Shown here piece by piece: positions 1 to 64,000 of a stretch of 64,000 bases of DNA. The stretch spans positions 29,941 through 93,940 of the forward strand of contig JAJFKB010000015.1 of the NCBI GenBank assembly GCA_021773395.1. The letters run 5' to 3'. How positions within the stretch are numbered: position 1 is the stretch's first letter; each line of letters opens with the position of its first letter. The position numbers and the translations under genes were made by a program. Under the pieces are notes generated by a model, which saw only the letters and a program-made list of their open reading frames with translations, was not told the origin of the DNA and did no database searches. The DNA is from Gammaproteobacteria bacterium (GTDB taxonomy: Bacteria; Pseudomonadota; Gammaproteobacteria; Pseudomonadales; IMCC2047).

Positions 1-747
1 ACGGGTACAAATAAAAACTCTTTGGGGTTGCTAAGAGAGCGGGCTGGGCAATTTCTGGCACGCAGGAAGAAGCGCTCATTGCTGCGGCTGTTGGATGGTC
101 AGGGGCTGGAAATTGGCGCGCTTCACTTGCCTGTGGTGGCGCCTCACCTGGATATTCAGTATGTCGATCGCATGACTCGGGCCGGGTTGCGTGACCAGTA
201 TCCTGAGCTGGCCAATCTACCCATCGTTGAACCCGATGTTATTGATGATGGCGAACAATTAGTCACTATTTCAGATAGTTCTCAGGATTTTGTGATTGCC
301 AGCCATCTCATCGAACATATCCCCAACCCCATTCAAGGATTGCTGGCCTGGCAGCGAGTGTTAAAACCTAATGGCAGGTTGTTTTTAGCTGTGCCGGACC
401 GACGCTTTACCTTTGATCGAGATCGAGCCTTGACGGAGATAGATCATTTGCTGCTGGATTACCAGAATCCCAGTCGGGAACGCGATTTTATGGCCTTCGA
501 AGAATTCGCGCTAAAGGTGAGCTGTCGCGAGTTCAAACTTAGACCGGAATCCGAATATCTTGAATTGGCAAAGGAACTTTTCGAGCAGAATTACAGCATC
601 CATTATCACGTCTGGGAGGACCATAGTTTTATGGGATTCATCAGTTGGCTTGAACAGCACTTTGATGGCTGGAAGATGCAATGTATCGCACAAATGCCTA
701 CCCGAGGTGGTGAATTTGCTTTAGTACTGGAAAAGCCCGCGTGTTAA
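1..747 (+). CDS. SAM-dependent class I methyltransferase, open at left edge
   Basis: This is a predicted S-adenosylmethionine-dependent methyltransferase of the Methyltransf_11 type. The frame is open from base 1, so the true start may lie upstream; TTG at 22 is the first internal candidate and gives 241 residues. Counting from it, LEIGALHLP (29-37) is a variant of the glycine-rich SAM loop, SHLIEHI (94-100) is the post-strand motif usual in this family, and LKPNGRLFLAVPDRR (114-128) is the typical fourth-strand region. The substrate is not evident; relatives often act on cell-surface sugars or small molecules. Its stop overlaps the convergent FmdB-like gene by four bases. Confidence 0.75.
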   Translation, partial: TGTNKNSLGLLRERAGQFLARRKKRSLLRLLDGQGLEIGALHLPVVAPHLDIQYVDRMTRAGLRDQYPELANLPIVEPDVIDDGEQLVTISDSSQDFVIASHLIEHIPNPIQGLLAWQRVLKPNGRLFLAVPDRRFTFDRDRALTEIDHLLLDYQNPSRERDFMAFEEFALKVSCREFKLRPESEYLELAKELFEQNYSIHYHVWEDHSFMGFISWLEQHFDGWKMQCIAQMPTRGGEFALVLEKPAC

Positions 748-1001
748 TTGAATCCGCAGCCTCCCGATGAACATCCGCCACCTGTGGCACAGGGCGGCAA
801 ATCCGGTTGACCTAGCGTTGAACTTTTTACCACCTGTCCGCCATTGGCAAGACGCTCTACAGGCGCATCTGCCGGGGTGTTGCCAACCTCAATTCCTGCG
901 AGCTGACAAAGTTCGCTCCAGGTCGTCATTTTGTCGCGCATGGAGTGCTTCACTTCTATCACTTGTCCATTGGCAGCGCATCGGTAATCGTAGGTTGGCA
1001 T
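744..1001 (-). CDS. FmdB-like small zinc-ribbon-family protein
   Basis: A protein of about 85 residues beginning MPTYDYRC, the hallmark N-terminus of the FmdB/CxxC_CXXC_SSSS family. I start it at the ATG at 1001, because the frame could begin nine codons earlier but the family begins exactly here. The usual first CxxC pair is degenerate: the first cysteine is followed by A-A-N. The other cysteines are a lone one in the middle and a Gly/Cys-rich tail (CATGGGCSSGGCG). Metal binding by a classical ribbon is therefore doubtful. The function of the family is unclear. It converges on the methyltransferase gene. Confidence 0.75.
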   Translation of the reverse strand: MPTYDYRCAANGQVIEVKHSMRDKMTTWSELCQLAGIEVGNTPADAPVERLANGGQVVKSSTLGQPDLPPCATGGGCSSGGCGFN

Positions 1002-1074
1002 CATTGGCTCCAGAATCAGGTGGTCCAATTATAAGGTTGGGCTAATGAAGGGACAAGCCTTGTTTCGCTGAGGT

Positions 1075-1626
1075 TTATCTGTTCCTGGAAGCGCGCCATA
1101 TATCAGGTTCTATCACCAGACTTTGTTCTGAGTCGTTCACTGTCACCTGCTGGTCTTCGATACAGAAATGAAGCTCCATGGTTCGTTTTGCCATACCTGC
1201 CAGGATATCGGTAATTTCCTTGTGCAGGTTGTAGATACTCAAATTATCGAACCGATCCAGCTTGTGTAATATAGCGCTCCACCAAATGTTCGCTGCTCCT
1301 CCACCATAGGTATACAGAATAACCTGCCTTGCGCGCTGACAGGCTTTGCGAATGCGTTTTTCATCAGGTAATCCGAGTTCAATCCAGAGAAGCGTTTCGC
1401 CCACGAGATTTTTTTTCCAGATCTCGGGTTCGTTTTCTGCACTCAGTCCCTTGGTGAAATGAAGATCTTCGTGGGCGTTGAGTGCAAAAGCCAATATCCT
1501 GATCATCATTCTTTCATCGGTTTCTGAAGGGTGGCGAGCGATGGTTAAATTGTGGGCAGCGTAATACGAACGATCCATGTCGGCAATATGAATATCAGCT
1601 TTAAAAACAGTAGCTTTTTGTGCCAT
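1075..1626 (-). CDS. yaeQ: YaeQ family protein
   Basis: 183 residues matching the YaeQ family end to end, starting MAQKATVFKADIHIADMDR and including the ARHPSETDERMMIRILAFAL and LLWIELGLPDEKRIRKA blocks. YaeQ has a PD-(D/E)XK nuclease-like fold; the E. coli protein can compensate for loss of RfaH, but its molecular role is unsettled. The acidic and lysine residues in ELGLPDEKRIRK would fit that nuclease-like core. The gene is divergent from rapA, with the promoters of both in the short gap. Confidence 0.9.
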   Translation of the reverse strand: MAQKATVFKADIHIADMDRSYYAAHNLTIARHPSETDERMMIRILAFALNAHEDLHFTKGLSAENEPEIWKKNLVGETLLWIELGLPDEKRIRKACQRARQVILYTYGGGAANIWWSAILHKLDRFDNLSIYNLHKEITDILAGMAKRTMELHFCIEDQQVTVNDSEQSLVIEPDIWRASRNR

Positions 1627-1741
1627 AAATACGCGCTCTGTGGCAATAATGAGTGATTCTGTGGTCAGTTTAACTTATCATCCGCGCCTTCATGTTGCAG
1701 AGCAAATCTGTTTAACCCCTATATTTAATCAAGAGGACGTC

Positions 1742-4612
1742 GTGTCAGTTCCAATTTTTATTCCTGGACAGCGCTGGATTAGCGATACAGAGATTAACCT
1801 CGGGCTGGGTATTGTCGTCGAACAGACAGGCCGTCAAGTCGATTTCAGTTTTCCCGCAGCAGGGGAACGACGTACCTATGCAATAAAAAATGCACCGGTA
1901 AGCCGTGTTACCTATGAGGTGGGTGATGAGCTGACCAGCTCTGATGAATGGACCATGCAGGTGCAGCATGTACAATTAACTGATGGATGCCTGATTTATA
2001 GAGGAGTAGACGGTGCGGGCAATAAACGAGAGCTGCATGAGCTGGAGCTGAGCGCGTTTGTACGTTTTAACACGCCTCAGGCCAGATTGTTTGCCGGGCA
2101 AATTGAACACAATAAACACTTTGAACTGCATTGTGAGACGTTGGCCCACAAAGCTAAACAGCAGCGTTCCAGCGTCATGGGATTGCTAGGTGCCCGGGTT
2201 CAGTTGTTACCACATCAGCTATATATTGCGCAGCAAGTTGCCGATCGCTATGCCCCTCGGGTGCTGCTGGCCGATGAGGTCGGTTTGGGTAAAACCATAG
2301 AGGCGGGCATGATCCTGCATAAGCAGTTGAACAATGGTCGTGCCCAGCGCGTTCTGATTTTAGTTCCCGAGAATCTGCTGCATCAGTGGCTGGTGGAAAT
2401 GCTGCGGCGCTTTAATTTGCATTTCACCATTCTCGATGAAGACCGCTGCAGCGCTTTTGATGACCAGACAAACCCCTTCGATAGCGCTCAACTAATCCTG
2501 TCTCCCCTGAATTTTTATGCGGCGAACAGGGATATTCAAAGCTTAGCGACTGCCTGCGATTGGGATCTGCTGGTGGTGGATGAGGCGCATCATCTGGGTT
2601 GGAATGAGCATCAGGTCAGTGAGGAATATGCCTGTGTCGAGCGACTGGCACAGATTTCAAAAGGACTATTGCTATTAACGGCAACACCCGAGCAACTGGG
2701 GTTGGAAAGTCATTTTGCGCGTCTACGTCTGTTGGATCCAGACCGTTACTATGATCTGGAAAAGTTTCGCGCGGAAGAGACTGAGTATCAACAGATCAAT
2801 GAAGTCGTTAAAGATCTATTGGCCTGGCATTCTGGAGCATTGCAACAGCAACAGGAAGAGCGCACTGACGATATGCCGCTTGACGACCTAATCGCGCGCT
2901 TGCAGCATTATCTTGGTGCGGAGGCTTTGCAAGCATTGCATGCCGTCGCTGATCATCGCTCCGCCGGCCAGGTGGTGGACACCCTGATCGCAACATTATT
3001 GGATCAACACGGAACTGGCCGAGTGTTGTTTCGAAATACCAGGGACAGCATCAAAGGATTTCCTGAGCGGCAGTTAATTCGACATCCATTGGGCGAGCTG
3101 CCCTTGTCAGCGCAGGACTGCGCCGAACAGGCGATAGAAAGCCTGCTGTGTCCGGAAGGGCTGATGGGGGAAGACTGGCTCAAGATAGACGCTCGTGTTC
3201 ACTGGTTAATGGCTTGGCTAAAAGAAAATCGATCTGAAAAGCTGGTTGTTATCTGTGCTCTGGCCGAAACGGCAATCGATCTCGATCAACACCTGCGAAA
3301 ATCAGGTTTTGCATCGGCTGCATTCCACGAAGGTCTCGATTTGGTTGCCAGAGATCGCGCCGCAGCACATTTTGCTGATATGGATGAAGGTGCACAGCTA
3401 CTGGTTTGTTCCGAGATTGGCAGTGAAGGACGAAATTTTCAATTCGCCCATAATCTGGTGCTATTTGATTTGCCGTTGAACCCGGATCTTCTGGAGCAGC
3501 GAATTGGTCGATTGGACCGAATCGGCCAGAAACATAGGGTTAAAATTCATGTGCCCTATTATGAGTCGAGCGCACAGGCAAGGCTTCTGGATTGGTACGA
3601 TACAGGAATCAATAGTATTGAAAGAAATTCGGATGCCGGTTCGGCCATATTTGAGTGGTTGGGTGATGCCCTGATCAATTGGTTAGTGATCGGTCACGAT
3701 TCGAGCATATTGGACGATACGCGAGAATTGGCACGGCAATATAGGTTGCGGCTGGAGAACGGTAGAGATCGTTTGCTGGAGATGAATTCCTGTCACCCAG
3801 AGCGTGCAGCCAGTCTGTTAAAGGAAATTGAGGCACATCAGGAAGAGCGAGTACTGTCCGAATACATGGAGCGGTTGTTTGATCAGTTTGGTGTGGACCA
3901 GGAAAAACACAGTGATTTCAGTTCAGTGGTTTATCCGGGCGATCACATGCGTTGCAGTCACTTTCCCGGTCTACCCGAGGGAGGCGTAACCATAACCTGC
4001 GATCGTAACTTGGCACTGGCAAGAGAGGATATCCAGTTTTTAAGCTGGGAGCATCCGATGGTGACGGGTGCGATGGATATGGTATTGCAGGAAGATTTTG
4101 GTAATAACGCCGTATGTACACTCAAACTGCCGCCCCTGCAACCGGGTACGTTACTGCTCGAGACGCTGTTTGTGATGCGTTGCCAGGCACCGCAAGAGCT
4201 GCAGCTTTTTAGATACTTGCCATTGACCACTGTGCGACGGGTATCGGATAGTCAGGGTAAAGATTTAACCCATGTATTGACGCAAGAGCGATTAGATCAA
4301 AGAGTAAAGCCGATAAAAAGGAATGTTGGCCGTGAGCTGGTCAAGCGCGCACAGGAACAGATAGAGACATTGATGAAGCATTCGCAACAGAGCATTTCGC
4401 AGCAGCACTCACAGATTATCGAAGAGGCGCGAACCAGGATGTTAACGTTGCAGAATGCCGAATTGCAGCGTCTGCAGCGGCTCTCCTTAGTCAATCGGAA
4501 TATCCGCAAGCAGGAAATTGAGCAGATTAAATTTGAAACCGAAGCACTTGAACACTATTTGAACAAAGCGCAGCTTATTCCAGATGCTTTGCGCGTTATT
4601 CTTGTGGTCTAA
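1742..4612 (+). CDS. rapA: RNA polymerase-associated ATPase RapA (HepA)
   Basis: A Swi2/Snf2-type ATPase that binds RNA polymerase and helps recycle it after transcription. I start at GTG 1742 rather than at the longer frame (1640): AAGAGG lies six bases upstream and the product then begins like E. coli RapA, with PGQRWISDTE near residue 10. That gives 956 residues against 968 in E. coli. Visible are Walker A DEVGLGKTIEAG near 175, DEAHH near 280, and in helicase lobe 2 GSEGRNFQFAHNLVLFDLP followed by LLEQRIGRLDRIGQ near 560-590. The C-terminal half is full length. It runs divergently from yaeQ. Confidence 0.93.
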   Translation: MSVPIFIPGQRWISDTEINLGLGIVVEQTGRQVDFSFPAAGERRTYAIKNAPVSRVTYEVGDELTSSDEWTMQVQHVQLTDGCLIYRGVDGAGNKRELHELELSAFVRFNTPQARLFAGQIEHNKHFELHCETLAHKAKQQRSSVMGLLGARVQLLPHQLYIAQQVADRYAPRVLLADEVGLGKTIEAGMILHKQLNNGRAQRVLILVPENLLHQWLVEMLRRFNLHFTILDEDRCSAFDDQTNPFDSAQLILSPLNFYAANRDIQSLATACDWDLLVVDEAHHLGWNEHQVSEEYACVERLAQISKGLLLLTATPEQLGLESHFARLRLLDPDRYYDLEKFRAEETEYQQINEVVKDLLAWHSGALQQQQEERTDDMPLDDLIARLQHYLGAEALQALHAVADHRSAGQVVDTLIATLLDQHGTGRVLFRNTRDSIKGFPERQLIRHPLGELPLSAQDCAEQAIESLLCPEGLMGEDWLKIDARVHWLMAWLKENRSEKLVVICALAETAIDLDQHLRKSGFASAAFHEGLDLVARDRAAAHFADMDEGAQLLVCSEIGSEGRNFQFAHNLVLFDLPLNPDLLEQRIGRLDRIGQKHRVKIHVPYYESSAQARLLDWYDTGINSIERNSDAGSAIFEWLGDALINWLVIGHDSSILDDTRELARQYRLRLENGRDRLLEMNSCHPERAASLLKEIEAHQEERVLSEYMERLFDQFGVDQEKHSDFSSVVYPGDHMRCSHFPGLPEGGVTITCDRNLALAREDIQFLSWEHPMVTGAMDMVLQEDFGNNAVCTLKLPPLQPGTLLLETLFVMRCQAPQELQLFRYLPLTTVRRVSDSQGKDLTHVLTQERLDQRVKPIKRNVGRELVKRAQEQIETLMKHSQQSISQQHSQIIEEARTRMLTLQNAELQRLQRLSLVNRNIRKQEIEQIKFETEALEHYLNKAQLIPDALRVILVV

Positions 4613-4672
4613 TGTATCTATATAAATTCGCTCGCCTGCTTCATGAGCCAGTAGTTAGACGGTAGAGGTCCT

Positions 4673-4957
4673 ATGTTTATTTTTTCGGTCAGCGCCAAAG
4701 CACGTAAAGCGATGGAAGGGATCGCCATTGGCCAGGAAGTCCCCTTTATTGTCTACATTAACTTCAAAGATCCCATGGGCGCGGAGAAACTCTGTCAGCT
4801 ATATCTGCTGCGCGCAGGATTCAATGAGATTGAGATCGGTAAGCGTAAAACGGTATCTGAAAGTCTGCTGAAAGATCAACGTGTGGTGAATGCCGACAAA
4901 GCGTTAAAGGAAGCATTGGAAAAAGGTTACGCTGTTCAGCTATTCGATATGCATTAA
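4673..4957 (+). CDS. Conserved hypothetical protein, 94 residues
   Basis: A small soluble protein starting MFIFSVSAKARKAMEG. It has no signal peptide, membrane segment or cysteine pair, and mixed alpha/beta character is likely. I do not recognise the family. It follows rapA by 60 bases on the same strand, with GGTCCT-like sequence rather than a clear Shine-Dalgarno before the ATG, and is followed by a terminator-like hairpin, so it may be the last gene of the rapA transcript. Codon use resembles its neighbours, which supports a real gene. Confidence 0.55.
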   Translation: MFIFSVSAKARKAMEGIAIGQEVPFIVYINFKDPMGAEKLCQLYLLRAGFNEIEIGKRKTVSESLLKDQRVVNADKALKEALEKGYAVQLFDMH

Positions 4958-4960
4958 TAC

Positions 4961-4994
4961 CAGCTCAAGCGAACAGACGTTCTGGAGCTGTTTT
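4961..4994 (+). terminator. Probable Rho-independent terminator
   Basis: CAGCTC (4961-4966) pairs with GAGCTG (4985-4990) and an inner GAAC/GTTC pair extends the stem. TTTT follows directly. It lies just after the 94-residue gene and would end the rapA transcript. Confidence 0.5.
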
Positions 4995-5225
4995 GCGCCT
5001 CACAAAATCACCTGATTTTATATTTCATAAGCGAATCATATAGTCAGCGTTTAGTCTAATAATTTGTACTATACTGATTACTACAGAATGCTCATATTGA
5101 CCAAGGGATCTAGCTGGGCGGGCTTACCCGTCATTCTAACCAATATAACCGGGTATTCTCGGATTCTAAATCTAAAGAAATTGGTATAACGGTGCAAATA
5201 AAGGTATTTGTTGAGTACCTGATCA

Positions 5226-8200
5226 ATGAACAAACTATCAGATTATAGGCTCGTCAGAGCCTATATGGGCAATCCAGGAAAGCGCATCAACGGCTTGTTG
5301 ATGAGTTTGCTATTGGGTGCAGCACTTATCGCAAGTGCTGAAGAACCTGTCAGAATAGTTCGAGTCGGCATTTACAATAGTCCCCCCGCAATTTTTATTA
5401 ATGATGATAACGACCCTGATGGTTTCTGGCCACATTTGCTTGATCATATTGCTACCAAGGAAAACTGGCAGTTGCAGTGGGTAGAGTGTGAGTGGGCGCG
5501 ATGCATGAGTCTGCTGGAAGAGAATAAAATTGACGTAATGCCGGATACTGTCATTAACCCGGAAAGACAAAATCGTTTTGATTTTTCAAACGAAACAGTC
5601 ATAGTCAGCTGGTCGAGAGTTTATGCTCATCCCCAAGCAGACATTCAGACAATTCTGGATCTGGAAGGTAAGCGGGTGGCTGTATTGGCAGAAAGCGCAA
5701 ATTATAAAGGGCAGGGTGGTATAGCCGAATTGGCAGAAAGCTTTGCTTTGGATATTGAATTTGTGGAGTTGCCAACCGATTTGTCAGTACTTGCCAGCGT
5801 TGAAAAAGGGGCGGTCGCTGCCGCTGTAGTGAATAGGGACTTGGGTTTCCTTTTCGAGCGTGACCTGAAGGTGCAGAGAACACCCATTATATTGCAGCCT
5901 GTGGATCTCAGGTTTGCCTTGACTAAAGGCACAGAACTTAGCGGCTATTTGATCGATATTCTTGATTGGGAATTACAGCAACTCAAGTCACGGTCCGACT
6001 CCATCTATTATCAGTTATTGGAGGAGAAATTGTTACAAAAGTCGGTAGAAGCACCGGGGCTGCCCGACTGGCTTTATTGGATTTTGGCTGTGGTATTTAT
6101 TATTTTTCTGCTATTACTGGCCGGCAGTTTCGTGATGCGGCTGCGTATCCGCCAAAGGACCAAAGAGTTAAAAATGGAGGTCCGCTCGAGAAGACATTCT
6201 GAAGGTAAATTACAAGAGAGTGAACAAAGGCTGCAATCGATCATAGATAACGCGCCATCAATGGTATTTGTCAAAGACAATCAGGGAAAATATCTGTTAG
6301 TTAACAGCTCTTTTGAAAAAATGCTCAATCGTGAAGCCAGTCAAATTATGGGTAAAACAGACTTTGATTTTTTTCCGGCAGAGCTGGCACAAAAATTTAG
6401 TGGTGAAGACAAACAGGTAATAGAGAAAAACGTTATTCTCGAAATCGAAGAACGGTTGCCTGAATATACCGGTATTGATCACTGCGCAACCACCAAGTTT
6501 CCTTTGTACGAGCAAGGTGTGGCATATGCCGTTTGTGGTATTTCGACTGATATTTCAGATCGTAAGAAAGCTGAGTCATTGCAGCTAAGTCAGCAGAAAG
6601 TATTGGAACAGATTTCACGGGGCGATCAATCATTAGAACAGATACTGCACACTATTATTGAATTGACTGAAAGTCATACACCGGATATTTATGGTTCCAT
6701 TTTATTATTAAAGGGAAGTCAGCTACGCCACGGCGCAGCGCCCAGCCTGCCTGCCGACTACGTCGAGTTGATTGATGGTCTGGAAATCGGGCCAGAAGTA
6801 GGTTCCTGCGGTACAGCGGCATATCTGGGAGAGCGAGTTATCGTTGAAGATGTGCTGTTGGATTCTAAATGGCAGAATTATCGGGACCTCGCCAAGCGGC
6901 ATGGTTTTCGAGCTTGCTGGTCTGAGCCGATAGTGGATAGGCATGATAACGTACTAGGCACCTTTGCCGTCTATCGCGCTGAGCCAGGAACGCCGGATAA
7001 AAACGAAATTAAGATGAGTGAAGCGATGGTGCATGTCGCAAGTATCGCAATTGAACAGGAGAGAACCAAAGCGCAGCTGGCCAGTGCGTCAGAGGAGTGG
7101 GTTCAGGCTCTGGACCATTTTGAGGATGCTGTCTATCTCACGGATATGAACCGCAATCTGATTGCGGCTAATAAGGCATTTTATAACAGAATCGGATCAA
7201 AACCCCAAGGGAGTGTCGGAAGACCGGTGTTTGAGCTTATCCATAAGGATGATGAGCAGCATGATCGTACCAGTTGCCCTTCCTGTCAGTTACAGGATCA
7301 GCATCGTGAAGGCAGTGTCATTATGGAGGCGAAGGATCCTAATAATCTGGAATCCTTTCCCATTGAAATACGTGTGAAATTGATTAAAACGGATTTTGAG
7401 GAACCAACTGGCATGCTGATCAGCGTGCGTGATTTAACCAAAGATCGAATGCTAGAGCAGAAACTGCGTTTATCGGCCAGTGTGTTTGAGAATACCAGTG
7501 AGGGTGTGATTATCAGCGATAAGCAGGGCACCGTTGTCGAGGTCAATCGCGCATTTACCGAGATACTGGGCTACGAACGTGATGAAGCGATAGGTCAGAA
7601 TCCCCGCATGTGGAAGTCGGATCGCCATGGTGAGTCTTTCTATCGGGATTTTTGGAACTCGTTAATGACTGTCGGGCGTTGGCGCGGTGAAATATGGAAT
7701 CGGCGCAAGGATGGATCGGTTTTCCCGGAATGGTTGTCGATCAGTCAGGTGGTTGATTCAGAGGGCGAATTAACCCACTTTATCGGTGTGTTTACGGATA
7801 TCAGTAATTTAAAGGAATCTCAGGAGCAGTTGGATCATCTGGCTCATCATGATGCGCTGACTGATCTGCCTAACCGTTTGCTATATGTCGAACGCTTAAC
7901 GCAGGCGATCAAGCATGCCGAGCGTCAGAACAAACAGCTGGCGATTGTTTTCATCGACCTGGATCGTTTCAAGAATATTAACGACAGTCTGGGGCACCCC
8001 GCTGGTGATCAGTTGCTTTGTCTGGTCGCAGAGAGACTAGAGGATGTGGTGCGTGAGGATGATACGGTAGCCCGAATCAGCGGTGATGAGTTTGTGTTGT
8101 TGCTGGAAGACATTGGTAGTTCCAATAATGCGGCACATGTTGCGCAAAAAGTGATGCGTATCTTTGATAGTAGCTTTCAGTTAGAGGGTCGTGAAGTACA

Positions 8201-9152
8201 GACCAGTGCCAGTCTGGGTATAAGCCTGTATCCGCAGGATGGTGATGATGCCGCTACTCTGCTGCGCAATGCCGATGCCGCCATGTACCGGGCCAAGGAC
8301 GAGGGACGGAACAATTATGAGTTTTATACAGAGGAGCTGACGCGCAATGCATTTGAAAGGGTGTTGCTGGAGAACAGTCTCCGCCAGGCGCTAGACCATG
8401 AGCAGTTCCTGCTGTATTACCAACCTCAGGTTAATATATTTACCGGGGAAATTATTGGCGCGGAGGTGCTGATACGCTGGCAGCATCCGGATCAGGGCAT
8501 GGTTTCACCGGCGAAGTTTATTCCTATTGCCGAAGAGTGTGGATTGATTTTGGCGATCGGTGAGTGGGTGTTACGTGCCGCCTGTGAGCAGGGAAAACGT
8601 TGGCTTGATCAGGGTATTAATTTTGGCCAGTTGGCCGTTAATGTGTCAGGTGTGCAGATAAAAGATAGTGGGCTGGTTGACCGGGTAACTAAAATTATTG
8701 AAGAGACCGAGTTTCCTGCTTCCTGCCTGGAACTGGAGATTACTGAGGGTTTCATTATGCAGCAAACCCAGTTTGCCATTGCCCAGCTGGAAGCATTACG
8801 AAATCTGGGCTTGACACTGGCTATCGATGATTTTGGTACGGGCTACTCTTCTTTGAGTTACCTGAAGCGGTTGCCGATACAGAAACTTAAAATTGACCAG
8901 TCCTTTATTCGTGATATTCCTGACGACCTTAACGATATGGCCATTTCCAATGCAGTGATTGCCCTGGGCGATAGTCTGAGTCTGGAGGTTATTGCCGAAG
9001 GTGTCGAAACCAAGGAGCAGGCCGACTTTTTGAAAAAGGCCGGTTGTAGTCAGGCTCAGGGTTTTCTCTATAGCCGACCGGTACCTGCGGAGGAGTTTGC
9101 ACAATTGCTCAAGGAAATGAAAAAAGATGGTGTGGTTACATTGACTCCCTAG
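5226..9152 (+). CDS. Periplasmic-sensing PAS/GAF/GGDEF/EAL c-di-GMP protein
   Basis: A 1308-residue membrane-bound bifunctional c-di-GMP enzyme candidate. Order: signal peptide (to about 39), SBP_bac_3 amino-acid-binding-like periplasmic domain (about 40-270), one membrane helix (about 283-305), PAS (about 335-450), GAF (about 465-620), two PAS (about 625-870), GGDEF (about 880-1040), EAL (about 1055-1300). The GGDEF signature reads SGDEF, with a complete RxxD inhibitory site (REDD) five residues before it. The EAL signature reads EVL and keeps the catalytic Glu, and the remaining motifs ELEITEG, IDDFGTGYSS and IAEGVET are intact. Phosphodiesterase activity is therefore likely, cyclase activity uncertain. 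The stop overlaps the convergent iorB-like gene. Confidence 0.9.
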   Translation: MNKLSDYRLVRAYMGNPGKRINGLLMSLLLGAALIASAEEPVRIVRVGIYNSPPAIFINDDNDPDGFWPHLLDHIATKENWQLQWVECEWARCMSLLEENKIDVMPDTVINPERQNRFDFSNETVIVSWSRVYAHPQADIQTILDLEGKRVAVLAESANYKGQGGIAELAESFALDIEFVELPTDLSVLASVEKGAVAAAVVNRDLGFLFERDLKVQRTPIILQPVDLRFALTKGTELSGYLIDILDWELQQLKSRSDSIYYQLLEEKLLQKSVEAPGLPDWLYWILAVVFIIFLLLLAGSFVMRLRIRQRTKELKMEVRSRRHSEGKLQESEQRLQSIIDNAPSMVFVKDNQGKYLLVNSSFEKMLNREASQIMGKTDFDFFPAELAQKFSGEDKQVIEKNVILEIEERLPEYTGIDHCATTKFPLYEQGVAYAVCGISTDISDRKKAESLQLSQQKVLEQISRGDQSLEQILHTIIELTESHTPDIYGSILLLKGSQLRHGAAPSLPADYVELIDGLEIGPEVGSCGTAAYLGERVIVEDVLLDSKWQNYRDLAKRHGFRACWSEPIVDRHDNVLGTFAVYRAEPGTPDKNEIKMSEAMVHVASIAIEQERTKAQLASASEEWVQALDHFEDAVYLTDMNRNLIAANKAFYNRIGSKPQGSVGRPVFELIHKDDEQHDRTSCPSCQLQDQHREGSVIMEAKDPNNLESFPIEIRVKLIKTDFEEPTGMLISVRDLTKDRMLEQKLRLSASVFENTSEGVIISDKQGTVVEVNRAFTEILGYERDEAIGQNPRMWKSDRHGESFYRDFWNSLMTVGRWRGEIWNRRKDGSVFPEWLSISQVVDSEGELTHFIGVFTDISNLKESQEQLDHLAHHDALTDLPNRLLYVERLTQAIKHAERQNKQLAIVFIDLDRFKNINDSLGHPAGDQLLCLVAERLEDVVREDDTVARISGDEFVLLLEDIGSSNNAAHVAQKVMRIFDSSFQLEGREVQTSASLGISLYPQDGDDAATLLRNADAAMYRAKDEGRNNYEFYTEELTRNAFERVLLENSLRQALDHEQFLLYYQPQVNIFTGEIIGAEVLIRWQHPDQGMVSPAKFIPIAEECGLILAIGEWVLRAACEQGKRWLDQGINFGQLAVNVSGVQIKDSGLVDRVTKIIEETEFPASCLELEITEGFIMQQTQFAIAQLEALRNLGLTLAIDDFGTGYSSLSYLKRLPIQKLKIDQSFIRDIPDDLNDMAISNAVIALGDSLSLEVIAEGVETKEQADFLKKAGCSQAQGFLYSRPVPAEEFAQLLKEMKKDGVVTLTP

Positions 9153-11314
9153 CCATTTTCCCTTGCTTCAACGAAGGTCATCTCTTTAATCGGTAGTTTA
9201 CGTATTCTAGTCCCGCTGAGTTTGAATAGCGCATTGCAAACCGCAGCGGCCGCCGGCGGTGTGCCGGGTTCACCAACGCCACCAATCTCTGCGTCGCTTT
9301 CCAAAATGGCGACCTCGATCTCAGGCATCAAATTGGCAGGGAGGATCGGGTAGTCGTGGAAGTTGCTCTGCACGGCTTTTCCTTCCTTAAAAGTAACTTC
9401 TTCCAATAATAACTGTGACAGACCTGTGGAAATGCCGCTTTGCATCTGTGCTTCAATGGTATCTGGATTAACTACCTTGCCACAGTCAATGCTACACCAG
9501 ATTTTGTGTATTTTGGGTTGTTCCCGCTCGATAGAAACTTTTGCAACCTGAGCCACGATAGAACCGAAAGATTCATGGAGTGCGATGCCATAGGCGTAAC
9601 GCATTGCATCCGTTTCAATAACTCCGGCCTGATAACTTGCAAGCTGCGTGGCAGTCTGCAGAACCTTTAAATATCTGGGCGATGAGTTAAGCAGCTCACT
9701 TCTGAATACTAATGGTTCTACGCCAGCTGAATAGGCCATTTCGTCTATAAAACTTTCCGTAATAAAACCATTGAAGGAGTGGCCGACGGAGCGCCAAAAG
9801 CCAATGGGAATCTGATGAGTATGTTTTATCCAATCAACCCGCTTATTAGCGATAGCATAGGGTTGATGGATAGCACCTTCTACTACTGAGTTATCTGCCT
9901 GGCCGGGTTTGAGTGGAAAGAGCCGGCCAGCCGGTCCTTCCCCTGTGAGACTTATATGCCAAGCCGTAATATGTTTACTTTTATCCAGTGCTGCCCTGTG
10001 TTTAACCACGGTCATGGGCCGGAAAAAATCCTGTTGTAGATCCTCTTCGCGGCTCCAGATCACCTTGACCGGTTGCCCGATCTTCTTTGCCAAAACCAGT
10101 GCCTGCTCGGCGTAGTCCTGATAAAAACGTCGGCCAAAGCCTCCACCCAGGTAAGGTGTATGAACAGTTATTTTATCCAGGGGTAAACCGGTAATTTTTG
10201 CAGCCAGTTGCGCAAAAAAATCAACACCCTGGTTTGGCGCCCATAGTTCACACTGGCTGCTGGTAACGTGGGCAGTACAATTCATCGGCTCCATGGTGGT
10301 GTGGGCCAGGAACGGGACTTCATAAGTGGCCTCGATCTTGTCAGCGGCTTTTTCAAAAGCATTTTCAATATCGCCCTGATCCTCTGCGGTTAGACCGGGT
10401 TCATCGGCCCTTGCTCTCATTTCCCTGGCCAAGCCTTCGGAGGAAAAACTTCTGTTGTCACTTTTTGCGTAAGACACGGGTAAATTATCCAGTGCCAGTT
10501 TGGCGTGCCAATAGCTATCGGCAACCACCGCAACACCCTGGGGAATTCTTTCCACTGCAATAACACCACGCATGGATTGAACTGCATCCGCATCCACGCT
10601 ACTGATAGTCTCGCCATAAACAGGGTTTCTTTTTACCGCAGCATAGAGCATTCCCGGGACTTTTACGTCGATGCCAAACTCCGCTGTACCATCTGTTTTT
10701 GCCAGCGTATCTTTTCGTTTGACCGGTTTGCCGATATAACGAAAATCTGATTCTATTTTTAGCGGAGGTGATTCAGGAACGGGCAGTGTGGCGGCTATTT
10801 CAGCCAGTTGGCCATAGCTCAGCTTGCGCCCTGAGATTTTGTGGCGTACCTGCCCATTATCGGTATCCAGCTCGGCCAACGGCACGTCGAGTGCCTGAGC
10901 CCCTGCCTGTAACAGCATCGCTCGGGCAGCAGACCCTACTGTTCGCATCAGCTCATAGCTTGAGCGAACACTGCGACTGCCTCCAGTATAGCGCTGGGTA
11001 CCGCCGAACATTGTTTTATACTGATCCCCATGGGGTGCCTGTGTGACTTCGATACTGTCCAGATCGATATCCATCTCCTCTGCAACCAGCATCGGTATCG
11101 AGGTGTAAGTTCCCTGACCCATTTCAATGAAAGGGTTATAAAAGGTTACTTTTCCCTCTGGGTTCAGATTAAGAAACGCAGTGAGTGCGGAAGCTGGCGA
11201 GTTTTGGGATGCAAGTGCTTTGCGTGAGCTTAGGGGTAACAGAAATGCAAGCGTTAGCCCGCTTGCACTGCCTGCCAGGAACTGACGCCGTGAAAGGTTT
11301 TTTATCTGATTCAT
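9149..11314 (-). CDS. Molybdenum hydroxylase large subunit, IorB-like
   Basis: A molybdopterin-binding large subunit of the xanthine dehydrogenase family, closest in layout to isoquinoline 1-oxidoreductase beta. It has 721 residues and starts with a Tat signal, [10 protein letters not shown], before a hydrophobic stretch, so it is exported folded to the periplasm. [16 protein letters not shown] is a cofactor-binding loop and [17 protein letters not shown] near the C-terminus carries the catalytic Glu of the family. It overlaps the 2Fe-2S subunit gene by ATGA, showing translational coupling. Substrate is unknown; aldehydes or N-heterocycles are usual for relatives. No cytochrome c subunit gene is adjacent. 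Confidence 0.88.
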
Positions 11315-11775
11315 ACAGCCCCCGCTTTAGTATCGACCAGCGAGCGGATGGCCTGTTTGATTCGAACATAGCTGCCACAACGACACAGGTTGGTCATGGC
11401 CTGTTCGATATCCCTGTCATTGGGTGAAGGGTTACGCGCCAGCAATGCCGCCGCTGACATGATCTGACCTGACTGACAGTATCCGCATTGCGGTACATCA
11501 ATTTTACACCAGGCCTCCTGGACCGGATGTGCCACGCCATGTTTTGATAGGCCTTCGATGGTGGTGATTTTTTTCCCAACAGCAGCACTCACCGGTAAAG
11601 TGCACGATCGTACGGCAATACCATCGATATGGAGGGTGCAGGCGCCACATTGTGAAATACCACAGCCGAATTTGGTCCCGGTCAGCCCAAAAGAATCTCT
11701 GATTACCCAGAGTAATGGTGTGTCCGGCTCGATATCAACCTCATGTTCAGTGTCATTTATATGCAGTTTAATCAT
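11311..11775 (-). CDS. 2Fe-2S small subunit of molybdenum hydroxylase, IorA-like
   Basis: A 154-residue electron-transfer subunit with two [2Fe-2S] clusters. [16 protein letters not shown] plus a later RSC supply the plant-type cluster; [10 protein letters not shown] and [15 protein letters not shown] supply the second cluster of the Fer2_2 domain. I start at ATG 11775 because AGGTGG lies five bases before it; a GTG three codons earlier lacks such a site. The gene precedes and overlaps the large subunit gene, forming the usual small-large order. Electrons from the molybdenum site would leave through these clusters to a respiratory acceptor. Confidence 0.9.
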
Positions 11776-11905
11776 ACCGACCACCTATGATTGAGAATAT
11801 ATAATTCGCATACCCGGAAATTTTTACTGCTTGATCGTGAGATACGCAGATTTTTTATCGAGCAGAGATAGCTATGACCTGATCCGAGTCAATCCGTTCA
11901 CAGAA

Positions 11906-12304
11906 TTAATCCACGTAGTTGTAGACCAGATAGCGGGCCACCAGAGGTTTCAGGATCTCTTTTTTAACGCGGTTGTGGATTGGGTGATTCTGATAGGTGG
12001 CCAGAGCCTGTTGATCCTTCAGGACAATGGTCAGAGCCACATCAAAAGAGTCATCGACCACATTTCGATCACTTGGGAAGGTTCTGCCTGCGCTGATGGC
12101 CACCACACCCGGAATTTCCTTGAGCGACTTCGTGCCGTCGATGAGTGCCTGTTGGCCATCTGTTGACCCAGGATCTTTTAACCAGGCGATCACCACATGG
12201 TAGATGTAACCTTTTTCAGATGATGATCCTGTCAGGTTGCTGCATCCCAGAGAAAACAGCGTTAAACAGATGATAAAAAGAGCTTTGAGGTGGTTTTTTT
12301 TCAT
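11906..12304 (-). CDS. Dabb-domain lipoprotein
   Basis: 132 residues. The N-terminus is a lipoprotein signal ending LFSLGC at about residue 21. The rest resembles the stress-responsive alpha/beta barrel (Dabb) family: YIYHVVIAWLKDPG, then a dimer-forming ferredoxin-like fold ending NHPIHNRVKKEILKPLV. Dabb proteins are small dimers, often of unknown function; secretion as a lipoprotein is less common than a cytosolic form. It lies four bases after the FMN reductase gene, so the two are co-transcribed. Confidence 0.75.
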   Translation of the reverse strand: MKKNHLKALFIICLTLFSLGCSNLTGSSSEKGYIYHVVIAWLKDPGSTDGQQALIDGTKSLKEIPGVVAISAGRTFPSDRNVVDDSFDVALTIVLKDQQALATYQNHPIHNRVKKEILKPLVARYLVYNYVD

Positions 12305-12308
12305 GTGG

Positions 12309-12884
12309 CTAGTCCATCAATTTATTCAAAGTTTGGAAAAGGGTTGTTCCCAGATTAAGGACGGCTTGCTGTTGGTTTTTATCGCGCAAGGTGCCGTTCT
12401 GAGAAAAGGCGGATGCGGCGGCGGGTATCGCCTGTTGCCCAGGTAACACGTTGATTGCCAGGTTATTGAGTAACATCCTTAGAAATACCAGACCACGCAA
12501 GCCACCCAGACTTCCGGGGGAGGTAGCCATGATAACGGCAACTTTACCACGGTAGGCGAGTAGCGGTTGTTCTTCCTCAGTTTCTGAACGCGATGCCCAA
12601 TCCAGAGCGTTTTTCAGTAACGGGCTGAAGGCGCTGTTGTATTCAGGTGACGAGATAAGGAAGCCGTCACTCTCTACCAACAGCTGCTTGAAAGCGCGCG
12701 CTTCATCAGGCAGTCCCTGAGTTCGCTCCAGATCCTGATTAAATATAGGCATTGGGTAATCTGCCAGACTGATCAGTTTCACCTCAGCACCCGCTTGCTC
12801 GGCACCGGTTGCGGCGATGGCTACCAGTCTCTGGTTAAAGGACTGGCTGCGTGCACTTCCAGAAAAAGCGAGTATTCTTGGCAT
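12309..12884 (-). CDS. NAD(P)H-dependent FMN reductase
   Basis: 191 residues of flavodoxin-like fold. RILAFSGSARSQSFNQRL at the N-terminus is the phosphate-binding loop of the FMN_red family and SPEYNSAFSPLLKNALDWAS is the second flavin contact typical of quinone/azo/chromate reductases. It would reduce FMN or quinones using NAD(P)H in the cytosol. GGGAG lies upstream of the ATG. The next gene downstream is the Dabb lipoprotein, and a YaiI gene lies 34 bases upstream on the same strand. Confidence 0.88.
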   Translation of the reverse strand: MPRILAFSGSARSQSFNQRLVAIAATGAEQAGAEVKLISLADYPMPIFNQDLERTQGLPDEARAFKQLLVESDGFLISSPEYNSAFSPLLKNALDWASRSETEEEQPLLAYRGKVAVIMATSPGSLGGLRGLVFLRMLLNNLAINVLPGQQAIPAAASAFSQNGTLRDKNQQQAVLNLGTTLFQTLNKLMD

Positions 12885-12918
12885 AACAATACGCTCCCTT
12901 TGTGATCATTTCACGCCT

Positions 12919-13368
12919 CTACTTCTGATTTTGAGTCAGGATTCGATCAAGCGCGTTGGCGAATGACTGTCGGTCGTTTTTACCAAAAGGTGGCGGTCCA
13001 CCGCTGGCTTGACCTACGCTGCGCATCTCCTCCATAAAATTACGCATGGCCAGCCGTTGGCGGATATTTTCGGGGGTATAGAGGGTGCCTCGCGGGTTGA
13101 GAGCCAACCCCTTTTGTTCGATCACTTCCGCTGCCAGTGGAATATCCGCAGTAATGACCAGATCACCACATTCTATATGCTGCACAATGTAATTGTCGGC
13201 CACATCAAACCCTGATCCAACTTGTATGGATTTGATATTTGTAAAAGAAGGGATATTGAGAGACTGGTTGGCCACCAGAGTCAGATTGACGCCGGTGCGC
13301 TGGGCGGCACGGTATAAAATCTCTTTAACCGCTGCCGGACAGGCATCTGCATCAACCCAGATCTGCAT
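12919..13368 (-). CDS. yaiI: YaiI/YqxD family protein (UPF0178)
   Basis: 149 residues with the family start [24 protein letters not shown] and the later blocks [19 protein letters not shown]-like, [11 protein letters not shown] and [20 protein letters not shown]. The fold is PIN-like; the conserved aspartates DADACP and ITADIPLA could bind metal, but no activity is established for the family. It sits in a same-strand run with the hypothetical gene upstream and the FMN reductase downstream. Confidence 0.9.
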
Positions 13369-13394
13369 AGTTAATAGCTACGAATTAAGCTGAG

Positions 13395-13781
13395 CTAGGG
13401 GAGTTGGATATTTCCACCAGGGCCACCCATTCCACCTGTACCAGGCAAAACAATGGAGGAGGCTTGCTCACGGCGCATCTCCTCCAGTTCTTTCATAGTC
13501 TGTTCAATACCCAATTTGGCGGCTTCACCAAATTGCTGAGCCGCATCTCCGATACTAGTGGCATCGATGTCAAAGCTGATCGGTAATGCGCCGGCAGGCG
13601 TCATGATTTGCGTTTGTCCCGAATAGATTACCTCTCGCTGACTGTCGTCCGAGCCGTCTGCAGTGACGGGAATCATCACTCTAATAGTGCCAATTTTACG
13701 GTCGGTGTAGACCTCTTCCCGATAGAGTTCATCGGTGGCCATTTCTATATCAGGCAGTCCTGAATTGCTATCATGTGACAT
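13395..13781 (-). CDS. Conserved hypothetical protein with Gly-rich tail
   Basis: About 128 residues starting MSHDSNSGLPDIEM; this ATG has GAGG five bases upstream, better than a TTG six codons earlier. It has an N-terminal beta-rich part (RKIGTIRVMIPVTADG, REVIYSGQTQIMTPAGALPISFDI), a helical segment rich in Glu and Ala, and a tail GTGGMGGPGG. There is no signal peptide or membrane helix. I do not recognise the family. It is 26 bases upstream of yaiI on the same strand, so it is likely co-transcribed. Confidence 0.6.
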   Translation of the reverse strand: MSHDSNSGLPDIEMATDELYREEVYTDRKIGTIRVMIPVTADGSDDSQREVIYSGQTQIMTPAGALPISFDIDATSIGDAAQQFGEAAKLGIEQTMKELEEMRREQASSIVLPGTGGMGGPGGNIQLP

Positions 13782-13849
13782 AAAAACCTCAGTGCTCAAT
13801 ATTCAATTTCTGGCAACACTACCTAAAAAAAGCAGTGATGACAATGGTG

Positions 13850-15637
13850 TTACCTTTTCGCGGAACCCTCGGTCTTACGCTTTTTTGCCGGTGATTTCCT
13901 GATTGCTTTTGCGGGTGCGGGTTTGCCGCCTTCCTGCACTCGACTCATTTCCAGCTTTTTATTACGGACCCAGACTTTCCTTAGGTGTTTAAGAACCTCC
14001 TTAGGCATGCCTGTAGGCAGTTCTATGGTGCTATAATTCTCTTTGATCTCAATACGTCCAAAATACTGACTGTCTATTCCTGCCTCATTGGCAATTGCAC
14101 CTACGATATCACCTGGTGTTACCTGATTGGTTTCACCCACTTCCACGCGGAACGTCTCCAGTTCTGTTTCAGAGCTTTCCTGAGTGCGCTTGCGTGGTTT
14201 TCGGGAGCCTTCGGAATCGCGCCGGGGTTTCCCGTCATCTTTCCTTGTTTCGTTTCTGGTATTGTCGGCTTTACGACTGGGTCGATCCTTTTTGCTGAAT
14301 TTTTCATGTTCCTGAGGTTCAGCACGTAACGGACGATCCTGCTGCAGCAGATAAGCAAGGGTTGCCGCCAGTGATTCAGGTGATTCATCCAGTTCGTTGC
14401 ACAGGTCGATAACCAATGAGTCGAAGAACCCCTTGGGCGTTACGGCACGGGCTTCTGATATACGTTGCTTGAATCGTTGCACGCGTTGTGTGGTGATGTC
14501 CTGGGAGGTTGGTAATTCCAGTCGAGCAATGCGCTGCCCGGTAGTTTTTTCAATGCTTCCGAGCAGTCGCTGTTCGCGGGGTGTGACGAATAAAATAGCG
14601 TTTCCGGTGCGTCCTGCGCGTCCAGTACGGCCAATCCGGTGAATATAGGCTTCGCTGTCATAGGGTATATCATAATTGACTACGTGACTGATGCGCTCGA
14701 CATCGAGTCCCCGAGCTGCAACATCCGTAGCAACCAGGATATCTATGGCGCCCTTTTTTAAATCCCGAATAGTCTTTTCGCGCTGACTTTGGCTCATGTC
14801 GCCATTGATCGCTGCGCAACTGTATCCTCTCGCGGAAATTTTTTCCGCGAGTTCTGTGGTCGTTTCGCGGGTGCGTACAAAGATAATCGCAGCTTCAATC
14901 GCCTCGAATTCCAATAAGCGGGTCAGTGCATCCAGCTTTTGACGTTGGTTGACCATCCAGTAACGCTGATTAATCGTATCAACGGTCACTGCCTGGCCCT
15001 GAATATGTATATGTTCAGGATTTTTTAGAAATCGGTTTGCCACTTTTCGGATTGGGGCGGGCAGTGTTGCTGAAAAGAGTGCTGTTTGCTGAGTGCCAGA
15101 GGTATGAGAAAGGATAGTCTCGACATCATCGATAAAACCCATACGCAGCATTTCGTCAGCTTCATCCAGTACCAGCATTTTCAAATCAGATAAATCGAGG
15201 CTTTTGCGACGCAGGTGATCCAGTAGTCGCCCAGGTGTTCCAACGACTACTTGCACGCCCCTGCTGAGCTGGCGCAGTTGCCCGCGCATGTCCTGTCCAC
15301 CATACAAAGGGAGAACGTGGAAGCCTTTCATGTGGCGGGCGTAGGACTGCAAGGCTTCTGCAACCTGAATAGCCAGTTCTCTTGTCGGTGTTAGGACTAA
15401 CGCTTGTGGTATATTTTTTTTGCTGTCGATTTTTGCCAGAATAGGTAGGGCAAAAGCTGCTGTTTTCCCTGTTCCAGTTTGTGCCTGACCGATAATATCG
15501 CCACCTTTCATCAAAGGTGGAATGCTCGCTGCCTGGATTGGCGAAGGTGTTTCATAGCCTACGCTATGTAGTGCTTTCAGCAGAGTGTTAGGTAATCCCA
15601 GCTCTTCAAAGGAACAGGGGGCTTTTTCATCAATCAT
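13850..15637 (-). CDS. deaD: DEAD-box RNA helicase, DeaD/CsdA-like
   Basis: 595 residues. The helicase core has the Q motif (FEELGLPNTLLKAL then TPSPIQ), AQTGTGKTAAF, PTRELAIQ, GTPGRLLDHLRR, DEADEM, SAT and HRIGRTGRAGRTG. After a basic low-complexity linker (about 420-480) comes a DbpA-like RNA-binding domain (VTPGDIVGAIANEAGID, FGRIEIKENYSTIELP) and a Lys-rich tail. This layout matches CsdA/DeaD, which unwinds structured RNA during ribosome assembly, mRNA decay and cold growth. A 475-base intergenic region lies upstream, so a long 5' leader, as in E. coli csdA, is possible. Confidence 0.9.
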   Translation of the reverse strand: MIDEKAPCSFEELGLPNTLLKALHSVGYETPSPIQAASIPPLMKGGDIIGQAQTGTGKTAAFALPILAKIDSKKNIPQALVLTPTRELAIQVAEALQSYARHMKGFHVLPLYGGQDMRGQLRQLSRGVQVVVGTPGRLLDHLRRKSLDLSDLKMLVLDEADEMLRMGFIDDVETILSHTSGTQQTALFSATLPAPIRKVANRFLKNPEHIHIQGQAVTVDTINQRYWMVNQRQKLDALTRLLEFEAIEAAIIFVRTRETTTELAEKISARGYSCAAINGDMSQSQREKTIRDLKKGAIDILVATDVAARGLDVERISHVVNYDIPYDSEAYIHRIGRTGRAGRTGNAILFVTPREQRLLGSIEKTTGQRIARLELPTSQDITTQRVQRFKQRISEARAVTPKGFFDSLVIDLCNELDESPESLAATLAYLLQQDRPLRAEPQEHEKFSKKDRPSRKADNTRNETRKDDGKPRRDSEGSRKPRKRTQESSETELETFRVEVGETNQVTPGDIVGAIANEAGIDSQYFGRIEIKENYSTIELPTGMPKEVLKHLRKVWVRNKKLEMSRVQEGGKPAPAKAIRKSPAKKRKTEGSAKR

Positions 15638-16112
15638 TGGATGCGCCTGGTTGGCGCTACGAAGCTGGTCGGTACAGGCAAGTAGCGGAGTTACAAAAAA
15701 GGGATGCTATTCTACCCTAAAAATAAGGGTTGCGCAGCGATTTATTTTAGCCCTATTAAGCGGGGGAGCGAGGGTAGGGCATAACTGGATCACGCGCTAT
15801 AAAATGGACTATTTAACGATCTATTTCACTAATAGTGTTTGCAGTTCCAGGCAGTAATTGAAATCATTTACCCGGTTTGGTGTTGCACAATCCCAGGTTA
15901 AAGCGGTAGCACCATTGGTGGGGTTAATCACTCTTAAGCGAGGAGAGCCATGCGTTCAGCAGGCATCCTATAATCGTTCCTTAGTTTAATATTTAACGCA
16001 AACGACAAACATTCGCTTTAAATAAATCAACAATATTCTCTCGCAATCTGGATTTGGCTATGTTTAGTTTGAACTTAACGATCCCGGAGTAGCGGTTAGC
16101 TGATTTTATATC
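15638..16112. other. 475-base divergent intergenic region deaD/dinB
   Basis: No gene is seen over 15638-16112. It must hold promoters for deaD (minus) and dinB (plus). A very short open frame, ATG at 15950 reading MRSAGIL, follows CGAGGAGAGCC, a strong ribosome site, so a leader peptide ahead of dinB is conceivable. The rightmost 150 bases are AT-rich. I looked for a CTG-N10-CAG LexA box before dinB and found none. Confidence 0.35.
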
Positions 16113-17183
16113 ATGCATCAAAGGAAAATTATTCATTGTGACTGTGATTGTTTCTATGCAGCGGTAGAAATGCGTGACGATCCCTCGCTGAAGACACTAG
16201 CCGTTGCGGTGGGTGGTTCTCCGGATAAGCGAGGCGTGATTGCAACTTGTAATTATCAGGCTAGAGAGCAGGGAGTGCGATCTGCAATGCCTTCAGCCTA
16301 TGCCCGACGCATCTGCCCCGGATTGGTTATTCTGCCTCCGGATTTTGAAAAGTATCGATTGGCATCGCGAATGGTCAAGGAGATTTTTTTCAGGTTTACT
16401 GATCTGGTAGAACCTTTATCGCTGGACGAAGCTTATCTGGATGTTTCGGATTCAGATAAATGCCAGGGCAGTGCGACCTTGATGGCGCGAGATATCAGGG
16501 CCATGGTAAAGCGGGAAGTGGGCATATCCCTTTCTACAGGGATTGCGCCGAATAAATTTCTCGCTAAGGTCGCCAGTGACTGGAATAAACCGGATGGTGA
16601 GATGGTTATTCTACCAGATCAGGTTGAAGAATTTGTGCGTGATCTGCCGGTTGCCAAAATTTTTGGCGTTGGGAAAGTGACTGCTCAGAAGCTCCAGGTT
16701 CAGGGCGTTGAGCGTTGCATTGATTTGCAGGCCCTCTCCGCCTTTGAGTTGACCAGAAAATTTGGTCGTTTTGGCGCGAGTCTATATGAGTTGTGCCGTG
16801 GTATAGATCAGCGCGAAGTAAAGCCAAGCCAACGCCGCAAATCATTGAGTGTAGAGACGACCTATTCCGATGATTTACCCGATTTGGATACCTGTCTGAA
16901 GCAGCTTTCTGAGCTGTTGATTAAGTTAAGGTCGCGGCTGCGTCGCGTGGATGATCAGTATCTGATTACCAAACTCTACGTCAAAATAAAGTTTAATGAT
17001 TTCCAGGCGACCACGGTTGAATGCCTGGGAGCCAGGGTAGAGAAGTCTGAGTACCAGGATTTGATAACAACGGCTTTTGCCAGAGGTAATAAGCCGGTGC
17101 GATTGCTTGGAGTAGGCGTGCGTTTTATCGACCTGTCAGAAAGAATGCATGTAGAGCAACTGGAGTTATTTGATAGAAAATAG
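16113..17183 (+). CDS. dinB: DNA polymerase IV
   Basis: 356 residues of Y-family translesion polymerase. The palm carboxylates are in HCDCDCFYAAVEMRD (residues 9-23) and SLDEAYLDV (about 104-112). The steric-gate region (FYAAVE) and little-finger domain are intact. The C-terminus EQLELFDRK contains a beta-clamp binding motif (QLELF), so it can dock on the sliding clamp. Two cysteines in the first motif (CDCDC) replace the more usual Ile and Met. The ATG lacks an obvious ribosome binding site. It lies alone between the long intergenic region and the MITE-like element. Confidence 0.93.
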   Translation: MHQRKIIHCDCDCFYAAVEMRDDPSLKTLAVAVGGSPDKRGVIATCNYQAREQGVRSAMPSAYARRICPGLVILPPDFEKYRLASRMVKEIFFRFTDLVEPLSLDEAYLDVSDSDKCQGSATLMARDIRAMVKREVGISLSTGIAPNKFLAKVASDWNKPDGEMVILPDQVEEFVRDLPVAKIFGVGKVTAQKLQVQGVERCIDLQALSAFELTRKFGRFGASLYELCRGIDQREVKPSQRRKSLSVETTYSDDLPDLDTCLKQLSELLIKLRSRLRRVDDQYLITKLYVKIKFNDFQATTVECLGARVEKSEYQDLITTAFARGNKPVRLLGVGVRFIDLSERMHVEQLELFDRK

Positions 17184-17197
17184 CGTGATTGTGGTTA

Positions 17198-17373
17198 GGG
17201 AACCTCTGAATAATTCCCTGATCCCTCTGTAAGTCCCGCAGGGTGAGTTCTGAAAGCTTCATCTGCGGCGTTAGAAACTTAGCTAAGGCAATGAGCATTA
17301 GCGGCAGTTCCTGCCTTGCAGCTATAGCTTTCAGGTTTTCGCAGAGGCATTAAGGAATTATTCAGAGGTTTCC
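17198..17373. mobile_element. MITE-like element with 20-bp terminal inverted repeats
   Basis: The ends 17198-17217 and 17354-17373 are inverted copies matching at 19 of 20 bases (GGGAACCTCTGAATAATTCC against GGAAACCTCTGAATAATTCC). The pairing continues imperfectly inward (CCTCTG/CAGAGG, CTGAAAGC/GCTTTCAG), so the whole 176 bases is a long imperfect palindrome. There is no open frame inside. The size and termini fit a non-autonomous transposable element mobilised by a transposase elsewhere. It lies in the gap between dinB and the channel genes and may also fold as a transcript end. Confidence 0.65.
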
Positions 17374-17479
17374 TGGATCAGGTGCAAGCGAGTGCTTGTA
17401 TTCGCCTAAAGCATTGGTAGAATCACATTACTGAACTGGTTGCATAGTCGTATCTGTGCCGGTGCATTGATAGCCAAGA

Positions 17480-19633
17480 GTGGCAGAGTGTGACGATACA
17501 ATAAAAATAATGGTTCCAAACATGGTCGAGTGGATTCAGCGTTGGCGTTACCGTATAGAAAAGGGTAGTCCGCACCTTATTCTGCTGGTAGGACTGTTAC
17601 TTTTTATTATCTTTGTCTCTGTAGTGGGTGGCTTCCTGGTGCATATTTCCGGCGTCGGGGGGGCTTTGCCGGAATCTATGTGGTGGGTGTTTCTGCGTAT
17701 CAGTGATCCTGGCTATCTGGGAGATGATAGCACCGTCACCAGTGCATTTTTTGGTACTGTCTTTACCGTGATTGGAATGGTGGTCTTTATGGCCGGGCTG
17801 GTGGGAATATTGACCAGTTTAATCATGAGTAGCCTTAAAAAACTGCATGAAGGACGCTCAGCAGTAGTGTTTCGCAATCATGTGGTCGTTATTGGCTGGA
17901 ATAATGAAATTTTCACCCTGATCAGTGAATTACTGACGGCTTGGGACGATACGGGTATTGCTATGCTGGCAGCCGAGCCCAAAGAAGTCGCTGAAGATGA
18001 GATTGAGCGGCGCGTCTATTCGCAGATCGGTCGAGCACATGACCGAAAGTTCAAGAACAACCTTAAAACTCGAGTGGTCTATCGCAATGGCAGTTCTCTG
18101 GCGTTAAGAGATCTGGAGCGCGTCGGTGTACATAAGGCTCGTTATGTGATTATTCTCGCGGGAGAGCAGGAACGGGGGACGACCACTGATGTGCAGCAAA
18201 TTCGAATTCTGCATGCCATCAATCAGCTGCGCAGTCATCATGATAACGTTGGAGATTTTACCGTCATTGCTGAGTTGACCATGCAGCGACTGCGGGCACA
18301 TGCCTTTTATGCTTTGAATATGAATCCGCTGGCTGATACCTGGGTGCGTTTAGGCGAGCAACAAAAATTAGCACGAGGCGAGGAGAGTTTTTTACCACGC
18401 ACAACACAGCAGCCCAATGATCAGGATATAACCGTGATCAATGGTGATCAGATTGTAAGTAGAGCTATAGTGCAGTGCGCCATTCAGCCTTGCTTGAGCA
18501 AAGTTTATAACGAGTTGCTTTCTTTTACAGGTAAGGAGCTCTTTTTATGGCGCCCCAATGACGACTGGCAGCCGGTTTTTAAACAGGCGGCGACACTACC
18601 ACCGGAACAGGTACCCTTGTTCCTTAATGCTCACCTGGACAAGGGTATGATTGTCGGTATTCGTGACTCGGGTGCAGATTTCGGTGAGCTGTTTTTTAGG
18701 CCAAATGACTGGGTGGAAAATCTGCAGGGAAACGATCTGATTGTATTGGCTGACAAACAGGAATGGCAGAATCCCAGTCCCCAGCTAAGGAAGGAAATTA
18801 ACATTGAACCGCGAGCTACGAACGGGGTTGCAGATTACATTGCGGAGTCATCGCAACCCTCAGAGCACGGTATTCTGATACTGGGATTTAACCGCAGATT
18901 AGGCGTGGTGTTAGAGCAACTTTCAGAATATTGTGAGCAGTATCCGGATACGCAGATGCGGTTGACTATGGTCGCGCCGCAGATCCCTGATGAATTTTAT
19001 AAATTGGCTGAACAGTGGCCGGTAGTTGCCGATGCTCAGGAAAAGGGCAGGCTGATCAGTGCAGATTTTACGGACTGGAACGTGTTGGGGCCGGTGATTC
19101 GAAACTCCCCTCGCCGTAAGTCTATTATTCTGCTAACGGATGACTGTGCTCTGTCACTTTCGGACGGTTCGGTTGATGCCAGGGTGACACTGGCATTAGT
19201 AATGCTGAGAGCCTATCGCGGAGATGCAGCCTGGCAGAAGCATTTTGATGAATCGAATATTGTCGCGGAAATTCTGGATCCACAAAATAAGTCGGTTATA
19301 GAGCGTGAGCAGCTGGCTAACGATATCATCGTGGGCAACGAATATGTGAGTCGATTTATAGCTCAGGTGACCAGTGATTTTCGTTTGGAAGAGCTGTTCC
19401 GCGAGCTGCTCGATTACGGCGACTATGAGCTATATGTAAAGCCGATCGAAAACTATCAAGTAAGTAAAAATGATCAATTCAGCGAAGTGACGAAACAGGC
19501 GGCAGCACAGGGAGAAATAGCGATCGGCTATCTGTTTTCCGAGCCGCAGGCAGGTGTTAAGATGGCATTGGCTCCCGATCTGATGCAACAGATGGATAAC
19601 GCGGAACGTATCATCGTGATTGCAGAGAGCTAG
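17480..19633 (+). CDS. CASTOR/POLLUX-like ion channel with two RCK-type NAD-binding domains
   Basis: 717 residues. Two membrane helices (about 33-56 and 93-117) flank a pore-like segment WWVFLRISDPGYLGDD, unlike the TVGYGD filter of K+ channels but like bacterial relatives of plant CASTOR/POLLUX. A cytoplasmic part follows with two Rossmann-type TrkA_N/RCK units, VVVIGWNNEIFTLISELL (about 134-151) and GILILGFNRRLGVVLEQL (about 470-487). It is predicted to be a ligand-gated cation channel of the inner membrane. GTG 17480 gives the full frame; ATG 17510 or 17522 are alternatives, none with a strong ribosome site. It is followed at 31 bases by the next channel gene. Confidence 0.8.
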   Translation: MAECDDTIKIMVPNMVEWIQRWRYRIEKGSPHLILLVGLLLFIIFVSVVGGFLVHISGVGGALPESMWWVFLRISDPGYLGDDSTVTSAFFGTVFTVIGMVVFMAGLVGILTSLIMSSLKKLHEGRSAVVFRNHVVVIGWNNEIFTLISELLTAWDDTGIAMLAAEPKEVAEDEIERRVYSQIGRAHDRKFKNNLKTRVVYRNGSSLALRDLERVGVHKARYVIILAGEQERGTTTDVQQIRILHAINQLRSHHDNVGDFTVIAELTMQRLRAHAFYALNMNPLADTWVRLGEQQKLARGEESFLPRTTQQPNDQDITVINGDQIVSRAIVQCAIQPCLSKVYNELLSFTGKELFLWRPNDDWQPVFKQAATLPPEQVPLFLNAHLDKGMIVGIRDSGADFGELFFRPNDWVENLQGNDLIVLADKQEWQNPSPQLRKEINIEPRATNGVADYIAESSQPSEHGILILGFNRRLGVVLEQLSEYCEQYPDTQMRLTMVAPQIPDEFYKLAEQWPVVADAQEKGRLISADFTDWNVLGPVIRNSPRRKSIILLTDDCALSLSDGSVDARVTLALVMLRAYRGDAAWQKHFDESNIVAEILDPQNKSVIEREQLANDIIVGNEYVSRFIAQVTSDFRLEELFRELLDYGDYELYVKPIENYQVSKNDQFSEVTKQAAAQGEIAIGYLFSEPQAGVKMALAPDLMQQMDNAERIIVIAES

Positions 19634-19664
19634 CGGATAAAATTCCCCCCATGAGCGCTTTAGT

Positions 19665-20408
19665 ATGATTGCAAACAGGACTTTCAAGCAACGGCTTAAA
19701 TGCCTGGTGGAGCGGGATGATACACCAGCAGGGCGGCGCTTTGAGTTCTTTATTATGGGGCTTATCTTTTGCTCACTGGTGGCCTTTTCAATTGAAACAT
19801 TACCCAACCTGTCTGGGCTCGGTCTTGAGCTACTTAACTATTTTGAAATTATTGTAATCGCGGTATTTACGCTGGAGTATCTGGCAAGAATTTATGTCGC
19901 TGACCGACGCTTGAAGTTCATCTTCAGTTTCTTTGGGATGATTGATTTATTGGCAATTATTCCCTTTTATTTGACTTTGGGAATGGACTTGAGGTCGGTT
20001 CGAACCTTACGCCTCTTCCGACTGGTGTTACTGGTTAAACTGGTCCGCTATTCGGAATCTCTGGAGCGCTTTCGTCGTGCCTTTGTTATTGCCAAGGAAG
20101 ATTTGGCATTGTTTTTCGCCGGTGCAATCGTGCTTCTATATCTGTCAGCGATAGGCATCTATCTATTTGAAAATAACGCACAACCGGAGGTGTTTTCCTC
20201 AGTGTTCCATAGCCTTTGGTGGGCTTTGTCGACACTAACTACAGTGGGGTATGGCGATGTTTATCCCATCACTGTGGGCGGGAAAATATTTACTTTTTTT
20301 GTGCTTATGCTGGGGCTGGGTATTGTTGCCGTGCCAACGGGTTTAATTTCCTCCGCTCTGGTTAAAGCCAGACAGGAAGACAGAGAACGGCAGGCTGAAA
20401 CTGATTGA
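19665..20408 (+). CDS. Voltage-gated potassium channel (ion_trans family)
   Basis: 247 residues with six membrane helices. An S4-like voltage sensor, with arginines about every third position, is visible in RSVRTLRLFRLVLLVKLVRY (about residues 107-126). The pore loop ends TLTTVGYGDVYP, a canonical K+ selectivity filter, followed by a last helix rich in Gly and Val. The length fits a minimal bacterial Kv channel with no cytoplasmic regulatory domain. It lies 31 bases after the RCK-type channel and 39 bases before the PycTM-like gene, so an operon is likely. Confidence 0.9.
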   Translation: MIANRTFKQRLKCLVERDDTPAGRRFEFFIMGLIFCSLVAFSIETLPNLSGLGLELLNYFEIIVIAVFTLEYLARIYVADRRLKFIFSFFGMIDLLAIIPFYLTLGMDLRSVRTLRLFRLVLLVKLVRYSESLERFRRAFVIAKEDLALFFAGAIVLLYLSAIGIYLFENNAQPEVFSSVFHSLWWALSTLTTVGYGDVYPITVGGKIFTFFVLMLGLGIVAVPTGLISSALVKARQEDRERQAETD

Positions 20409-20447
20409 TAGTATCAGTCATAACTCTTTTTAAGCAAGGGGTGAAAA

Positions 20448-21035
20448 TTGGATAACGAACAGGATACAAACAGAGTAAATGAACCCTTTGCCTCGGTTGA
20501 GCCACACGAAAGCATTGATGTGGTGCTGCAAACAATTCAGGAAAGTCAGGTGCAGTTCAGCACGATGGCCGATGAAAAGGCCAACATCATGATTACCGTC
20601 TGTTCTATTTTGCTAACGCTAGCGGTGGGCAAACTGGAGGAGAGGGTGCTGGTAATGCCGATCGTTGTATTCTGTGTTTTCGTCGCGCCGGCACTGATAT
20701 TTGCTATTCTGACGGTGATCCCCTCATCCGGGAACTCTAAAGTTAAACCAAAAGATATCATTAAACGTCGTAGCGCCTTTAATCCTTTTTTCTTTATGCA
20801 TTTCTCCTTGTTACCGATTGATATGTTTGAGGAGGAATTTGAAAAAGCGATTGGCAGCACGAAGAATCTGTATCGTAATGTGGCTCGAGACATTTATAAT
20901 CAGGGCGTGGTATTAAGAGTTAAGAAGTACCGCTATTTACGTTGGAGTTATTTGGCACTGCTATGCGGTGTGATCTTGAGCTTGGCTGTTTTCCTGATTC
21001 AGCTGGTGCTTGGCCAGGTGGCCTGGGCGTCCTGA
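20448..21035 (+). CDS. PycTM-like membrane protein (Pycsar effector family, DUF5706-like)
   Basis: 195 residues. The segment VQFSTMADEKANIMITVCSI followed by a hydrophobic helix resembles the first helix block of the PycTM family, where a short D-x-KA(N/S) motif precedes the membrane. Helices are at about 45-60, 63-85 and 165-190; a cytoplasmic loop with charged residues lies between the last two. In Pycsar defence such proteins disrupt the membrane when a cyclic pyrimidine nucleotide binds, but there is no adjacent cyclase gene here and no separate nucleotide-binding domain. I start at TTG 20448, preceded by AAGGGG. Family assignment is by pattern only. Confidence 0.6.
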   Translation: MDNEQDTNRVNEPFASVEPHESIDVVLQTIQESQVQFSTMADEKANIMITVCSILLTLAVGKLEERVLVMPIVVFCVFVAPALIFAILTVIPSSGNSKVKPKDIIKRRSAFNPFFFMHFSLLPIDMFEEEFEKAIGSTKNLYRNVARDIYNQGVVLRVKKYRYLRWSYLALLCGVILSLAVFLIQLVLGQVAWAS

Positions 21036-21144
21036 GTTTTGGGGAACAGGTAATTAATAAAACTAAATTAAGAACGGTTAGGGGAAGATGATGGAGCTAT
21101 TTGCGAGTAAGGATTTACGTAATGTGATGCGAAGAGGTATTAAT

Positions 21145-21693
21145 ATGCACAGACAGATAAAAGGGTGGATGGTGGGGATGCTTGCTTGTTCGCTGCTCGC
21201 CGTCGGTGCCTGCTCGACACTACCAACCGCAGATGGTGATGCACCTCAGAGTAAAGGGGCCTCAAAGTCATCGGGCAGTCCGAAAGCCATGGTTAGGGAC
21301 GGGTTTGATGCGTATGGCAATCGTAAATATGAAGAGGCAATAACACTTTTTAAAAACACACAAAAGAATGCCAGCAAAGGCTCCAGCGCTTATGATAAAG
21401 CATTGGTTGGCGAAATTCTGATTCGCTTAAGTGCCGACAGAAGATGGCGGAATTTGGATCGTGCGGAGCAGATTTTAGCGGAATTAAGGTCAGGCAGTTC
21501 AAAAAGAGCGAGCGGAGCTGATGAGAGCCAACTTTTAATGAACGCCCTTAATAATCTGGTAATTGCGGAAAAAGATAATGCTGAGTTGCGCAGGAAATTA
21601 GACGCTTCCTACGCTCAGTTATCCAGGTTGGAGAAGGAAAAGGTAAATCTCAACAATGCATTGAATAAACTACGCAGTTTAACGCTCGACTAG
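21145..21693 (+). CDS. Lipoprotein with TPR-like helical domain
   Basis: About 182 residues from ATG 21145: a short signal ending LLAVGAC (Cys at about 23), a Ser/Gly-rich linker and helical repeats (FDAYGNRKYEEAITLFKNTQ) ending in a coiled coil (KLDASYAQLSRLEKEKVNLN). The frame opens at ATG 21088/21091, which follow AGGGGAAG, but that start would put about 20 extra residues before the signal; GAGG also precedes 21145. The role is unknown; an outer-membrane-anchored helical protein is likely. Same strand as the channel and PycTM-like genes, with a gap of about 110 bases. Confidence 0.65.
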   Translation: MHRQIKGWMVGMLACSLLAVGACSTLPTADGDAPQSKGASKSSGSPKAMVRDGFDAYGNRKYEEAITLFKNTQKNASKGSSAYDKALVGEILIRLSADRRWRNLDRAEQILAELRSGSSKRASGADESQLLMNALNNLVIAEKDNAELRRKLDASYAQLSRLEKEKVNLNNALNKLRSLTLD

Positions 21694-22001
21694 CACAGAA
21701 ACATAGCAGGAGCCATTTTTATCGGGGTGAATTCGAACATATTTTGGTTTGAAAAAGACTCGTTTGACAGTCAGCCTTGGTCTATTTAATGCCTGGAACA
21801 CCCGGAAGAAGCCAGATGTTGGTTTCTTCCAGGGAGGCAATTATGTTTCGATGTTACCAACCCTGCCTGATTACTCTGGAAGTTTGAGGCGTCAACAAAG
21901 TTAACTGGATAGAAAAAAGAGGATAATATTTACACTTAAAACAATGGGAAAGATCATATGGCCAGGTTTTTTTGAGCGGTAGTCCGGGTTCTTTTTACGG
22001 A
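21694..22001. other. Intergenic region with strong hairpin and a 14-codon open frame
   Basis: This 308-base gap between convergent genes holds a hairpin (21804-21813 with 21821-21830, nine of ten Watson-Crick plus one wobble pair). Right after it AGGGAGG (21831-21837) stands five bases before ATG 21843, which opens a 14-codon frame reading MFRCYQPCLITLEV and ending at 21887. No further gene was seen. Whether the frame is translated is unknown. Confidence 0.4.
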
Positions 22002-23273
22002 TCATTTAGAAAAGCTTGCGATATCTTTTACAATCGCGAAGTCCTCTTCCAGAATCATCGCTTTCTCAGAACGCTTTAATGCCAGTCTGGAGTGATATTT
22101 TGCCGCGTTGCTTAATGCTTTATCGTCAATTAGAGCCAGCGAACGCAAGGCCTTCTGTAAGCGCACCGATACTTCAATCGAGTCAGCGCCATCGCGTGCA
22201 ATCGCTGTAAACGCATCATCGAACATATCTCGCACAGAAATCTCCGGTATCTCAACCCGATCATACTCAGGTGTTGTAGAGTCCTCCCTGTTGCTTGGTG
22301 CACTCCACATAACAAACAATCGGACGAGTGTTCCGATCACATTAATTGCTGTACCTTGATCATTTACTGCTGGTGATAAAGCGCGACTTGCAATTTCAGA
22401 CAAAACAACCAGGCCGAACCTGGGGTCTTCGTCAAAAAGACGATCGTGTCCGATTATGAACGATTGAACTATCCTTTCACACTCCGTTGTGGTTTGTTGA
22501 TGGGGTTGACCGATTAAATACGCTAGCGGCCGCCCCGGTGTAACAAAAGTTCCTGGTAATGCAGAGATCATCAGCTTTGCTTGAACTTTTTCGACACATG
22601 CCTGAAGCCCCCCAATGTCGATATTTTGCACATAACCTATGACCTCTGAAAATATTGGTATTCCATCTGATGTCTGGGAGCTTACAGGAATGCTGTGCAC
22701 CGACAGAGTATCTCTTTTTCGTTTTAATGCTTCTTCAGTAGCGTGTTCAACTTTCTTTATGGTTTCTCCGAGACGCCCCAGGCGTGCAATGCTATCTACC
22801 CATCGTACGAAAGTAAGTATTACCAGGGCAAAAACAATGATGGTAAGAATGAATATAGTAAAGTGCCCGGCCACCTCAAAATAATTATTATTTACTGCCG
22901 TTAGAGCGACAATGCTAAAAATGAAAGCGCCAATAAAAGTCGAAAGTGCATTCTGCGATACATCATCGGCAACGACTAATGGAAATGAACGTGGTGTTGC
23001 TGAATTACTGGTAGAGGCGTAGGCCGAGACCATGGAGGTGACCGCAAGTGTAGCAATGACCAGCATGCTGGAGGCCATAACTGAAAGTAGACTTTCTACT
23101 GATTCAACGGTGATGGTGGGCAGAATCTGTGCTACCTGTGTGCTATCTGCGATCCCGGCAGCCAGGACTGTGCTGACCGACATTATACAAACGACTAATG
23201 GTCTCACCCAAAGGCGTTCCCGTAGCCTTTTAATAAAAAACCAAAACCGGTCAGCTGAGAGGAGTGGGTGCAT
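22002..23273 (-). CDS. DUF2254 membrane protein
   Basis: 423 residues. The N-terminal half has four predicted membrane helices (about 24-42, 64-88, 108-128, 137-160), including VESLLSVMASSMLVIATLAV and a SATPRSFPLVVADDVSQNAL loop that is a recognisable DUF2254 signature. The C-terminal half is soluble, with VNDQGTAINVIGTLVRL and DRLFDEDPRFGLVVLSEIA also typical. The function is not established. It stands alone on the minus strand between the lipoprotein gene and the histidine kinase. Confidence 0.85.
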   Translation of the reverse strand: MHPLLSADRFWFFIKRLRERLWVRPLVVCIMSVSTVLAAGIADSTQVAQILPTITVESVESLLSVMASSMLVIATLAVTSMVSAYASTSNSATPRSFPLVVADDVSQNALSTFIGAFIFSIVALTAVNNNYFEVAGHFTIFILTIIVFALVILTFVRWVDSIARLGRLGETIKKVEHATEEALKRKRDTLSVHSIPVSSQTSDGIPIFSEVIGYVQNIDIGGLQACVEKVQAKLMISALPGTFVTPGRPLAYLIGQPHQQTTTECERIVQSFIIGHDRLFDEDPRFGLVVLSEIASRALSPAVNDQGTAINVIGTLVRLFVMWSAPSNREDSTTPEYDRVEIPEISVRDMFDDAFTAIARDGADSIEVSVRLQKALRSLALIDDKALSNAAKYHSRLALKRSEKAMILEEDFAIVKDIASFSK

Positions 23274-23359
23274 CTGTAACTCCTTATATAGAAGAAACCT
23301 CTAACTTAAATAAAGCTAGAGAAGCTTAGTTATTTTTTAATAACCTCATAATACCAAGG

Positions 23360-25624
23360 CTAATCCGGTATGTTATGCTCTTCAAAAAATCTTGTTAGCT
23401 GGTCGGCCAAGTAGTCCTCGTTTGCTTCGGAATTGACCAGTAGCAGAGGCGTTTCTTTGTTGGCATCGGAGCGTTTCGCTCCTTCCATAAATAGTGCTAC
23501 GCCATTCGGATCAGAATGTTCACCGATGAGAATGAGCTTGATTTCATCTTCCTTGATGAGCAGCTCTGCTTTATCAAGGTCGGCGGTTCTGATAATGTCC
23601 CATTCACTTTCGGTGAGCGCTTCTTTAATGGCTTCGCCCAGCGCCGAAGCGTCTTCTGTGACAAGTAGCAGTTTTCCAGCACTGCGCTCGGGTAGGAAGC
23701 TCTTAACCGTTTTGGTTAGCTTTTCTTTATCTATCGGCTTGATCAGATAATCAGACGCGCCCAGTGACAAGCCTAATTCTCGCTCGCTTAGCATGGATTG
23801 CATGATGACTGGAATAGCGGAAGTATCCGGATCTTGTTTTAGCTGTTCCAGTACCTGCCAGCCATCCATTTCTGGCATCAGTACATCGAGCACAATAATT
23901 TCAGGATTATATTCTTTGGCTAACTCGATTCCCTTTTTACCGGACTCAGCGGTGATGACCGAATAGTTTTTCTTGCTCAGAATGCGTTTTGCCAGCTCAC
24001 GGGAGGTCGCGTCATCGTCGATTACCAGAATGCATGCGCTGCCTTTGGATATTGTTTCTGTCTGCCCAGACAGTTGCTGGCCCTCCTTGCTATCCGATTG
24101 TGCCAGGGACTGGTTGGGACAGGTAAATGTGAAGCAGGTGCCGGCGCCCGGTGTGCTTTTGACAGTAATGTCGCCATGCATTAATAGTGCAAATTTCTTG
24201 CAGATGGACAACCCCAGTCCTGTGCCGCCAAACTGTCGTGTGGTAGAGGAGTCAGCCTGGGTGAACTCATCAAAAATTCTGCCCAGTTGTTCCTCCGTCA
24301 TGCCGATCCCGTTATCAATCACCGACAGGTTGAGCGTATCCTCGCTTTCAGTTTGCGTTCTTGCCAGGGTGATTTCAATCACTCCATCACTGGTGAATTT
24401 GCAGGCATTGCTTAGCAGGTTGAGTAATATTTGGCGGAACTTGGTTACGTCTGTATTAAATTCCGCATTTTCCGCTTCGAAATTGAATTTGATCTGGTTG
24501 TTTTGTTTCTCCGCAAGCGGATGCACGGTATGCAATACTTCCTCTACGCTGCTTTTCAGGTTGATTCTCTCAAAATAGAGGGTCATTTTTCCCGATTCAA
24601 TTTTGGAGATATCCAGTACATCGTTGATGAGAGACAGTAGATGCTTGCCTGCTTCGAGGATTTTGGCTAAATCCGGCTGCAAATCCTGTACTTCGATATC
24701 GTCATCTTCTTCAATCTCTTCCATCAGCATTTCACTATAGCCAATAATCGCATTCATCGGTGTTCTAAGCTCATGGCTCATGTTGGCTAAAAAGCTACTT
24801 TTCGCCAGATTGGCCTCATCAGCACGCTGTTTTTCCTCCTCCACTTTTTTCATGGTGCTTTGCAGCGTTGCTGCCATCCCGTTAAACGCCTCCGCCAATC
24901 CACCGAGTTCATCGTTGCTGAATTTTGGTATCTGATACTCCAAATGGCCATGGCTCCATTTGTCCGTTCCCTCAAGTAAAGCGGACAGGGCGCGTTTTGT
25001 GTAATGAAACAGGTGGTAGGCCAGTGCGATGGTAAAAATCAACGAGCTGAGGAATACGATCAGGGTCACTCGGTTGGTCAGTGATTCTACTTTGTCTATT
25101 TCGGTATTCAGTGCCTGTGATTTATCCGTTAATAATTCCGTGTCTGACTTGAGCGCGTCCACAGCCACATTGAAATCTGAACGGTAACTGCGAATGGGTT
25201 TGTGCTCTTCGGTGGCTGTTTTTTCTTTGCCGATAACAATAGCTTCTTGCCAGCGGTTGAGTAAATGCTCGGACTCTTTTGTGCCTTGCATTTTCTTCAG
25301 TAAATCAGGATCGACTCTTTGTGAGATTTTAACCAGCCGGGCTTTTTGCCGAGTTATGCTCTCCAATAGGTCAGCACGCTCCTGATCGGTCAATGTGGAC
25401 TGATTTCGAGTTTCAGCCAAGGCTTCAATGACCAACAGTTTTTTGTGTATCTTTCTAAGTTGCTGTATGTGAGAGTTGATCATAAATTGAGAGCGAGTAA
25501 CCGATTGAAGCTGTACAACTATCTCTTTTCGCACCCCGTTGGACCAGGAGAAAACCAGAATCGAACAAAGAAAGAAAAGCAGTATGATGATGAGTGAAAA
25601 GGCTATCCGCTTACTTAGGCTCAT
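23360..25624 (-). CDS. Hybrid sensor histidine kinase
   Basis: 754 residues. It has two membrane helices (about 7-27 and 188-208) around a helical periplasmic sensor, a HAMP domain (about 210-265), HisKA with FLANMSHELRTPMNAIIGYS (about 280-300), and HATPase with N-box RQILLNLLSNACKFT, DNGIGM and GGTGLGLSI. A receiver domain follows (ILVIDDDATS, phospho-Asp in IIVLDVLMPEMDGW, then KPID). The last 110 residues look like a second receiver that has lost its acidic pocket (LLLVTEDASALG, LILIGEHSD). It ends an operon with the single receiver and the cyclase. Confidence 0.9.
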   Translation of the reverse strand: MSLSKRIAFSLIIILLFFLCSILVFSWSNGVRKEIVVQLQSVTRSQFMINSHIQQLRKIHKKLLVIEALAETRNQSTLTDQERADLLESITRQKARLVKISQRVDPDLLKKMQGTKESEHLLNRWQEAIVIGKEKTATEEHKPIRSYRSDFNVAVDALKSDTELLTDKSQALNTEIDKVESLTNRVTLIVFLSSLIFTIALAYHLFHYTKRALSALLEGTDKWSHGHLEYQIPKFSNDELGGLAEAFNGMAATLQSTMKKVEEEKQRADEANLAKSSFLANMSHELRTPMNAIIGYSEMLMEEIEEDDDIEVQDLQPDLAKILEAGKHLLSLINDVLDISKIESGKMTLYFERINLKSSVEEVLHTVHPLAEKQNNQIKFNFEAENAEFNTDVTKFRQILLNLLSNACKFTSDGVIEITLARTQTESEDTLNLSVIDNGIGMTEEQLGRIFDEFTQADSSTTRQFGGTGLGLSICKKFALLMHGDITVKSTPGAGTCFTFTCPNQSLAQSDSKEGQQLSGQTETISKGSACILVIDDDATSRELAKRILSKKNYSVITAESGKKGIELAKEYNPEIIVLDVLMPEMDGWQVLEQLKQDPDTSAIPVIMQSMLSERELGLSLGASDYLIKPIDKEKLTKTVKSFLPERSAGKLLLVTEDASALGEAIKEALTESEWDIIRTADLDKAELLIKEDEIKLILIGEHSDPNGVALFMEGAKRSDANKETPLLLVNSEANEDYLADQLTRFFEEHNIPD

Positions 25625-25654
25625 TATTATTATCCTGGGTAAGAGTCGTTATTA

Positions 25655-26020
25655 TTAATTGTTGAGTAGGATATCTATCTTCATTAGCAGGCGCTTTAAA
25701 TCAATGGGCTTGGTGTCATAGTCATCGCAACCGGCTTCCAGCGCCTTGGCGCGATCCGATTCCATGGCGTGTGCTGTAAGCGCAATGATTTTGATAGATT
25801 GCGTAGCGACGTTACCCTTAAGTTCCCTGGCAGCCGTCCAGCCATCCTTTACCGGCAGGCTCATGTCCAATAGTATGATGTCGGGGTTCCATGAGGATGC
25901 CTTATCGATACCTTCCTGTCCGTCCACCGCCAGCTCCACCTCAAAGCCTTTGCGTTGTAATCTGCGGCTGAGCATGTCTCTATTCATTTCGTTATCTTCT
26001 ACCACTAAAACTCTAGGCAT
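25655..26020 (-). CDS. Single-domain response regulator
   Basis: 121 residues, receiver only: VLVVEDNEMNRDML (acidic pair), phospho-Asp in DIILLDMSLPVKDGW, Thr in ALTAHA and Lys in DTKPID. It has no output domain, so it probably relays phosphate or acts by protein contact. The ATG lies inside the end of the cyclase gene (eight-base overlap) and the kinase gene begins 30 bases downstream. The set is therefore a phosphorelay: kinase, this receiver, and the receiver in the cyclase. Confidence 0.92.
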   Translation of the reverse strand: MPRVLVVEDNEMNRDMLSRRLQRKGFEVELAVDGQEGIDKASSWNPDIILLDMSLPVKDGWTAARELKGNVATQSIKIIALTAHAMESDRAKALEAGCDDYDTKPIDLKRLLMKIDILLNN

Positions 26021-28004
26021 TGACTTTCCCTCTTAGATCATTCTGATTCGGCGTGTGAGTGAGTGATTGAATATGCTTGCGAATAGGCTCCGGGCACGAA
26101 GTTATGCTGGCTATATAGTTATAATGCTGCTTCAATCTGGGCCCTTTCGCCGTAATTTTTGCGTAAATCTGTTCGTTTCCCCATGCAGTATTATCGCTAT
26201 GAGAAATACTGAGGTTGGTGAAGCGCTGTAATGGTTCGGAACACCTGAGATGCAGGCTCTGTTGCGATACCGCTGTAATTAAAGCGGATAAGGCATCTTT
26301 ATCGATAGCTTTGCCGGATAGTTCGGCTAATGAAACTGGTAATCCCGGATCAATAGGCAACATGCTCTCAGCAGTTTCTTCGAGCGTTATGCAGTAAGGT
26401 TCTGCCAAGCCCAGAATATCATGAATCTTGATGGGATCCTTGACACCCTTGGCGCTGACTTCAGCGGTTTCTCCCAGAACAACCTCAGCACCACAGTCTT
26501 GAATTGTGTATTCTGATGCCAGTATCTGGCCGCCGATGGTAAAGGACTCTATACGGGAAGTCAGATTTACATGATGTCCCACTATGCCATATTTAGAACG
26601 GTCAATAGACCCAATATTTCCAACAACAACCTCTCCAGTATTCAGGCCAATGCCCATTTGGATGGGCGGCAATCCCATTTGCTGGTTTTTAGCATTGACG
26701 GTCTTCATGGCGCGTTGCATTTCGATCGCGCATAGCAGAGCGCGATCAGCATCATCTTCACGTTTTATCGGCGCGCCGAAAATAGCAAGTATTGCATCTC
26801 CCAGAAACTCGTCAATGGTTCCTCCATGCTTGAGTAGTAAAGGGGTCATGACGCCAAAATAATTATTCAATAAGGTAACACAGTCTACCGGATCCAGCGA
26901 TTGGCTGAGTGCTGTGAAACCGCGAATATCGGTCATCATCACAGTGACTTTCTGTTTTCCACCACCCAGCTGAAGGCCATCATCATCTTCGAGAATGGTT
27001 TTTACGATATCGTCGGAGAGGTAACGGCCAAATACCTTGCGGATGAAAGCGTAACTTTTTTCCAGCTCCCCCTGATATTCTTTTTCCTTGTCATGCCAGG
27101 CTTTTCGCTCCAGACAGGCTGTCACACGGGCTTTCAGCAGCATCGGGTTTACCGGCTTGATCAGGATATCGAACGCACCGACTTCAATACAGCGAGCCGC
27201 GCCTTCCTTGTCCTGCAGCCCCGTGACAACGATCACGGGGATCGCGCGCAGTTTTTCATCTTTACGCATTACCTGCAGCACTTCAAAGCCATTCATGTCG
27301 CTCATTAATAAGTCGAGTAACACCAGATCAGGGCTCTGTTCTGCCATCATTTCCAGTGCCTGTCTGCCCGAAGACGCGGTTCTTGTTTGGTGTCCTTGCT
27401 TGCGTAGTTGGTGCGATAAAAGGTTTAGATTACTCTCATTGTCATCAACGATAAGCAGATTTCCGCTAATGGACTCTTTCGCTTCGCTGTTGTCGCGTTC
27501 AAAACTATCAAATACCGCACTTAAATCGCTGGTAAGACTCTTGCTCGATTGGCTGGGTGTCGAGTCGGTTGTGGAGAAAACTTGATCCAACTGCAGTAAA
27601 ATCCGATTTGACTCAGCGATAGTCTGTTCGAGGTAGGTAATGCCCTCTACGTCATTCGGCGCGACTTCGGTTAAATCTTCCAGGAGCATTTCGGAATAAC
27701 CTGCGACAACGCCAATAGCATTGCGCAAATCATGGACAAAGATAGCTCGTTGCTCATCCCGAGTGGCTTGAGACGGGTAGTTCATTTCGCCTTCAAGCAT
27801 TGCATTGACCAGGTTACGTGTGTCGTAGGATGCCTGTTCAATACGCATTAAATCGTCGAGACAGTCAAAGTCTTTACGGTCAGCTAAATGTTCCTTGAGT
27901 AATTCAGTATGGCCTGCGATGGACAATATTGGCGCTAACAACTCTTGTCTTAGGACATCAACTCGGGCGTTTTCAATACGGTTATTTTCAGGTAAATCGG
28001 TCAT
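26013..28004 (-). CDS. Response regulator with class III nucleotide cyclase domain
   Basis: 663 residues. The N-terminal 150 contain a HisKA-like helical hairpin (IFVHDLRNAIGVVAGYSEML) without any HATPase. Then come a receiver (LLIVDDNESN, DLVLLDLLMSDMNGF, KPVN), a coiled linker and a CHD cyclase domain (about 330-520). The two metal Asp residues are present (MMTDIRGF and LGDAILAIFG), as are the transition-state Asn and Arg (VNLTSRIES). The base-selecting position is Glu (IDEFLGD) rather than the Lys typical of adenylate cyclases, and GIVG replaces the usual TVIGD-like segment. About 140 residues of unassigned C-terminus follow. First gene of the kinase operon. Confidence 0.88.
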   Translation of the reverse strand: MTDLPENNRIENARVDVLRQELLAPILSIAGHTELLKEHLADRKDFDCLDDLMRIEQASYDTRNLVNAMLEGEMNYPSQATRDEQRAIFVHDLRNAIGVVAGYSEMLLEDLTEVAPNDVEGITYLEQTIAESNRILLQLDQVFSTTDSTPSQSSKSLTSDLSAVFDSFERDNSEAKESISGNLLIVDDNESNLNLLSHQLRKQGHQTRTASSGRQALEMMAEQSPDLVLLDLLMSDMNGFEVLQVMRKDEKLRAIPVIVVTGLQDKEGAARCIEVGAFDILIKPVNPMLLKARVTACLERKAWHDKEKEYQGELEKSYAFIRKVFGRYLSDDIVKTILEDDDGLQLGGGKQKVTVMMTDIRGFTALSQSLDPVDCVTLLNNYFGVMTPLLLKHGGTIDEFLGDAILAIFGAPIKREDDADRALLCAIEMQRAMKTVNAKNQQMGLPPIQMGIGLNTGEVVVGNIGSIDRSKYGIVGHHVNLTSRIESFTIGGQILASEYTIQDCGAEVVLGETAEVSAKGVKDPIKIHDILGLAEPYCITLEETAESMLPIDPGLPVSLAELSGKAIDKDALSALITAVSQQSLHLRCSEPLQRFTNLSISHSDNTAWGNEQIYAKITAKGPRLKQHYNYIASITSCPEPIRKHIQSLTHTPNQNDLRGKVNA

Positions 28005-28046
28005 GTTAATTCTATGGGTTGAATTCCTTCAAACCGTCCAATTGAG

Positions 28047-28373
28047 TTAGATAAAATAGCAGTATGCTAACTTGCAAATTAGATGTAGTGCCTGATCCTG
28101 GTGGAAGTTAATCCAGTTTTCACATTTGCTGAAATCAATAATGCTGTGTAGCAGGGTTTCGATGGCTCCCAATACAGCGCTACCGGTAACCAGATAGACC
28201 GCACCGCCGTGGATCAGGGCATGTGCCAGTAGCCAGTAATACCAGGGGGGAAAGCCCTTGCCGCTGGTATTGTGAATGTCCGCATGGCGACTTTTAGCGA
28301 TCGCCATGACCTGCCTTTGCAAGGCGAAGTCAGATAGGGCGTGGCCCACGATGAGTTGAAATAGTAAAGCCAT
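28047..28373 (-). CDS. DUF3307-like membrane protein
   Basis: 108 residues. H-A-L-S-D-F-A-L-Q near the start, then LLAHALIHGGAVYLVTGSAV and IIDFSKCENWINFHQDQALHL match the conserved His/Asp pattern of DUF3307 membrane proteins. Three hydrophobic segments are visible. AGGAG stands seven bases before the ATG. It is 43 bases upstream of the cyclase gene on the same strand and might be co-transcribed, but a separate promoter is possible. Function unknown. Confidence 0.75.
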   Translation of the reverse strand: MALLFQLIVGHALSDFALQRQVMAIAKSRHADIHNTSGKGFPPWYYWLLAHALIHGGAVYLVTGSAVLGAIETLLHSIIDFSKCENWINFHQDQALHLICKLAYCYFI

Positions 28374-28453
28374 TCACAATCTCCTGAGTGGCCGGTGGGA
28401 AGTGCCACTCTTGAGGTGTTGGTTGTCCGCGTGACTTGCTATAACAGTAGTAT

Positions 28454-28477
28454 AACGAAAGTCGGAACGAAAGTCGG
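28454..28477. repeat. Exact 12-bp tandem duplication
   Basis: AACGAAAGTCGG occurs twice head to tail in the intergenic region upstream of the DUF3307 gene. It lies in likely promoter DNA, with TATACTG directly after it. Confidence 0.8.
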
Positions 28478-28629
28478 TATACTGTATTCTTATTCTATAA
28501 CCGCGCATCATATTTCCTGTTCCGTTGGGGAATGAAGCGTAAGGATAAGGGTATTTTACATACTAGAGCGACAGAAGCATACCAGCTTGGAATTCAGCGT
28601 GTAAATTACACCGATGGGCGGAGGGAGAA

Positions 28630-29784
28630 TTAGTTGGTAGTGTCAATCAGTTCCGATAATGGTTTTGGGTGACTTATGCCAAAGCTCTGGCAATAGTCGA
28701 CGCCAATCTCCTGTATTTTCTCTTGAATGGCACTGTTCTCAACAAACTCCGCGATGGTCTTTTTACCCATTACATGAGCGATTTCGTTAATGGATTTAAC
28801 TAGCGCAAAATCTGTAGGATTCGTCAATATATCCTGAACAAACAAGCCATCAATTTTCAAATGGTCGACGGGAAGGTTTTTAAGGTAGGCAAATGAAGAT
28901 AATCCACTGCCAAAATCTTCCAGCGAGAAACTGCAGCCGAGCGTTTTAAAGGTGTTAACGAATGATCGCGCACTGCCGATATTGACGATGGCTGCTGTTT
29001 CGGTGATTTCAAAACAAATTTTGTGGGTGGGTAATTCGCTTTGACGCAGCTCTTCCATTAGAAAAGAAGAGAATCCGGTATCGCAAAGTGACAGCCCGGA
29101 AAGGTTGATTGAGCACATTTTCAGTTGTTCCAGGTGGCTCACATTTTGTTGCAGCATTTTGCAAGTCCTGGAAATGACCCGGCGATCGATTTCACAAGAT
29201 AAACGATATCGCTCGGCGGCGGGCAGAAAGATCCCTGGTGCGATGAGATTTCCTTTTTCATCGAGCATTCTAAGCAGTATTTCATAGTGCAGTCCGCCAC
29301 TACTGCTACGGGTGTCAGTTTCGACAATGGGTTGATAGTAGAGTTGGAACAGGTCTTGTTCCAATGCTTTTGGTAATCTTGATGCCCACTGTATTTTACC
29401 GTGACGTCTAGTGAACTCTTCGTCTAGTTGGCTGTATACATGAAGCTTGTTGCCACCCTGTTCCTTTGCCATATAGCACGCGGTATCTGCAGCACTTAAT
29501 ATTTCTGTTACGTTTTGGCATTCCTTGTACACCTCAACGAGCCCCGTGCTCACTCCAATACGGAAATTACGTTCCTCCCACTCAAAAGTGAAATTGGAGA
29601 TGGCGGTTATCAGATCATTAGCAATTCGCTTGGCTTTATCCAATGAGCAGTGTTCAATCAATAGACCGAACTCATCGCCGCCAAGCCTTGCAAGCGTATC
29701 TCGTGTTCTTATATGAGCTCGCAGCAAGTGGCCGAGTTCGCGCATTAGCTGGTCACCGGCTACATGGCCGCTGGTATCATTAAT
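28630..29784 (-). pseudogene. GGDEF/EAL gene with its 5' part missing
   Basis: The readable frame starts inside a GGDEF domain: INDTSGHVAGDQLMREL, then RLGGDEFGLLIEH, then a full EAL-type domain with YEILLRM, INLSG, EITETAA, LEDFGSGLSSFAY and IAEFVEN. A TAA sits directly before the Ile codon (29785-29787), and upstream bases do not encode the usual DxLTGLxNR part, so the first half of the GGDEF domain and any sensor are gone. An ATG at 29745 could still produce 371 residues. The EAL motif is EIL and DDFG is EDFG, so catalysis is doubtful. No matching 5' piece was found nearby. Confidence 0.75.
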
Positions 29785-30083
29785 TTATTAACGTTATAGA
29801 ACAGCTTCCATCCAATACATAAGTCTGCTAATACCTCAAACGACCCTTGCAAATGGCTATCGATACCGATAAAACGATTGTTGCGGACGTCCAGCTTGGG
29901 CTTCACTTAGATTCTGACTGGTTGTTGCAATAGACCCTGCTAGCCAGCCATTTCTATCTGCAATAGGCTGGTTTTAAGGCCAATGTTTTAAGGAAAAACC
30001 GTTAAAGCCGTTTTGCTTTGCTGTTTTTATTGCCATAATGCGCGAACATTAATTCCATTATCGGCTAGCCGAAAAATTTATTC
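29785..30083. other. Intergenic region at the break of the GGDEF/EAL gene
   Basis: About 300 bases without a recognised gene. On the minus strand a GTG frame (29906-29760, 48 codons) runs across the break and ends inside the GGDEF remnant; it begins VKPKLDVRNNRFIGIDSHLQ and matches nothing I know. No insertion sequence ends were seen. The right part must hold the promoter of the ABC transporter operon. Confidence 0.35.
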
Positions 30084-30968
30084 ATGCCTCCTGTATTAGA
30101 AGTCCGTAATCTTAGAAAAGAGTTTAAAGACCTGGTTGCTGTGAACGGCATCTCTTTCAAAATAGAGCAGGGCATTTGCTTTGGTTTGTTAGGGCCTAAC
30201 GGCGCCGGGAAAACTACCACAATAGAAATGATCGAAGGAATAACCGAGCCGACCAGCGGCGAAATCATTTACCGGGGGAAGCCTCGTGACAAAAATTTTA
30301 AGCTGCAAGCGGGTATTCAATTTCAATCTACGTCGGTGATGGAACGATTATCTTCAGCTGAAATTCTAGAGTTGTTTCATAGTCTCTACCCGAAAACCAT
30401 ACCCATGCAGGAGTTGATCAAACTCTGTGACCTGGAACCCCTGTTAGCGATGCGTGCCGATAAACTCTCGGGGGGACAGAAGCAAAGGCTGATGTTTGCG
30501 CTGTCATTGGTGAATGACCCGGAGATTGTGTTTTTGGATGAACCGACGACTGGACTGGATCCTCAATCAAGAAGAAATCTGTGGAAGCTGGTAGAGCGTA
30601 TTAAAGGGCAAGGAAAGAATGTCGTGCTAACCACGCATTATATGGATGAGGCGGAAATTCTTTGTGACTACCTGGTGATTATTGATCAGGGGAAAATTAT
30701 TGCTGAAGGCCCACCGAAGGAGTTAATACGGCAGCATTTCGACTATTTCTATGTGTGCATAGATAAGCATGACTTTCATCCGGCCAGCGGTGATTTTGAA
30801 GAACCCATTATCGAGGGTTCGGAGCAGGTTGAGATCCAAAGCCGATCCGTGGAGGCGACCTTGCAGCATTTGATTAAAAACGGTGTGCAGCTGAATTCTC
30901 TGCGAGTACGTAATCCTACTCTGGAAGATCTTTTTCTGAAACTGACAGGACATAGTTTGCGTGAATAA
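30084..30968 (+). CDS. ABC transporter ATP-binding protein (ABC-2 type)
   Basis: 294 residues with one nucleotide-binding domain: Walker A GPNGAGKTTT (about 38-47), Q-loop, signature LSGGQKQRLMF (about 128), Walker B VFLDEPTTGLDPQSRR and the switch His in TTHYMDEAE. A C-terminal extension of about 80 residues follows, as in NodI/DrrA-type ATPases of drug or polysaccharide exporters. The permease gene starts within its last eight bases, so the two are coupled. Substrate not predictable. Confidence 0.92.
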   Translation: MPPVLEVRNLRKEFKDLVAVNGISFKIEQGICFGLLGPNGAGKTTTIEMIEGITEPTSGEIIYRGKPRDKNFKLQAGIQFQSTSVMERLSSAEILELFHSLYPKTIPMQELIKLCDLEPLLAMRADKLSGGQKQRLMFALSLVNDPEIVFLDEPTTGLDPQSRRNLWKLVERIKGQGKNVVLTTHYMDEAEILCDYLVIIDQGKIIAEGPPKELIRQHFDYFYVCIDKHDFHPASGDFEEPIIEGSEQVEIQSRSVEATLQHLIKNGVQLNSLRVRNPTLEDLFLKLTGHSLRE

Positions 30969-32004
30969 AGCCAGTACAAATTTTTTTCAGGTGGTATGGG
31001 CTTTATCCGTAGCACGTACTAAGGAATTTTATCGTGATCGTACTACCATGGTGTGGGCTTTGGTCTTTCCCATGTGTGTCATTGCGGCAATTAGTATCTC
31101 GTTTTCCGATGATCATCAGGAAATTTTTAAAATAGGTGTTTATCAACAGCAGCCACCGCTGATACTGAATTCGTCAATCCAGCAATTGCTGGCCGAACCC
31201 TTTGTGGTGGCCATAGACTATCAGGATTTTGAAAAGGCACTGGACAGGATTCGTCACCATCAACTGGATATGCTGATCTCAGCAAAAGAACAGAGCAAAT
31301 ACTGGGTGAATGACACCTCGTTGAAAGGAAGGGCACTTGAAAGGTTACTACTATCGGCTGGTGCCAGTGAATTCCATCGGGAGAGTGTTAGTGGGCGGCA
31401 AATTCGCTATGTTGACTGGGTGATTCCGGGTGTGCTTGGCATGAACGTTATGTTTGGTGCTTTATTTGGCATCGGCTTTGTTATCGTGCGCTACCGTAAA
31501 AACGGTGTGCTGAAACGACTACAGGCAACGCCTATCACACCACTGCATTTTCTTACAGCACAAGTGTTTTCGCGAATGTTGGTGTTGCTGATTGTTGCCA
31601 TACTGGTTTATTTGGGATGTAATTATTTTTTAAATTTTCTGATGCTTGGCAATTACTTTACGCTGATTCTGGTAGCTGTTTTAGGTATTTTTTCAATCAT
31701 TTCACTGGCACTGATTGTAGCCAGTAGAATTGCCAGCGAAGAGCTAGCCAACGGGCTGCTTAATTTCATATCTTTTCCTATGATGCTGCTATCAGAAGTC
31801 TGGTTTTCCCTGGATGAAGCTCCAGACTGGTTAGTCAGTATTTCGAATCTGTTGCCTCTCACGCATATGGTCAAGGCGGCGCGCGAAATTATGATTAACG
31901 GCGCAGGTATCGGCGCGATCAGTCATCATTTGTGGATTTTGGCGGGTATGAGCGTGGTGTTCCTGGGTATAGCGGCAATTTTTTTCAGGTGGAATGAAAA
32001 GTAG
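30961..32004 (+). CDS. ABC-2 type transporter permease
   Basis: 347 residues from GTG 30961. There is one N-terminal helix (about 28-47), a large extracytoplasmic loop (about 50-165) and five helices in the C-terminal half, including VLGMNVMFGALFGIGFVIV and a cytoplasmic RYRKNGVLKRLQATPI motif typical of ABC-2 permeases. It overlaps the ATPase gene by eight bases and the thiopurine methyltransferase gene starts 12 bases after it, so all three may share a transcript. Likely an exporter of a small hydrophobic compound. Confidence 0.88.
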   Translation: MNKASTNFFQVVWALSVARTKEFYRDRTTMVWALVFPMCVIAAISISFSDDHQEIFKIGVYQQQPPLILNSSIQQLLAEPFVVAIDYQDFEKALDRIRHHQLDMLISAKEQSKYWVNDTSLKGRALERLLLSAGASEFHRESVSGRQIRYVDWVIPGVLGMNVMFGALFGIGFVIVRYRKNGVLKRLQATPITPLHFLTAQVFSRMLVLLIVAILVYLGCNYFLNFLMLGNYFTLILVAVLGIFSIISLALIVASRIASEELANGLLNFISFPMMLLSEVWFSLDEAPDWLVSISNLLPLTHMVKAAREIMINGAGIGAISHHLWILAGMSVVFLGIAAIFFRWNEK

Positions 32005-32016
32005 CGGGGTAAACCA

Positions 32017-32649
32017 ATGGAAGCGAAGTTTTGGCACGAACGGTGGTCTGAAAAGGAGATCGGCTTTCACCAGGCGGAAATAAATAGGTATCTGCGAGAC
32101 TATTGGGGCAGATTAAATGTCGCGCAGGGAGAGACTGTACTGGTTCCTCTGTGTGGTAAGTCACAGGATATGGTCTGGTTGGCGCAACAGGGATATTCTG
32201 TGATCGGTGTCGAGTTGAGTGAAATCGCAGCACAGGAGTTTTTCGAGGAGTTAGGCATTGACGCGGATGTCGAGCAAAGAGGTGCTTTCAAATGTTATTC
32301 TGCGCATGATATTGAAATATGGGTGGGTGATTTTTTTGCTTTAAAAACGGCGGATCTGGAGGCTGTGGTGGCCGTCTATGATCGTGCGTCACTGGTTGCT
32401 TTGCCACCGGAGATGCGGCGCCGTTACGTGGCTTTGTTAGAACGCATATTGCCGGCAGGAATAAAAACCCTACTGGTGACCTTCGAATATGAATCTGGTG
32501 CCGCTGAAGGGCCACCCTTTTCAATACCGCAAACGGCAGTGACTGAACTGTTTTCGCCGCACGCCAATATTGAACTATTGGACAGCCAGGATTTCGATCT
32601 GCGTGGTGTGGCCGCGACTGAGCACGCATTTTTCCTGACCTATCGGTAA
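32017..32649 (+). CDS. tpm: Thiopurine S-methyltransferase
   Basis: 210 residues with the family start KFWHERWSEKEIGFHQ, then VPLCGKSQDMVWLAQQGYSV (SAM loop) and VIGVELSEIAAQEFF, and AVYDRASLVALPPEMRRRYV. The length equals that of bacterial Tpm. It transfers a methyl group from SAM to sulfur, selenium or tellurium in thiopurines or metalloids; the natural bacterial substrate is probably an oxyanion or toxic thiol. It is directly downstream of the exporter genes, so a detoxification role is reasonable. Confidence 0.92.
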   Translation: MEAKFWHERWSEKEIGFHQAEINRYLRDYWGRLNVAQGETVLVPLCGKSQDMVWLAQQGYSVIGVELSEIAAQEFFEELGIDADVEQRGAFKCYSAHDIEIWVGDFFALKTADLEAVVAVYDRASLVALPPEMRRRYVALLERILPAGIKTLLVTFEYESGAAEGPPFSIPQTAVTELFSPHANIELLDSQDFDLRGVAATEHAFFLTYR

Positions 32650-32750
32650 TGATCAGGTAAGTACATTATTGTAAGCCGAATGCAGATTCCGGCTCTCTCC
32701 TTCGGGATGACAGGGGTTATATGTCGCCCATAATCATTGATTGTATTTAG

Positions 32751-34037
32751 ATGCATTTGTATAGGCGATATTGGGCGTTTTATTGGCCGTTAGCATTAAC
32801 AGCCTGTATTCTGCTGTTTGGCATGCAGATTTTTAATGCCGTGCTGGCTCGTTATCCTGACGCCGAAAGAGAGCTGGCTGTTTTCGCTTACGCGACCAGT
32901 ATCATCCAGTTTCTGGAAGTAGCCACTGCTTTTATGCCTCAGATGGTGATGGTATATGGACGCAGCGCTACGGCGAGATACAGGGTGTTGCGCTTTTGTA
33001 TGCTGGCTGGACTGCTATTCTCCGGCTTTGCACTGTTTTTGGGTGGAACCTCCCTGGGCAGATCCTGGATTACTGCGGTCTATCAAGTTGAGGGTGAGTT
33101 GCTTGATGATATCTCCCTTTACCTGCTATGCCTTTTCCCGACCATACTGTTGAGAAGCTGTTTTCACTATTTTGCCGGTTTGCTCACGCAGAATGATCGG
33201 ACACGCTGGGTTTCTGCGAGTGCCTTCATTGGTGTCGCTCTGGGAGTAATTTTCTGTCTTTATGGCTATTACTCGGGCTGGGAGGCGATACCGACACTGG
33301 TATCAGCACAGTTGAGTGCATCGCTGGGCATGCTTTTTTGTGCCGCACTGGCATATCGCTGCTACTATAAAGCGGAACTGGAGACAGGGTTTGAGGAACC
33401 TTCTTACAGCGACCTGTTTCGTTATTTTTGGCCTGTTAGCCTAACGGGCATGTCCTTTGGTTTGGGGCGTCCTTTAATCTATGCTTTTGTCAGTCGCACG
33501 CCCGATGCACTATTAACCATAGCGGCTCTGCGCGTGGGACTGGATTTCTTTATGATTTCCCAGATGGCGCTAAATCAGTTTCGTAGTCTGATTCCTTCTT
33601 TGGGGCTGGATAACCTAAGGGAAAAACAACGGTTTATCGCCTATGTGACGACAGCCTTTACGCTGCTCATGGCGATCGTGATTTTTAGTCCGCTTGATCA
33701 GCTGGTGTTGCGGCAGTTGCTGGGGTTAAATGAGGTGCTTTATATCCAGGTGAAACAGACACTGGTGGTAGTGGTGGCAACGCCTGTAATACTGGCAGTT
33801 CGCAATTACTTTCATGGGATATTGCTAGTGCACAAGCGGACCAAGGGTATTGCCTTGGGTAGTGCCTGCCGCATTTTGACGATATTTGGTTGCTGTTGGC
33901 TGTTTTTGATGGCGGGCGTGTTAAACGGCTGGACGGCTCCACTATCCATGGTGCTGGCATTCTTCGTGGAAACGGCGGTGGTTTATTTTATGGCCCGTAA
34001 ATTAAATAGTCCCTTAATGAATCATTCAGGCAGTTAA
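32751..34037 (+). CDS. MATE/MOP-superfamily-like membrane transporter
   Basis: 428 residues with about 12 predicted membrane helices and no soluble domain. Weak symmetry between halves, a polar first helix (YWPLALTACILLFGMQIFN) and a cytoplasmic HKRTKGIALGSACRI segment after the ninth helix suggest the MOP flippase superfamily (MATE or ANK-like branch). It would be a cation-coupled exporter or flippase of the inner membrane. Assignment is to superfamily only. It converges with the next gene, three bases apart. Confidence 0.55.
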   Translation: MHLYRRYWAFYWPLALTACILLFGMQIFNAVLARYPDAERELAVFAYATSIIQFLEVATAFMPQMVMVYGRSATARYRVLRFCMLAGLLFSGFALFLGGTSLGRSWITAVYQVEGELLDDISLYLLCLFPTILLRSCFHYFAGLLTQNDRTRWVSASAFIGVALGVIFCLYGYYSGWEAIPTLVSAQLSASLGMLFCAALAYRCYYKAELETGFEEPSYSDLFRYFWPVSLTGMSFGLGRPLIYAFVSRTPDALLTIAALRVGLDFFMISQMALNQFRSLIPSLGLDNLREKQRFIAYVTTAFTLLMAIVIFSPLDQLVLRQLLGLNEVLYIQVKQTLVVVVATPVILAVRNYFHGILLVHKRTKGIALGSACRILTIFGCCWLFLMAGVLNGWTAPLSMVLAFFVETAVVYFMARKLNSPLMNHSGS

Positions 34038-34040
34038 TGA

Positions 34041-34487
34041 TTATTCTTTGCTGCCCTTGGAATCAAGTCGCTCATTCAACCGAATCAGGTTTTGTAAAAT
34101 CTCCTGCAGCATTAGCACCACTGAATACACTAGAATGGCGGCAGAGGCTACAATCAGCCCGTGGATAGGGCGACTCGAGTAGGCCCAATAGCAGGCGCCA
34201 AATATCAGCACCCAAAAGGTAGCCGTACAGAGTATAAAAAAGTTTTGAGTGGCGGTACCTCTATTGTTTGGAGGGGCTGAAAGAACATATTCGGCAGATA
34301 GCTGCTCGGTACTCGTAGCTGAAGAGTCCTTTACTGAAGTGGATTGCTTAGCGGATTTATCAGTAGAGGATTTATCAGTAGAGGATCGTTCCGGGTCTTG
34401 CGTCTTGCGGTTTTTCCATAATACAAAGCCCAGTAATCCACCTGCTGCCGCTACGAGAATTATTCCAATGATCAGTAAGAGATTCAT
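34041..34487 (-). CDS. Hypothetical membrane protein with Ser/Thr/Lys linker
   Basis: 148 residues. Helix 1 is at the N-terminus (LLLIIGIILVAAAGGLLGFV), then a low-complexity linker rich in Ser, Thr and Lys (about 30-65), then two helices (about 80-125) and a charged end. The linker contains two exact 15-bp repeats (34353-34382) encoding the STDKS duplication. No family recognised; bases and codons look like the neighbours. Confidence 0.6.
   Translation of the reverse strand: MNLLLIIGIILVAAAGGLLGFVLWKNRKTQDPERSSTDKSSTDKSAKQSTSVKDSSATSTEQLSAEYVLSAPPNNRGTATQNFFILCTATFWVLIFGACYWAYSSRPIHGLIVASAAILVYSVVLMLQEILQNLIRLNERLDSKGSKE
34353..34382. repeat. Exact 15-bp tandem duplication inside a gene
   Basis: Two perfect copies of GGATTTATCAGTAGA in the linker-coding part of the hypothetical membrane protein gene. 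The unit is a multiple of three, so it lengthens the linker by five residues in frame. Confidence 0.85.
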
Positions 34488-34559
34488 CTGTCCGCTTCCT
34501 GCAGTAAAGAATGTTAGTCCAAAGTATGGTTTAGATATCTGAAATTACAATGTATTTAG

Positions 34560-34705
34560 AGCTTTGCTAAAGGTTGAGATCGACGGTGTTACAAGGCGAA
34601 AAATGATGAAAAGCTGAGATTATTTCCATAAATGAACATTTTGAGCCGGTATTATAACGTCTAGTTGTCGAGCACAGCCGTTAGGTAAAGCTCTCATTTT
34701 ATAGC
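34560..34705. repeat. Dispersed intergenic repeat, copy 1
   Basis: The gap upstream of the AttH-like gene's 3' end holds GACGG...ACAAGGCGAAAA and TGAACATTTTGAGCCGGT, which reappear near 45.1 kb (TGAGCATTTTGAGCCGGT). The two copies share their order and spacing only roughly. It behaves like a degenerate REP-type intergenic repeat with inverted arms (TTTGCTAAAG and, at the far end, TAGGTAAAGC-like). Confidence 0.5.
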
Positions 34706-34719
34706 GCTTGGTCAGTTGT

Positions 34720-35928
34720 TTAATAGCCCGTCATTTCAAGATAACCCCGGCCAATCTGCCGAGTATCATTGGCATTGAAAACCTGCACTGATCCTTCCCA
34801 GTATTTAATGGCAACATCCATCCATTGGTTGGGAATTGCTGCTGCTACGATCCATTCTCTTTGCTGGGATTTGAATGATAACTTCCAGCGAATTGGATAT
34901 TGTGCCCCGTTGGGCGCGGTCCACCATTGCAGTGGTTTAAGATCGATATCTTCTGGTGGAATATCGGTTTTAACACCTTTAGCGTCCACCCAGGTTCCCC
35001 GACTGCTGGTATGCGCAGAGCCATCAGGTTTACGCAATTGGTAGAACATCAGTTCCTGGTTATTGTCGAGTTGTAACGAAAACCAGTCCCAGCCTACCTG
35101 ATCTCTGGCAAGTAGACTGGTTCCCCATTCGCGATCGAGCCAGCTATCGCCGCTAACCTGGTATTGATAATTGTGAATTTGTATTTTTCCCTTGGTTTCC
35201 ATGCGGGTAATTGAGTAATAGTAAGAGGCGTTACCCGGTTCAGGGCTTTTCTGACTGAGCCCATTATTGCCCTGTAATACCACCGGTTTCTTCGGTGCGA
35301 CCTCAAGATCCAGAGAGAACTGATCGTTCTTAATATTCAGGTGCCAGGGGAAGTTGGGCCCATTACCAGTCAATTGCCAGTCATCCAGCCATACGCGAAA
35401 GGGGTCACTGCTATTGCCGGCCAGATCAGCCGCACCTCTTGAGAAACGTTCAGATTTAAGGTGTTTTCCCGATGTAATGTCTGTTATTGCCGCATGAGCC
35501 ATCCATAGGTGGTTAGTTGCCCAACGTGACTTGCGATCAACGGATTCGGGTGATAACGCAATTCTGAAAAAAGTCACTTGGTATCCAAATTGCTGCTCTT
35601 TGTCAGATTGTAAATTCCCGGTTATATACCACCATTCATTTTTGTATCCTGGGTGGGCTGAGTGGTCTTCGGGAAAGTGAAACGGCCGCACTACTTGAGC
35701 GCGTAAGTAGCCCTCAGTGTCGCTGTTACCCAGTGCGCGATAGAGACTGTTTGGTTCGGGTTTGGAATCGCAGGCACTTAGTAACAAGCCTGGCAACAAG
35801 CCTGGCAACAAGCCGAGCAGCAAGGCCAATACAGATTTGGTAAGCGATAGAGTTCGATGCAAGCAGTGCGGCCGGTTTGCTGTTTTAAATTCGGTCAAGG
35901 TGACCACTGGCTGCGTTTCATTGCGCAT
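34720..35928 (-). CDS. AttH/CrtC-like lipocalin-domain lipoprotein
   Basis: 402 residues. After an unusually long N-terminus comes a lipoprotein signal (LLGLLPGLLPGLLLSAC). The mature part has the AttH hallmarks: HPGYKNEWWYITGNLQ, FFRIALS, WATNHLWMAHAAI, DSWLDREWGTSLL, GWDWFSLQLDN. Relatives include carotenoid 1,2-hydratase, but the context here (FtsX-type ABC transporter directly upstream) points to the AttEFGH/YbbAP-like set, whose substrate is not firmly known. One base separates it from the permease stop. A 12-bp tandem repeat (35783-35818) encodes the LPGL repeats in the signal peptide. Confidence 0.85.
   Translation of the reverse strand: MRNETQPVVTLTEFKTANRPHCLHRTLSLTKSVLALLLGLLPGLLPGLLLSACDSKPEPNSLYRALGNSDTEGYLRAQVVRPFHFPEDHSAHPGYKNEWWYITGNLQSDKEQQFGYQVTFFRIALSPESVDRKSRWATNHLWMAHAAITDITSGKHLKSERFSRGAADLAGNSSDPFRVWLDDWQLTGNGPNFPWHLNIKNDQFSLDLEVAPKKPVVLQGNNGLSQKSPEPGNASYYYSITRMETKGKIQIHNYQYQVSGDSWLDREWGTSLLARDQVGWDWFSLQLDNNQELMFYQLRKPDGSAHTSSRGTWVDAKGVKTDIPPEDIDLKPLQWWTAPNGAQYPIRWKLSFKSQQREWIVAAAIPNQWMDVAIKYWEGSVQVFNANDTRQIGRGYLEMTGY
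35783..35818. repeat. 12-bp tandem repeat in a signal peptide
   Basis: AACAAGCCTGGC occurs twice exactly and a third time with a changed end. It extends the hydrophobic core of the AttH-like signal peptide by four residues per unit, giving LPGLLPGLL. Confidence 0.8.
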
Positions 35929-35929
35929 A

Positions 35930-38482
35930 CTATTCTTCCCGCAGTGCCTGGGCGATGGTTAATTTAGCGCAATGACGGGAAGGGTAAATGCCGGCCAGCA
36001 AGGCAGCGATAATGGCTAATGTAAATCCTTCAATAATTACCGATACGGGTATCTGTTGTTTCATACTCCAGCCAAATGAACGCAGGTTGATGATATCGAT
36101 TAACAGGGTTGACATGAGATACCCCAGCGGAATGGCGAGTAACCCGGCGAAGGCGCCCATTAATCCAGTTTGAATGTAAATTATTCGCCTGACCTCCAGA
36201 GGTGTGGCGCCGGTAGCGCGTAACAGTGCAAACTCTGAGGTGCGTTCCAGTTGCAGCGCCATCAGAGCGCTCAATACGCCAATAAATGCGACGAGAATAG
36301 AGAGCATTCGTAGCACGTGAGTAATTGTAAAAGTACGATCGAAAATAGCCAAAGATGCGTTGCGAATTTCACTGTTGGCTCTGACCTGGATAGTTTCCGC
36401 CGCCTGATAGCCTGGCTCGGTGCCCTGAAGGTAATCGCTCACCAGTTGCCGAATTTGATCAGTCCATTGTGTCGAATCGGCTTGTTTGGTTTTGTACAGT
36501 CCCAGTGCAGAAACATTCTGGTCTTGCCAATGCCGCTGATAGAGGGACTGTGCCATGATAATTAGACCCTGACTGGAGGTGTAATCGTAAAAGATGCCCA
36601 AAACGGGAAAGGCTTTCTCACCATCAATGGTTTTAAGAGTGAGTTGGTCGCCGACGGTCAGGTTTCGATGAAAGGCTAGTGGTTCGGATATGAGCAAGCC
36701 TTTTTCCGCAAAAAAGGCTTTGCGAACGAGGGCGGCGTCCCCCTTTTTGAGGTTAAAGCCCCGGGTGTTGTCAGCGGCTTCAGATATTGCCATTAAGCGC
36801 AGCGTGCCCGATGAACTGTCAACTCGGGTGGTTCTGTTTTGCCAGATCGAGGAAACCTCAGGATGGCGCTGTATCTCCTCAATGAGAGCCTTGGGCAACC
36901 CGGGAGTACTTGAGTTGCCTGCGTACCCCTTGACGCTAATATAAAGGTCACTGTTCAGCGATTGCTGAAGCCAACTATCGACACTGCTTCGAAAGCTGCC
37001 AATCATGATGCCCACACCTATGGTGGTTGCGACTGCGATAGTCAGCGCAGTTACCGCCAGTCCAGTACGGCTGAGGCCGGACGTAACGCCTCTTAGGGCA
37101 AGGCGGAATACCAGGCTGTCTGGCAGCAGATTCATCAGACCTTGCAGGAGCAATGAAAGTGCTTTCACGCACTGCGGTATGATAAGACTGAAACCTAGAA
37201 CGGTCAGAGCCACGGCTACAAATCCAGCGGTGAGACTGGTGCCTAACCAATAGGCAAGAACGATTCCCAGTCCGCAGAGCAGGCATCCCAAAACGCCGAG
37301 TTTGGGCAGATTGCGTGCTATGCGTTGGTGCAAACTGGAACGTTGCTGTACGCTCACCGGCTCTGATCTTGCAGCCTCCAGTGCCGGAAGTAATGCTGCT
37401 ACCAGGCTGGTGGCCAGGCCCAATATCGATCCTTTGAGCAGTGATCCCGGCGTTACCAGAAAGGAAGTGACCTGGATACTATAGTAAATGTCGTTGATGG
37501 TTCGAGTGACCAGTTGTACCAAACCCTGTCCCAGTAGAATTCCAAATACAATGCCTGCCAGCGTGCCTATGAGGCCGAGAATTGCAGCTTCGCCCAATAC
37601 CAGGGTAAATAGTTGTGCGCGGGTTACCCCTAGGGCTCTCAAGGTGCCGAGCATGGGGCGCCGCTGTAATACCATAAATGTGATAGTGTTATATATTAAA
37701 AAGCCGCCCACCAGTAATGCCAGCAAACTCATTGCGGCAAGATTGATATGAAAGGCCGCAGTCATCTGAGTGAGCGATTGATTGATCGCTTCGGATTTAT
37801 GCAGCTCCATGTTAGCTGGCAGTCGGTCTATCAGCGCCTGCGGCACTTCATTCTCAAATATCAGGTTGATTCGATCCAGGCGGCCCGGTTGACCCAATAG
37901 CTCTTGAGCAACCGCTATATCAGCAAGAAAAACTCCCTGCGCAGCAAGTGGGCTGTCATTTGCAATCAGCGCCACTACCTGTACGCGGCTGGAAAGACTG
38001 TTATGTGTTACCTCCACCCAGTCACCAACTGACAGATTGAGTGCGGTGGCTGTGGACGCGGATAGGGCAACGCGATTGGGTTTTAAAAACAGATCAAGCC
38101 CTGATGGTTCTGATAAACCAATGCCACTATTGAAAATACTGTTATCGGCCAGTGGGTCGATACCCAACAGCTGATACTGTCGACCTTTGACTAACAGTTG
38201 TCCCGATACGATAGGAGCGCTTTTTCTCAGCCCATACTGCGTGCGTAATTCAGTGTAGAAACTTTCTGCAATACCCTGTGCATCTCCCACAATAGAATGG
38301 GTAGCTTTGCCGGTTATCATCTGCAACGATAGGCTGAAAGAGCGTTTGGCGCTTTGGTTGGCCAGATCCACAGCAACTACCACCGCAACGCCCAGGGCGA
38401 TTCCCAGTATGGTTAGCCAGGTTTGCCAGGGGTGTCGCCTAAGGTGCCGGAAACTGGTTTTCACCAACAGTGGCTTTACCAC
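35930..38482 (-). CDS. FtsX-family ABC permease (YbbP/AttF-like)
   Basis: 850 residues with ten predicted membrane helices arranged as two FtsX units: an N-terminal helix (GIALGVAVVVAVDLANQS), a periplasmic domain, three helices (about 255-370), a central pair, then a second periplasmic domain and three helices at the C-terminus. It has the size and layout of E. coli YbbP. Such permeases are mechanotransmission or lipoprotein/lipid extraction devices rather than classical transporters. It overlaps the ATPase gene by seven bases and precedes the AttH-like lipoprotein. Confidence 0.87.
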   Translation of the reverse strand: MVKPLLVKTSFRHLRRHPWQTWLTILGIALGVAVVVAVDLANQSAKRSFSLSLQMITGKATHSIVGDAQGIAESFYTELRTQYGLRKSAPIVSGQLLVKGRQYQLLGIDPLADNSIFNSGIGLSEPSGLDLFLKPNRVALSASTATALNLSVGDWVEVTHNSLSSRVQVVALIANDSPLAAQGVFLADIAVAQELLGQPGRLDRINLIFENEVPQALIDRLPANMELHKSEAINQSLTQMTAAFHINLAAMSLLALLVGGFLIYNTITFMVLQRRPMLGTLRALGVTRAQLFTLVLGEAAILGLIGTLAGIVFGILLGQGLVQLVTRTINDIYYSIQVTSFLVTPGSLLKGSILGLATSLVAALLPALEAARSEPVSVQQRSSLHQRIARNLPKLGVLGCLLCGLGIVLAYWLGTSLTAGFVAVALTVLGFSLIIPQCVKALSLLLQGLMNLLPDSLVFRLALRGVTSGLSRTGLAVTALTIAVATTIGVGIMIGSFRSSVDSWLQQSLNSDLYISVKGYAGNSSTPGLPKALIEEIQRHPEVSSIWQNRTTRVDSSSGTLRLMAISEAADNTRGFNLKKGDAALVRKAFFAEKGLLISEPLAFHRNLTVGDQLTLKTIDGEKAFPVLGIFYDYTSSQGLIIMAQSLYQRHWQDQNVSALGLYKTKQADSTQWTDQIRQLVSDYLQGTEPGYQAAETIQVRANSEIRNASLAIFDRTFTITHVLRMLSILVAFIGVLSALMALQLERTSEFALLRATGATPLEVRRIIYIQTGLMGAFAGLLAIPLGYLMSTLLIDIINLRSFGWSMKQQIPVSVIIEGFTLAIIAALLAGIYPSRHCAKLTIAQALREE

Positions 38483-39186
38483 GCGAAATCGCCCACTCGT
38501 TCGGCTAACTGGCCTTGTTCCAAGGTGAGAATACGATGAGCGCTTTTTGCGACAGATTGGCTGTGCGTCACCAGGATAATAGTTAGGCCCTCTTGCCTGA
38601 CCAGTTGGTTGAGCATTTGCATCACATCGCGACCAACCTGTGCGTCCAAGTTGCCGGTCGGTTCATCGGCCAGCAGCAGGCTGGGATGATGGGCGATCGC
38701 CCGTGCGATCGCGACCCGTTGCTGCTCTCCACCTGAGAGTTGGTCGGGGAAGCGCATGCCATAGTCCGCCAGCTCAACCTGCTTCAGCAGTCTGGCGACC
38801 CGTTGCTCCGTATCCTTCCTGCTCCAGCCGTTTAGCTCCAGGGGTAATGCTATGTTTTCCGCAACGCTCAAGGTGTTTACCAGATGGAATAACTGATAGA
38901 TAAAACCGATATGTTTGCGACGATAGAGGGTTAAGTCTGGCTCTCGCAAGGTGCTGATTTCGTGGCCATCTATGCTGATGCTTCCGGATTGAGGTTTATC
39001 GATGCCGCTGATCAGGTTCAGCAAAGTAGATTTGCCTGAACCGCTTCGCCCAAGCAGTGCGACCGATTCTCCCTCTCGTACCGACAGATCGATACCGCCA
39101 AGAATTTCGCGATGCCGGGTGCCTTCGCTTATGCGATAACGCAGGTTCTGAATATCCACCAGCGACTGTCCCATATTATCGTTCAT
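38476..39186 (-). CDS. LolD/YbbA-like ABC ATPase
   Basis: 236 residues: Walker A LLGRSGSGKSTLLNLI (about 48), signature QLSGGEQQRVAIARAI, Walker B LLLADEPTGNLD, and the switch His in LVTHSQSVA. This is the MacB/LolD/YbbA subtype that pairs with FtsX-fold permeases. First gene of a three-gene operon (ATPase, permease, AttH-like lipoprotein). AGAGGAG stands very close to ATG 39186; the second ATG at 39174 is an alternative with longer spacing. Confidence 0.9.
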   Translation of the reverse strand: MNDNMGQSLVDIQNLRYRISEGTRHREILGGIDLSVREGESVALLGRSGSGKSTLLNLISGIDKPQSGSISIDGHEISTLREPDLTLYRRKHIGFIYQLFHLVNTLSVAENIALPLELNGWSRKDTEQRVARLLKQVELADYGMRFPDQLSGGEQQRVAIARAIAHHPSLLLADEPTGNLDAQVGRDVMQMLNQLVRQEGLTIILVTHSQSVAKSAHRILTLEQGQLAERVGDFAW

Positions 39187-39500
39187 GCTCCTCTAATTTC
39201 AGTTACTGATAGAGTTACCGACAGAGTTACCGACCGCCCAATGGCAAATTCCGGCCTTACATCGACGCGTTCCTGATGTTAACAATAAAAGCACTGGGTC
39301 GGCATCTACTATGATAAATTTTCCAGCATAGATGATGGGGAAGGGCAGCCACTTCCAGCAAAATAGCGGACTCTGGTATCTGCTGAATTTCTGTGTAACT
39401 ATGCGGTCTTTTTGCTGGGGTTCTATATTTTCCGGGGCTTATATTCGCTTGGGCCCTATATCCGCTGGGGCCCTGTAACAGGTACTAAGGTCAATACGTT
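39187..39500. other. Divergent intergenic region with two tandem duplications
   Basis: No gene seen in this 314-base divergent region between the ABC operon and the YgjP-like gene. It has two short tandem repeats: a 12-bp unit twice at 39208-39231 (GATAGAGTTACC, then GACAGAGTTACC) and a 17-bp unit twice at 39440-39473 (15 of 17 identical, core GGGCCC). These may be polymerase-slippage products or protein binding sites. Confidence 0.5.
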
Positions 39501-40199
39501 TTGCTAAAACGATTATTAAAATTTGAACGAGGGCGATCACCACTTCCGGATTATTTAAAGGTGATCAGACGCAAGGTGAAATGGGCGCGAATCAAAGTGC
39601 TTGTCGGCGGAGATGTGCATATGGTGGTGCCTAACGGCTACAAAGATGCGCAAATCCGCACGCTCTATCATAGTAAATCAGATTGGATTGAAAAAAAGCG
39701 AGCACAACTGTGTCGCTCTGCGGAAGATGTTTTGCAGATTCAGGAGGGGCAGTTGCTACTGTTGGGTAGCGGCTATCAGGTGATATATGTGCCGCAGCAG
39801 CAGCAGGTAGAAGAAATAGATCATTGTGAACGCCTTATTAGCACTTCTATTAATTTGCAGGATCGCGAACAACAGGAATGCTGGTACCGTGAATATGCCA
39901 GACGTTATCTCAACGAGCGTCTCCATAAGTTGGCTGGTGAGGCGGGTTATCAATTCAATCGTTTGTATATTCGCGGCCAGAAAACACGCTGGGGTTCCTG
40001 CAGTACGCTGGGGAATATCTCCTTGAACTGGAAGCTGGTCAAGGCACCGGTATTCGTCAGTGATTACGTGATTTACCATGAGCTGGTGCATACCCGGTTT
40101 ATGAATCATGGTGCAGGCTTCTGGCTGGCAGTAGAGCAGTTGGTGCCAGACTTACAGGATGCCAAAGACTGGTTGCGCTATAACGGCCCCTACCTCTGA
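39501..40199 (+). CDS. YgjP-like metal-dependent hydrolase (DUF45)
   Basis: 232 residues from TTG 39501. RGQKTRWGSCSTLGNISLNW and the metal site YHELVHTRFMNHGAGFW (HExxH plus a downstream His) are the two signature blocks of the DUF45/YgjP zinc-peptidase-like family. No signal peptide, so cytosolic. E. coli YgjP has been linked to nucleotide or peptide hydrolysis, but its role here is open. The start codon is a guess; AAGG lies about 10 bases before it. Confidence 0.85.
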   Translation: MLKRLLKFERGRSPLPDYLKVIRRKVKWARIKVLVGGDVHMVVPNGYKDAQIRTLYHSKSDWIEKKRAQLCRSAEDVLQIQEGQLLLLGSGYQVIYVPQQQQVEEIDHCERLISTSINLQDREQQECWYREYARRYLNERLHKLAGEAGYQFNRLYIRGQKTRWGSCSTLGNISLNWKLVKAPVFVSDYVIYHELVHTRFMNHGAGFWLAVEQLVPDLQDAKDWLRYNGPYL

Positions 40200-40281
40200 T
40201 TGCCGTACAGTACAATTCAGTGAAAATCTGCAAAATTACTCTAGACTTAAGGGACAGTCTTTAATTGGGTGAGCCTCAGTT

Positions 40282-41427
40282 TTGTTTCGACTAATAAAAA
40301 ATTTTGTCATTCTTGCCTTTTTTGTGCTGTCTACGGCACTGGCCTACGCTATCTACTCGGGAGTCATTGATAAAGATTTCGTGATGGACTGGTTTCAGTC
40401 TCTGCGCGGATCGACAGTTGCTCCGCCGCAGGAGTCATCGGGTACTGAACAACCAATCCCCGATCCGCAGCGTTTTTTCTCACAGCTGACCGAAGGTATG
40501 GAAGGTTTTCAACGGTTGGTAAACTGCGCGCCAACAACAACCTTTGCGGTGGAAGAGGGAAGAAATACGCAGATATATCGTTGGAAAGACCAGGACGGAC
40601 AACTTCATTTTAGTGACCAGGAGCCTGGTGAGTTACTCAATTCGGAGCAAATGGCGATACATTTTCCTGATCGTAAATCCTATTTTAAACTGGAATTAGT
40701 GCAGGATACCCGGCGTCAAACGCCCTTTGCACGGGATAGAATCAGTGCGGAAGTGCGACAGATTTATGGGATTATGGCAAAGGATCTGTCTTTGGATCAC
40801 CTGCGGCAGGTGTCGCTCAAGGTGCGTATTATTGAAACTCAAGAAGATTTTCAGGCATACAGGCAGCGAATTGCACCGCAGCTCAATACCAACACAGGTT
40901 TTTATAGCAGCGAGTATAATGAAGCGGTGGTTTTTCAGGGGACCAACCCAGATAGGATGCATGGGGTTATCCGTCATGAGGCGACCCATGTCATCGTTGC
41001 GGGTCTTTATGGTTATACGCCTGTCTGGTTCAATGAAGGGTTGGCTGAGTATTTTGAGCATATGGAAGTGCAGGGGCAGATGCGAACGGTATCTCCTGTG
41101 TTCCGGCACCTGGAAATATTGAGAGCCGGTCAGCAAAATGGAACGCTAATGGATCTGCGGGACTTTATGCAGCTTAATCCACGGCAGTGGTACCAACAGA
41201 AACTTGATGAGAAATATGCATTGGCATGGTCGCTTATCTATTTCCTGCTCTCGGGCGAGCAGGGGGTGTCAGTACTGAAGGAAACCATGAATCAATTAGC
41301 CAAGCATTACTGTTGGAAGTTTTCGTCCGTTGAGTATCTTGAACAATTCTATCCGGGTGGCTTTGATGCCTTTGTTGCGAACTGGGAAGCCTGGTTGCTT
41401 ACTGCACCTCAACCACACAGGTATTAA
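40282..41427 (+). CDS. DUF4124-containing membrane-anchored zinc peptidase
   Basis: 381 residues from TTG 40282. An N-terminal helix (FVILAFFVLSTALAYAIYSG) anchors it in the membrane, a DUF4124 module follows (QIYRWKDQDGQLHFSDQEP, about 94-112), then a gluzincin core with RHEATHVIVAG (HExxH) and the third ligand Glu in FNEGLAEYFEHM. It faces the periplasm. DUF4124 is found in many cell-envelope proteins of unknown role; the fusion with a peptidase suggests envelope turnover. The stop overlaps the convergent megL stop by four bases. Confidence 0.82.
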   Translation: MFRLIKNFVILAFFVLSTALAYAIYSGVIDKDFVMDWFQSLRGSTVAPPQESSGTEQPIPDPQRFFSQLTEGMEGFQRLVNCAPTTTFAVEEGRNTQIYRWKDQDGQLHFSDQEPGELLNSEQMAIHFPDRKSYFKLELVQDTRRQTPFARDRISAEVRQIYGIMAKDLSLDHLRQVSLKVRIIETQEDFQAYRQRIAPQLNTNTGFYSSEYNEAVVFQGTNPDRMHGVIRHEATHVIVAGLYGYTPVWFNEGLAEYFEHMEVQGQMRTVSPVFRHLEILRAGQQNGTLMDLRDFMQLNPRQWYQQKLDEKYALAWSLIYFLLSGEQGVSVLKETMNQLAKHYCWKFSSVEYLEQFYPGGFDAFVANWEAWLLTAPQPHRY

Positions 41428-42608
41428 TTACGACATGCCTCCAGCGCCTGATGCAGATCCGCAATAATATCATCCGCGTGTTCCAGTCCTACCGAGAGTC
41501 GAATTAACGAATCACTGATGCCAGCCTGGCGACGGGTTTCCGGATCGTAGCCCGAATGTGTCATCGATGCTGGATGCTGGATCAGCGTCTCGGCATCGCC
41601 CAGACTGACTGCACGCTTGCAGAGTTCCAGGGTATCCATGAAGTGTACAGTATCAGAAAAACTACCATTTAGTTCAAAAGCAATCATTCCACCAGCTGCT
41701 TTCATTTGGCTGCCAACCAGTGAATAGCCCTGATGGGAAATCAATCCTGGAAAATAGACGACTTTGACTAAAGGCTCAGCTTCCAGGAATTCGGCAACCT
41801 GCTGGGCGTTTTCACAATGCCTTTCCATTCGTAAATGCAGGGTTTTAAGCCCGCGAATGACCAGCCAGGCGTCGTGAGGGCTAAGGATAGCACCCATATT
41901 TTTCAGGGTAGTCATTTTGATTTCGCTGATTAAAGACTCTTTTGCGCAGATGATCCCTGCAATCACATCACCATGGCCATTCAGATACTTAGTGGCACTA
42001 TGAACAATAACGTCAATACCAAACGCAGCGGGTTGTTGAAGCGCTGGGGACATAAAGGTATTGTCGATGACGGTAGTGACACCGGTGGTTTGGCCGATTT
42101 TGGCTATCATGTTGAGATCAACACAGATCATATTTGGGTTGAGCGGTGTCTCGGCGTAAATAACCCGGGTGTTTTCCTGTAAAACATTACGGATGGCTGT
42201 TTCGTTGCAGATGTCGACAAAGGAAACCTCGATACCCAGGTCTTTGCATTTGTTTGAAAATAGCGCATAGGTGCAGCCATATAGCGCAGAGGAGGCGATC
42301 ATATGATCACCTGATTTGAGTAACGCGAAAATGGTGGATGAGACAGCACCCATACCCGAACCCGTCGCTGCGGCGTCTTCGGTTCCTTCCAGAATAGCCA
42401 TGCGTCTTTCGAGTTCCCTTACTGTCGGGTTGCCCAGTCGACCGTAGATATAGCCTTGCTCGTCACCACTAAATCGCGCTCCTCCCTGGGCGGTTGATTC
42501 AAATACGTGCGTCGAGGTTTGATAGATAGGAGTGTTGAGCGCGCCAAACTGTTCGTCCAGAATTTTTCCAGCGTGAATGGTATTGGTTTCCAGGTTTTTC
42601 CACTTCAT
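41424..42608 (-). CDS. megL: Methionine gamma-lyase
   Basis: 394 residues from ATG 42608 (GGAG about seven bases upstream). PLP enzyme of the Cys/Met metabolism family that splits L-methionine to methanethiol, 2-oxobutyrate and ammonia. The PLP lysine is in HSATKYLNGHGD. SSALYGCTYALF carries the Tyr and, more tellingly, the Cys that distinguishes methionine gamma-lyase from cystathionine lyases (Cys116 in P. putida). The Lrp-type regulator gene lies just upstream in the same direction, as expected for an amino-acid-responsive unit. Its start region is duplicated. Confidence 0.9.
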   Translation of the reverse strand: MKWKNLETNTIHAGKILDEQFGALNTPIYQTSTHVFESTAQGGARFSGDEQGYIYGRLGNPTVRELERRMAILEGTEDAAATGSGMGAVSSTIFALLKSGDHMIASSALYGCTYALFSNKCKDLGIEVSFVDICNETAIRNVLQENTRVIYAETPLNPNMICVDLNMIAKIGQTTGVTTVIDNTFMSPALQQPAAFGIDVIVHSATKYLNGHGDVIAGIICAKESLISEIKMTTLKNMGAILSPHDAWLVIRGLKTLHLRMERHCENAQQVAEFLEAEPLVKVVYFPGLISHQGYSLVGSQMKAAGGMIAFELNGSFSDTVHFMDTLELCKRAVSLGDAETLIQHPASMTHSGYDPETRRQAGISDSLIRLSVGLEHADDIIADLHQALEACRN

Positions 42609-42640
42609 TTCTCTCTCCAGCACTTCATTTTTCTCTCCAG
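42601..42640. repeat. 20-bp tandem duplication of RBS and start codon of megL
   Basis: Two adjacent 20-bp units (42601-42620 and 42621-42640) differ at one base. On the minus strand each contains GGAGAGA, an A-rich spacer and ATGAAGTG. Only the copy nearer the gene starts megL; the other opens a seven-codon frame (42628-42605). Confidence 0.85.
42605..42628 (-). CDS. Seven-codon leader frame overlapping the megL start
   Basis: ATG at 42628 has its own GGAGAGA site and reads MKCWREK before TGA at 42607-42605, whose bases overlap the megL ATG as ATGA. It arises from the 20-bp duplication. It could couple or dampen megL translation. No sign of function beyond position. Confidence 0.4.
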   Translation of the reverse strand: MKCWREK

Positions 42641-42664
42641 TATTTGTCTTGGGCGCAGCATTTG

Positions 42665-43144
42665 TCAGCTTTCCAGGTCCAGCGCAGTTGAGCTTTTATA
42701 TTCCTTGAGTACCAGGCTGGTATGAATTTTCGCTATGCCAGGCATGGGAATCAGCTTTTCCGAAATAAAACTCTCTAGTGCCTGTGTGTTTCTTAATACG
42801 ACTTTCAGCAGATAATCGTACTCTCCAGTTACATTATGGCACTCCAATACCTCGGGCATTTCAATGATCGACTCAAGGACATCTCGTATCTGCTGATGCT
42901 GGTGTAACGCCAGGGTCAGTTGAATGTAGCAAAGTGTGTCATGGCCGGTTTTATGTCGATCCAGGACGGCTGTGAAGCGGCTGATAAGACCTTGCTTTTC
43001 GAGTCGTTTCAATCTTGCCAGCGTCGCCGGGGGAGACAAATGTATATGCTCTGCCAGGTCGACATTGCTGACTCTTCCCTGCTCTTGCAGAATCTTTAAA
43101 ATAGCAATGTCCGCTTTATCAAGATCCTGAATTAAAGATAGCAT
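42665..43144 (-). CDS. Lrp/AsnC-family transcriptional regulator
   Basis: 159 residues: an AsnC-type helix-turn-helix (DLDKADIAILKILQEQGRVS, then DLAEHIHLSPPATLARLKRLE) and an RAM ligand domain (YIQLTLALHQHQQIRDVLES, VTGEYDYLLKVVLRN). AGGAG precedes the ATG. It lies 56 bases upstream of megL on the same strand. In P. putida the Lrp-type MdeR activates methionine gamma-lyase, so the same role is inferred. The roughly 240-base upstream region is AT-rich, as common for Lrp-type autoregulation. Confidence 0.9.
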   Translation of the reverse strand: MLSLIQDLDKADIAILKILQEQGRVSNVDLAEHIHLSPPATLARLKRLEKQGLISRFTAVLDRHKTGHDTLCYIQLTLALHQHQQIRDVLESIIEMPEVLECHNVTGEYDYLLKVVLRNTQALESFISEKLIPMPGIAKIHTSLVLKEYKSSTALDLES

Positions 43145-43388
43145 TTATCGCTCCTATTATTAATAATAAATAGACAAAAAGCATTAAAAACGAATTATAT
43201 TAATTATAAGTCAATAATAAATTAATTAAATGATTTTGTGCCGCTTTAGCATTGGAGGTTAAGAAATTTTATTAGCAGGTATTTCTATTGCCAAAACGAA
43301 TGCAAGTGACGCGAAGGGATCTCGAATCAGAAAGATGGGTGTTTGATCGGCAACCGGGCCGCGGGGAGAGTAGAAAACAGATTTATAA

Positions 43389-44375
43389 CTACAACTCGTT
43401 AAGCAACATCAGCTCAGACGGATGCGGGTTCATATAGTATGAATTGTTTATGTAGGCGTTCGGGCATTTTCTGAAATGGTGTCTCAGCAGTGTAATAGGC
43501 ACGATCAATGGGATCAGGCCCTTACGATATTGATGAATGGTTTCCGTCAGTTCGTTCTTGTCCTCCTTATCCAGATCGCGTTTTAAGTAGCCTTGAATAT
43601 GTTGGAGTACGTTAACATGGTTTTTACGACTCGCCGGTATCTTCAGGATCGACATTAACTCCGCCAGATACTGCTCGCAAAATGTGCCTGTCTCCTGTTT
43701 GCTCACATCAGCCACCAGTTTACCCAATTTGCGATACCTGTTCTGATCATGACTCATGAGGATTAGTTTATGACGCGCGTGGAATTCGGTAATTTTGGCG
43801 GGCTCGGCGCCTTCAGCATTTTCAGCTCCTTCATTTAGCAGTTTTCTCCATCGGTGAAATATAAAAACGCGCTGAATGAAATTCTCCCTAAGCACTGGAT
43901 CACCGAGCCGTCCCTCTTCTTCAACCGGCAGATAGGGATAGTTTTTCATCATTTGTTGGGCGTAGAGCCCGGTACCTTTTCTTTGTGGCTGATCATTTTT
44001 ATAAATGCGTACGCGTTCCATGCCACAGCTGGGTGAGTCCTTTTTAAGAATGTAGCCGTAGATTGATTGGTGCCATATCTGTTGATCATTGGCGCACTGG
44101 ATCAATTTCTCAGTAACGTCGAGTTGCGGGTTTTTGCTGCCGACGCATCTTATATCTTCTTTGTTCTCAACCAGGCGAATCGTTTCTCTGGGAATGCCAA
44201 GACCTATTTCAACTTCCGGACAAAATGGCAAAAACTGCATGTATTGCCCCAGTGTTTTGACGATATAGGTATTATTTTTATGGCCACCATCAAATCGCAC
44301 GGGCTCGCCCAAAAGGCAGCTACTGATACCAATGGGTATTTTATTAGAGTCTATAGTTTCCGCAAGGTGAGTCAT
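43389..44375 (-). CDS. DUF523-DUF1722 protein (TudS/YbgA-like)
   Basis: 328 residues. The N-terminal DUF523 half has the three conserved Cys blocks ISSCLLGEPVRFDGGHK, PFCPEVEIGLGIPRE and KKDSPSCGMERV; in the related 2-thiouracil desulfurase TudS these bind a [4Fe-4S]/[4Fe-5S] cluster. The C-terminal DUF1722 half (FHARHKLILMSHDQNRYRKL, then QHIQGYLKRDL, LIPLIVPITLL) is the YbgA domain. An Ala/Glu-rich insert (NEGAENAEGAEPA) sits between them. Activity on thiolated nucleobases is inferred only. It is 17 bases downstream of the DUF3365 gene. Confidence 0.87.
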   Translation of the reverse strand: MTHLAETIDSNKIPIGISSCLLGEPVRFDGGHKNNTYIVKTLGQYMQFLPFCPEVEIGLGIPRETIRLVENKEDIRCVGSKNPQLDVTEKLIQCANDQQIWHQSIYGYILKKDSPSCGMERVRIYKNDQPQRKGTGLYAQQMMKNYPYLPVEEEGRLGDPVLRENFIQRVFIFHRWRKLLNEGAENAEGAEPAKITEFHARHKLILMSHDQNRYRKLGKLVADVSKQETGTFCEQYLAELMSILKIPASRKNHVNVLQHIQGYLKRDLDKEDKNELTETIHQYRKGLIPLIVPITLLRHHFRKCPNAYINNSYYMNPHPSELMLLNEL

Positions 44376-44392
44376 GCGTTAGCTCATCTGAT

Positions 44393-44983
44393 TTATTCAG
44401 AACTCATCAAAATCTGTTTGGATAAACTGAAAGCACCGCGAATCTGACCGAGGGAGTAACCTCGAGCGGTATCTTTTGGGTAATGTCGATCAAGTGCCTG
44501 CTCAACTTCCGTGGCAAGGTTCTCTCCATGACAAGCGAGGCAAATGGGTTCTACGGCTTGTGCTTTCATGAATCGATATTGGTTTTCCACCAGTTCATAA
44601 TGAATGATTTGATTAGCTGGCTCTCCTGCGGCGCGTCTTTCGTCAAACTGCATTAGAATCTTTTTTTCCCAATTGTCAGTGACGGCCGTTGCGTTATTGC
44701 GGGGTTTGAGGCTCACTCGTTTAACCAGCCAACCGGTTTCTTCGCTAAGTTTTTCTGCAATAGCGGGAGCCTGCGTAGCGCAAACTTCGATGGCCTGTAA
44801 TGGCCCACCAGACTGCAAAGCAGACTTTAGCTGAGGTTTGAGTTCGCCGCCGAACTTTTTGGTGATAATCATGGCTTGAGTTTTTAAATCAGTGGTCGCG
44901 GATGGGGTGGTGTCAGCCACTGTTGGTAAAGAAATAGCAGATAACGCCAGTAACCCTATTATAGTATTTTTTAAGTTACGCAT
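44393..44983 (-). CDS. DUF3365 periplasmic c-type heme protein
   Basis: 196 residues. A signal peptide (IIGLLALSAISLPTVA) is followed by the Tll0287-like/DUF3365 domain: AIEVCATQAPAIAEKLS, WLVKRVSLKPRNNATAV and a heme-binding CLACH near residue 158 (VEPICLACHGENLA). It would be a periplasmic mono-heme cytochrome or sensor. Start at ATG 44983. It lies 17 bases upstream of the DUF523 gene on the same strand. Confidence 0.85.
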   Translation of the reverse strand: MRNLKNTIIGLLALSAISLPTVADTTPSATTDLKTQAMIITKKFGGELKPQLKSALQSGGPLQAIEVCATQAPAIAEKLSEETGWLVKRVSLKPRNNATAVTDNWEKKILMQFDERRAAGEPANQIIHYELVENQYRFMKAQAVEPICLACHGENLATEVEQALDRHYPKDTARGYSLGQIRGAFSLSKQILMSSE

Positions 44984-45578
44984 TATTTTCCTCGTTCCTG
45001 ATAAATGTTTTTAGCTGTTTCTAATAGTATCATTGTGCAATGATACATGTATTCGTATTAAGGACTCTACTGTACTTATACTGAGAAGACCTTTGCGTAA
45101 TGTAGCGGGCGACGGCAAGACAAGGCAAAAGTCGGCGAAAAAGCGGACGACTTCATGGATGCAGGAGTTAGAGCCACGCAGGAAGGCCAAAGCCGAGTTT
45201 ATACTTATAATTGAGCATTTTGAGCCGGTTTTTAACACGGTATTGCTTAGCGTAGCAGTTATGCAAAGGTTCCCTGGTGAAATTGACCAGCCACAACCCC
45301 TGTAGGTGAAGTCGTTTGCCAGTTTTGTAAATGCTCAATATTAGCTTAACAGAGGTAAGCCATAGCCATCAGTTGGATAGGAGCTGTGGCGGAACGATCA
45401 AAGTATATTATTGGTGTATTTGCGGTTTTCCCGCAATGGGGCAGCATAAGGAATCTGATCGGTCGCTGAATGCCCAATGACAGCCAGCGCGTTTTAGTCA
45501 CTGGCTGGCGGGCTGTTCCAGCTTGCTATCGTTACACTGCATTTATAAAAAAGCTGTGTCATACCTGGGGTATTTCTG
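44984..45578. other. 595-base intergenic region around the repeat
   Basis: Besides the inverted-arm repeat, 45300-45578 has no recognisable gene. A hairpin with arms CCAGC(G)...(C)GCTGG near 45483-45515 is visible (CAGCCAGCGC against CACTGGCTGGCG), which could end the cytochrome c' transcript on the minus strand. Nothing else stands out. Confidence 0.4.
45060..45290. repeat. Dispersed intergenic repeat, copy 2, with inverted arms
   Basis: The left arm GCAAGACAAGGCAAAAGTCG (from 45115) and the inverse of GAGCATTTTGAGCCGG...AACACGGTATTGC (about 45214-45247) are related inverted repeats. The phrase TGAGCATTTTGAGCCGGT recurs near 34.6 kb as TGAACATTTTGAGCCGGT. The inner part (45148-45195) differs. 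Looks like a REP/BIME-type element in the gap between two heme-protein genes; open frames crossing it are not credible genes. Confidence 0.55.
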
Positions 45579-46061
45579 TTATTTGGTCATCTTTTTCTGG
45601 GAAAAGCCAGGGAAGCGATCATGGGCAAATCTTGAATGGCACGCCGTGCAGGACTCCTGCATTCTGGACAGGTAATAGCGTACCAGTTCCATGTCCTTTG
45701 TTCTGGCAGCTTCAGCCAGACTCCCGGCATAACCATGGAATTTATGGTCTATTTTTTTGAAGCCTTTGGGTAAAGCCTGATGCAATTGTTTCATCTGTTC
45801 AGCAGTTAAAGATTTTTTCATGATATAGCTGTTTTTAATCTGTGTCCCGACGGTCTCAATCTCAGACCACTGCGCACTTACAGTATAAAGCATTAGCAAT
45901 TCCATTCCTTTTCTAACCTCGCCCATTTCTTGTCTCAGCAGGCTTCGAAGATCTTCCGGGAGATCCAGGGCTTTGCCTTGTTTCTTGGCATTTGGCGTCA
46001 GTGGCTGTGCCGATATGGAGATAGAAATTAGGAGGGTGATAAATAATGCAAACTTTTTCAT
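45579..46061 (-). CDS. Cytochrome c'-like (class II) protein
   Basis: 160 residues. There is a signal peptide (KKFALFITLLISISISA, cleaved near residue 19), a four-helix character, and the heme attachment CTACHSRF near the C-terminus (about 138), the position typical of cytochrome c' and class II cytochromes. A Met early in the first helix (RQEMGEVRKGMELLM) could be an axial ligand. Periplasmic electron carrier or gas-binding protein. The 7-bp tandem repeat at 46066 lies just upstream of its start. Confidence 0.8.
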   Translation of the reverse strand: MKKFALFITLLISISISAQPLTPNAKKQGKALDLPEDLRSLLRQEMGEVRKGMELLMLYTVSAQWSEIETVGTQIKNSYIMKKSLTAEQMKQLHQALPKGFKKIDHKFHGYAGSLAEAARTKDMELVRYYLSRMQESCTACHSRFAHDRFPGFSQKKMTK

Positions 46062-46065
46062 GGTA

Positions 46066-46086
46066 GGTTCCGGGTTCCGGGTTCCG
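46066..46086. repeat. 7-bp tandem repeat, three copies
   Basis: GGTTCCG is repeated three times exactly, directly upstream of the cytochrome c'-like gene start (46061). It overlaps the expected leader of that gene. Confidence 0.8.
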
Positions 46087-46142
46087 TTTAGCGGGTTTAT
46101 GGTCAGCTATTTTAACGCAGTCACACCCGGTAAGTTTAGCTT

Positions 46143-46679
46143 TTAATGGGGAGCGGCCAAATTATTTGTATTTGGATTGCTTATGCTCGCATATAACCAG
46201 TGAAATTTAGTGATTAGATCAGCTGCACTGTGGGTTGGCAGCAGTTTTTCAATAAAATAATCGAAATTATTTTCCAGAAAGCTCGGGCTATCTGCATCTT
46301 TTATGAAATTCTGATCATCGGTGCCACCGACTTCATGTTGGGCGATCAGCGAGCAGATGCGGTTTATCGAATTGCGGGGCACGTGTTTCTTTGTTAAATA
46401 ATCATTAAGTAAAGCCGCCCCTCTTTGTTGGTGTTAATCCAGTGCCTCACGGTCCTTGAACAGACGACTTCGCTACTCTTTGTCTGGACCAGCGGTTATT
46501 TCTGGTTTTTCGATATCGTGGGCTAAAGCAGCGCAATAGATCACCTCATCTTGGTATGGCAGCAATTTGCGAGCCCAATGCTCGGTTCTTTGCAGATGTA
46601 CTAAAATGACTGGCTGGTTCTGGAAAGCATCCGCGACAAATTGTTCGACCAATTGGTAAAGCTTCATCTTGAGTTCCAA
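46143..46679 (-). pseudogene. HD-domain hydrolase gene with two in-frame stop codons
   Basis: One continuous reading frame of about 176 residues is broken only by TAG (46475-46473) and TAA (46436-46434), 13 codons apart. Before the stops: HLQRTEHWARKLL and CAALAHDIEKPEI, the His and HD pair of an HD hydrolase. After them: LLNDYLTKKHV, IAQHEVGGTDDQNFIKDADS and NFDYFI, the expected second half. No frameshift is needed to join the parts. It follows the diguanylate cyclase stop without a gap (TTG 46679 or ATG 46667 as start). Either a young pseudogene or read-through. Confidence 0.8.
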
Positions 46680-47552
46680 TTACCCCTTGTCAGCGTTGAT
46701 TGCTTGAGTTGCCTTTAAATCTACTTCAGCAGACTGCGAGCCTGTAACACAATTGCGTCCGTTTTTTTTCGAAAGATAGAGAGCTTCGTCGGCTCTTTTG
46801 AAGAGTGTATCCTTGCTGTCATTCTCTTGAAAAGTCGCGATGCCAATACTCAGTGTGGGTGTTAACGATTTTTCATTTATCGGCTGGCCGTCGAAAGCTT
46901 TACGTATTTTCTCGCAGATAAACTGAGCCGTATCCAGTTTGATTTCACTGAGTAATATGGCAAATTCATCGCCACCCAATCGATATAACCGATCCGAAGT
47001 GCGTGTGACGTTTTGAATACGCTTAGTCACTTCCACTAATGTCTGGTCGCCTACATCATGTCCGTAGCGATCGTTGATGGTTTTAAATTGATCAACGTCA
47101 ATCAGGGCCAGTGATAGAGGGCGGCGATAGCGGGCCGCCCGAGCCACCTCGGATTCGATCGCTTCATCAAAGGCCAGTCGGTTTTTTGTGGTGGTCAGTT
47201 TGTCGGTAGTTGAGAGAACAGTTAACGCACGTATGGATTCCCTGTCCCTATGGTTGCGCATCACGAATATCGCTGAAGCCGTGATGATGAAGATGGCCAA
47301 AGCGCGATTGATTATAGCCGCCTCCACGGAGCCGATTGGTGGTGGAGATAGAAAGTAGCCGACAATGGTAAAGATTATGCCGGCAATAGCAACCAGTGAA
47401 GTACTCAAGTTGTTTTCTGAACGCAACGTAAAGAGCACCACCAGGGCATAGGGTGTGCCGGCCGCGATGCCTAATGGCAACTGCATATCGATAACAAAAA
47501 TAAGCAGTAGCAGCAATAGCTTGATTGAACCGATTAACGGGGTCAGACGCAT
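46680..47552 (-). CDS. Membrane diguanylate cyclase (GGDEF)
   Basis: 290 residues from ATG 47552, preceded by GGAG six bases upstream; the longer frame has no such site. Four to five membrane helices fill the first 120 residues (IKLLLLLLIFVIDMQLPLGI, ALVVLFTL, SLVAIAGIIFTIVGYFL, ALAIFIITASAIFVM). The GGDEF domain is complete: LALIDVDQFKTINDRYGHDVGD, then TRTSDRLYRLGGDEFAILLS, with an RxxD inhibitory site five residues before GGDEF. It makes c-di-GMP. It is directly followed by the broken HD gene. Confidence 0.9.
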   Translation of the reverse strand: MRLTPLIGSIKLLLLLLIFVIDMQLPLGIAAGTPYALVVLFTLRSENNLSTSLVAIAGIIFTIVGYFLSPPPIGSVEAAIINRALAIFIITASAIFVMRNHRDRESIRALTVLSTTDKLTTTKNRLAFDEAIESEVARAARYRRPLSLALIDVDQFKTINDRYGHDVGDQTLVEVTKRIQNVTRTSDRLYRLGGDEFAILLSEIKLDTAQFICEKIRKAFDGQPINEKSLTPTLSIGIATFQENDSKDTLFKRADEALYLSKKNGRNCVTGSQSAEVDLKATQAINADKG

Positions 47553-47751
47553 ATTGAACTCCGCTTGCTCACACGAGTTTTTGTTAAACTGCGGGTAATT
47601 GCCTTCAAAATTTCTGGCCTGACAGCCACGCCAAATTTCCGGAAGTGCGGATAATTGGCTACCACGTAAACGTCTCGCAGCCACAGGCTAAAAGTTTACC
47701 TATGCTTTTAATACTATGTCAGTTATTACAATAAATCTAATGGGTAAGGCG

Positions 47752-48768
47752 TCAATCTTCGATAGGAATGTTAGACCAGTCCCCACCGCAGCTATCCAGT
47801 AGAGCCCTAATAGCTTTGCATTTATCCTGGTATCGCTGAGCATTAGCATCCCATCTTTGCTTGACTGTGGAATGCAATGGTCCATTGATAGTACGAACCA
47901 GTTTGTCTCTGGCACGGTAAATGCCACGTCGTTCGTTATGCTGCTTATCCAGAGGATTTTGGGCAATAGCTTCGATTAAATGAGATTCAAATTGCAAGCC
48001 GAACTGGCCTGCTTGCTCAATTATCCAATTCAGACTGCAGTCACTCAGGCCACTTTCTTTATAGCCACCACCAATGTCTGAATGAACACCGGAAAACCAG
48101 AGTTGTTTTAAATCGAGGCCGGGTTTCTGATCCCAGAGCGTTGGGCAGAAATCCTCTCGGTCTTCATCGATTGAGACAGCATGCCGGGCATGGCGTATTA
48201 TTTTGCTCGGTTGGGTGTCGTGAAACAGAAACTCTTTTTCGCCAAGGGTCCCCCAAAAGGGAACGGGGATCCCTAATGCTCCGACCGTGTCCCATGCGCC
48301 GACAAACTCAATCGGTGTAATGTCGGCAACCGCGTAGTCGCTTCTGAAGTCCGTGGCGATTTGTTCGTTCGGTCCGCTGGCATTGCTGCGTTTGCGATAG
48401 AGCTGGTAGGCATTTGGTATTTGTGCAGCGTGCTCCCTTTTTATCAAGCCACAGTTGCGAATAAAGCCGGCCAGTGATCGCACAGTGTAGGCGCCGCGAC
48501 TAAATCCGAAAAAATACAGTGCGTCGCCGGCTTCGTAGTTGTGTACCAGAAAGCGATAACAGTCCATGATGTTTTTGTCGATACCGCTACCAGTAATACC
48601 TCCCGCTATTTTCTTTCGGTCGCTACCAACGCCCCAATCATAAAAGGCGATTTGCTTAACACCGGATGTACTGGGTTTGACCGCTCGGGACAGGCGTAAC
48701 ACATTGGTGGCTTGCTGTTGTTTTGGAGAGTTCCAAGTACCATCTGCGAATATTGCTAGCCTTTTCAT
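47752..48768 (-). CDS. DUF2235 alpha/beta-hydrolase
   Basis: 338 residues beginning MKRLAIFADGTWNSP, the DUF2235 signature. The nucleophile elbow is GFSRGAYTVRSLAGFI (about 90-105), followed by VGAWDTVGALG and FSGVHSDIGGGY with candidate acid and His. In type VI secretion such domains form the phospholipase Tle1, but no VgrG, PAAR or immunity gene is nearby and there are no extra C-terminal regions, so it is more likely a housekeeping hydrolase of this widespread family. Substrate unknown. Confidence 0.82.
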   Translation of the reverse strand: MKRLAIFADGTWNSPKQQQATNVLRLSRAVKPSTSGVKQIAFYDWGVGSDRKKIAGGITGSGIDKNIMDCYRFLVHNYEAGDALYFFGFSRGAYTVRSLAGFIRNCGLIKREHAAQIPNAYQLYRKRSNASGPNEQIATDFRSDYAVADITPIEFVGAWDTVGALGIPVPFWGTLGEKEFLFHDTQPSKIIRHARHAVSIDEDREDFCPTLWDQKPGLDLKQLWFSGVHSDIGGGYKESGLSDCSLNWIIEQAGQFGLQFESHLIEAIAQNPLDKQHNERRGIYRARDKLVRTINGPLHSTVKQRWDANAQRYQDKCKAIRALLDSCGGDWSNIPIED

Positions 48769-48825
48769 TTGTTCCTCCTTGAAGTCAGTATTTAATATTT
48801 GTCTATATTCTAATGTGACTGATTG

Positions 48826-49332
48826 CTATGCAGTTTGTGCATGAATATTAGTTGTTGCGCCGCTGCCTGGTTTTAGTAGTGTTGGTTGGGTCGATGCCTT
48901 TTGATAAAGCGGGTGAGCAGGTTGCCCCGAGCGGTTAATTTTGAGGCAATATACGTTAGGCAATATGCTAAGTACCTTGTTGCCTCTATCCTGGAATGCG
49001 CCATCGTTACCCCAGGCGGCTACAATAATGCCAGCCTTTTGGGTCAGCTTGATGATCCAACGGTTATTTTCCAGGCCAATTGGATCCAACGCAGATTTCA
49101 TATCTTCAGGTTTCGTTGCTCGATAGGCAAAAAGGTTCGCCATGTAGAGGCCGCCATAACCCCAGCTGCGCACGAAAGCCTGACATCGACGGAGGGTGGG
49201 ATCATCTGTAGTCGCATCGGCTGTAGAGGGGTTTAGGCCAATAAAGAGCGCATAGGGCTGTGTTGTATCCCAAATACGGGACAGGGCATACCGATAGCTG
49301 TGGCAGGCTGAAAACCATGCCTGTTTCTGCAT
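48826..49332 (-). CDS. DUF1643 protein
   Basis: 168 residues. YRYALSRIWD, LFIGLNPSTADATTDDPTLR, RCQAFVRSWGYGGLYMANLF and AAWGNDGAF are the diagnostic blocks of DUF1643, a family of unknown function with a nucleotide-binding-like look. No signal peptide. It starts four bases after the stop of the GlxA/AraC-type gene, so the two are co-transcribed. Confidence 0.85.
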   Translation of the reverse strand: MQKQAWFSACHSYRYALSRIWDTTQPYALFIGLNPSTADATTDDPTLRRCQAFVRSWGYGGLYMANLFAYRATKPEDMKSALDPIGLENNRWIIKLTQKAGIIVAAWGNDGAFQDRGNKVLSILPNVYCLKINRSGQPAHPLYQKASTQPTLLKPGSGATTNIHAQTA

Positions 49333-49336
49333 GAGT

Positions 49337-50341
49337 CTATTTACCTAAAGTCTTTTCAGATGAGTTAAAGCGCTGTCTATAATCCCCGGGTGATACGCCA
49401 CAATGACGCTTAAACAGGCGGCGGAAAGAGCTTTCGTCACTATAGCCGCATCGCGAAACAATCTGGCTCCACGGGAAATGTGTTGTTTCCAGAAGCAGCT
49501 TGCTTTTTTCAATCCGTAACTTTTGAATCAGCGACTGAGGGCTTTCACCCAGACTTTTTTTGAAACGGCGGATCAGGGTTCTCGGGCTGACGGCAACGGC
49601 ATCCGCGACATCCTTAATCCTGATGTCTTCATCCAGGTGTTTACGAATCCACTGTTCAGACTGCTCTACGACTGGATCATCAATATCATAATCTGCCAGC
49701 AAGGTGTAGGGTATTTGGCTGACTCTTTGATTATCAATCATAAGAAATTTGGCGACCAGTCGCGCGAAATGCCGGTCTGCAGTTCTTTCGATGATTCGTA
49801 AACACAGGTCTTGATAGGATGAGGTGGCACCTCCACACATAATATTACCTGACTCGGTGCAGATAGCCTCGCTATCAAGATCGATTTTTGGATAACGGCG
49901 TTTAAAAATTTTGGCCAGAAACCAGGCGGTCGCTATGGTCATATCATCCACTAGCCCGGCTTCAGCGAGAAAGAACGCACCGCTGCAATGGGTAATGAAG
50001 AGTGAAAAATGTGGCACCTTTAGCGATAACCATTCGATTAATGGTGCGTTTGCCTGTAGTGCTGTCTGTATTTGCCGATTAGTAGCCATCGTTATGGCGG
50101 GCATATAGACGATATCTTCACTTTGTATCTCGGCGACTGAGCCATCGACAGACAACACCTGTCCACTAGAGCAAACCACGGGTTTACCATCCATCGAATA
50201 GATGAGGGGTTCGAATAGTTGGGCATTTTCTTTGGTGACGTGTCCGGCAATGATGTTGGATATGGAGAATATATCAACCACGCCCATTAATGAGCTGCCC
50301 CAGGTACCTGGTATTGCCAGAAGGATGATGCGTTGCGCCAT
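49337..50341 (-). CDS. GlxA/AraC-family regulator with DJ-1-like domain
   Basis: 334 residues. The N-terminal 190 form a DJ-1/PfpI-like domain, with a Cys in ITHCSGAFFLAEAGLVDD at the nucleophile-elbow position. The C-terminal AraC double helix-turn-helix is clear: VADAVAVSPRTLIRRFKKSL and IVSRCGYSDESSFRRLFKRH, then GVSPGDYRQRF. It probably senses a small metabolite. It is divergent from the Tat-type peptide and transglutaminase-like genes and co-transcribed with the DUF1643 gene. Confidence 0.9.
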   Translation of the reverse strand: MAQRIILLAIPGTWGSSLMGVVDIFSISNIIAGHVTKENAQLFEPLIYSMDGKPVVCSSGQVLSVDGSVAEIQSEDIVYMPAITMATNRQIQTALQANAPLIEWLSLKVPHFSLFITHCSGAFFLAEAGLVDDMTIATAWFLAKIFKRRYPKIDLDSEAICTESGNIMCGGATSSYQDLCLRIIERTADRHFARLVAKFLMIDNQRVSQIPYTLLADYDIDDPVVEQSEQWIRKHLDEDIRIKDVADAVAVSPRTLIRRFKKSLGESPQSLIQKLRIEKSKLLLETTHFPWSQIVSRCGYSDESSFRRLFKRHCGVSPGDYRQRFNSSEKTLGK

Positions 50342-50445
50342 AAAATACCTATAAATCAGCAGGATGAGCCAAATGCGCCAATTCCCATGCTATTTCCGCC
50401 AAAAAAAACAGATCAGCACAACCTTGACGTAATTCGCATTAATAC

Positions 50446-50459
50446 TGTCATATATGACA
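50446..50459. promoter_or_regulatory. Perfect 14-bp palindrome TGTCATATATGACA
   Basis: A perfect palindrome in the divergent gap between the AraC-type regulator and the small Tat-type gene, at a position that would overlap a promoter. A partial direct copy (TTTGTCA) follows. A candidate operator, perhaps for the regulator itself. Confidence 0.5.
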
Positions 50460-50517
50460 CTTTTGTCAAGCTAGATGCGAGTTAAACTGGACTCACTTTA
50501 GCGGTATTGGAGCTATG

Positions 50518-50703
50518 ATGAAAAGTCTAAAAAGAAGAGATTTTATGCGACTGTCAGGTGTTGCGGTGGTTACTTATTTATGCCCTTTTCAATTAACAGC
50601 CTGTGCGGGTTTTGCGCCGGAGCCTTTCGTTGTTGGCCGTGAAGTGGCGGCGCCGCGCGGGTGCACAATGCTGCGTGCTGAGTATCCAGAGGGAGACTGT
50701 TGA
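50518..50703 (+). CDS. Small Tat-signal protein
   Basis: 61 residues from ATG 50518 (GGAG five bases upstream; a tandem ATG at 50515 is possible). The N-terminus LKRRDFMRLSGVAVVTYLCP is a twin-arginine signal with an unusual early Cys, and LTAC could be a lipobox-like site. The mature part is only about 35 residues (VVGREVAAPRGCTMLRAEYP). The next gene starts within its stop codon (TGATG), so the two are coupled. I know no family. Confidence 0.6.
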   Translation: MKSLKRRDFMRLSGVAVVTYLCPFQLTACAGFAPEPFVVGREVAAPRGCTMLRAEYPEGDC

Positions 50704-51077
50704 TGAAAACTAACGATTCGTTAAAAGCTATTTTACTGCGTATACATTACAAGGTTCGCAAACACTTTGTTGAAAGACGAGAGGAAGTGGAGCGTTGGCA
50801 AATGCCACCCCAGGGCTATAATGGTGAGCAGTTGATCCTGGATGATTGTGACGGATTCTGTCTGGCGGTGCGCAAATTGCTTAGGAAGGCGGCTGTGCCT
50901 AGCCGGTTAGTCTATTGTGAAATTAATGGCATGGGACATCTGGTGGTTGAAGTTGAGGGCTGGATACTGGATAACCGGCAATCAACGGTAGTACCCAATC
51001 GTCTGCTCACGGATTATCGGTGGTTGCGGATCTCTGGGTTCGAGCCGGGAGAGCCCTGGCGCGAGGTATTGGGCTAA
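50703..51077 (+). CDS. Transglutaminase-like cysteine peptidase (BTLCP-like)
   Basis: 124 residues from ATG 50703. The catalytic triad layout is visible: Cys in LDDCDGFCLAVRKLL, His in GMGHLVVEV, Asp in GWILDNRQ. This is the bacterial transglutaminase-like cysteine proteinase family, here in a minimal form without its own signal peptide. LapG-type members cleave adhesins in c-di-GMP control, but no LapD gene is adjacent. GGGAG precedes the start by eight bases. The stop overlaps the convergent zinc-peptidase gene. Confidence 0.75.
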   Translation: MKTNDSLKAILLRIHYKVRKHFVERREEVERWQMPPQGYNGEQLILDDCDGFCLAVRKLLRKAAVPSRLVYCEINGMGHLVVEVEGWILDNRQSTVVPNRLLTDYRWLRISGFEPGEPWREVLG

Positions 51078-52162
51078 CGGTCGCTTGGAGAGAATCGAGT
51101 TAACTGCTCCTTACGCTCAGTGGCTGTCGCCTTTGCCAGTTCCTGACATGAACGATAGAATTCGTTTAGATCGTAGTTGTCGGCTTCCAGCATACTTTGC
51201 AAAGCGGGTACCCAGTTAAAATAAGTTGCTACGGTATTCAATTGAGCATTGTTTAGATCCTGACTAAACCAATGCTGGTAATCCGAGACTCCATTCCATT
51301 TTTGTCTGAGTTGCTCATGTTCTATCTTCAGCTCTGTCAGTAGTTGCTGTTTTTGTTCTCTCTTTTTTGTATCGGGGATGTCCATCGCATAAAGCTGCCC
51401 CAGTTTATCGTGGTATTTGCCAATCAGCTTAACGAAGCTGGTCTCTTTTTGCTGATTTGCGAGAAATATTTGATAGTCGGCTGAATTGTCCTGTGCAGCC
51501 AGCCAGCGTTTGATCCCTTCCTGTGCGACGAGAGTGGCGAAACTTTCGTTGAAGGCGGTGTCTCCTTTTACATAGAGCAGTTGGTGGGCCAGTTCGTGAA
51601 ACAGTAGCGTGGCAAGTTGCAGGTCGGCACGGTGGATAAAGGTGCTCAGTACCGGATCTCTAAACCAGCCCAGTGTGGAATATGCCGAGATACCGGCAAC
51701 ATAGACATCATAACCCTGACTAGTTAGTTTGTTGGCATATTCGCTTGCTTGTTGCTCATTGAAATAGCCGCGATAAGTGGTGCATCCAGCAATTGGAAAA
51801 CACCATGAAAGGGGTTGCATTGAGAATTCAGGTGCGGCAAAAACATTCCAGACCACATGTTTTTTATCGATTTCAACGTACTGGCTGTACTGATTATCTA
51901 CCGGAAGGAGCAGACTTTGTTCGGCAAACTGCCGAATAGCCATTACCTTTTTGAGCTGGCTTTTTAGTGCTACAGAGGTGTCGGGAGCAGAGATGTAAGT
52001 TTGAATCGGGCGACTGTTATGCAGCAGTGTTAAGTGGCCTTTGACTGCTTGTCTATAATAACTGAGGGTTTCACAGGCACTCAGGATACCTGTTAGACAA
52101 AGGGTGGCGGTCAACCTGAAAATCGCCCGCCACAGTCTGGATTGGCCGTGGGCCCTCATCAT
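51074..52162 (-). CDS. Lipoprotein zinc aminopeptidase (COG4324-like)
   Basis: 362 residues. The lipoprotein signal ends LTGILSAC at about residue 29. The metal site is LLFHELAHQLLYVKGDTAFN (HExxH) followed by ESFATLVAQEGIKRWL, with the Glu as third ligand. WCFPIAGCTTYRGYF and AYSTLGWFRDPVLSTF also match this predicted aminopeptidase family. It faces the periplasm from the membrane. Overlaps the transglutaminase-like gene stop by four bases. Confidence 0.85.
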   Translation of the reverse strand: MMRAHGQSRLWRAIFRLTATLCLTGILSACETLSYYRQAVKGHLTLLHNSRPIQTYISAPDTSVALKSQLKKVMAIRQFAEQSLLLPVDNQYSQYVEIDKKHVVWNVFAAPEFSMQPLSWCFPIAGCTTYRGYFNEQQASEYANKLTSQGYDVYVAGISAYSTLGWFRDPVLSTFIHRADLQLATLLFHELAHQLLYVKGDTAFNESFATLVAQEGIKRWLAAQDNSADYQIFLANQQKETSFVKLIGKYHDKLGQLYAMDIPDTKKREQKQQLLTELKIEHEQLRQKWNGVSDYQHWFSQDLNNAQLNTVATYFNWVPALQSMLEADNYDLNEFYRSCQELAKATATERKEQLTRFSPSDR

Positions 52163-52200
52163 GATTCTGTCTGGTCTAAAATAGCAAGAGGTGCCAAGGA

Positions 52201-52395
52201 CTAATCTTCGTTCTGATCGTTCTGATCGTTCTGATCGTTTTGTTGTTGCTGCCAGTCCTGCAGCTCGATCCAGAGTTGCTCAGCATCTCGAACGCTGGAT
52301 GCAATGGAAGCCTGTTGCGCGGGGTTGGCGAGGCGACCCTGGAATCCACGCATTGCGCACTCATAGATAAAGGTGTTCTTATCCCACTGATTCAT
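52201..52395 (-). CDS. Small hypothetical protein with NDQ repeat tail
   Basis: 64 residues from ATG 52395 (GGGAG eight bases upstream; the longer frame, starting at 52479, has no better site). A compact helical body (NTFIYECAMRGFQGRLANPA) ends in an acidic repeat NDQNDQNDQNED encoded by three exact 9-bp units (52210-52236). It overlaps the end of the YceI gene by ATGA, so it is translationally coupled. Family unknown. Confidence 0.6.
   Translation of the reverse strand: MNQWDKNTFIYECAMRGFQGRLANPAQQASIASSVRDAEQLWIELQDWQQQQNDQNDQNDQNED
52210..52236. repeat. 9-bp tandem repeat, three copies
   Basis: GTTCTGATC is repeated three times exactly at the end of the small gene, adding an in-frame NDQ triplet per unit. 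Confidence 0.85.
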
Positions 52396-52982
52396 TGTGT
52401 GTTCTCCCGGGCTTGTTGTGTCGCTTTTAGTCTGATCTTGATCAGTACTTCTGTACCTATTAGCTGGGTGTCGCTCCATTCTCCCTGGGCTAAATTAAAA
52501 TCAAACCGGTTAATGGAGAGCTCACCTGTCCCTATAAGTATTGTCTGTCCCTGCTGATGCTGTATTGTTAACTGGAACGGAAAATGTATCTGGCGCTCAA
52601 TGCCGCGTATTTTTAGCAACGCTGTCGCTTCATATTGGTGTTCACCCGTGGCGACAATTCGGTTTGTTTTAAAGAAGGCCTTGGGCCAATGCTCGGTATC
52701 AAAGAATTCACGGGAGCGAAGTATTTCGTCGCGCTCTTTTGCCTGGGTGTTGACGCTTGCTGTATCAATGGCGACATTGAAGTGGCTTGAGTTTAATGCA
52801 CTAGTATCAAATACGATGTGAGCTTGAAATCGTTCAAATTTGCCAGGAAATTGTATGCCCTCCTGAACCGCGAAAAAGCTGATCTGGCTCTCGCTATGAT
52901 CTACTTGCCAGGCTTTGGCAGGATTTGGTATTGAGCATGCCGCGCACATTAGAAAAAGAAGTGTGGACGGCAGCGAGCTCAT
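52392..52982 (-). CDS. YceI-family periplasmic protein
   Basis: 196 residues. Signal peptide ending near residue 24. The YceI lipocalin-like barrel is recognisable: WQVDHSESQISFFAVQEGIQ, KFERFQAHIVFDTSALNSS, SREFFDTEHWPKAFFKTNRI and a second half ending TGELSINRFDFNLAQGEW. YceI proteins bind isoprenoid or other lipids in the periplasm and often accompany redox genes. Gap to the upstream lipoprotein gene is 18 bases; downstream the small NDQ-repeat gene overlaps. Confidence 0.88.
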   Translation of the reverse strand: MSSLPSTLLFLMCAACSIPNPAKAWQVDHSESQISFFAVQEGIQFPGKFERFQAHIVFDTSALNSSHFNVAIDTASVNTQAKERDEILRSREFFDTEHWPKAFFKTNRIVATGEHQYEATALLKIRGIERQIHFPFQLTIQHQQGQTILIGTGELSINRFDFNLAQGEWSDTQLIGTEVLIKIRLKATQQARENTQ

Positions 52983-53000
52983 GCAAGACGATTCCGGTTA

Positions 53001-53762
53001 CTATTCGCCTGGATAGTTTTGCATTGGAACGAATGGATGTAAAGCAAGTTGGATCCCTTCCAATATCATATCCTCGTCATCGAGAAGATTGGTATGGCGT
53101 GTCGCTTTTGGCGTTCCGGTTTTCATGTTCAGATTGTCAATCATTTCTATGCCGCCGACACTGTTGAACACAAACTCTTTATCCCAGCGGAAAATGGTAA
53201 CACTGACGGAAGAGGCACGAAAAGTTTTAGCCCAATTAAAGTCTCTGGGTACACCGTTCCCCCCTTTTAGGCGTGGTTTGCGTTTTACACCGTCCCAGGA
53301 AGCATAATGAGGTTGACTGTAAGTAAAATTCACCTTTCTTACCAGGAGATCGGTAAAGATAATGCCATCAATATCATGCGTTTGTTTCAAGTTTTCAAGT
53401 GTTTCGGACAGAATCAGATTAAAGCGATCTCGACGAAAGGTGGCAGAGTAGGGGTCGTAATATTCTCCATGTTTATCGATGGCAGCAGACCATGCGGTAT
53501 CAAACTGATTGCCGGTGAGAATCTGATAACCCTGTTGAGCCAGGTAATCAGCGGCCACAGCATCAACGTTCTTTTCTTCGTAGCGCAGATAGGAGGGGCT
53601 TTCCTGACTATAATTAACACTGGCAATTACCATTGTCTTTAATTCAGCTTTGTCTGCACTTGGTGCATTGTATTTGTATGGGTAAACCGTTTGGCTATCA
53701 ACAGATACAGTGGTACTGCAGGATGCGAGAAAAAGCAGGCTGAAAATAATAAGATAGCGCAA
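53001..53762 (-). CDS. Hypothetical lipoprotein
   Basis: 253 residues with a lipoprotein signal ending LFLASC at residue 15. The mature part is alpha/beta, with ADYLAQQGYQILTGNQFDTA, LKQTHDIDGIIFTDLLVRKV and SVSVTIFRWDKEFVFNSVGG. I do not recognise a family. It heads a minus-strand run with the YceI gene (18 bases downstream) and the small NDQ-repeat gene, so it is probably part of one envelope operon. Confidence 0.65.
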   Translation of the reverse strand: MRYLIIFSLLFLASCSTTVSVDSQTVYPYKYNAPSADKAELKTMVIASVNYSQESPSYLRYEEKNVDAVAADYLAQQGYQILTGNQFDTAWSAAIDKHGEYYDPYSATFRRDRFNLILSETLENLKQTHDIDGIIFTDLLVRKVNFTYSQPHYASWDGVKRKPRLKGGNGVPRDFNWAKTFRASSVSVTIFRWDKEFVFNSVGGIEMIDNLNMKTGTPKATRHTNLLDDEDMILEGIQLALHPFVPMQNYPGE

Positions 53763-53883
53763 GATTGACTCCCTAATGGATATTTTTCTGGTAATTAAAC
53801 CTGTCTATTCTAGCCAGTGCCCGCTGAGAAACAAGTGTTTCTGTAGACCAGTGAAAGTTTCCTGAACTTTGGCCTGTTGATGG

Positions 53884-54624
53884 CTACCCATCTTTAAGGC
53901 CATCATAATGGGGTATAGAGAGATGGTAGCGTACCTTTATTCGATCCTGCACAGAAATCGCTCCTCCAAGAATACTGAAAGGTTTTATTCCGAACTGCTT
54001 TTGCGATATTTGTAATTCACCAGAGATCTCATAATGGTCGCCCTTCTCTGAGAGCAGGAACTGCGTTTCCAGATTACGTGTGATCTCTTTGATGGTGACC
54101 GCCATTTCAGCACTAAGTAGCGGCGGCTTTCCCCAGATACGCAAGCTGCGAATGCTGATAAAGGGGTAGTTGTTCGCATCCAGAAGCTGTTCTGTGATCA
54201 GGTTCTGACGGGTTCCTTCTATGTCCTCCTTTGTTACAGGTTGACGGAAGTCTGGTCCAGCCTCAGCTCGTCTTCGTTCATCGTCGATGACGAATTCACT
54301 GACCGCAAAGACCAATTGAAACCCCATATGCTGCAGTTGTGGGTGGAGTTTGACGAGTCCTTTAGCCGGAAGAGTGATGACATGGTTGTGACCTAGCCGT
54401 GCCATGGAGCCTGATCGAAATATATGCAGGTCAATGTGAGATCTGTTGTTACTCAGGTAAACCACTTTCGCCTGATCCGGCATGATGACGGGGGTGGTTG
54501 CAGCGGCCGTTCCAGTACTCTGCTGCGGCTCGCTCGGCGCAGGTGGAGTTTTCTGGCAGGCGATCAGTAAAGAAAATATCATGCCAGCCGCTGTTTTGAA
54601 GATCGTTTTATTCCAACAAGCCAT
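53884..54624 (-). CDS. Second YceI-like lipoprotein
   Basis: 246 residues from ATG 54624. Lipoprotein signal ending LLIAC (Cys at about 23), then a Pro/Thr-rich linker. The barrel has the YceI pattern with SHIDLHIFRSGSMARLGHNH, a C-terminal GELQISQKQFGIKPFSILGG and RTRRRAEAGPDF-like charged insert. This variant, with DDERRRAEAGPDFRQPV, is a recognised YceI subgroup. No Shine-Dalgarno is obvious because the upstream bases are a tandem repeat (54627-54686). Confidence 0.75.
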   Translation of the reverse strand: MACWNKTIFKTAAGMIFSLLIACQKTPPAPSEPQQSTGTAAATTPVIMPDQAKVVYLSNNRSHIDLHIFRSGSMARLGHNHVITLPAKGLVKLHPQLQHMGFQLVFAVSEFVIDDERRRAEAGPDFRQPVTKEDIEGTRQNLITEQLLDANNYPFISIRSLRIWGKPPLLSAEMAVTIKEITRNLETQFLLSEKGDHYEISGELQISQKQFGIKPFSILGGAISVQDRIKVRYHLSIPHYDGLKDG

Positions 54625-54626
54625 TA

Positions 54627-54686
54627 TCAAAGGGCGCTATATCAAGGGACACTATACAAAGGGCACTATATCAAAAGTGCACTATT
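54627..54686. repeat. Four imperfect 14-16-bp tandem repeats
   Basis: Units TCAAAGGGCGCTATA, TCAAGGGACACTATA, CAAAGGGCACTATA and TCAAAAGTGCACTATT stand head to tail directly before the second YceI gene. The consensus TCAAAGGGCACTATA keeps a CTATA end. They lie where the promoter and ribosome site should be. Confidence 0.75.
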
Positions 54687-54763
54687 TGGTTAAATCCGCG
54701 TCAAATTAGTGTTAACGGGCCCTAGCCTAATGCAAGATCAGCTGTATATATCCGTGTATTAAT

Positions 54764-55903
54764 ATGCTTATGATCGGCTTAATTTGTTTAAATAACCACG
54801 TCAATTTTAGATTTATTGGCGTGGTGATTCTATTTGTATTGCCGGGTTGTGCGATCAATTCAGCTAGCTATCCCGGTGAGTTTCCTGTACTTCAGAACGG
54901 TACCCAGATTCCTGTACAGAATGCTGAGGTACTGTCTTTATCAGAAGAAATGAGTGCATTTGTTCAGCGCTATGTGCCTTCGAGTGCGAGTGATGAGCAT
55001 AAACTACGCATGCTGAGTCAAGCTATAATCCAACCTGGGGTGCTCGGATTCAGTTATGAGCAAAACCTCACTTTGACAGCGGAACAGGCATTTCACAAAC
55101 GTCAGGGCAACTGCCTGACGTTTGCCAATATGTTTGTGGCGCTGGCTAGAGCCGCTGGTTTAAAGGCCTTTTACCAGGAAGCAAAAGTATCGCCGGACTG
55201 GAATCAGGAAAGTGATGTTTACATCATGGCGCGACATGTGAATGTGCTGGTAAAAACCAGGTCTGGCGATTATATGATTGATATAGCAAACCCATACGCC
55301 CGCAGTCAGTATTCGGTCAAAGTAATTTCGGATGCTTACGCGAAGGCTCAGTATTTCAATAATCTGGGAGTGGATGCGTTACTAGAGGGAAAGATGTCGA
55401 AAGCCCATGGCTATTTTGTGCGGGCGGTAAGAATCGAACCAAAATCTGGATATATGTGGTCAAATTTGGGTGTAATCTACAGCCGTAATGGGCAGCTGGA
55501 TGAGGCGGAGTGGGCATACAATACAGCATTGAATGTTGATTCACGCACTTTCGTAGCGATGAATAACCTGTCAAAAATCTACCAGCAGCAGGGCGATTTA
55601 GAACAGGCCAGTCGGTTACAAACAAAAGTAAAAAAACATCTGCGGGATAACCCGTATTACCTTCTTATGCTGAGTGATCAGGCGGTTGCTGAAAGGCGCT
55701 ATAAAGATGCTGTGAAATTATTGCGAAGAGCGCTGAGAAAAAAACAGGATGAGCATCGTCTGCATTTTGCAATCGCCAAGTCTCACTATCTTCTTGGACA
55801 GCGTTATGAGGCAGAAAAGAGTTTCAGCCGTGCCAGAAAACTCGCACCCAAACAACTACTTCAAGAGGAGTATGGCAAGCAGTTGTCAGAGTTGATGCAA
55901 TGA
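54764..55903 (+). CDS. TPR-containing transglutaminase-like lipoprotein
   Basis: 379 residues. Lipoprotein signal (VVILFVLPGC, Cys at about 29). A transglutaminase core follows: Cys in QGNCLTFANMFVALARAAG, His in MARHVNVLVK, Asp in DYMIDIANP. Then at least four TPR-like repeats (GKMSKAHGYFVRAVRIEP, GQLDEAEWAYNTALNVD, GDLEQASRLQTKVKK, RYKDAVKLLRRALRKK). It is a predicted periplasmic or outer-membrane scaffold enzyme. It is divergent from the second YceI gene. Confidence 0.85.
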   Translation: MLMIGLICLNNHVNFRFIGVVILFVLPGCAINSASYPGEFPVLQNGTQIPVQNAEVLSLSEEMSAFVQRYVPSSASDEHKLRMLSQAIIQPGVLGFSYEQNLTLTAEQAFHKRQGNCLTFANMFVALARAAGLKAFYQEAKVSPDWNQESDVYIMARHVNVLVKTRSGDYMIDIANPYARSQYSVKVISDAYAKAQYFNNLGVDALLEGKMSKAHGYFVRAVRIEPKSGYMWSNLGVIYSRNGQLDEAEWAYNTALNVDSRTFVAMNNLSKIYQQQGDLEQASRLQTKVKKHLRDNPYYLLMLSDQAVAERRYKDAVKLLRRALRKKQDEHRLHFAIAKSHYLLGQRYEAEKSFSRARKLAPKQLLQEEYGKQLSELMQ

Positions 55904-56000
55904 ATAAAGTGCTGATTCGCCGCATAGTAACCACTTAACTTATTTATCAACAGGTTCTGATACTTTAAACTGCCTGTTCTCCTTCAAATCCGGGTTTAGT

Positions 56001-56873
56001 ATGCAGTCACCAACCAGTCACCATTATTATTCAGCACGCCTTAAATTACATTATGTGGACTGGGGAAATCAGGATGCCGAACCCCTTATTCTTCTCCATG
56101 GCAGAATGGATCATTGTCGAAATTGGGACTGGGTGGCAAATAGACTGGCAGCGCATTACCACGTTATCGCACCTGATTTAAGAGGACATGGCGATTCGGA
56201 TTGGTCGGTAGGTAATGCCTATAGTATGTACGACTATATTTATGATTTGATGGAGCTTATCGAACAGCTGGAGCTCGCGCCGGTGACAATTATTGGTCAT
56301 TCTCTGGGTGGTGGCGTTGCCACAAAGTTCACGGGAGCCTATCCCGATAAAGTAAAGAAATTAGTCTCGATCGAAGGGTTGGGATCCGCGCCCGATACTC
56401 TGGCAAAGGAGGCAAATACCAGTGCAGCAGAGCGTATGCAGCTTTGGGCGAAAGAGATGCAGCGTGTCGCAGCGAAACCGGAGCGGCAGTATGCCACGCG
56501 GGAGCATGCGATTGAGCGTATGCAGCAGGCCAATGTGCATTTGTCGCCAGAGCGGGCCAGGCATTTAGCACTAGAGGGTATTTGTAAAAAGGAGAACGGT
56601 CAGTATCGCTGGAAATATGACCCTTTTGTAGGTGCACATCCCCCCTTTGATATGAGTGCGCTGGATACCCATCAGTTGTGGTCAGATATTGATTGTCCGG
56701 TGTTACTGGTTTGGGGGAAAGACAGCTGGGCCAGCGATCCCGCAGAGGATGGACGAGTAAGCTATTTTCGAAACGCCAGAGTGGTGAATATCCCAGATGC
56801 CGGTCATTGGGTGCACCATGACCAGTTTGAGTTGTTTATGGAGGAGGTCGAGCGTTTCTTATTACAAACCTGA
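56001..56873 (+). CDS. Alpha/beta hydrolase
   Basis: 290 residues of the alpha/beta-hydrolase fold. The oxyanion hole is LLHGRMDHCRNWDWV, the nucleophile elbow GHSLGGGVATKF (Ser about residue 97), an acidic residue follows VLLVWGKDSWASDP and the His is in DAGHWVHHDQ. No signal peptide, so cytosolic. The substrate (ester, amide or lactone) cannot be told. It converges with the AcuI-type gene. Confidence 0.9.
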   Translation: MQSPTSHHYYSARLKLHYVDWGNQDAEPLILLHGRMDHCRNWDWVANRLAAHYHVIAPDLRGHGDSDWSVGNAYSMYDYIYDLMELIEQLELAPVTIIGHSLGGGVATKFTGAYPDKVKKLVSIEGLGSAPDTLAKEANTSAAERMQLWAKEMQRVAAKPERQYATREHAIERMQQANVHLSPERARHLALEGICKKENGQYRWKYDPFVGAHPPFDMSALDTHQLWSDIDCPVLLVWGKDSWASDPAEDGRVSYFRNARVVNIPDAGHWVHHDQFELFMEEVERFLLQT

Positions 56874-56903
56874 AAGGCTTATTTGAGACTAGTTCAATCG
56901 CGC

Positions 56904-57890
56904 CTAATCATCTTTAATTTGTACTACCACACGTCCACGAACCTGACCATTGGTGATTTTTTCTGCATATTCAGGAACCTGCTCGAAACGGATAGTCTCA
57001 GTGATGCCTGCCCAGAACCCGTCATCGAATAGCTCGGCCAGTCGCTTCCACATAGCGAGGCGATGGGCGCGAGTCACATGGGTCGAATTAATGCCTATCA
57101 GTTTGATAGCACGCAAAATAAAGGGCATTACAGTTGCGGATAGTTCGTGGCTTGCGGCGAGCCCACAACTGGCTATTGCACCGTTAATGTGGGTTTCGGC
57201 GATAACTCGGGATAAAATCGGTCCGCCAACGTTATCGATGGCGCCGGCCCATTTTTGAGCTTCCAGTGGCCTGGCGGATTGCTCCATGGATTCACGGCTT
57301 ACGATTTCGCTGGCACCCAGGTTACGTAAATATTGATGTGTTTCCTCACGTCCTGTTACGGCTGTTACTGAGTAGCCGAGACGCGATAGAATCGCAATAG
57401 CGATACTGCCAAGTCCGCCTGCTGCTCCCGTAACCAGAATGGGGGCCTCGTCCGGTAATACACCTGCATTCTCGAGTGCGGCCACTGCCAGCATGGCAGT
57501 AAAGCCAGCGGTTCCCACGCTCATTGCGTTGTGCAAACTCATGCCATCGGGGAGCTTGATCAATGCATCAGGATCGACGTTGACCTGTTCGGCATAACCG
57601 CCGCAATAGTCTTCGCCCAGTCCTGCACCGGTCAACACGACCGGGTCACCAGGTTTGAATGCTTCATTATCTGAGCCTATCACCGTGCCAGCCATGTCTA
57701 TTCCAGGCACCATGGGGTAGGAGCGCAGGATTTTCCCCTTACCAGTGACGGCCAGACCGTCTTTAAAATTGAGACTCGAATACTGGACTTGTACTTTAAC
57801 GGGCTTGCTCGGAAGCTGATCTTCCTGCCAGTCTTCGAATCGGCATTGGTGCCCCTTACTATTTTTGTCGACAACTAGTGCTCTAAACAT
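56904..57890 (-). CDS. acuI: AcuI/YhdH-type acrylyl-CoA reductase
   Basis: 328 residues of zinc-free medium-chain dehydrogenase: FRALVVDKNSKGHQCRFEDW, SSLNFKDGLAVTGKGKI, MVPGIDMAGTVIGSDN, and the NADPH-binding VTGAAGGLGSIAIAILSRLG. YhdH/AcuI reduces acrylyl-CoA to propanoyl-CoA with NADPH and protects against acrylate. Lack of structural zinc cysteines fits. It is the last gene of the TetR-HAD-LpxA-hydrolase-rubredoxin run, 10 bases after rubredoxin. Confidence 0.88.
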   Translation of the reverse strand: MFRALVVDKNSKGHQCRFEDWQEDQLPSKPVKVQVQYSSLNFKDGLAVTGKGKILRSYPMVPGIDMAGTVIGSDNEAFKPGDPVVLTGAGLGEDYCGGYAEQVNVDPDALIKLPDGMSLHNAMSVGTAGFTAMLAVAALENAGVLPDEAPILVTGAAGGLGSIAIAILSRLGYSVTAVTGREETHQYLRNLGASEIVSRESMEQSARPLEAQKWAGAIDNVGGPILSRVIAETHINGAIASCGLAASHELSATVMPFILRAIKLIGINSTHVTRAHRLAMWKRLAELFDDGFWAGITETIRFEQVPEYAEKITNGQVRGRVVVQIKDD

Positions 57891-57900
57891 GGCTCAATAA

Positions 57901-58068
57901 TTACCTCATTTTGATCATGATAAAATCCCGCTTGCCTGTGCCGCAGTCTGGACAAAGCCAGTCTTCTGGCACATCTTCCCATCGGGTCCCAGCCGGGATG
58001 CCCTCTTCGGGGCAGCCAAGTTCCTCATCGTAAATGTAACCACACACAATACATTGCCACTTTTTCAT
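57901..58068 (-). CDS. rubA: Rubredoxin
   Basis: 55 residues from ATG 58068, starting MKKWQCIVCGYIYDEELGCP; the frame would run 12 codons further to a TTG, but rubredoxins begin here. Two CxxC pairs (CIVCG and CPDCGTGK) bind one iron. It carries one electron, often to alkane or other hydroxylases, or in peroxide defence. It lies 16 bases after the isochorismatase-like gene and 10 before acuI, so it is in the operon. Confidence 0.93.
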   Translation of the reverse strand: MKKWQCIVCGYIYDEELGCPEEGIPAGTRWEDVPEDWLCPDCGTGKRDFIMIKMR

Positions 58069-58084
58069 GGTTGATATGGGCTTT

Positions 58085-58624
58085 TTACTTAAGAAGTTGC
58101 GCAAGTTGCTTAAATCCCTTGATGTCGGCGTTCTTCATCAATTCAAACAGACAGGTCTCGGTGCTCGTCAGCTGTGCACCTGCAGCGTTCATCTTTTCCA
58201 AACCTACAATCTTGTTGGTAGCGATACGAGAGGAAACGGCATCACAGACAATATGTGCTTCTTTGTTGAGAGCGATCAAATCCAGTGCAGTTTGATAAAC
58301 GCAAATATGGGTTTCGATACCCGTTACCAGGATCTGGTTTTTGCCACTGGCTGACAAAGCCTGGCGTAATTCATTATTGCCGAAGCAGCTAAAACTACTT
58401 TTGGCGACAGGCTGATAGTCAGTCAGCAGTTCTGCAATTTCCGGCAGGGTGGCCCCTAGCTTATCTGGCAACTGTTCGGCCCAGATAATCGGCAACCCTA
58501 ATACTTCGGCACCTTTAATCAGAATTTTTAGATTGTTTAAATAGGTCTCCGGATCCTGCATCAGGGTGGCCAGCTTTCCCTGTACATCGACAATCAGCAG
58601 CAGGCTATTGTCCATTTCTAACAT
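58085..58624 (-). CDS. Isochorismatase-family hydrolase (YcaC-like)
   Basis: 179 residues. The catalytic triad of this cysteine hydrolase fold is present: Asp in LLIVDVQGKLA, Lys in the YQPVAKSSFS segment, Cys in VTGIETHICVYQTALDL. E. coli YcaC is an octameric hydrolase of unknown substrate. GAGGGG lies six bases before ATG 58624. It is in the TetR-to-acuI gene run, 42 bases from lpxA and 16 from rubredoxin. Confidence 0.88.
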   Translation of the reverse strand: MLEMDNSLLLIVDVQGKLATLMQDPETYLNNLKILIKGAEVLGLPIIWAEQLPDKLGATLPEIAELLTDYQPVAKSSFSCFGNNELRQALSASGKNQILVTGIETHICVYQTALDLIALNKEAHIVCDAVSSRIATNKIVGLEKMNAAGAQLTSTETCLFELMKNADIKGFKQLAQLLK

Positions 58625-58666
58625 GTGTGCCCCCTCGCTCTTTCCAAATTTGGAGTCAGGAAAATT

Positions 58667-59458
58667 TCACTCCATATCCTTCAGTTTTTTTGCGTCGATA
58701 AAGCCATAACTGCCGCGCTTTGAATCATCTGTCAGCCATTGCTTGAGGTGATCAATTTCCGGTGTGCCAGCTATTTCACTTAGCGGTTTGTTATCCTTTA
58801 GACAGCGAAACGCCTGATTCAGCGCTTTGTAGCGCTCGCCGCTGATTCCTGCGCGGCGTAGTCCGATAGTATTAAGGCGATAATGTCGTACCGGTGAGCC
58901 ACCAATCAGCATATAGGGTAGGACATCTTTGCGAATGCCGATCACTCCGGCAATCATGGCAAAGGAGCCAACCCGGCAGAACTGATGCACCATAGCGCCT
59001 CCGCCAAAAAATACTTTATCTCCGACCTTTACATGGCCGCCGAGGGTTGCGCTGGTGGCAAAAATATTAGCATCACCGACGTTACAATCGTGCGCAACGT
59101 GGGCGTTATTCATAAAATAGCAGTGATCGCCGATCTGTGTATTTTGGTCCTCAACGGTGGCACGGCTAATCGTGACGCCCTCGCGAAAAGTATTACTGTT
59201 CCCGATGGTCACTCCGCTGGAAGTTGCCTGGTTGAAGCTAAGATCCTGAGGCAACCCGCCGATGACTGCATGTGGGTGCACTCGGTTTTGCTCTCCCATG
59301 CTTACGAAGGGCTCGATGACCGCATGTGCATCAATTTGGCAGTTGTTTCCCAATGTGACGTGCTCGTCAATGATCGCGTATGGCCCAATTTGGCAACCCT
59401 CGCCAATCTCGGCAGATTCGGCAACAATGGCGGTAGGATGAATTCTAGTGGTCGTCAT
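58667..59458 (-). CDS. lpxA: LpxA-type acyl-ACP–UDP-GlcNAc O-acyltransferase
   Basis: 263 residues from ATG 59458, the length of LpxA; the frame could start 23 codons earlier. A left-handed beta-helix of hexapeptide repeats (PTAIVAESAEIGEGCQIGPY) ends with a helical tail. Conserved NNAHVAHDCNVG holds the catalytic His and GGGAMVHQFCRVGS the substrate region. It adds the first acyl chain in lipid A synthesis. It is not next to lpxD, fabZ or lpxB, and GGSPVRHYRLN deviates from E. coli in the acyl ruler zone, so it may be a second copy with another chain length. Confidence 0.85.
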   Translation of the reverse strand: MTTTRIHPTAIVAESAEIGEGCQIGPYAIIDEHVTLGNNCQIDAHAVIEPFVSMGEQNRVHPHAVIGGLPQDLSFNQATSSGVTIGNSNTFREGVTISRATVEDQNTQIGDHCYFMNNAHVAHDCNVGDANIFATSATLGGHVKVGDKVFFGGGAMVHQFCRVGSFAMIAGVIGIRKDVLPYMLIGGSPVRHYRLNTIGLRRAGISGERYKALNQAFRCLKDNKPLSEIAGTPEIDHLKQWLTDDSKRGSYGFIDAKKLKDME

Positions 59459-59493
59459 TTTACTCTTCGGTAGCTGATCAACAATACGTAAGT

Positions 59494-60120
59494 TTACCCA
59501 ATTAAATGTCTGATTGCGCGTCGACAATCGTCTATTTCTTTAAAGATGATACCCTGGATACCCTGTTTTTTTGCCGATTCGATATTTGCTGGCATATCAT
59601 CAATAAACAGTGTTTCTTCAGCCCGTATGTCAAAGCGGTTAAGCATGTATTCAAATATTTTGGGGTCGGGTTTGGCAAGCTTAACGTCGGCAGAAACAAT
59701 GGTGCCCTCAAACAGCTCAAAGAATGGGTGTCGCTCAGTGACATGGTCGTAGAGTTCGCGACATATATTGGACAGGCAAAAAAGGCGATGTCCTTTTTGG
59801 TGCATTTCCTGGAGCATGGCCACGCTATCTTCCTTTGCACCCAGGTAGTTTTTAATAAAAGCCATCAGCTCTTGCATTAATGGGAGGGGTAGCCCAGTGT
59901 TATTTGCGAAACACTGAACGGCCTCATTGGCACTAATGGCGCCCAGATCCAGTCGCTTCCAGTCCTGGTGATAAAAAATGTTGTCCAATAACAATTGCTT
60001 GGTTTGTTTGCTGTCAGCAAATCGTTCCGCAATATCTTCCGGATTCCATTCCAGCAGCACGGCACCCAAATCGAAAACAGTGTTCTTGATTTGGGCAGTT
60101 TTTACAGCGGGATTGTTCAT
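59494..60120 (-). CDS. HAD-superfamily hydrolase (YihX-like)
   Basis: 208 residues. Motif I VFDLGAVLLEWNP (catalytic Asp; Gly replaces the second Asp, as in YihX), motif II near SLSDTH-like CLSNICRELYD, lysine in DVKLAKPDPKIF and FIDDMPANIESAKK as motif IV. YihX of E. coli is a sugar phosphatase. It lies 35 bases upstream of lpxA and 28 bases after the TetR gene, in the same direction. Confidence 0.87.
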   Translation of the reverse strand: MNNPAVKTAQIKNTVFDLGAVLLEWNPEDIAERFADSKQTKQLLLDNIFYHQDWKRLDLGAISANEAVQCFANNTGLPLPLMQELMAFIKNYLGAKEDSVAMLQEMHQKGHRLFCLSNICRELYDHVTERHPFFELFEGTIVSADVKLAKPDPKIFEYMLNRFDIRAEETLFIDDMPANIESAKKQGIQGIIFKEIDDCRRAIRHLIG

Positions 60121-60148
60121 GGATTAAACTCGGGTTATAAAGTTAGAT

Positions 60149-60802
60149 TTATTCTTCTGCTTGGCCGCAAACACGATGGAATCCTGCCGTGACAAAAGGA
60201 ATCATATGGTCATAGGCGGTTTTAAAATCAATCGAGTGGCATAGCCCCTTAGAGAGCTTGTCAATACGTCCTGTTTGCGCAAAGGTGAGTGTAAGCGCTC
60301 CGGAAAGGTAGTTGTAACACCAGTAAATCTGCTCATCATTTGCGTTGGGCAGTGCTTTTTTCAGGGCTTCAATAAAGCGTGCTACCAAAGGGTCAAAATG
60401 CTTGCTCATCAACTCCTTGCCCCAAACAGGAGAATTATTGATATAGGCTACCAGTGCCAGATAGTTTTTCCAGCCTGGATCGCCGCTTTCCTGTTCCATT
60501 TCCAGAGGTCTTAGGAAAGCCTCAATAATCTGCTCAACTGTGGGGCCAGCCGAGCCGGAGGTTGCCTGGCACCTGAGTAATGCCTCTAAACGCTCTTCAT
60601 TGAGTATTTCTGCGCGACGCAGGAATACAGCATCAAACAGATCTCGTTTTTTCCCAAAATGGTAACTTGCGAGAGCCACATCAACTTCAGCCTGCCCTGC
60701 AATTTGACGGATCGTAACGCCGTCAAAACCGTGCTGGGCAAACAGCTCTTCTGCGGTGTCAAGGATACGCTCTTTTTTAGAAATTTTTTTAGACTCATTC
60801 AT
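60149..60802 (-). CDS. TetR/AcrR-family regulator
   Basis: 217 residues from ATG 60802. The N-terminal helix-turn-helix is clear: KKERILDTAEELFAQHGFDG, VTIRQIAGQAEVDVALASYHFGKKRDLF. The C-terminal ligand domain is helical, with one TetR_C-type stretch (VEQIIEAFLRPLEMEQESGD). It heads the HAD-LpxA-hydrolase-rubredoxin-AcuI run and is divergent from a sodium/solute symporter, with a perfect 16-bp palindrome in between. It probably represses both. Confidence 0.9.
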   Translation of the reverse strand: MNESKKISKKERILDTAEELFAQHGFDGVTIRQIAGQAEVDVALASYHFGKKRDLFDAVFLRRAEILNEERLEALLRCQATSGSAGPTVEQIIEAFLRPLEMEQESGDPGWKNYLALVAYINNSPVWGKELMSKHFDPLVARFIEALKKALPNANDEQIYWCYNYLSGALTLTFAQTGRIDKLSKGLCHSIDFKTAYDHMIPFVTAGFHRVCGQAEE

Positions 60803-60906
60803 TGCATATACCAAAGATGTTGAAACAGGTTCAGCGCAGTTAGCCGCGAGCTTTAAGTGTCTGAGTAGTTCTATGGTGCTTCCCTGTTAACCTTTTGTTG
60901 ACAAAA

Positions 60907-60922
60907 TTCAACAATTGTTGAA
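60907..60922. promoter_or_regulatory. Perfect 16-bp palindrome, candidate TetR operator
   Basis: TTCAACAATTGTTGAA is self-complementary. It lies four bases after a TTGACA-like -35 (60898-60903) reading toward the symporter gene and between the two divergent starts. The position fits a steric repressor site for the adjacent TetR protein. Confidence 0.6.
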
Positions 60923-60970
60923 AACTAGGTAACTTCAATCATACCATACCCGTAATAGAGGTCGAAGAAA

Positions 60971-62443
60971 GTGTCCGCAGAAGTCTTTAAATATCTGGTT
61001 AGCGGTGTTTATGTAGTAGCAACTTTTGTACTTTCCTGGATAGGAATGAAGAGAACCCGGGACCTGCGAGGGTTTTCTATAGGTAATAAGGATATGAACC
61101 CTTACTTGATAGGAATTACGCTGGCCGCATCCATTGCGTCAACGGCTACCTTTGTCATCAATCCGGGTTTTGTATATACGCATGGTTTGTCAGCTTATCT
61201 GCATTATGGTGTGGCCGCGTCGCTGGGCATTGTTACGGCCTTTGTGTTGCTGACACGTGGATTTTTACGTGTCGGTGACCAGCACGGCGCCCTGACTATT
61301 CCCGAGTGGATTTATCATCGTTATCAGCATCGCGGATTTAGTCTGTTTTTTGCTTTTATTAATCTGCTTTCCATTACTTTTGTCGTTTTAATTCTGGTGG
61401 GTTGCAGTCTGCTGGTTACTGGATTATTTGGTGTTGAGAGAGAGATAGCTCTGATTTTGATCCTGCTTTTCGTCTTTTCCTATGTTCTGATGGGCGGAAC
61501 GTACGCACACGCCTACACCAATACCCTGCAGGGCATTATGATGCTGGGTATCAGTCTGTTTTTGTTTGTGAACGGGCTAAAATATTTTGATGCAGGATTT
61601 TTTGTCTCGCTGGAGCAGTTTGGAGAGCATTATGCTCAACCCTACAACAGCGAAAGTAACCTCTACTATGATTTCTTTTCTGTGTTTGGTAGCGGGTTTA
61701 TTGTGACCTTTGCGCTGATGTTGCAACCCCATATCCTGACCAAAGTGCTGTATCTTCGCAGTGAGGGTGACATTAATAAATTTATTGTAACTACGGTCGT
61801 TGTGGGATTTTGTTTTGCACTGATGCTGATGCTCGGGTTTTACGCGCAGTTGTCTGGAGTTGAGGCAACTTCTCAGGATCGCGTGGTCACCGAATATCTA
61901 CTCGTGGAGTTTTCCGGGACAGCATGGGGTGCCTACGTACTCACTTTCGTTTTTATCACCCTGTTGGCGGCCGGAATGAGCACCCTGGACGGCATCCTGG
62001 TTTCCTTATCGGCAATGGTAGTGAATGATATTTACCAACCGCTGTTTGGTACCCGTTCGGGTGGCCAGGGGCTTATGTTATCCCGCATCGTATTGGTGTT
62101 TGTAGGTGTGATCGCTGGTCTGCTTGCCTGGCATCCTCCACAGCTTGTGGGGCTGTTTGCGCAGAAAGGGGTATATGGTCTGGCTGCTGCATCTCTGGTG
62201 CCTTTGTTGTTTGGTGTGATGGTGAAGCGGGAGCTGCCACTTTGGGCGGTTGCAGGCTGTGCTTATTCTGCGCTGGCTATCCACTTGGTCCTTAACCTGT
62301 GGATGGGTGTCGCGAATCCCGCCGTTTCAGCCAGTTATGCGATTATTGTATCGCTGACAATGGGTCTGGTGTTGTTGGCGGTGCTTCGTTTCAAAGGGGT
62401 GGCGGAACCGATAGAGGTTGCGGATCGAGCAGATGCCCAGTAA
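60971..62443 (+). CDS. Sodium/solute symporter (SSS family)
   Basis: 490 residues from GTG 60971 (AGAGG upstream). About 13 predicted membrane helices; the early part RGFSIGNKDMNPYLIGITLAASIAS-like region and FLLTRGFLRVGDQHGALTIPEW match the LeuT-fold sodium/solute symporters (PutP-like). The Ala/Ser pair of the Na2 site is plausible in TLLAAGMSTLDGILVSLSAM. Substrate could be proline, a carboxylate or pantothenate. It ends at the boundary to the mobile-element remnants. Confidence 0.88.
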   Translation: MSAEVFKYLVSGVYVVATFVLSWIGMKRTRDLRGFSIGNKDMNPYLIGITLAASIASTATFVINPGFVYTHGLSAYLHYGVAASLGIVTAFVLLTRGFLRVGDQHGALTIPEWIYHRYQHRGFSLFFAFINLLSITFVVLILVGCSLLVTGLFGVEREIALILILLFVFSYVLMGGTYAHAYTNTLQGIMMLGISLFLFVNGLKYFDAGFFVSLEQFGEHYAQPYNSESNLYYDFFSVFGSGFIVTFALMLQPHILTKVLYLRSEGDINKFIVTTVVVGFCFALMLMLGFYAQLSGVEATSQDRVVTEYLLVEFSGTAWGAYVLTFVFITLLAAGMSTLDGILVSLSAMVVNDIYQPLFGTRSGGQGLMLSRIVLVFVGVIAGLLAWHPPQLVGLFAQKGVYGLAAASLVPLLFGVMVKRELPLWAVAGCAYSALAIHLVLNLWMGVANPAVSASYAIIVSLTMGLVLLAVLRFKGVAEPIEVADRADAQ

Positions 62444-62466
62444 TTGGGTAACCACTCTATAGTGTT

Positions 62467-62556
62467 GGCTATACACTCAGGGAGATGGGCGATTACTATG
62501 GGAGTCACTATTCAACAGTGAGTGGTATTTTGAGGGATCATAAATCAAAGACCTGA
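62467..62556 (+). pseudogene. C-terminal remnant of a Y1/REP-associated transposase
   Basis: A 29-codon frame ending at TGA 62556 reads GYTLREMGDYYGSHYSTVSG and then ILRDHKSKT. This is the DnaA/HTH-like tail (GYTLREIG...HYSTVSRIV) of REP-associated tyrosine transposases. No start or N-terminal HuH part is left. CAAAGACCTGACCCC directly after it is the typical end sequence linked to these elements. Remnant only. Confidence 0.6.
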
Positions 62557-62576
62557 CCCCATCCGTGCATGACCCC

Positions 62577-62845
62577 ATCCGTGTGTTGACCTGGATCACT
62601 GGATTCGTCGCAGAGTAACAATGGCCTATTGGCGTCAGTGGCGAAAACCACGCACCAAGGTAAGGAATTTGATAAAGCGTGGCGTTAAAATACAGTCCGC
62701 TGTTGCGTGTGGCATTACCAGCAAAGGACCGTGGCGTAGTTCAAAAACTCCAGGGATTAACCAGGCATTATCCGATGCTTACCTTGAATCTGAGGGGCTT
62801 TACTCGCTACGCGATGGTTGGATCAGGCTTCACTATCCTAAGTGA
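62577..62845 (+). pseudogene. 3' remnant of a group II intron reverse transcriptase
   Basis: An open stretch after a TGA reads DLDHWIRRRVTMAYWRQWRK and then PRTKVRNLIKRGV, PWRSSKTPGINQALSDAYL, EGLYSLRDGWIRLHYPK. These are the maturase and C-terminal blocks of group II intron-encoded proteins (xxWKRPRTRxRNLxxLG, then GPWRxxxSPxxxxALSNAWF). The reverse transcriptase core upstream is missing. An ATG at 62621 would give 74 residues. Not functional alone. Confidence 0.75.
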
Positions 62846-62914
62846 AACGCCCTGTGCGGATCCGCATGCAGGGTGTTGTGGGGGCCGGAGGCTAGATACC
62901 TCCGGCTACCCGAT
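62577..62914 (+). mobile_element. Truncated group II intron (class C-attC-like), 3' end
   Basis: After the RT remnant, 62846-62878 forms a domain V-like hairpin: CCCTGTGCGG pairs with CCGCA-CAGGG around ATCC with a two-base TG bulge. 62879-62914 forms a domain VI-like stem, GCCGGAGG with CCTCCGGC, ending ACCCGAT. The intron end meets TATGTTGC, resembling the TATGGGTTGC that follows TTTTGT in the neighbouring attC. The orientation is opposite to the cassettes, as known for group IIC-attC introns. The 5' intron part is missing. Confidence 0.65.
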
Positions 62915-63246
62915 TATGTTGCATTTGATGTTCCTGCCATTCCAAAAATACCGAAAAACAGGCTAAAAAAGAGAATTAAATACACAAAGAAAAATGCTAG
63001 CGTGAAATCAGATAATTTGCTCAAACCTGGGTCGTTTAGCTCTCTATGTTCACGTCTCCCGATAAATTTGAGAGTGGCATATCCCGTTTTCATTGAATTG
63101 TTCCAAAACAGACTTGGCTTGCCCATTCCTTCATATTTTTCAGGATGTTGTCGCTCTAAGCGAATAAAAATTGCTTTAAGCAATACAAACCAAATTAAAA
63201 CCATTGCCATCAAAAGCCCGAAAACTACTAGAAACAATTCATCCAT
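62914..63246 (-). CDS. Cassette-borne UspB-like membrane protein
   Basis: 110 residues. Helices are at about 3-23 and 82-103. The middle part has LERQHPEKYEGMGKPSLFWN, then FIGRREHRELNDPGLSKLSD, a layout like UspB-type small membrane proteins and like many integron-cassette products of unknown function. The start (63246) is about 19 bases from the attC box of the next cassette and the stop falls at the intron end. Role unknown. Confidence 0.7.
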   Translation of the reverse strand: MDELFLVVFGLLMAMVLIWFVLLKAIFIRLERQHPEKYEGMGKPSLFWNNSMKTGYATLKFIGRREHRELNDPGLSKLSDFTLAFFFVYLILFFSLFFGIFGMAGTSNAT

Positions 63247-63264
63247 ATTATTTCGCTCTTAGCA

Positions 63265-63344
63265 ACATAACGCTCAGCATAAGGGGCCGCGCGATTTTCG
63301 CGGTCCCGGTGAGTGAAGCGAACAGCTTAATGCTTTTGTTATGG
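63265..63344 (-). repeat. attC recombination site 1
   Basis: Read on the minus strand, outer boxes CCATAAC (63344-63338) and GTTATGT (63271-63265) enclose nearly complementary arms: AAAGCATTAAG against CTTATGCTGAGC with an extra unpaired base, and a GC-rich variable middle (GGGACCGCG against CGCGCGGCCCC). This is the layout of an integron attC site, 80 bases. It stands 18 bases after the stop of the gene at 63363-63842. Confidence 0.75.
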
Positions 63345-63362
63345 GTTGCTTGATAAACAAAT

Positions 63363-63842
63363 TTACTCTCGTGATTTCTGCAAGATTTCTTTCGTCATTT
63401 TTTGTAAAGGCATTAATGAATCTAAAGAGCTTCGATAGTATTTCTTAAACTCTTCCAGAGCTTCTTCACGCCTTATTCTCTTCAATTCCCCTCCATTCGT
63501 TAATATTTGGAGAACGTAATAGGATTCATCTTCTTCGGGTGTTTTGCCAACACTCATGGTCGGATGAGATCGCAAACCATGATGGGCAAATGCATTTCTT
63601 AATGCTCCAACTTGATGCAGTGCATTTCTATCAATTTTAATTTCTAGCTTTTTTGAAATCGCTACTACCAATTTAATTTTTGCTCCTAATGACATGATGG
63701 AGCTATCTAAAACAACATGCCAAACGAACTCAAACGCTTCTTTTCGAGGTGACAGATAATTGTGAATTATCTGATTTATCAAATTCTCTATATGGTCAAC
63801 ACCGTCTATTACATTACTTACATCTGAATTGGTTTCACTCAT
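63363..63842 (-). CDS. Cassette-borne HEPN/MltR-like protein
   Basis: 159 residues, all-helical. ALRNAFAHHG carries the R-x4-H pattern (RNAFAH) of HEPN domains, and the region SLGAKIKLVVAISKKLEIKI followed by HQVGALRNAFAHH is also like MltR proteins. HEPN proteins are often RNases in toxin-antitoxin or defence roles; no antitoxin gene (for example MNT) is beside it in this cassette. Its start lies 13 bases inside attC 2 and its stop 18 bases before attC 1, exactly as a cassette gene. Confidence 0.7.
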   Translation of the reverse strand: MSETNSDVSNVIDGVDHIENLINQIIHNYLSPRKEAFEFVWHVVLDSSIMSLGAKIKLVVAISKKLEIKIDRNALHQVGALRNAFAHHGLRSHPTMSVGKTPEEDESYYVLQILTNGGELKRIRREEALEEFKKYYRSSLDSLMPLQKMTKEILQKSRE

Positions 63843-63855
63843 ACTATGTATTTAC

Positions 63856-63974
63856 CCATAACGCCTAGATAACCAACCTTGCAAAAACCAAAAAAAGATC
63901 CATTACCCTGATGGTTGGCACGGGTCTCTCGTATGAAATGCGTTTGCAAGGTTGTGTTCATCGTCTTGTTGCAC
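63856..63974 (-). repeat. attC-like recombination site 2
   Basis: Minus strand: GTGCAAC (63974-63968) and GTTATGG (63862-63856) frame inverted arms that share ACAACCTTGCAAA and its complement TTTGCAAGGTTG, with an AT-rich central region. The size (about 119 bases) and spacing to the next gene fit an attC. The boxes are less perfect than in site 1. It belongs to a cassette whose gene lies beyond the window. Confidence 0.65.
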
Positions 63975-64000
63975 GTGATCGCTGGCACGGACTAGCGGGG

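Follow-up and report, generated by a model that had tools for sequence, protein, structure and literature searches.

The window, that is, the whole stretch of 64,000 nucleotides that was analysed, ends at its right edge with the end of contig C7. In its last 1.1 kb both genes, coding for proteins of 159 and 110 aa, lie on the minus strand. An earlier reading, made from the sequence alone, had described two minus-strand genes spaced by attC-like sites with boxes, and the genes, the boxes and their coordinates were all present. The features of this part of the window, including the end of an adjoining cassette here called X, are the following.

62554 to 62583, plus strand: two copies of TGACCCCATCCGTG, bordering an intron remnant on the left, where its 5' part is lost (repeat search)
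62588 to 62845, plus strand: C-terminal remnant (85 codons) of the reverse transcriptase/maturase encoded by the intron (tblastn to LtrA)
62845 to 62914, plus strand: group II intron domains V-VI and 3' end (Rfam RF00029, 47.7 bits, gathering threshold 40, E = 3.5e-7)
62915 to 62922, minus strand: remnant GCAACATA of the R'' box of the last cassette's attC (sequence; alignment with a related intron end)
62914 to 63246, minus strand: gene of a hypothetical protein of 110 aa in the distal cassette (no family above cut-off)
62915 to 63270, minus strand: distal gene cassette, with an attC interrupted by the intron; start box GTTATGTTGC fits the R'' remnant
63264 to 63345, minus strand: attC of the cassette with the 159-aa gene (R'' ACCCATAAC, R' GTTATGT, bulged arms; covariance model R2, 21.2 bits, E = 0.0039)
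63271 to 63861, minus strand: proximal gene cassette of the window, from G/TT to G/TT; start box GTTATGGGT is the reverse complement of its R''
63363 to 63842, minus strand: gene of a 159-aa protein with an RNAFAH motif in the proximal cassette (Pfam PF18735, E = 0.03, below cut-off)
63856 to 63974, minus strand: attC ending cassette X (R'' GTGCAAC, R' GTTATGG, arms CAACCTTGCAAA/TTTGCAAGGTTG; inverted repeat, missed by model R2)
63860 to 64000, no strand assigned: 141 bp common to the window end and the end of contig C26, an assembly branch into two-copy sequence, taken to be the end of cassette X

Cassettes, attC sites and the intron at the array end

The start box of each cassette complemented its own R'' box, at 9 of 9 bases in the cassette of the 159-aa gene, at 8 of 8 surviving bases in that of the 110-aa gene and at 7 of 7 in X. 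As background, 3.1% of 2,634 other GTT in the loci used for the same comparison below matched at 8 or more bases downstream. The placement of the window at the distal end of an integron cassette array, with the proximal side toward the right, was supported.

A HEPN identity of the 159-aa protein, proposed in the sequence-only reading, is a weak lead, based on the Pfam match below the cut-off and on the RNAFAH motif, which we take to be the HEPN-type Rx4H motif. The names MltR-like and UspB-like, also given there, found no support in the family searches, and the 110-aa protein matched no family above the cut-off. A plasmid relative of the 159-aa protein was sought and none was found, and PADLOC gave no convincing match. 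The stop codon of the 110-aa gene takes in the last base of the intron.

The attC sites were searched with a covariance model, R2, trained on 16 attC (six from contig C26, ten from relatives and none from the window), with a structure drawn by hand. In its alignment 94.7% of the cells were paired against 69.9% when shuffled, the cells with double changes numbered 44 against 13, and double changes were present in all seven pairs of the L-helix. Over the 64-kb window at E ≤ 10 the model gave a single match, 63264-63345 on the minus strand, and it missed 63856-63974 even at E = 10. Folding of the bottom strand gave z = -2.97 for the first site (1 of 200 shuffles as good) and z = -1.95 for the second (9 of 200), and the arms of the second are complementary at 12 of 12 positions. 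Both sites had been called attC-like from the sequence alone: the first has the R''-L''-L'-R' arrangement with a bulged bottom-strand stem by model and by fold, and the second by its arms, its boxes and a weaker fold, not by the model. A home-made arm-pairing scanner, which gave -21.9 for the second site against a best of -17.8 in 20 shuffles and -14.3, inside the shuffle range, for the first, was dropped as too noisy.

The group II intron at the left end of the array lies antisense to the cassettes and is the single RF00029 match in the whole genome. Its reverse transcriptase remnant showed 83.3% identity over 84 of the 85 aa to LtrA of enterobacterial plasmid introns (685 plasmid records matched in tblastn) and had no Pfam or NCBIfam match; the reading frame starts just right of the TGACCCCATCCGTG repeat. 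Both the 5' part of the intron and the 5' exon have been lost, and a 14-bp direct repeat lies at the breakpoint. What remains is the last 85 codons and domains V-VI, and the intron, being 5'-truncated, is therefore not mobile by itself. The R'' of the last cassette serves as its 3' exon (TATGTTGC), and the 3' end of the intron precedes the T of TATG there (plus-strand site TTGT/T); TTGT is deleted together with the 5' exon, so only the 3' side of the site is seen. According to a published description (PMC7923331), group IIC-attC introns use the site TTGT/T in the bottom-strand R'' of attC, in the orientation opposite to the cassettes. From domains V-VI, the likeness of the reverse transcriptase and the insertion site, the window intron is judged to be of this type and 5'-truncated.

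The nearest relative found was the intron beside blaIMP-4 on enterobacterial plasmids, where the LtrA relative adjoins the blaIMP-4 cassette in the two plasmid records opened. Both introns lie antisense to the cassettes in the R'' of an attC, with a 3' exon starting with T; in alignment their 3' ends are almost the same, and TA begins the 3' exon of each. The window copy differs in being a 5'-truncated remnant. The array ends at 62,914 because this intron sits in its last attC. The stop at about 62.9 kb noticed in the sequence-only reading was thus a real end, and its cause was the intron, which that reading had missed. A truncated group IIC-attC intron in an array has already been reported (UHB.F1), as stated in the same source (PMC7923331). 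The window intron makes a small extra case of an integron-borne intron relic, near one that stands beside a resistance cassette. Just left of the remnant, at 62480-62600, lies a sequence with GGGGTCAGGTCTT, presumably of the type of REP-associated transposase elements.

The integrase and the attI units of the genome

The genome, which is in 26 contigs, has one IntI match, at C13:408-1400 near the start of the contig (TIGR02249, 421 bits, cut-off 265). The attI upstream of intI was placed by comparison with 12 relatives, with the crossover at ...CTGTT. By our reading, a LexA-like box also lies upstream near intI. The promoter-like TTGATT-N16-TATGAT of the attI region is one of five consensus matches in 371 bp, where 1.2 were expected. 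Inverted repeats upstream of intI were considered as an unrelated MITE, which was dropped, the region being aligned with the attI of relatives.

Four Pc-attI units were present in the genome, at the start of C13, on C6, on C2 and at about 62 kb of C13, and three of them are without intI. When the four copies were aligned, all had the promoter-like motif in common and were alike as far as the crossover, beyond which they differed. The attI of C6 and that at the start of C13 showed 88% identity over 286 bp; where C13 has intI, C6 has a TonB-receptor-like gene by our reading. The two remaining copies are placed as follows.

C2:723904-724097: intI-less attI copy, 484 bp from the contig end
C13:62077-62292: intI-less attI copy, well inside the contig

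A same-strand attC was found 216 bp downstream of the C2 copy (E = 0.0005; E = 0.01 over the genome), and in the 7 kb examined at the 62-kb copy of C13 there was no attC match. By eye, an EF-G-like gene borders the C2 attI with its cassettes on one side, and the apparent end of an EF-Tu gene, at the contig end, on the other. Near the start of contig C17, at 2112-2746, there were two more attC matches, with no attI match there.

Dispersed attI units in related genomes

With a sequence-only model of attI, R1, matches were found in 9 of 57 genomes (E ≤ 0.01) and in 47 of 391 genomes of the order (E ≤ 1e-4), the genome of the window included in both counts, and at least 32 of the 47 had two or more. 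In the search of 391 genomes at most five candidates per genome were scored; the counts are lower bounds and some of the matches are partial. Many of the assemblies are fragmented. Two to four attI, mostly far apart, were present in the single-contig genomes G144, G189, G192, G229, G232 and G291. The middle four of these (G189, G192, G229 and G232) had three to four copies each, two of those in G189 lying 12 kb apart. An IntI match was found in 29 of the 32 genomes with several attI, one to three in each with fragments counted, and none in G018, G207 and G308.

When 25 attI loci were read closely, 22 of them were without intI. One of these orphans (G004_C37) keeps an intI remnant of 32 aa. None was found in the available flanks of the other 21 (18 of the 22 have at least 2.9 kb upstream and three less than 500 bp); a match of 25% over 51 aa at E = 0.34 in the G018:C42 locus was disregarded as a remnant. 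Aligned with the intI-side attI of the same genome, six copies were homologous over a stretch beginning 256-273 bp before the match end and three over one beginning at 216-220 bp, and other attI copies of G004 matched its intI-side copy in short pieces or not at all.

Within one genus, 47 attI loci of 11 genomes formed 35 flank groups, a number in which G026b is a group of its own by default (too little flank) and in which orthologues too diverged for BLASTN also count apart. The set comprised the listed attI of ten genomes (four of five for G308, one of three for G291) and six loci of G026, whose seventh, weak, locus was left out, as were G148, G272 and G326. In the anchor-based comparison 19 of the 47 loci had no anchor and were left out. 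The nearest attI unit belonged to the same genome for just 13 of the 47, and homogenisation of attI within genomes is not claimed. Movement of the attI unit as a cassette, with a left-edge G/TT box matched by a later R'', was also rejected: such matches were found at 4 of 25 loci (G000_C2, G004_C72_intI, G004_C21 and G018_C42a), all of 7 bases and none longer.

Some units of other kinds were seen in these genomes. In G018, the attI-like unit C42b (C42 locus 14885-15250) lies directly after an attC, as if carried inside an array. Besides the family linked to its intI, G004 has another family of attI-like units (GGGGACnTTCTTCCTTATAATTAGCTGTTA), which are followed by attC. G026 has intergenic repeats of the TTCTGAACTTGATTCAGAATC type in front of the five intI-less attI that were read, but not in front of its intI copy.

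In 12 genomes, chosen by us for their few contigs, there were 41 listed attI, of which four with intI within 1.5 kb were set aside. At least 15 of the 37 others, the intI-less attI, were followed within 2.5 kb by an attC on the same strand (150 of 188 attC were used). The controls, among the matches listed, gave 1 of 37 downstream on the opposite strand, 0 of 37 upstream on the same strand and 1 of 37 upstream on the opposite strand. A direct scan of 40 loci of one genus found a same-strand attC within 2.5 kb downstream of 28 of the 39 intI-less attI and none near the other 11, and all 60 attC (E ≤ 0.1) were downstream of an attI on its strand. The cassette start matched an R'' at 8 or more bases at 8 of the 17 evaluable attI sites (one of them intI-side) against the 3.1% of other GTT given above; of 25 sites, eight were not evaluable, having too little sequence downstream or no GTT. 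Over 51 intI-less copies the mean information per column was 0.71 bits before the crossover and 0.24 after it. The TGTT at the crossover was missing in 10 of 66 attI copies, and these were left out of this profile.

In five of eight orthologous pairs of intI-less attI, homology (76-95% identity, not always continuous) stopped 3-9 bp past the crossover G and different sequence followed, as in the intI-side orthologous pair, where homology stopped at +5. In one of the other pairs it stopped at -4/-6 and resumed 1.3 kb on, and in two it stopped 8-22 bp short of the crossover, resuming in one of them 1.7 kb on; one member of each of these three deviating pairs is without TGTT. An attC was found downstream of both members in two of the eight pairs (G026c/G308c and G123a/G361b) and of one member in four, some flanks being short, so that the presence of different cassettes at orthologous attI is in part inferred. 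One and the same cassette follows the attI of G026 and G123, whose flanks are unrelated, with 90% identity from -253 to +371, ending near its attC end.

The orphan copies are homologous to the intI-side attI up to G/TT and then continue with a cassette. As far as the compared sequences tell, the downstream attC and the ends of homology at the crossover are marks of site-specific insertion at attI. Because these attI have no intI beside them, their recombination would require an integrase supplied in trans, either by the intI locus or by one that has disappeared in the meantime; we infer that the cognate IntI recombines the intI-less attI in this way.

We lean, with some reserve, towards the reading that one integrase serves scattered promoter-attI pads of about 260 bp and that the pad itself spreads. 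This would give a genome-wide integron, with cassettes expressed from many places and exchanged in trans. The reading is drawn from the 35 flank groups among 47 loci, from the same cassette on pads with unrelated flanks and from the different sequence after orthologous pads; the spread may be due to IntI itself or to a MITE-like process. Several complete integrons could instead each have lost their intI, leaving attI and cassettes as fossils with no exchange in trans. Such relics would agree with the 32-aa remnant in G004_C37, the intI fragments in several relatives, the 11 orphans of one genus without a nearby attC and the ten copies without TGTT. They are nevertheless improbable, since 21 of the 22 orphans have no intI remnant in the available flanks and homology with the intI-side attI ends at the distances given above. 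Moreover, in sister species different sequence follows orthologous orphans, with homology stopping at G/TT in five of eight pairs, and the same cassette start follows the attI of both C6 and C13.

The window array, its probable link to the integrase and known systems

The sequence-only reading had expected intI and attI to the right of the window. There was no IntI match on C7, which stops at window position 64,000, 26 bases past the last attC, and the single match of the genome lies on C13. Of that expectation, the orientation of the array and the presence of intI and attI in the genome held, and the join to the window would run through the unassembled X. The outcome named there as speaking against an integron, with both attC below threshold and intI absent, was not what was found: one attC was matched, one was missed, and intI is present.

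The last 141 bp of C7 (94 kb) are also the end of C26 (275 kb), and the start of C13 (300 kb), with attI and the first 89 bases of a cassette, has 141 bp in common with the start of C6 (414 kb); each of the four contigs has its own flanks. The GTTGCAC that follows attI on C13 and C6 is the reverse complement of the R'' GTGCAAC that ends C7 and C26 (7/7). Among the contig ends there were 15 same-tail pairs (48 of the 52 ends compared), and since C7/C26 and C13/C6 are just two of these, the link between them is drawn from the box match.

In the simplest reading, one cassette (or short run), X, would sit in both attI, followed by the window array in one place and by the C26 array in the other, and C7 and C26 would hold the other end of X. 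The intI gene probably lies beyond one unassembled cassette, X, from the window array. The end box of the window array fits the box after the attI of C13, and the C26 array and the intI-less attI of C6 fit equally. The attI adjoins intI on C13, and the link from C7, running via X, could lead to C6 instead. When 57 genomes were searched at the DNA level with the last 155 bp of the window and with the attI region, a single match of 26 bp was the only one from another genome, and X is therefore not readable from a relative.

From its proximal side, the window array would consist of cassette X, the 159-aa cassette and the 110-aa cassette. A group IIC-attC intron would have inserted antisense into the last attC and later been 5'-truncated, and the array would now stop there. 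It would be part of a multi-platform integron with one intI, on C13, beside its attI and with further Pc-attI units of about 260 bp elsewhere without intI, at which the IntI from one locus would insert cassettes. Action of IntI at distant attI would give the same cassette start at two attI and the growth of two arrays. It is highly probable that the window holds the distal, intron-ended part of an array belonging to such a multi-platform integron, with dispersed attI used in trans.

The window array could also be unrelated to the attI of the genome, as a CALIN (a cluster of attC sites lacking integrase) arisen by stray insertion at a non-classical (attG) site. No attI is reached before the contig end and the link is indirect, other repeat ends occur among the contig ends, and the attC matches on C17 are likewise without an attI match. 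This is rather unlikely, because the R'' at the end of X on C7 and C26 complements the box after the attI of C13 and C6 at 7 of 7 bases, and both contig-end pairs branch into two copies, the pattern expected from a single shared cassette. Very unlikely is an assembly or strain-mixture artefact, in which one integron shows two attI and two arrays because variants of different cells were binned together from a metagenome: the 26 contigs, the four contig ends meeting at 141-mer branches and the unassembled X would allow it, but the four contigs are long and have their own flanks, the attI of C6 and C13 differ, the 62-kb copy of C13 lies deep within its contig and that on C2 is 484 bp from the end, and single-contig genomes carry two to four attI, mostly far apart.

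The integron with dispersed attI preferred here is like a sedentary chromosomal integron in its IntI, the LexA-like box upstream of intI (our reading), the attI with a G/TT crossover and the attC cassettes in one orientation. It is unlike one in having several Pc-attI units per genome, most of them without intI and many with cassettes of their own. Cassettes away from intI are also found in CALINs; the intI-less arrays here, however, begin with a conserved Pc-attI unit, which is outside the usual definition of an attC cluster without intI. Through attG sites, cassettes come to lie at many chromosomal places without a local integrase, as they do here, but the sites found here are copies of a real attI with Pc and not degenerate genomic sites. 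One study (PMC12444791) states that CALINs can be mobilized in trans and mentions cassette integration at non-classical attG sites. Delta-attI-type cassettes of mobile integrons likewise have attI sequence away from its normal place; as described (PMC12901181), they carry attI pieces downstream of an ORF, whereas here whole Pc-attI units precede cassettes at separate loci. In the literature searched, mostly outside subscription journals and preprints, no description of dispersed intI-less Pc-attI units was found.

The usual description gives an integron one intI and one attI next to it, so that good expression is limited to the first cassettes of a single array. A genome whose attI-Pc units are dispersed and used in trans could express and reshuffle many first-position cassettes at once, and arrays filed as CALINs could then be living platforms. 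How an integron platform multiplies, and what its smallest portable acceptor would be, would become open to direct testing. Common integron tools look mainly for intI and attC, so a scan for attI copies is needed.

On C26, model R2 found eight more attC, all on the same strand and six of them in the training set. This second array (C26:265500-275342, locus positions 5200-9843, minus strand) carries a LysE-type exporter, a HIRAN protein, a GFA-family enzyme, a HigB/HigA toxin-antitoxin pair and small unknown proteins. At locus positions of about 7118-7145 (minus) the HIRAN cassette ends with GGCCTTATAATTAGCTGTTAGGC, its R'' running, with no attC between, straight into a short core that equals the end of one attI type of G004 (CCTTATAATTAGCTGTTA). 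At positions 9683-9730 (minus), a tandem duplication of 21-22 bp of the attC end of X, including G/TT, was seen by eye between X and the next cassette.
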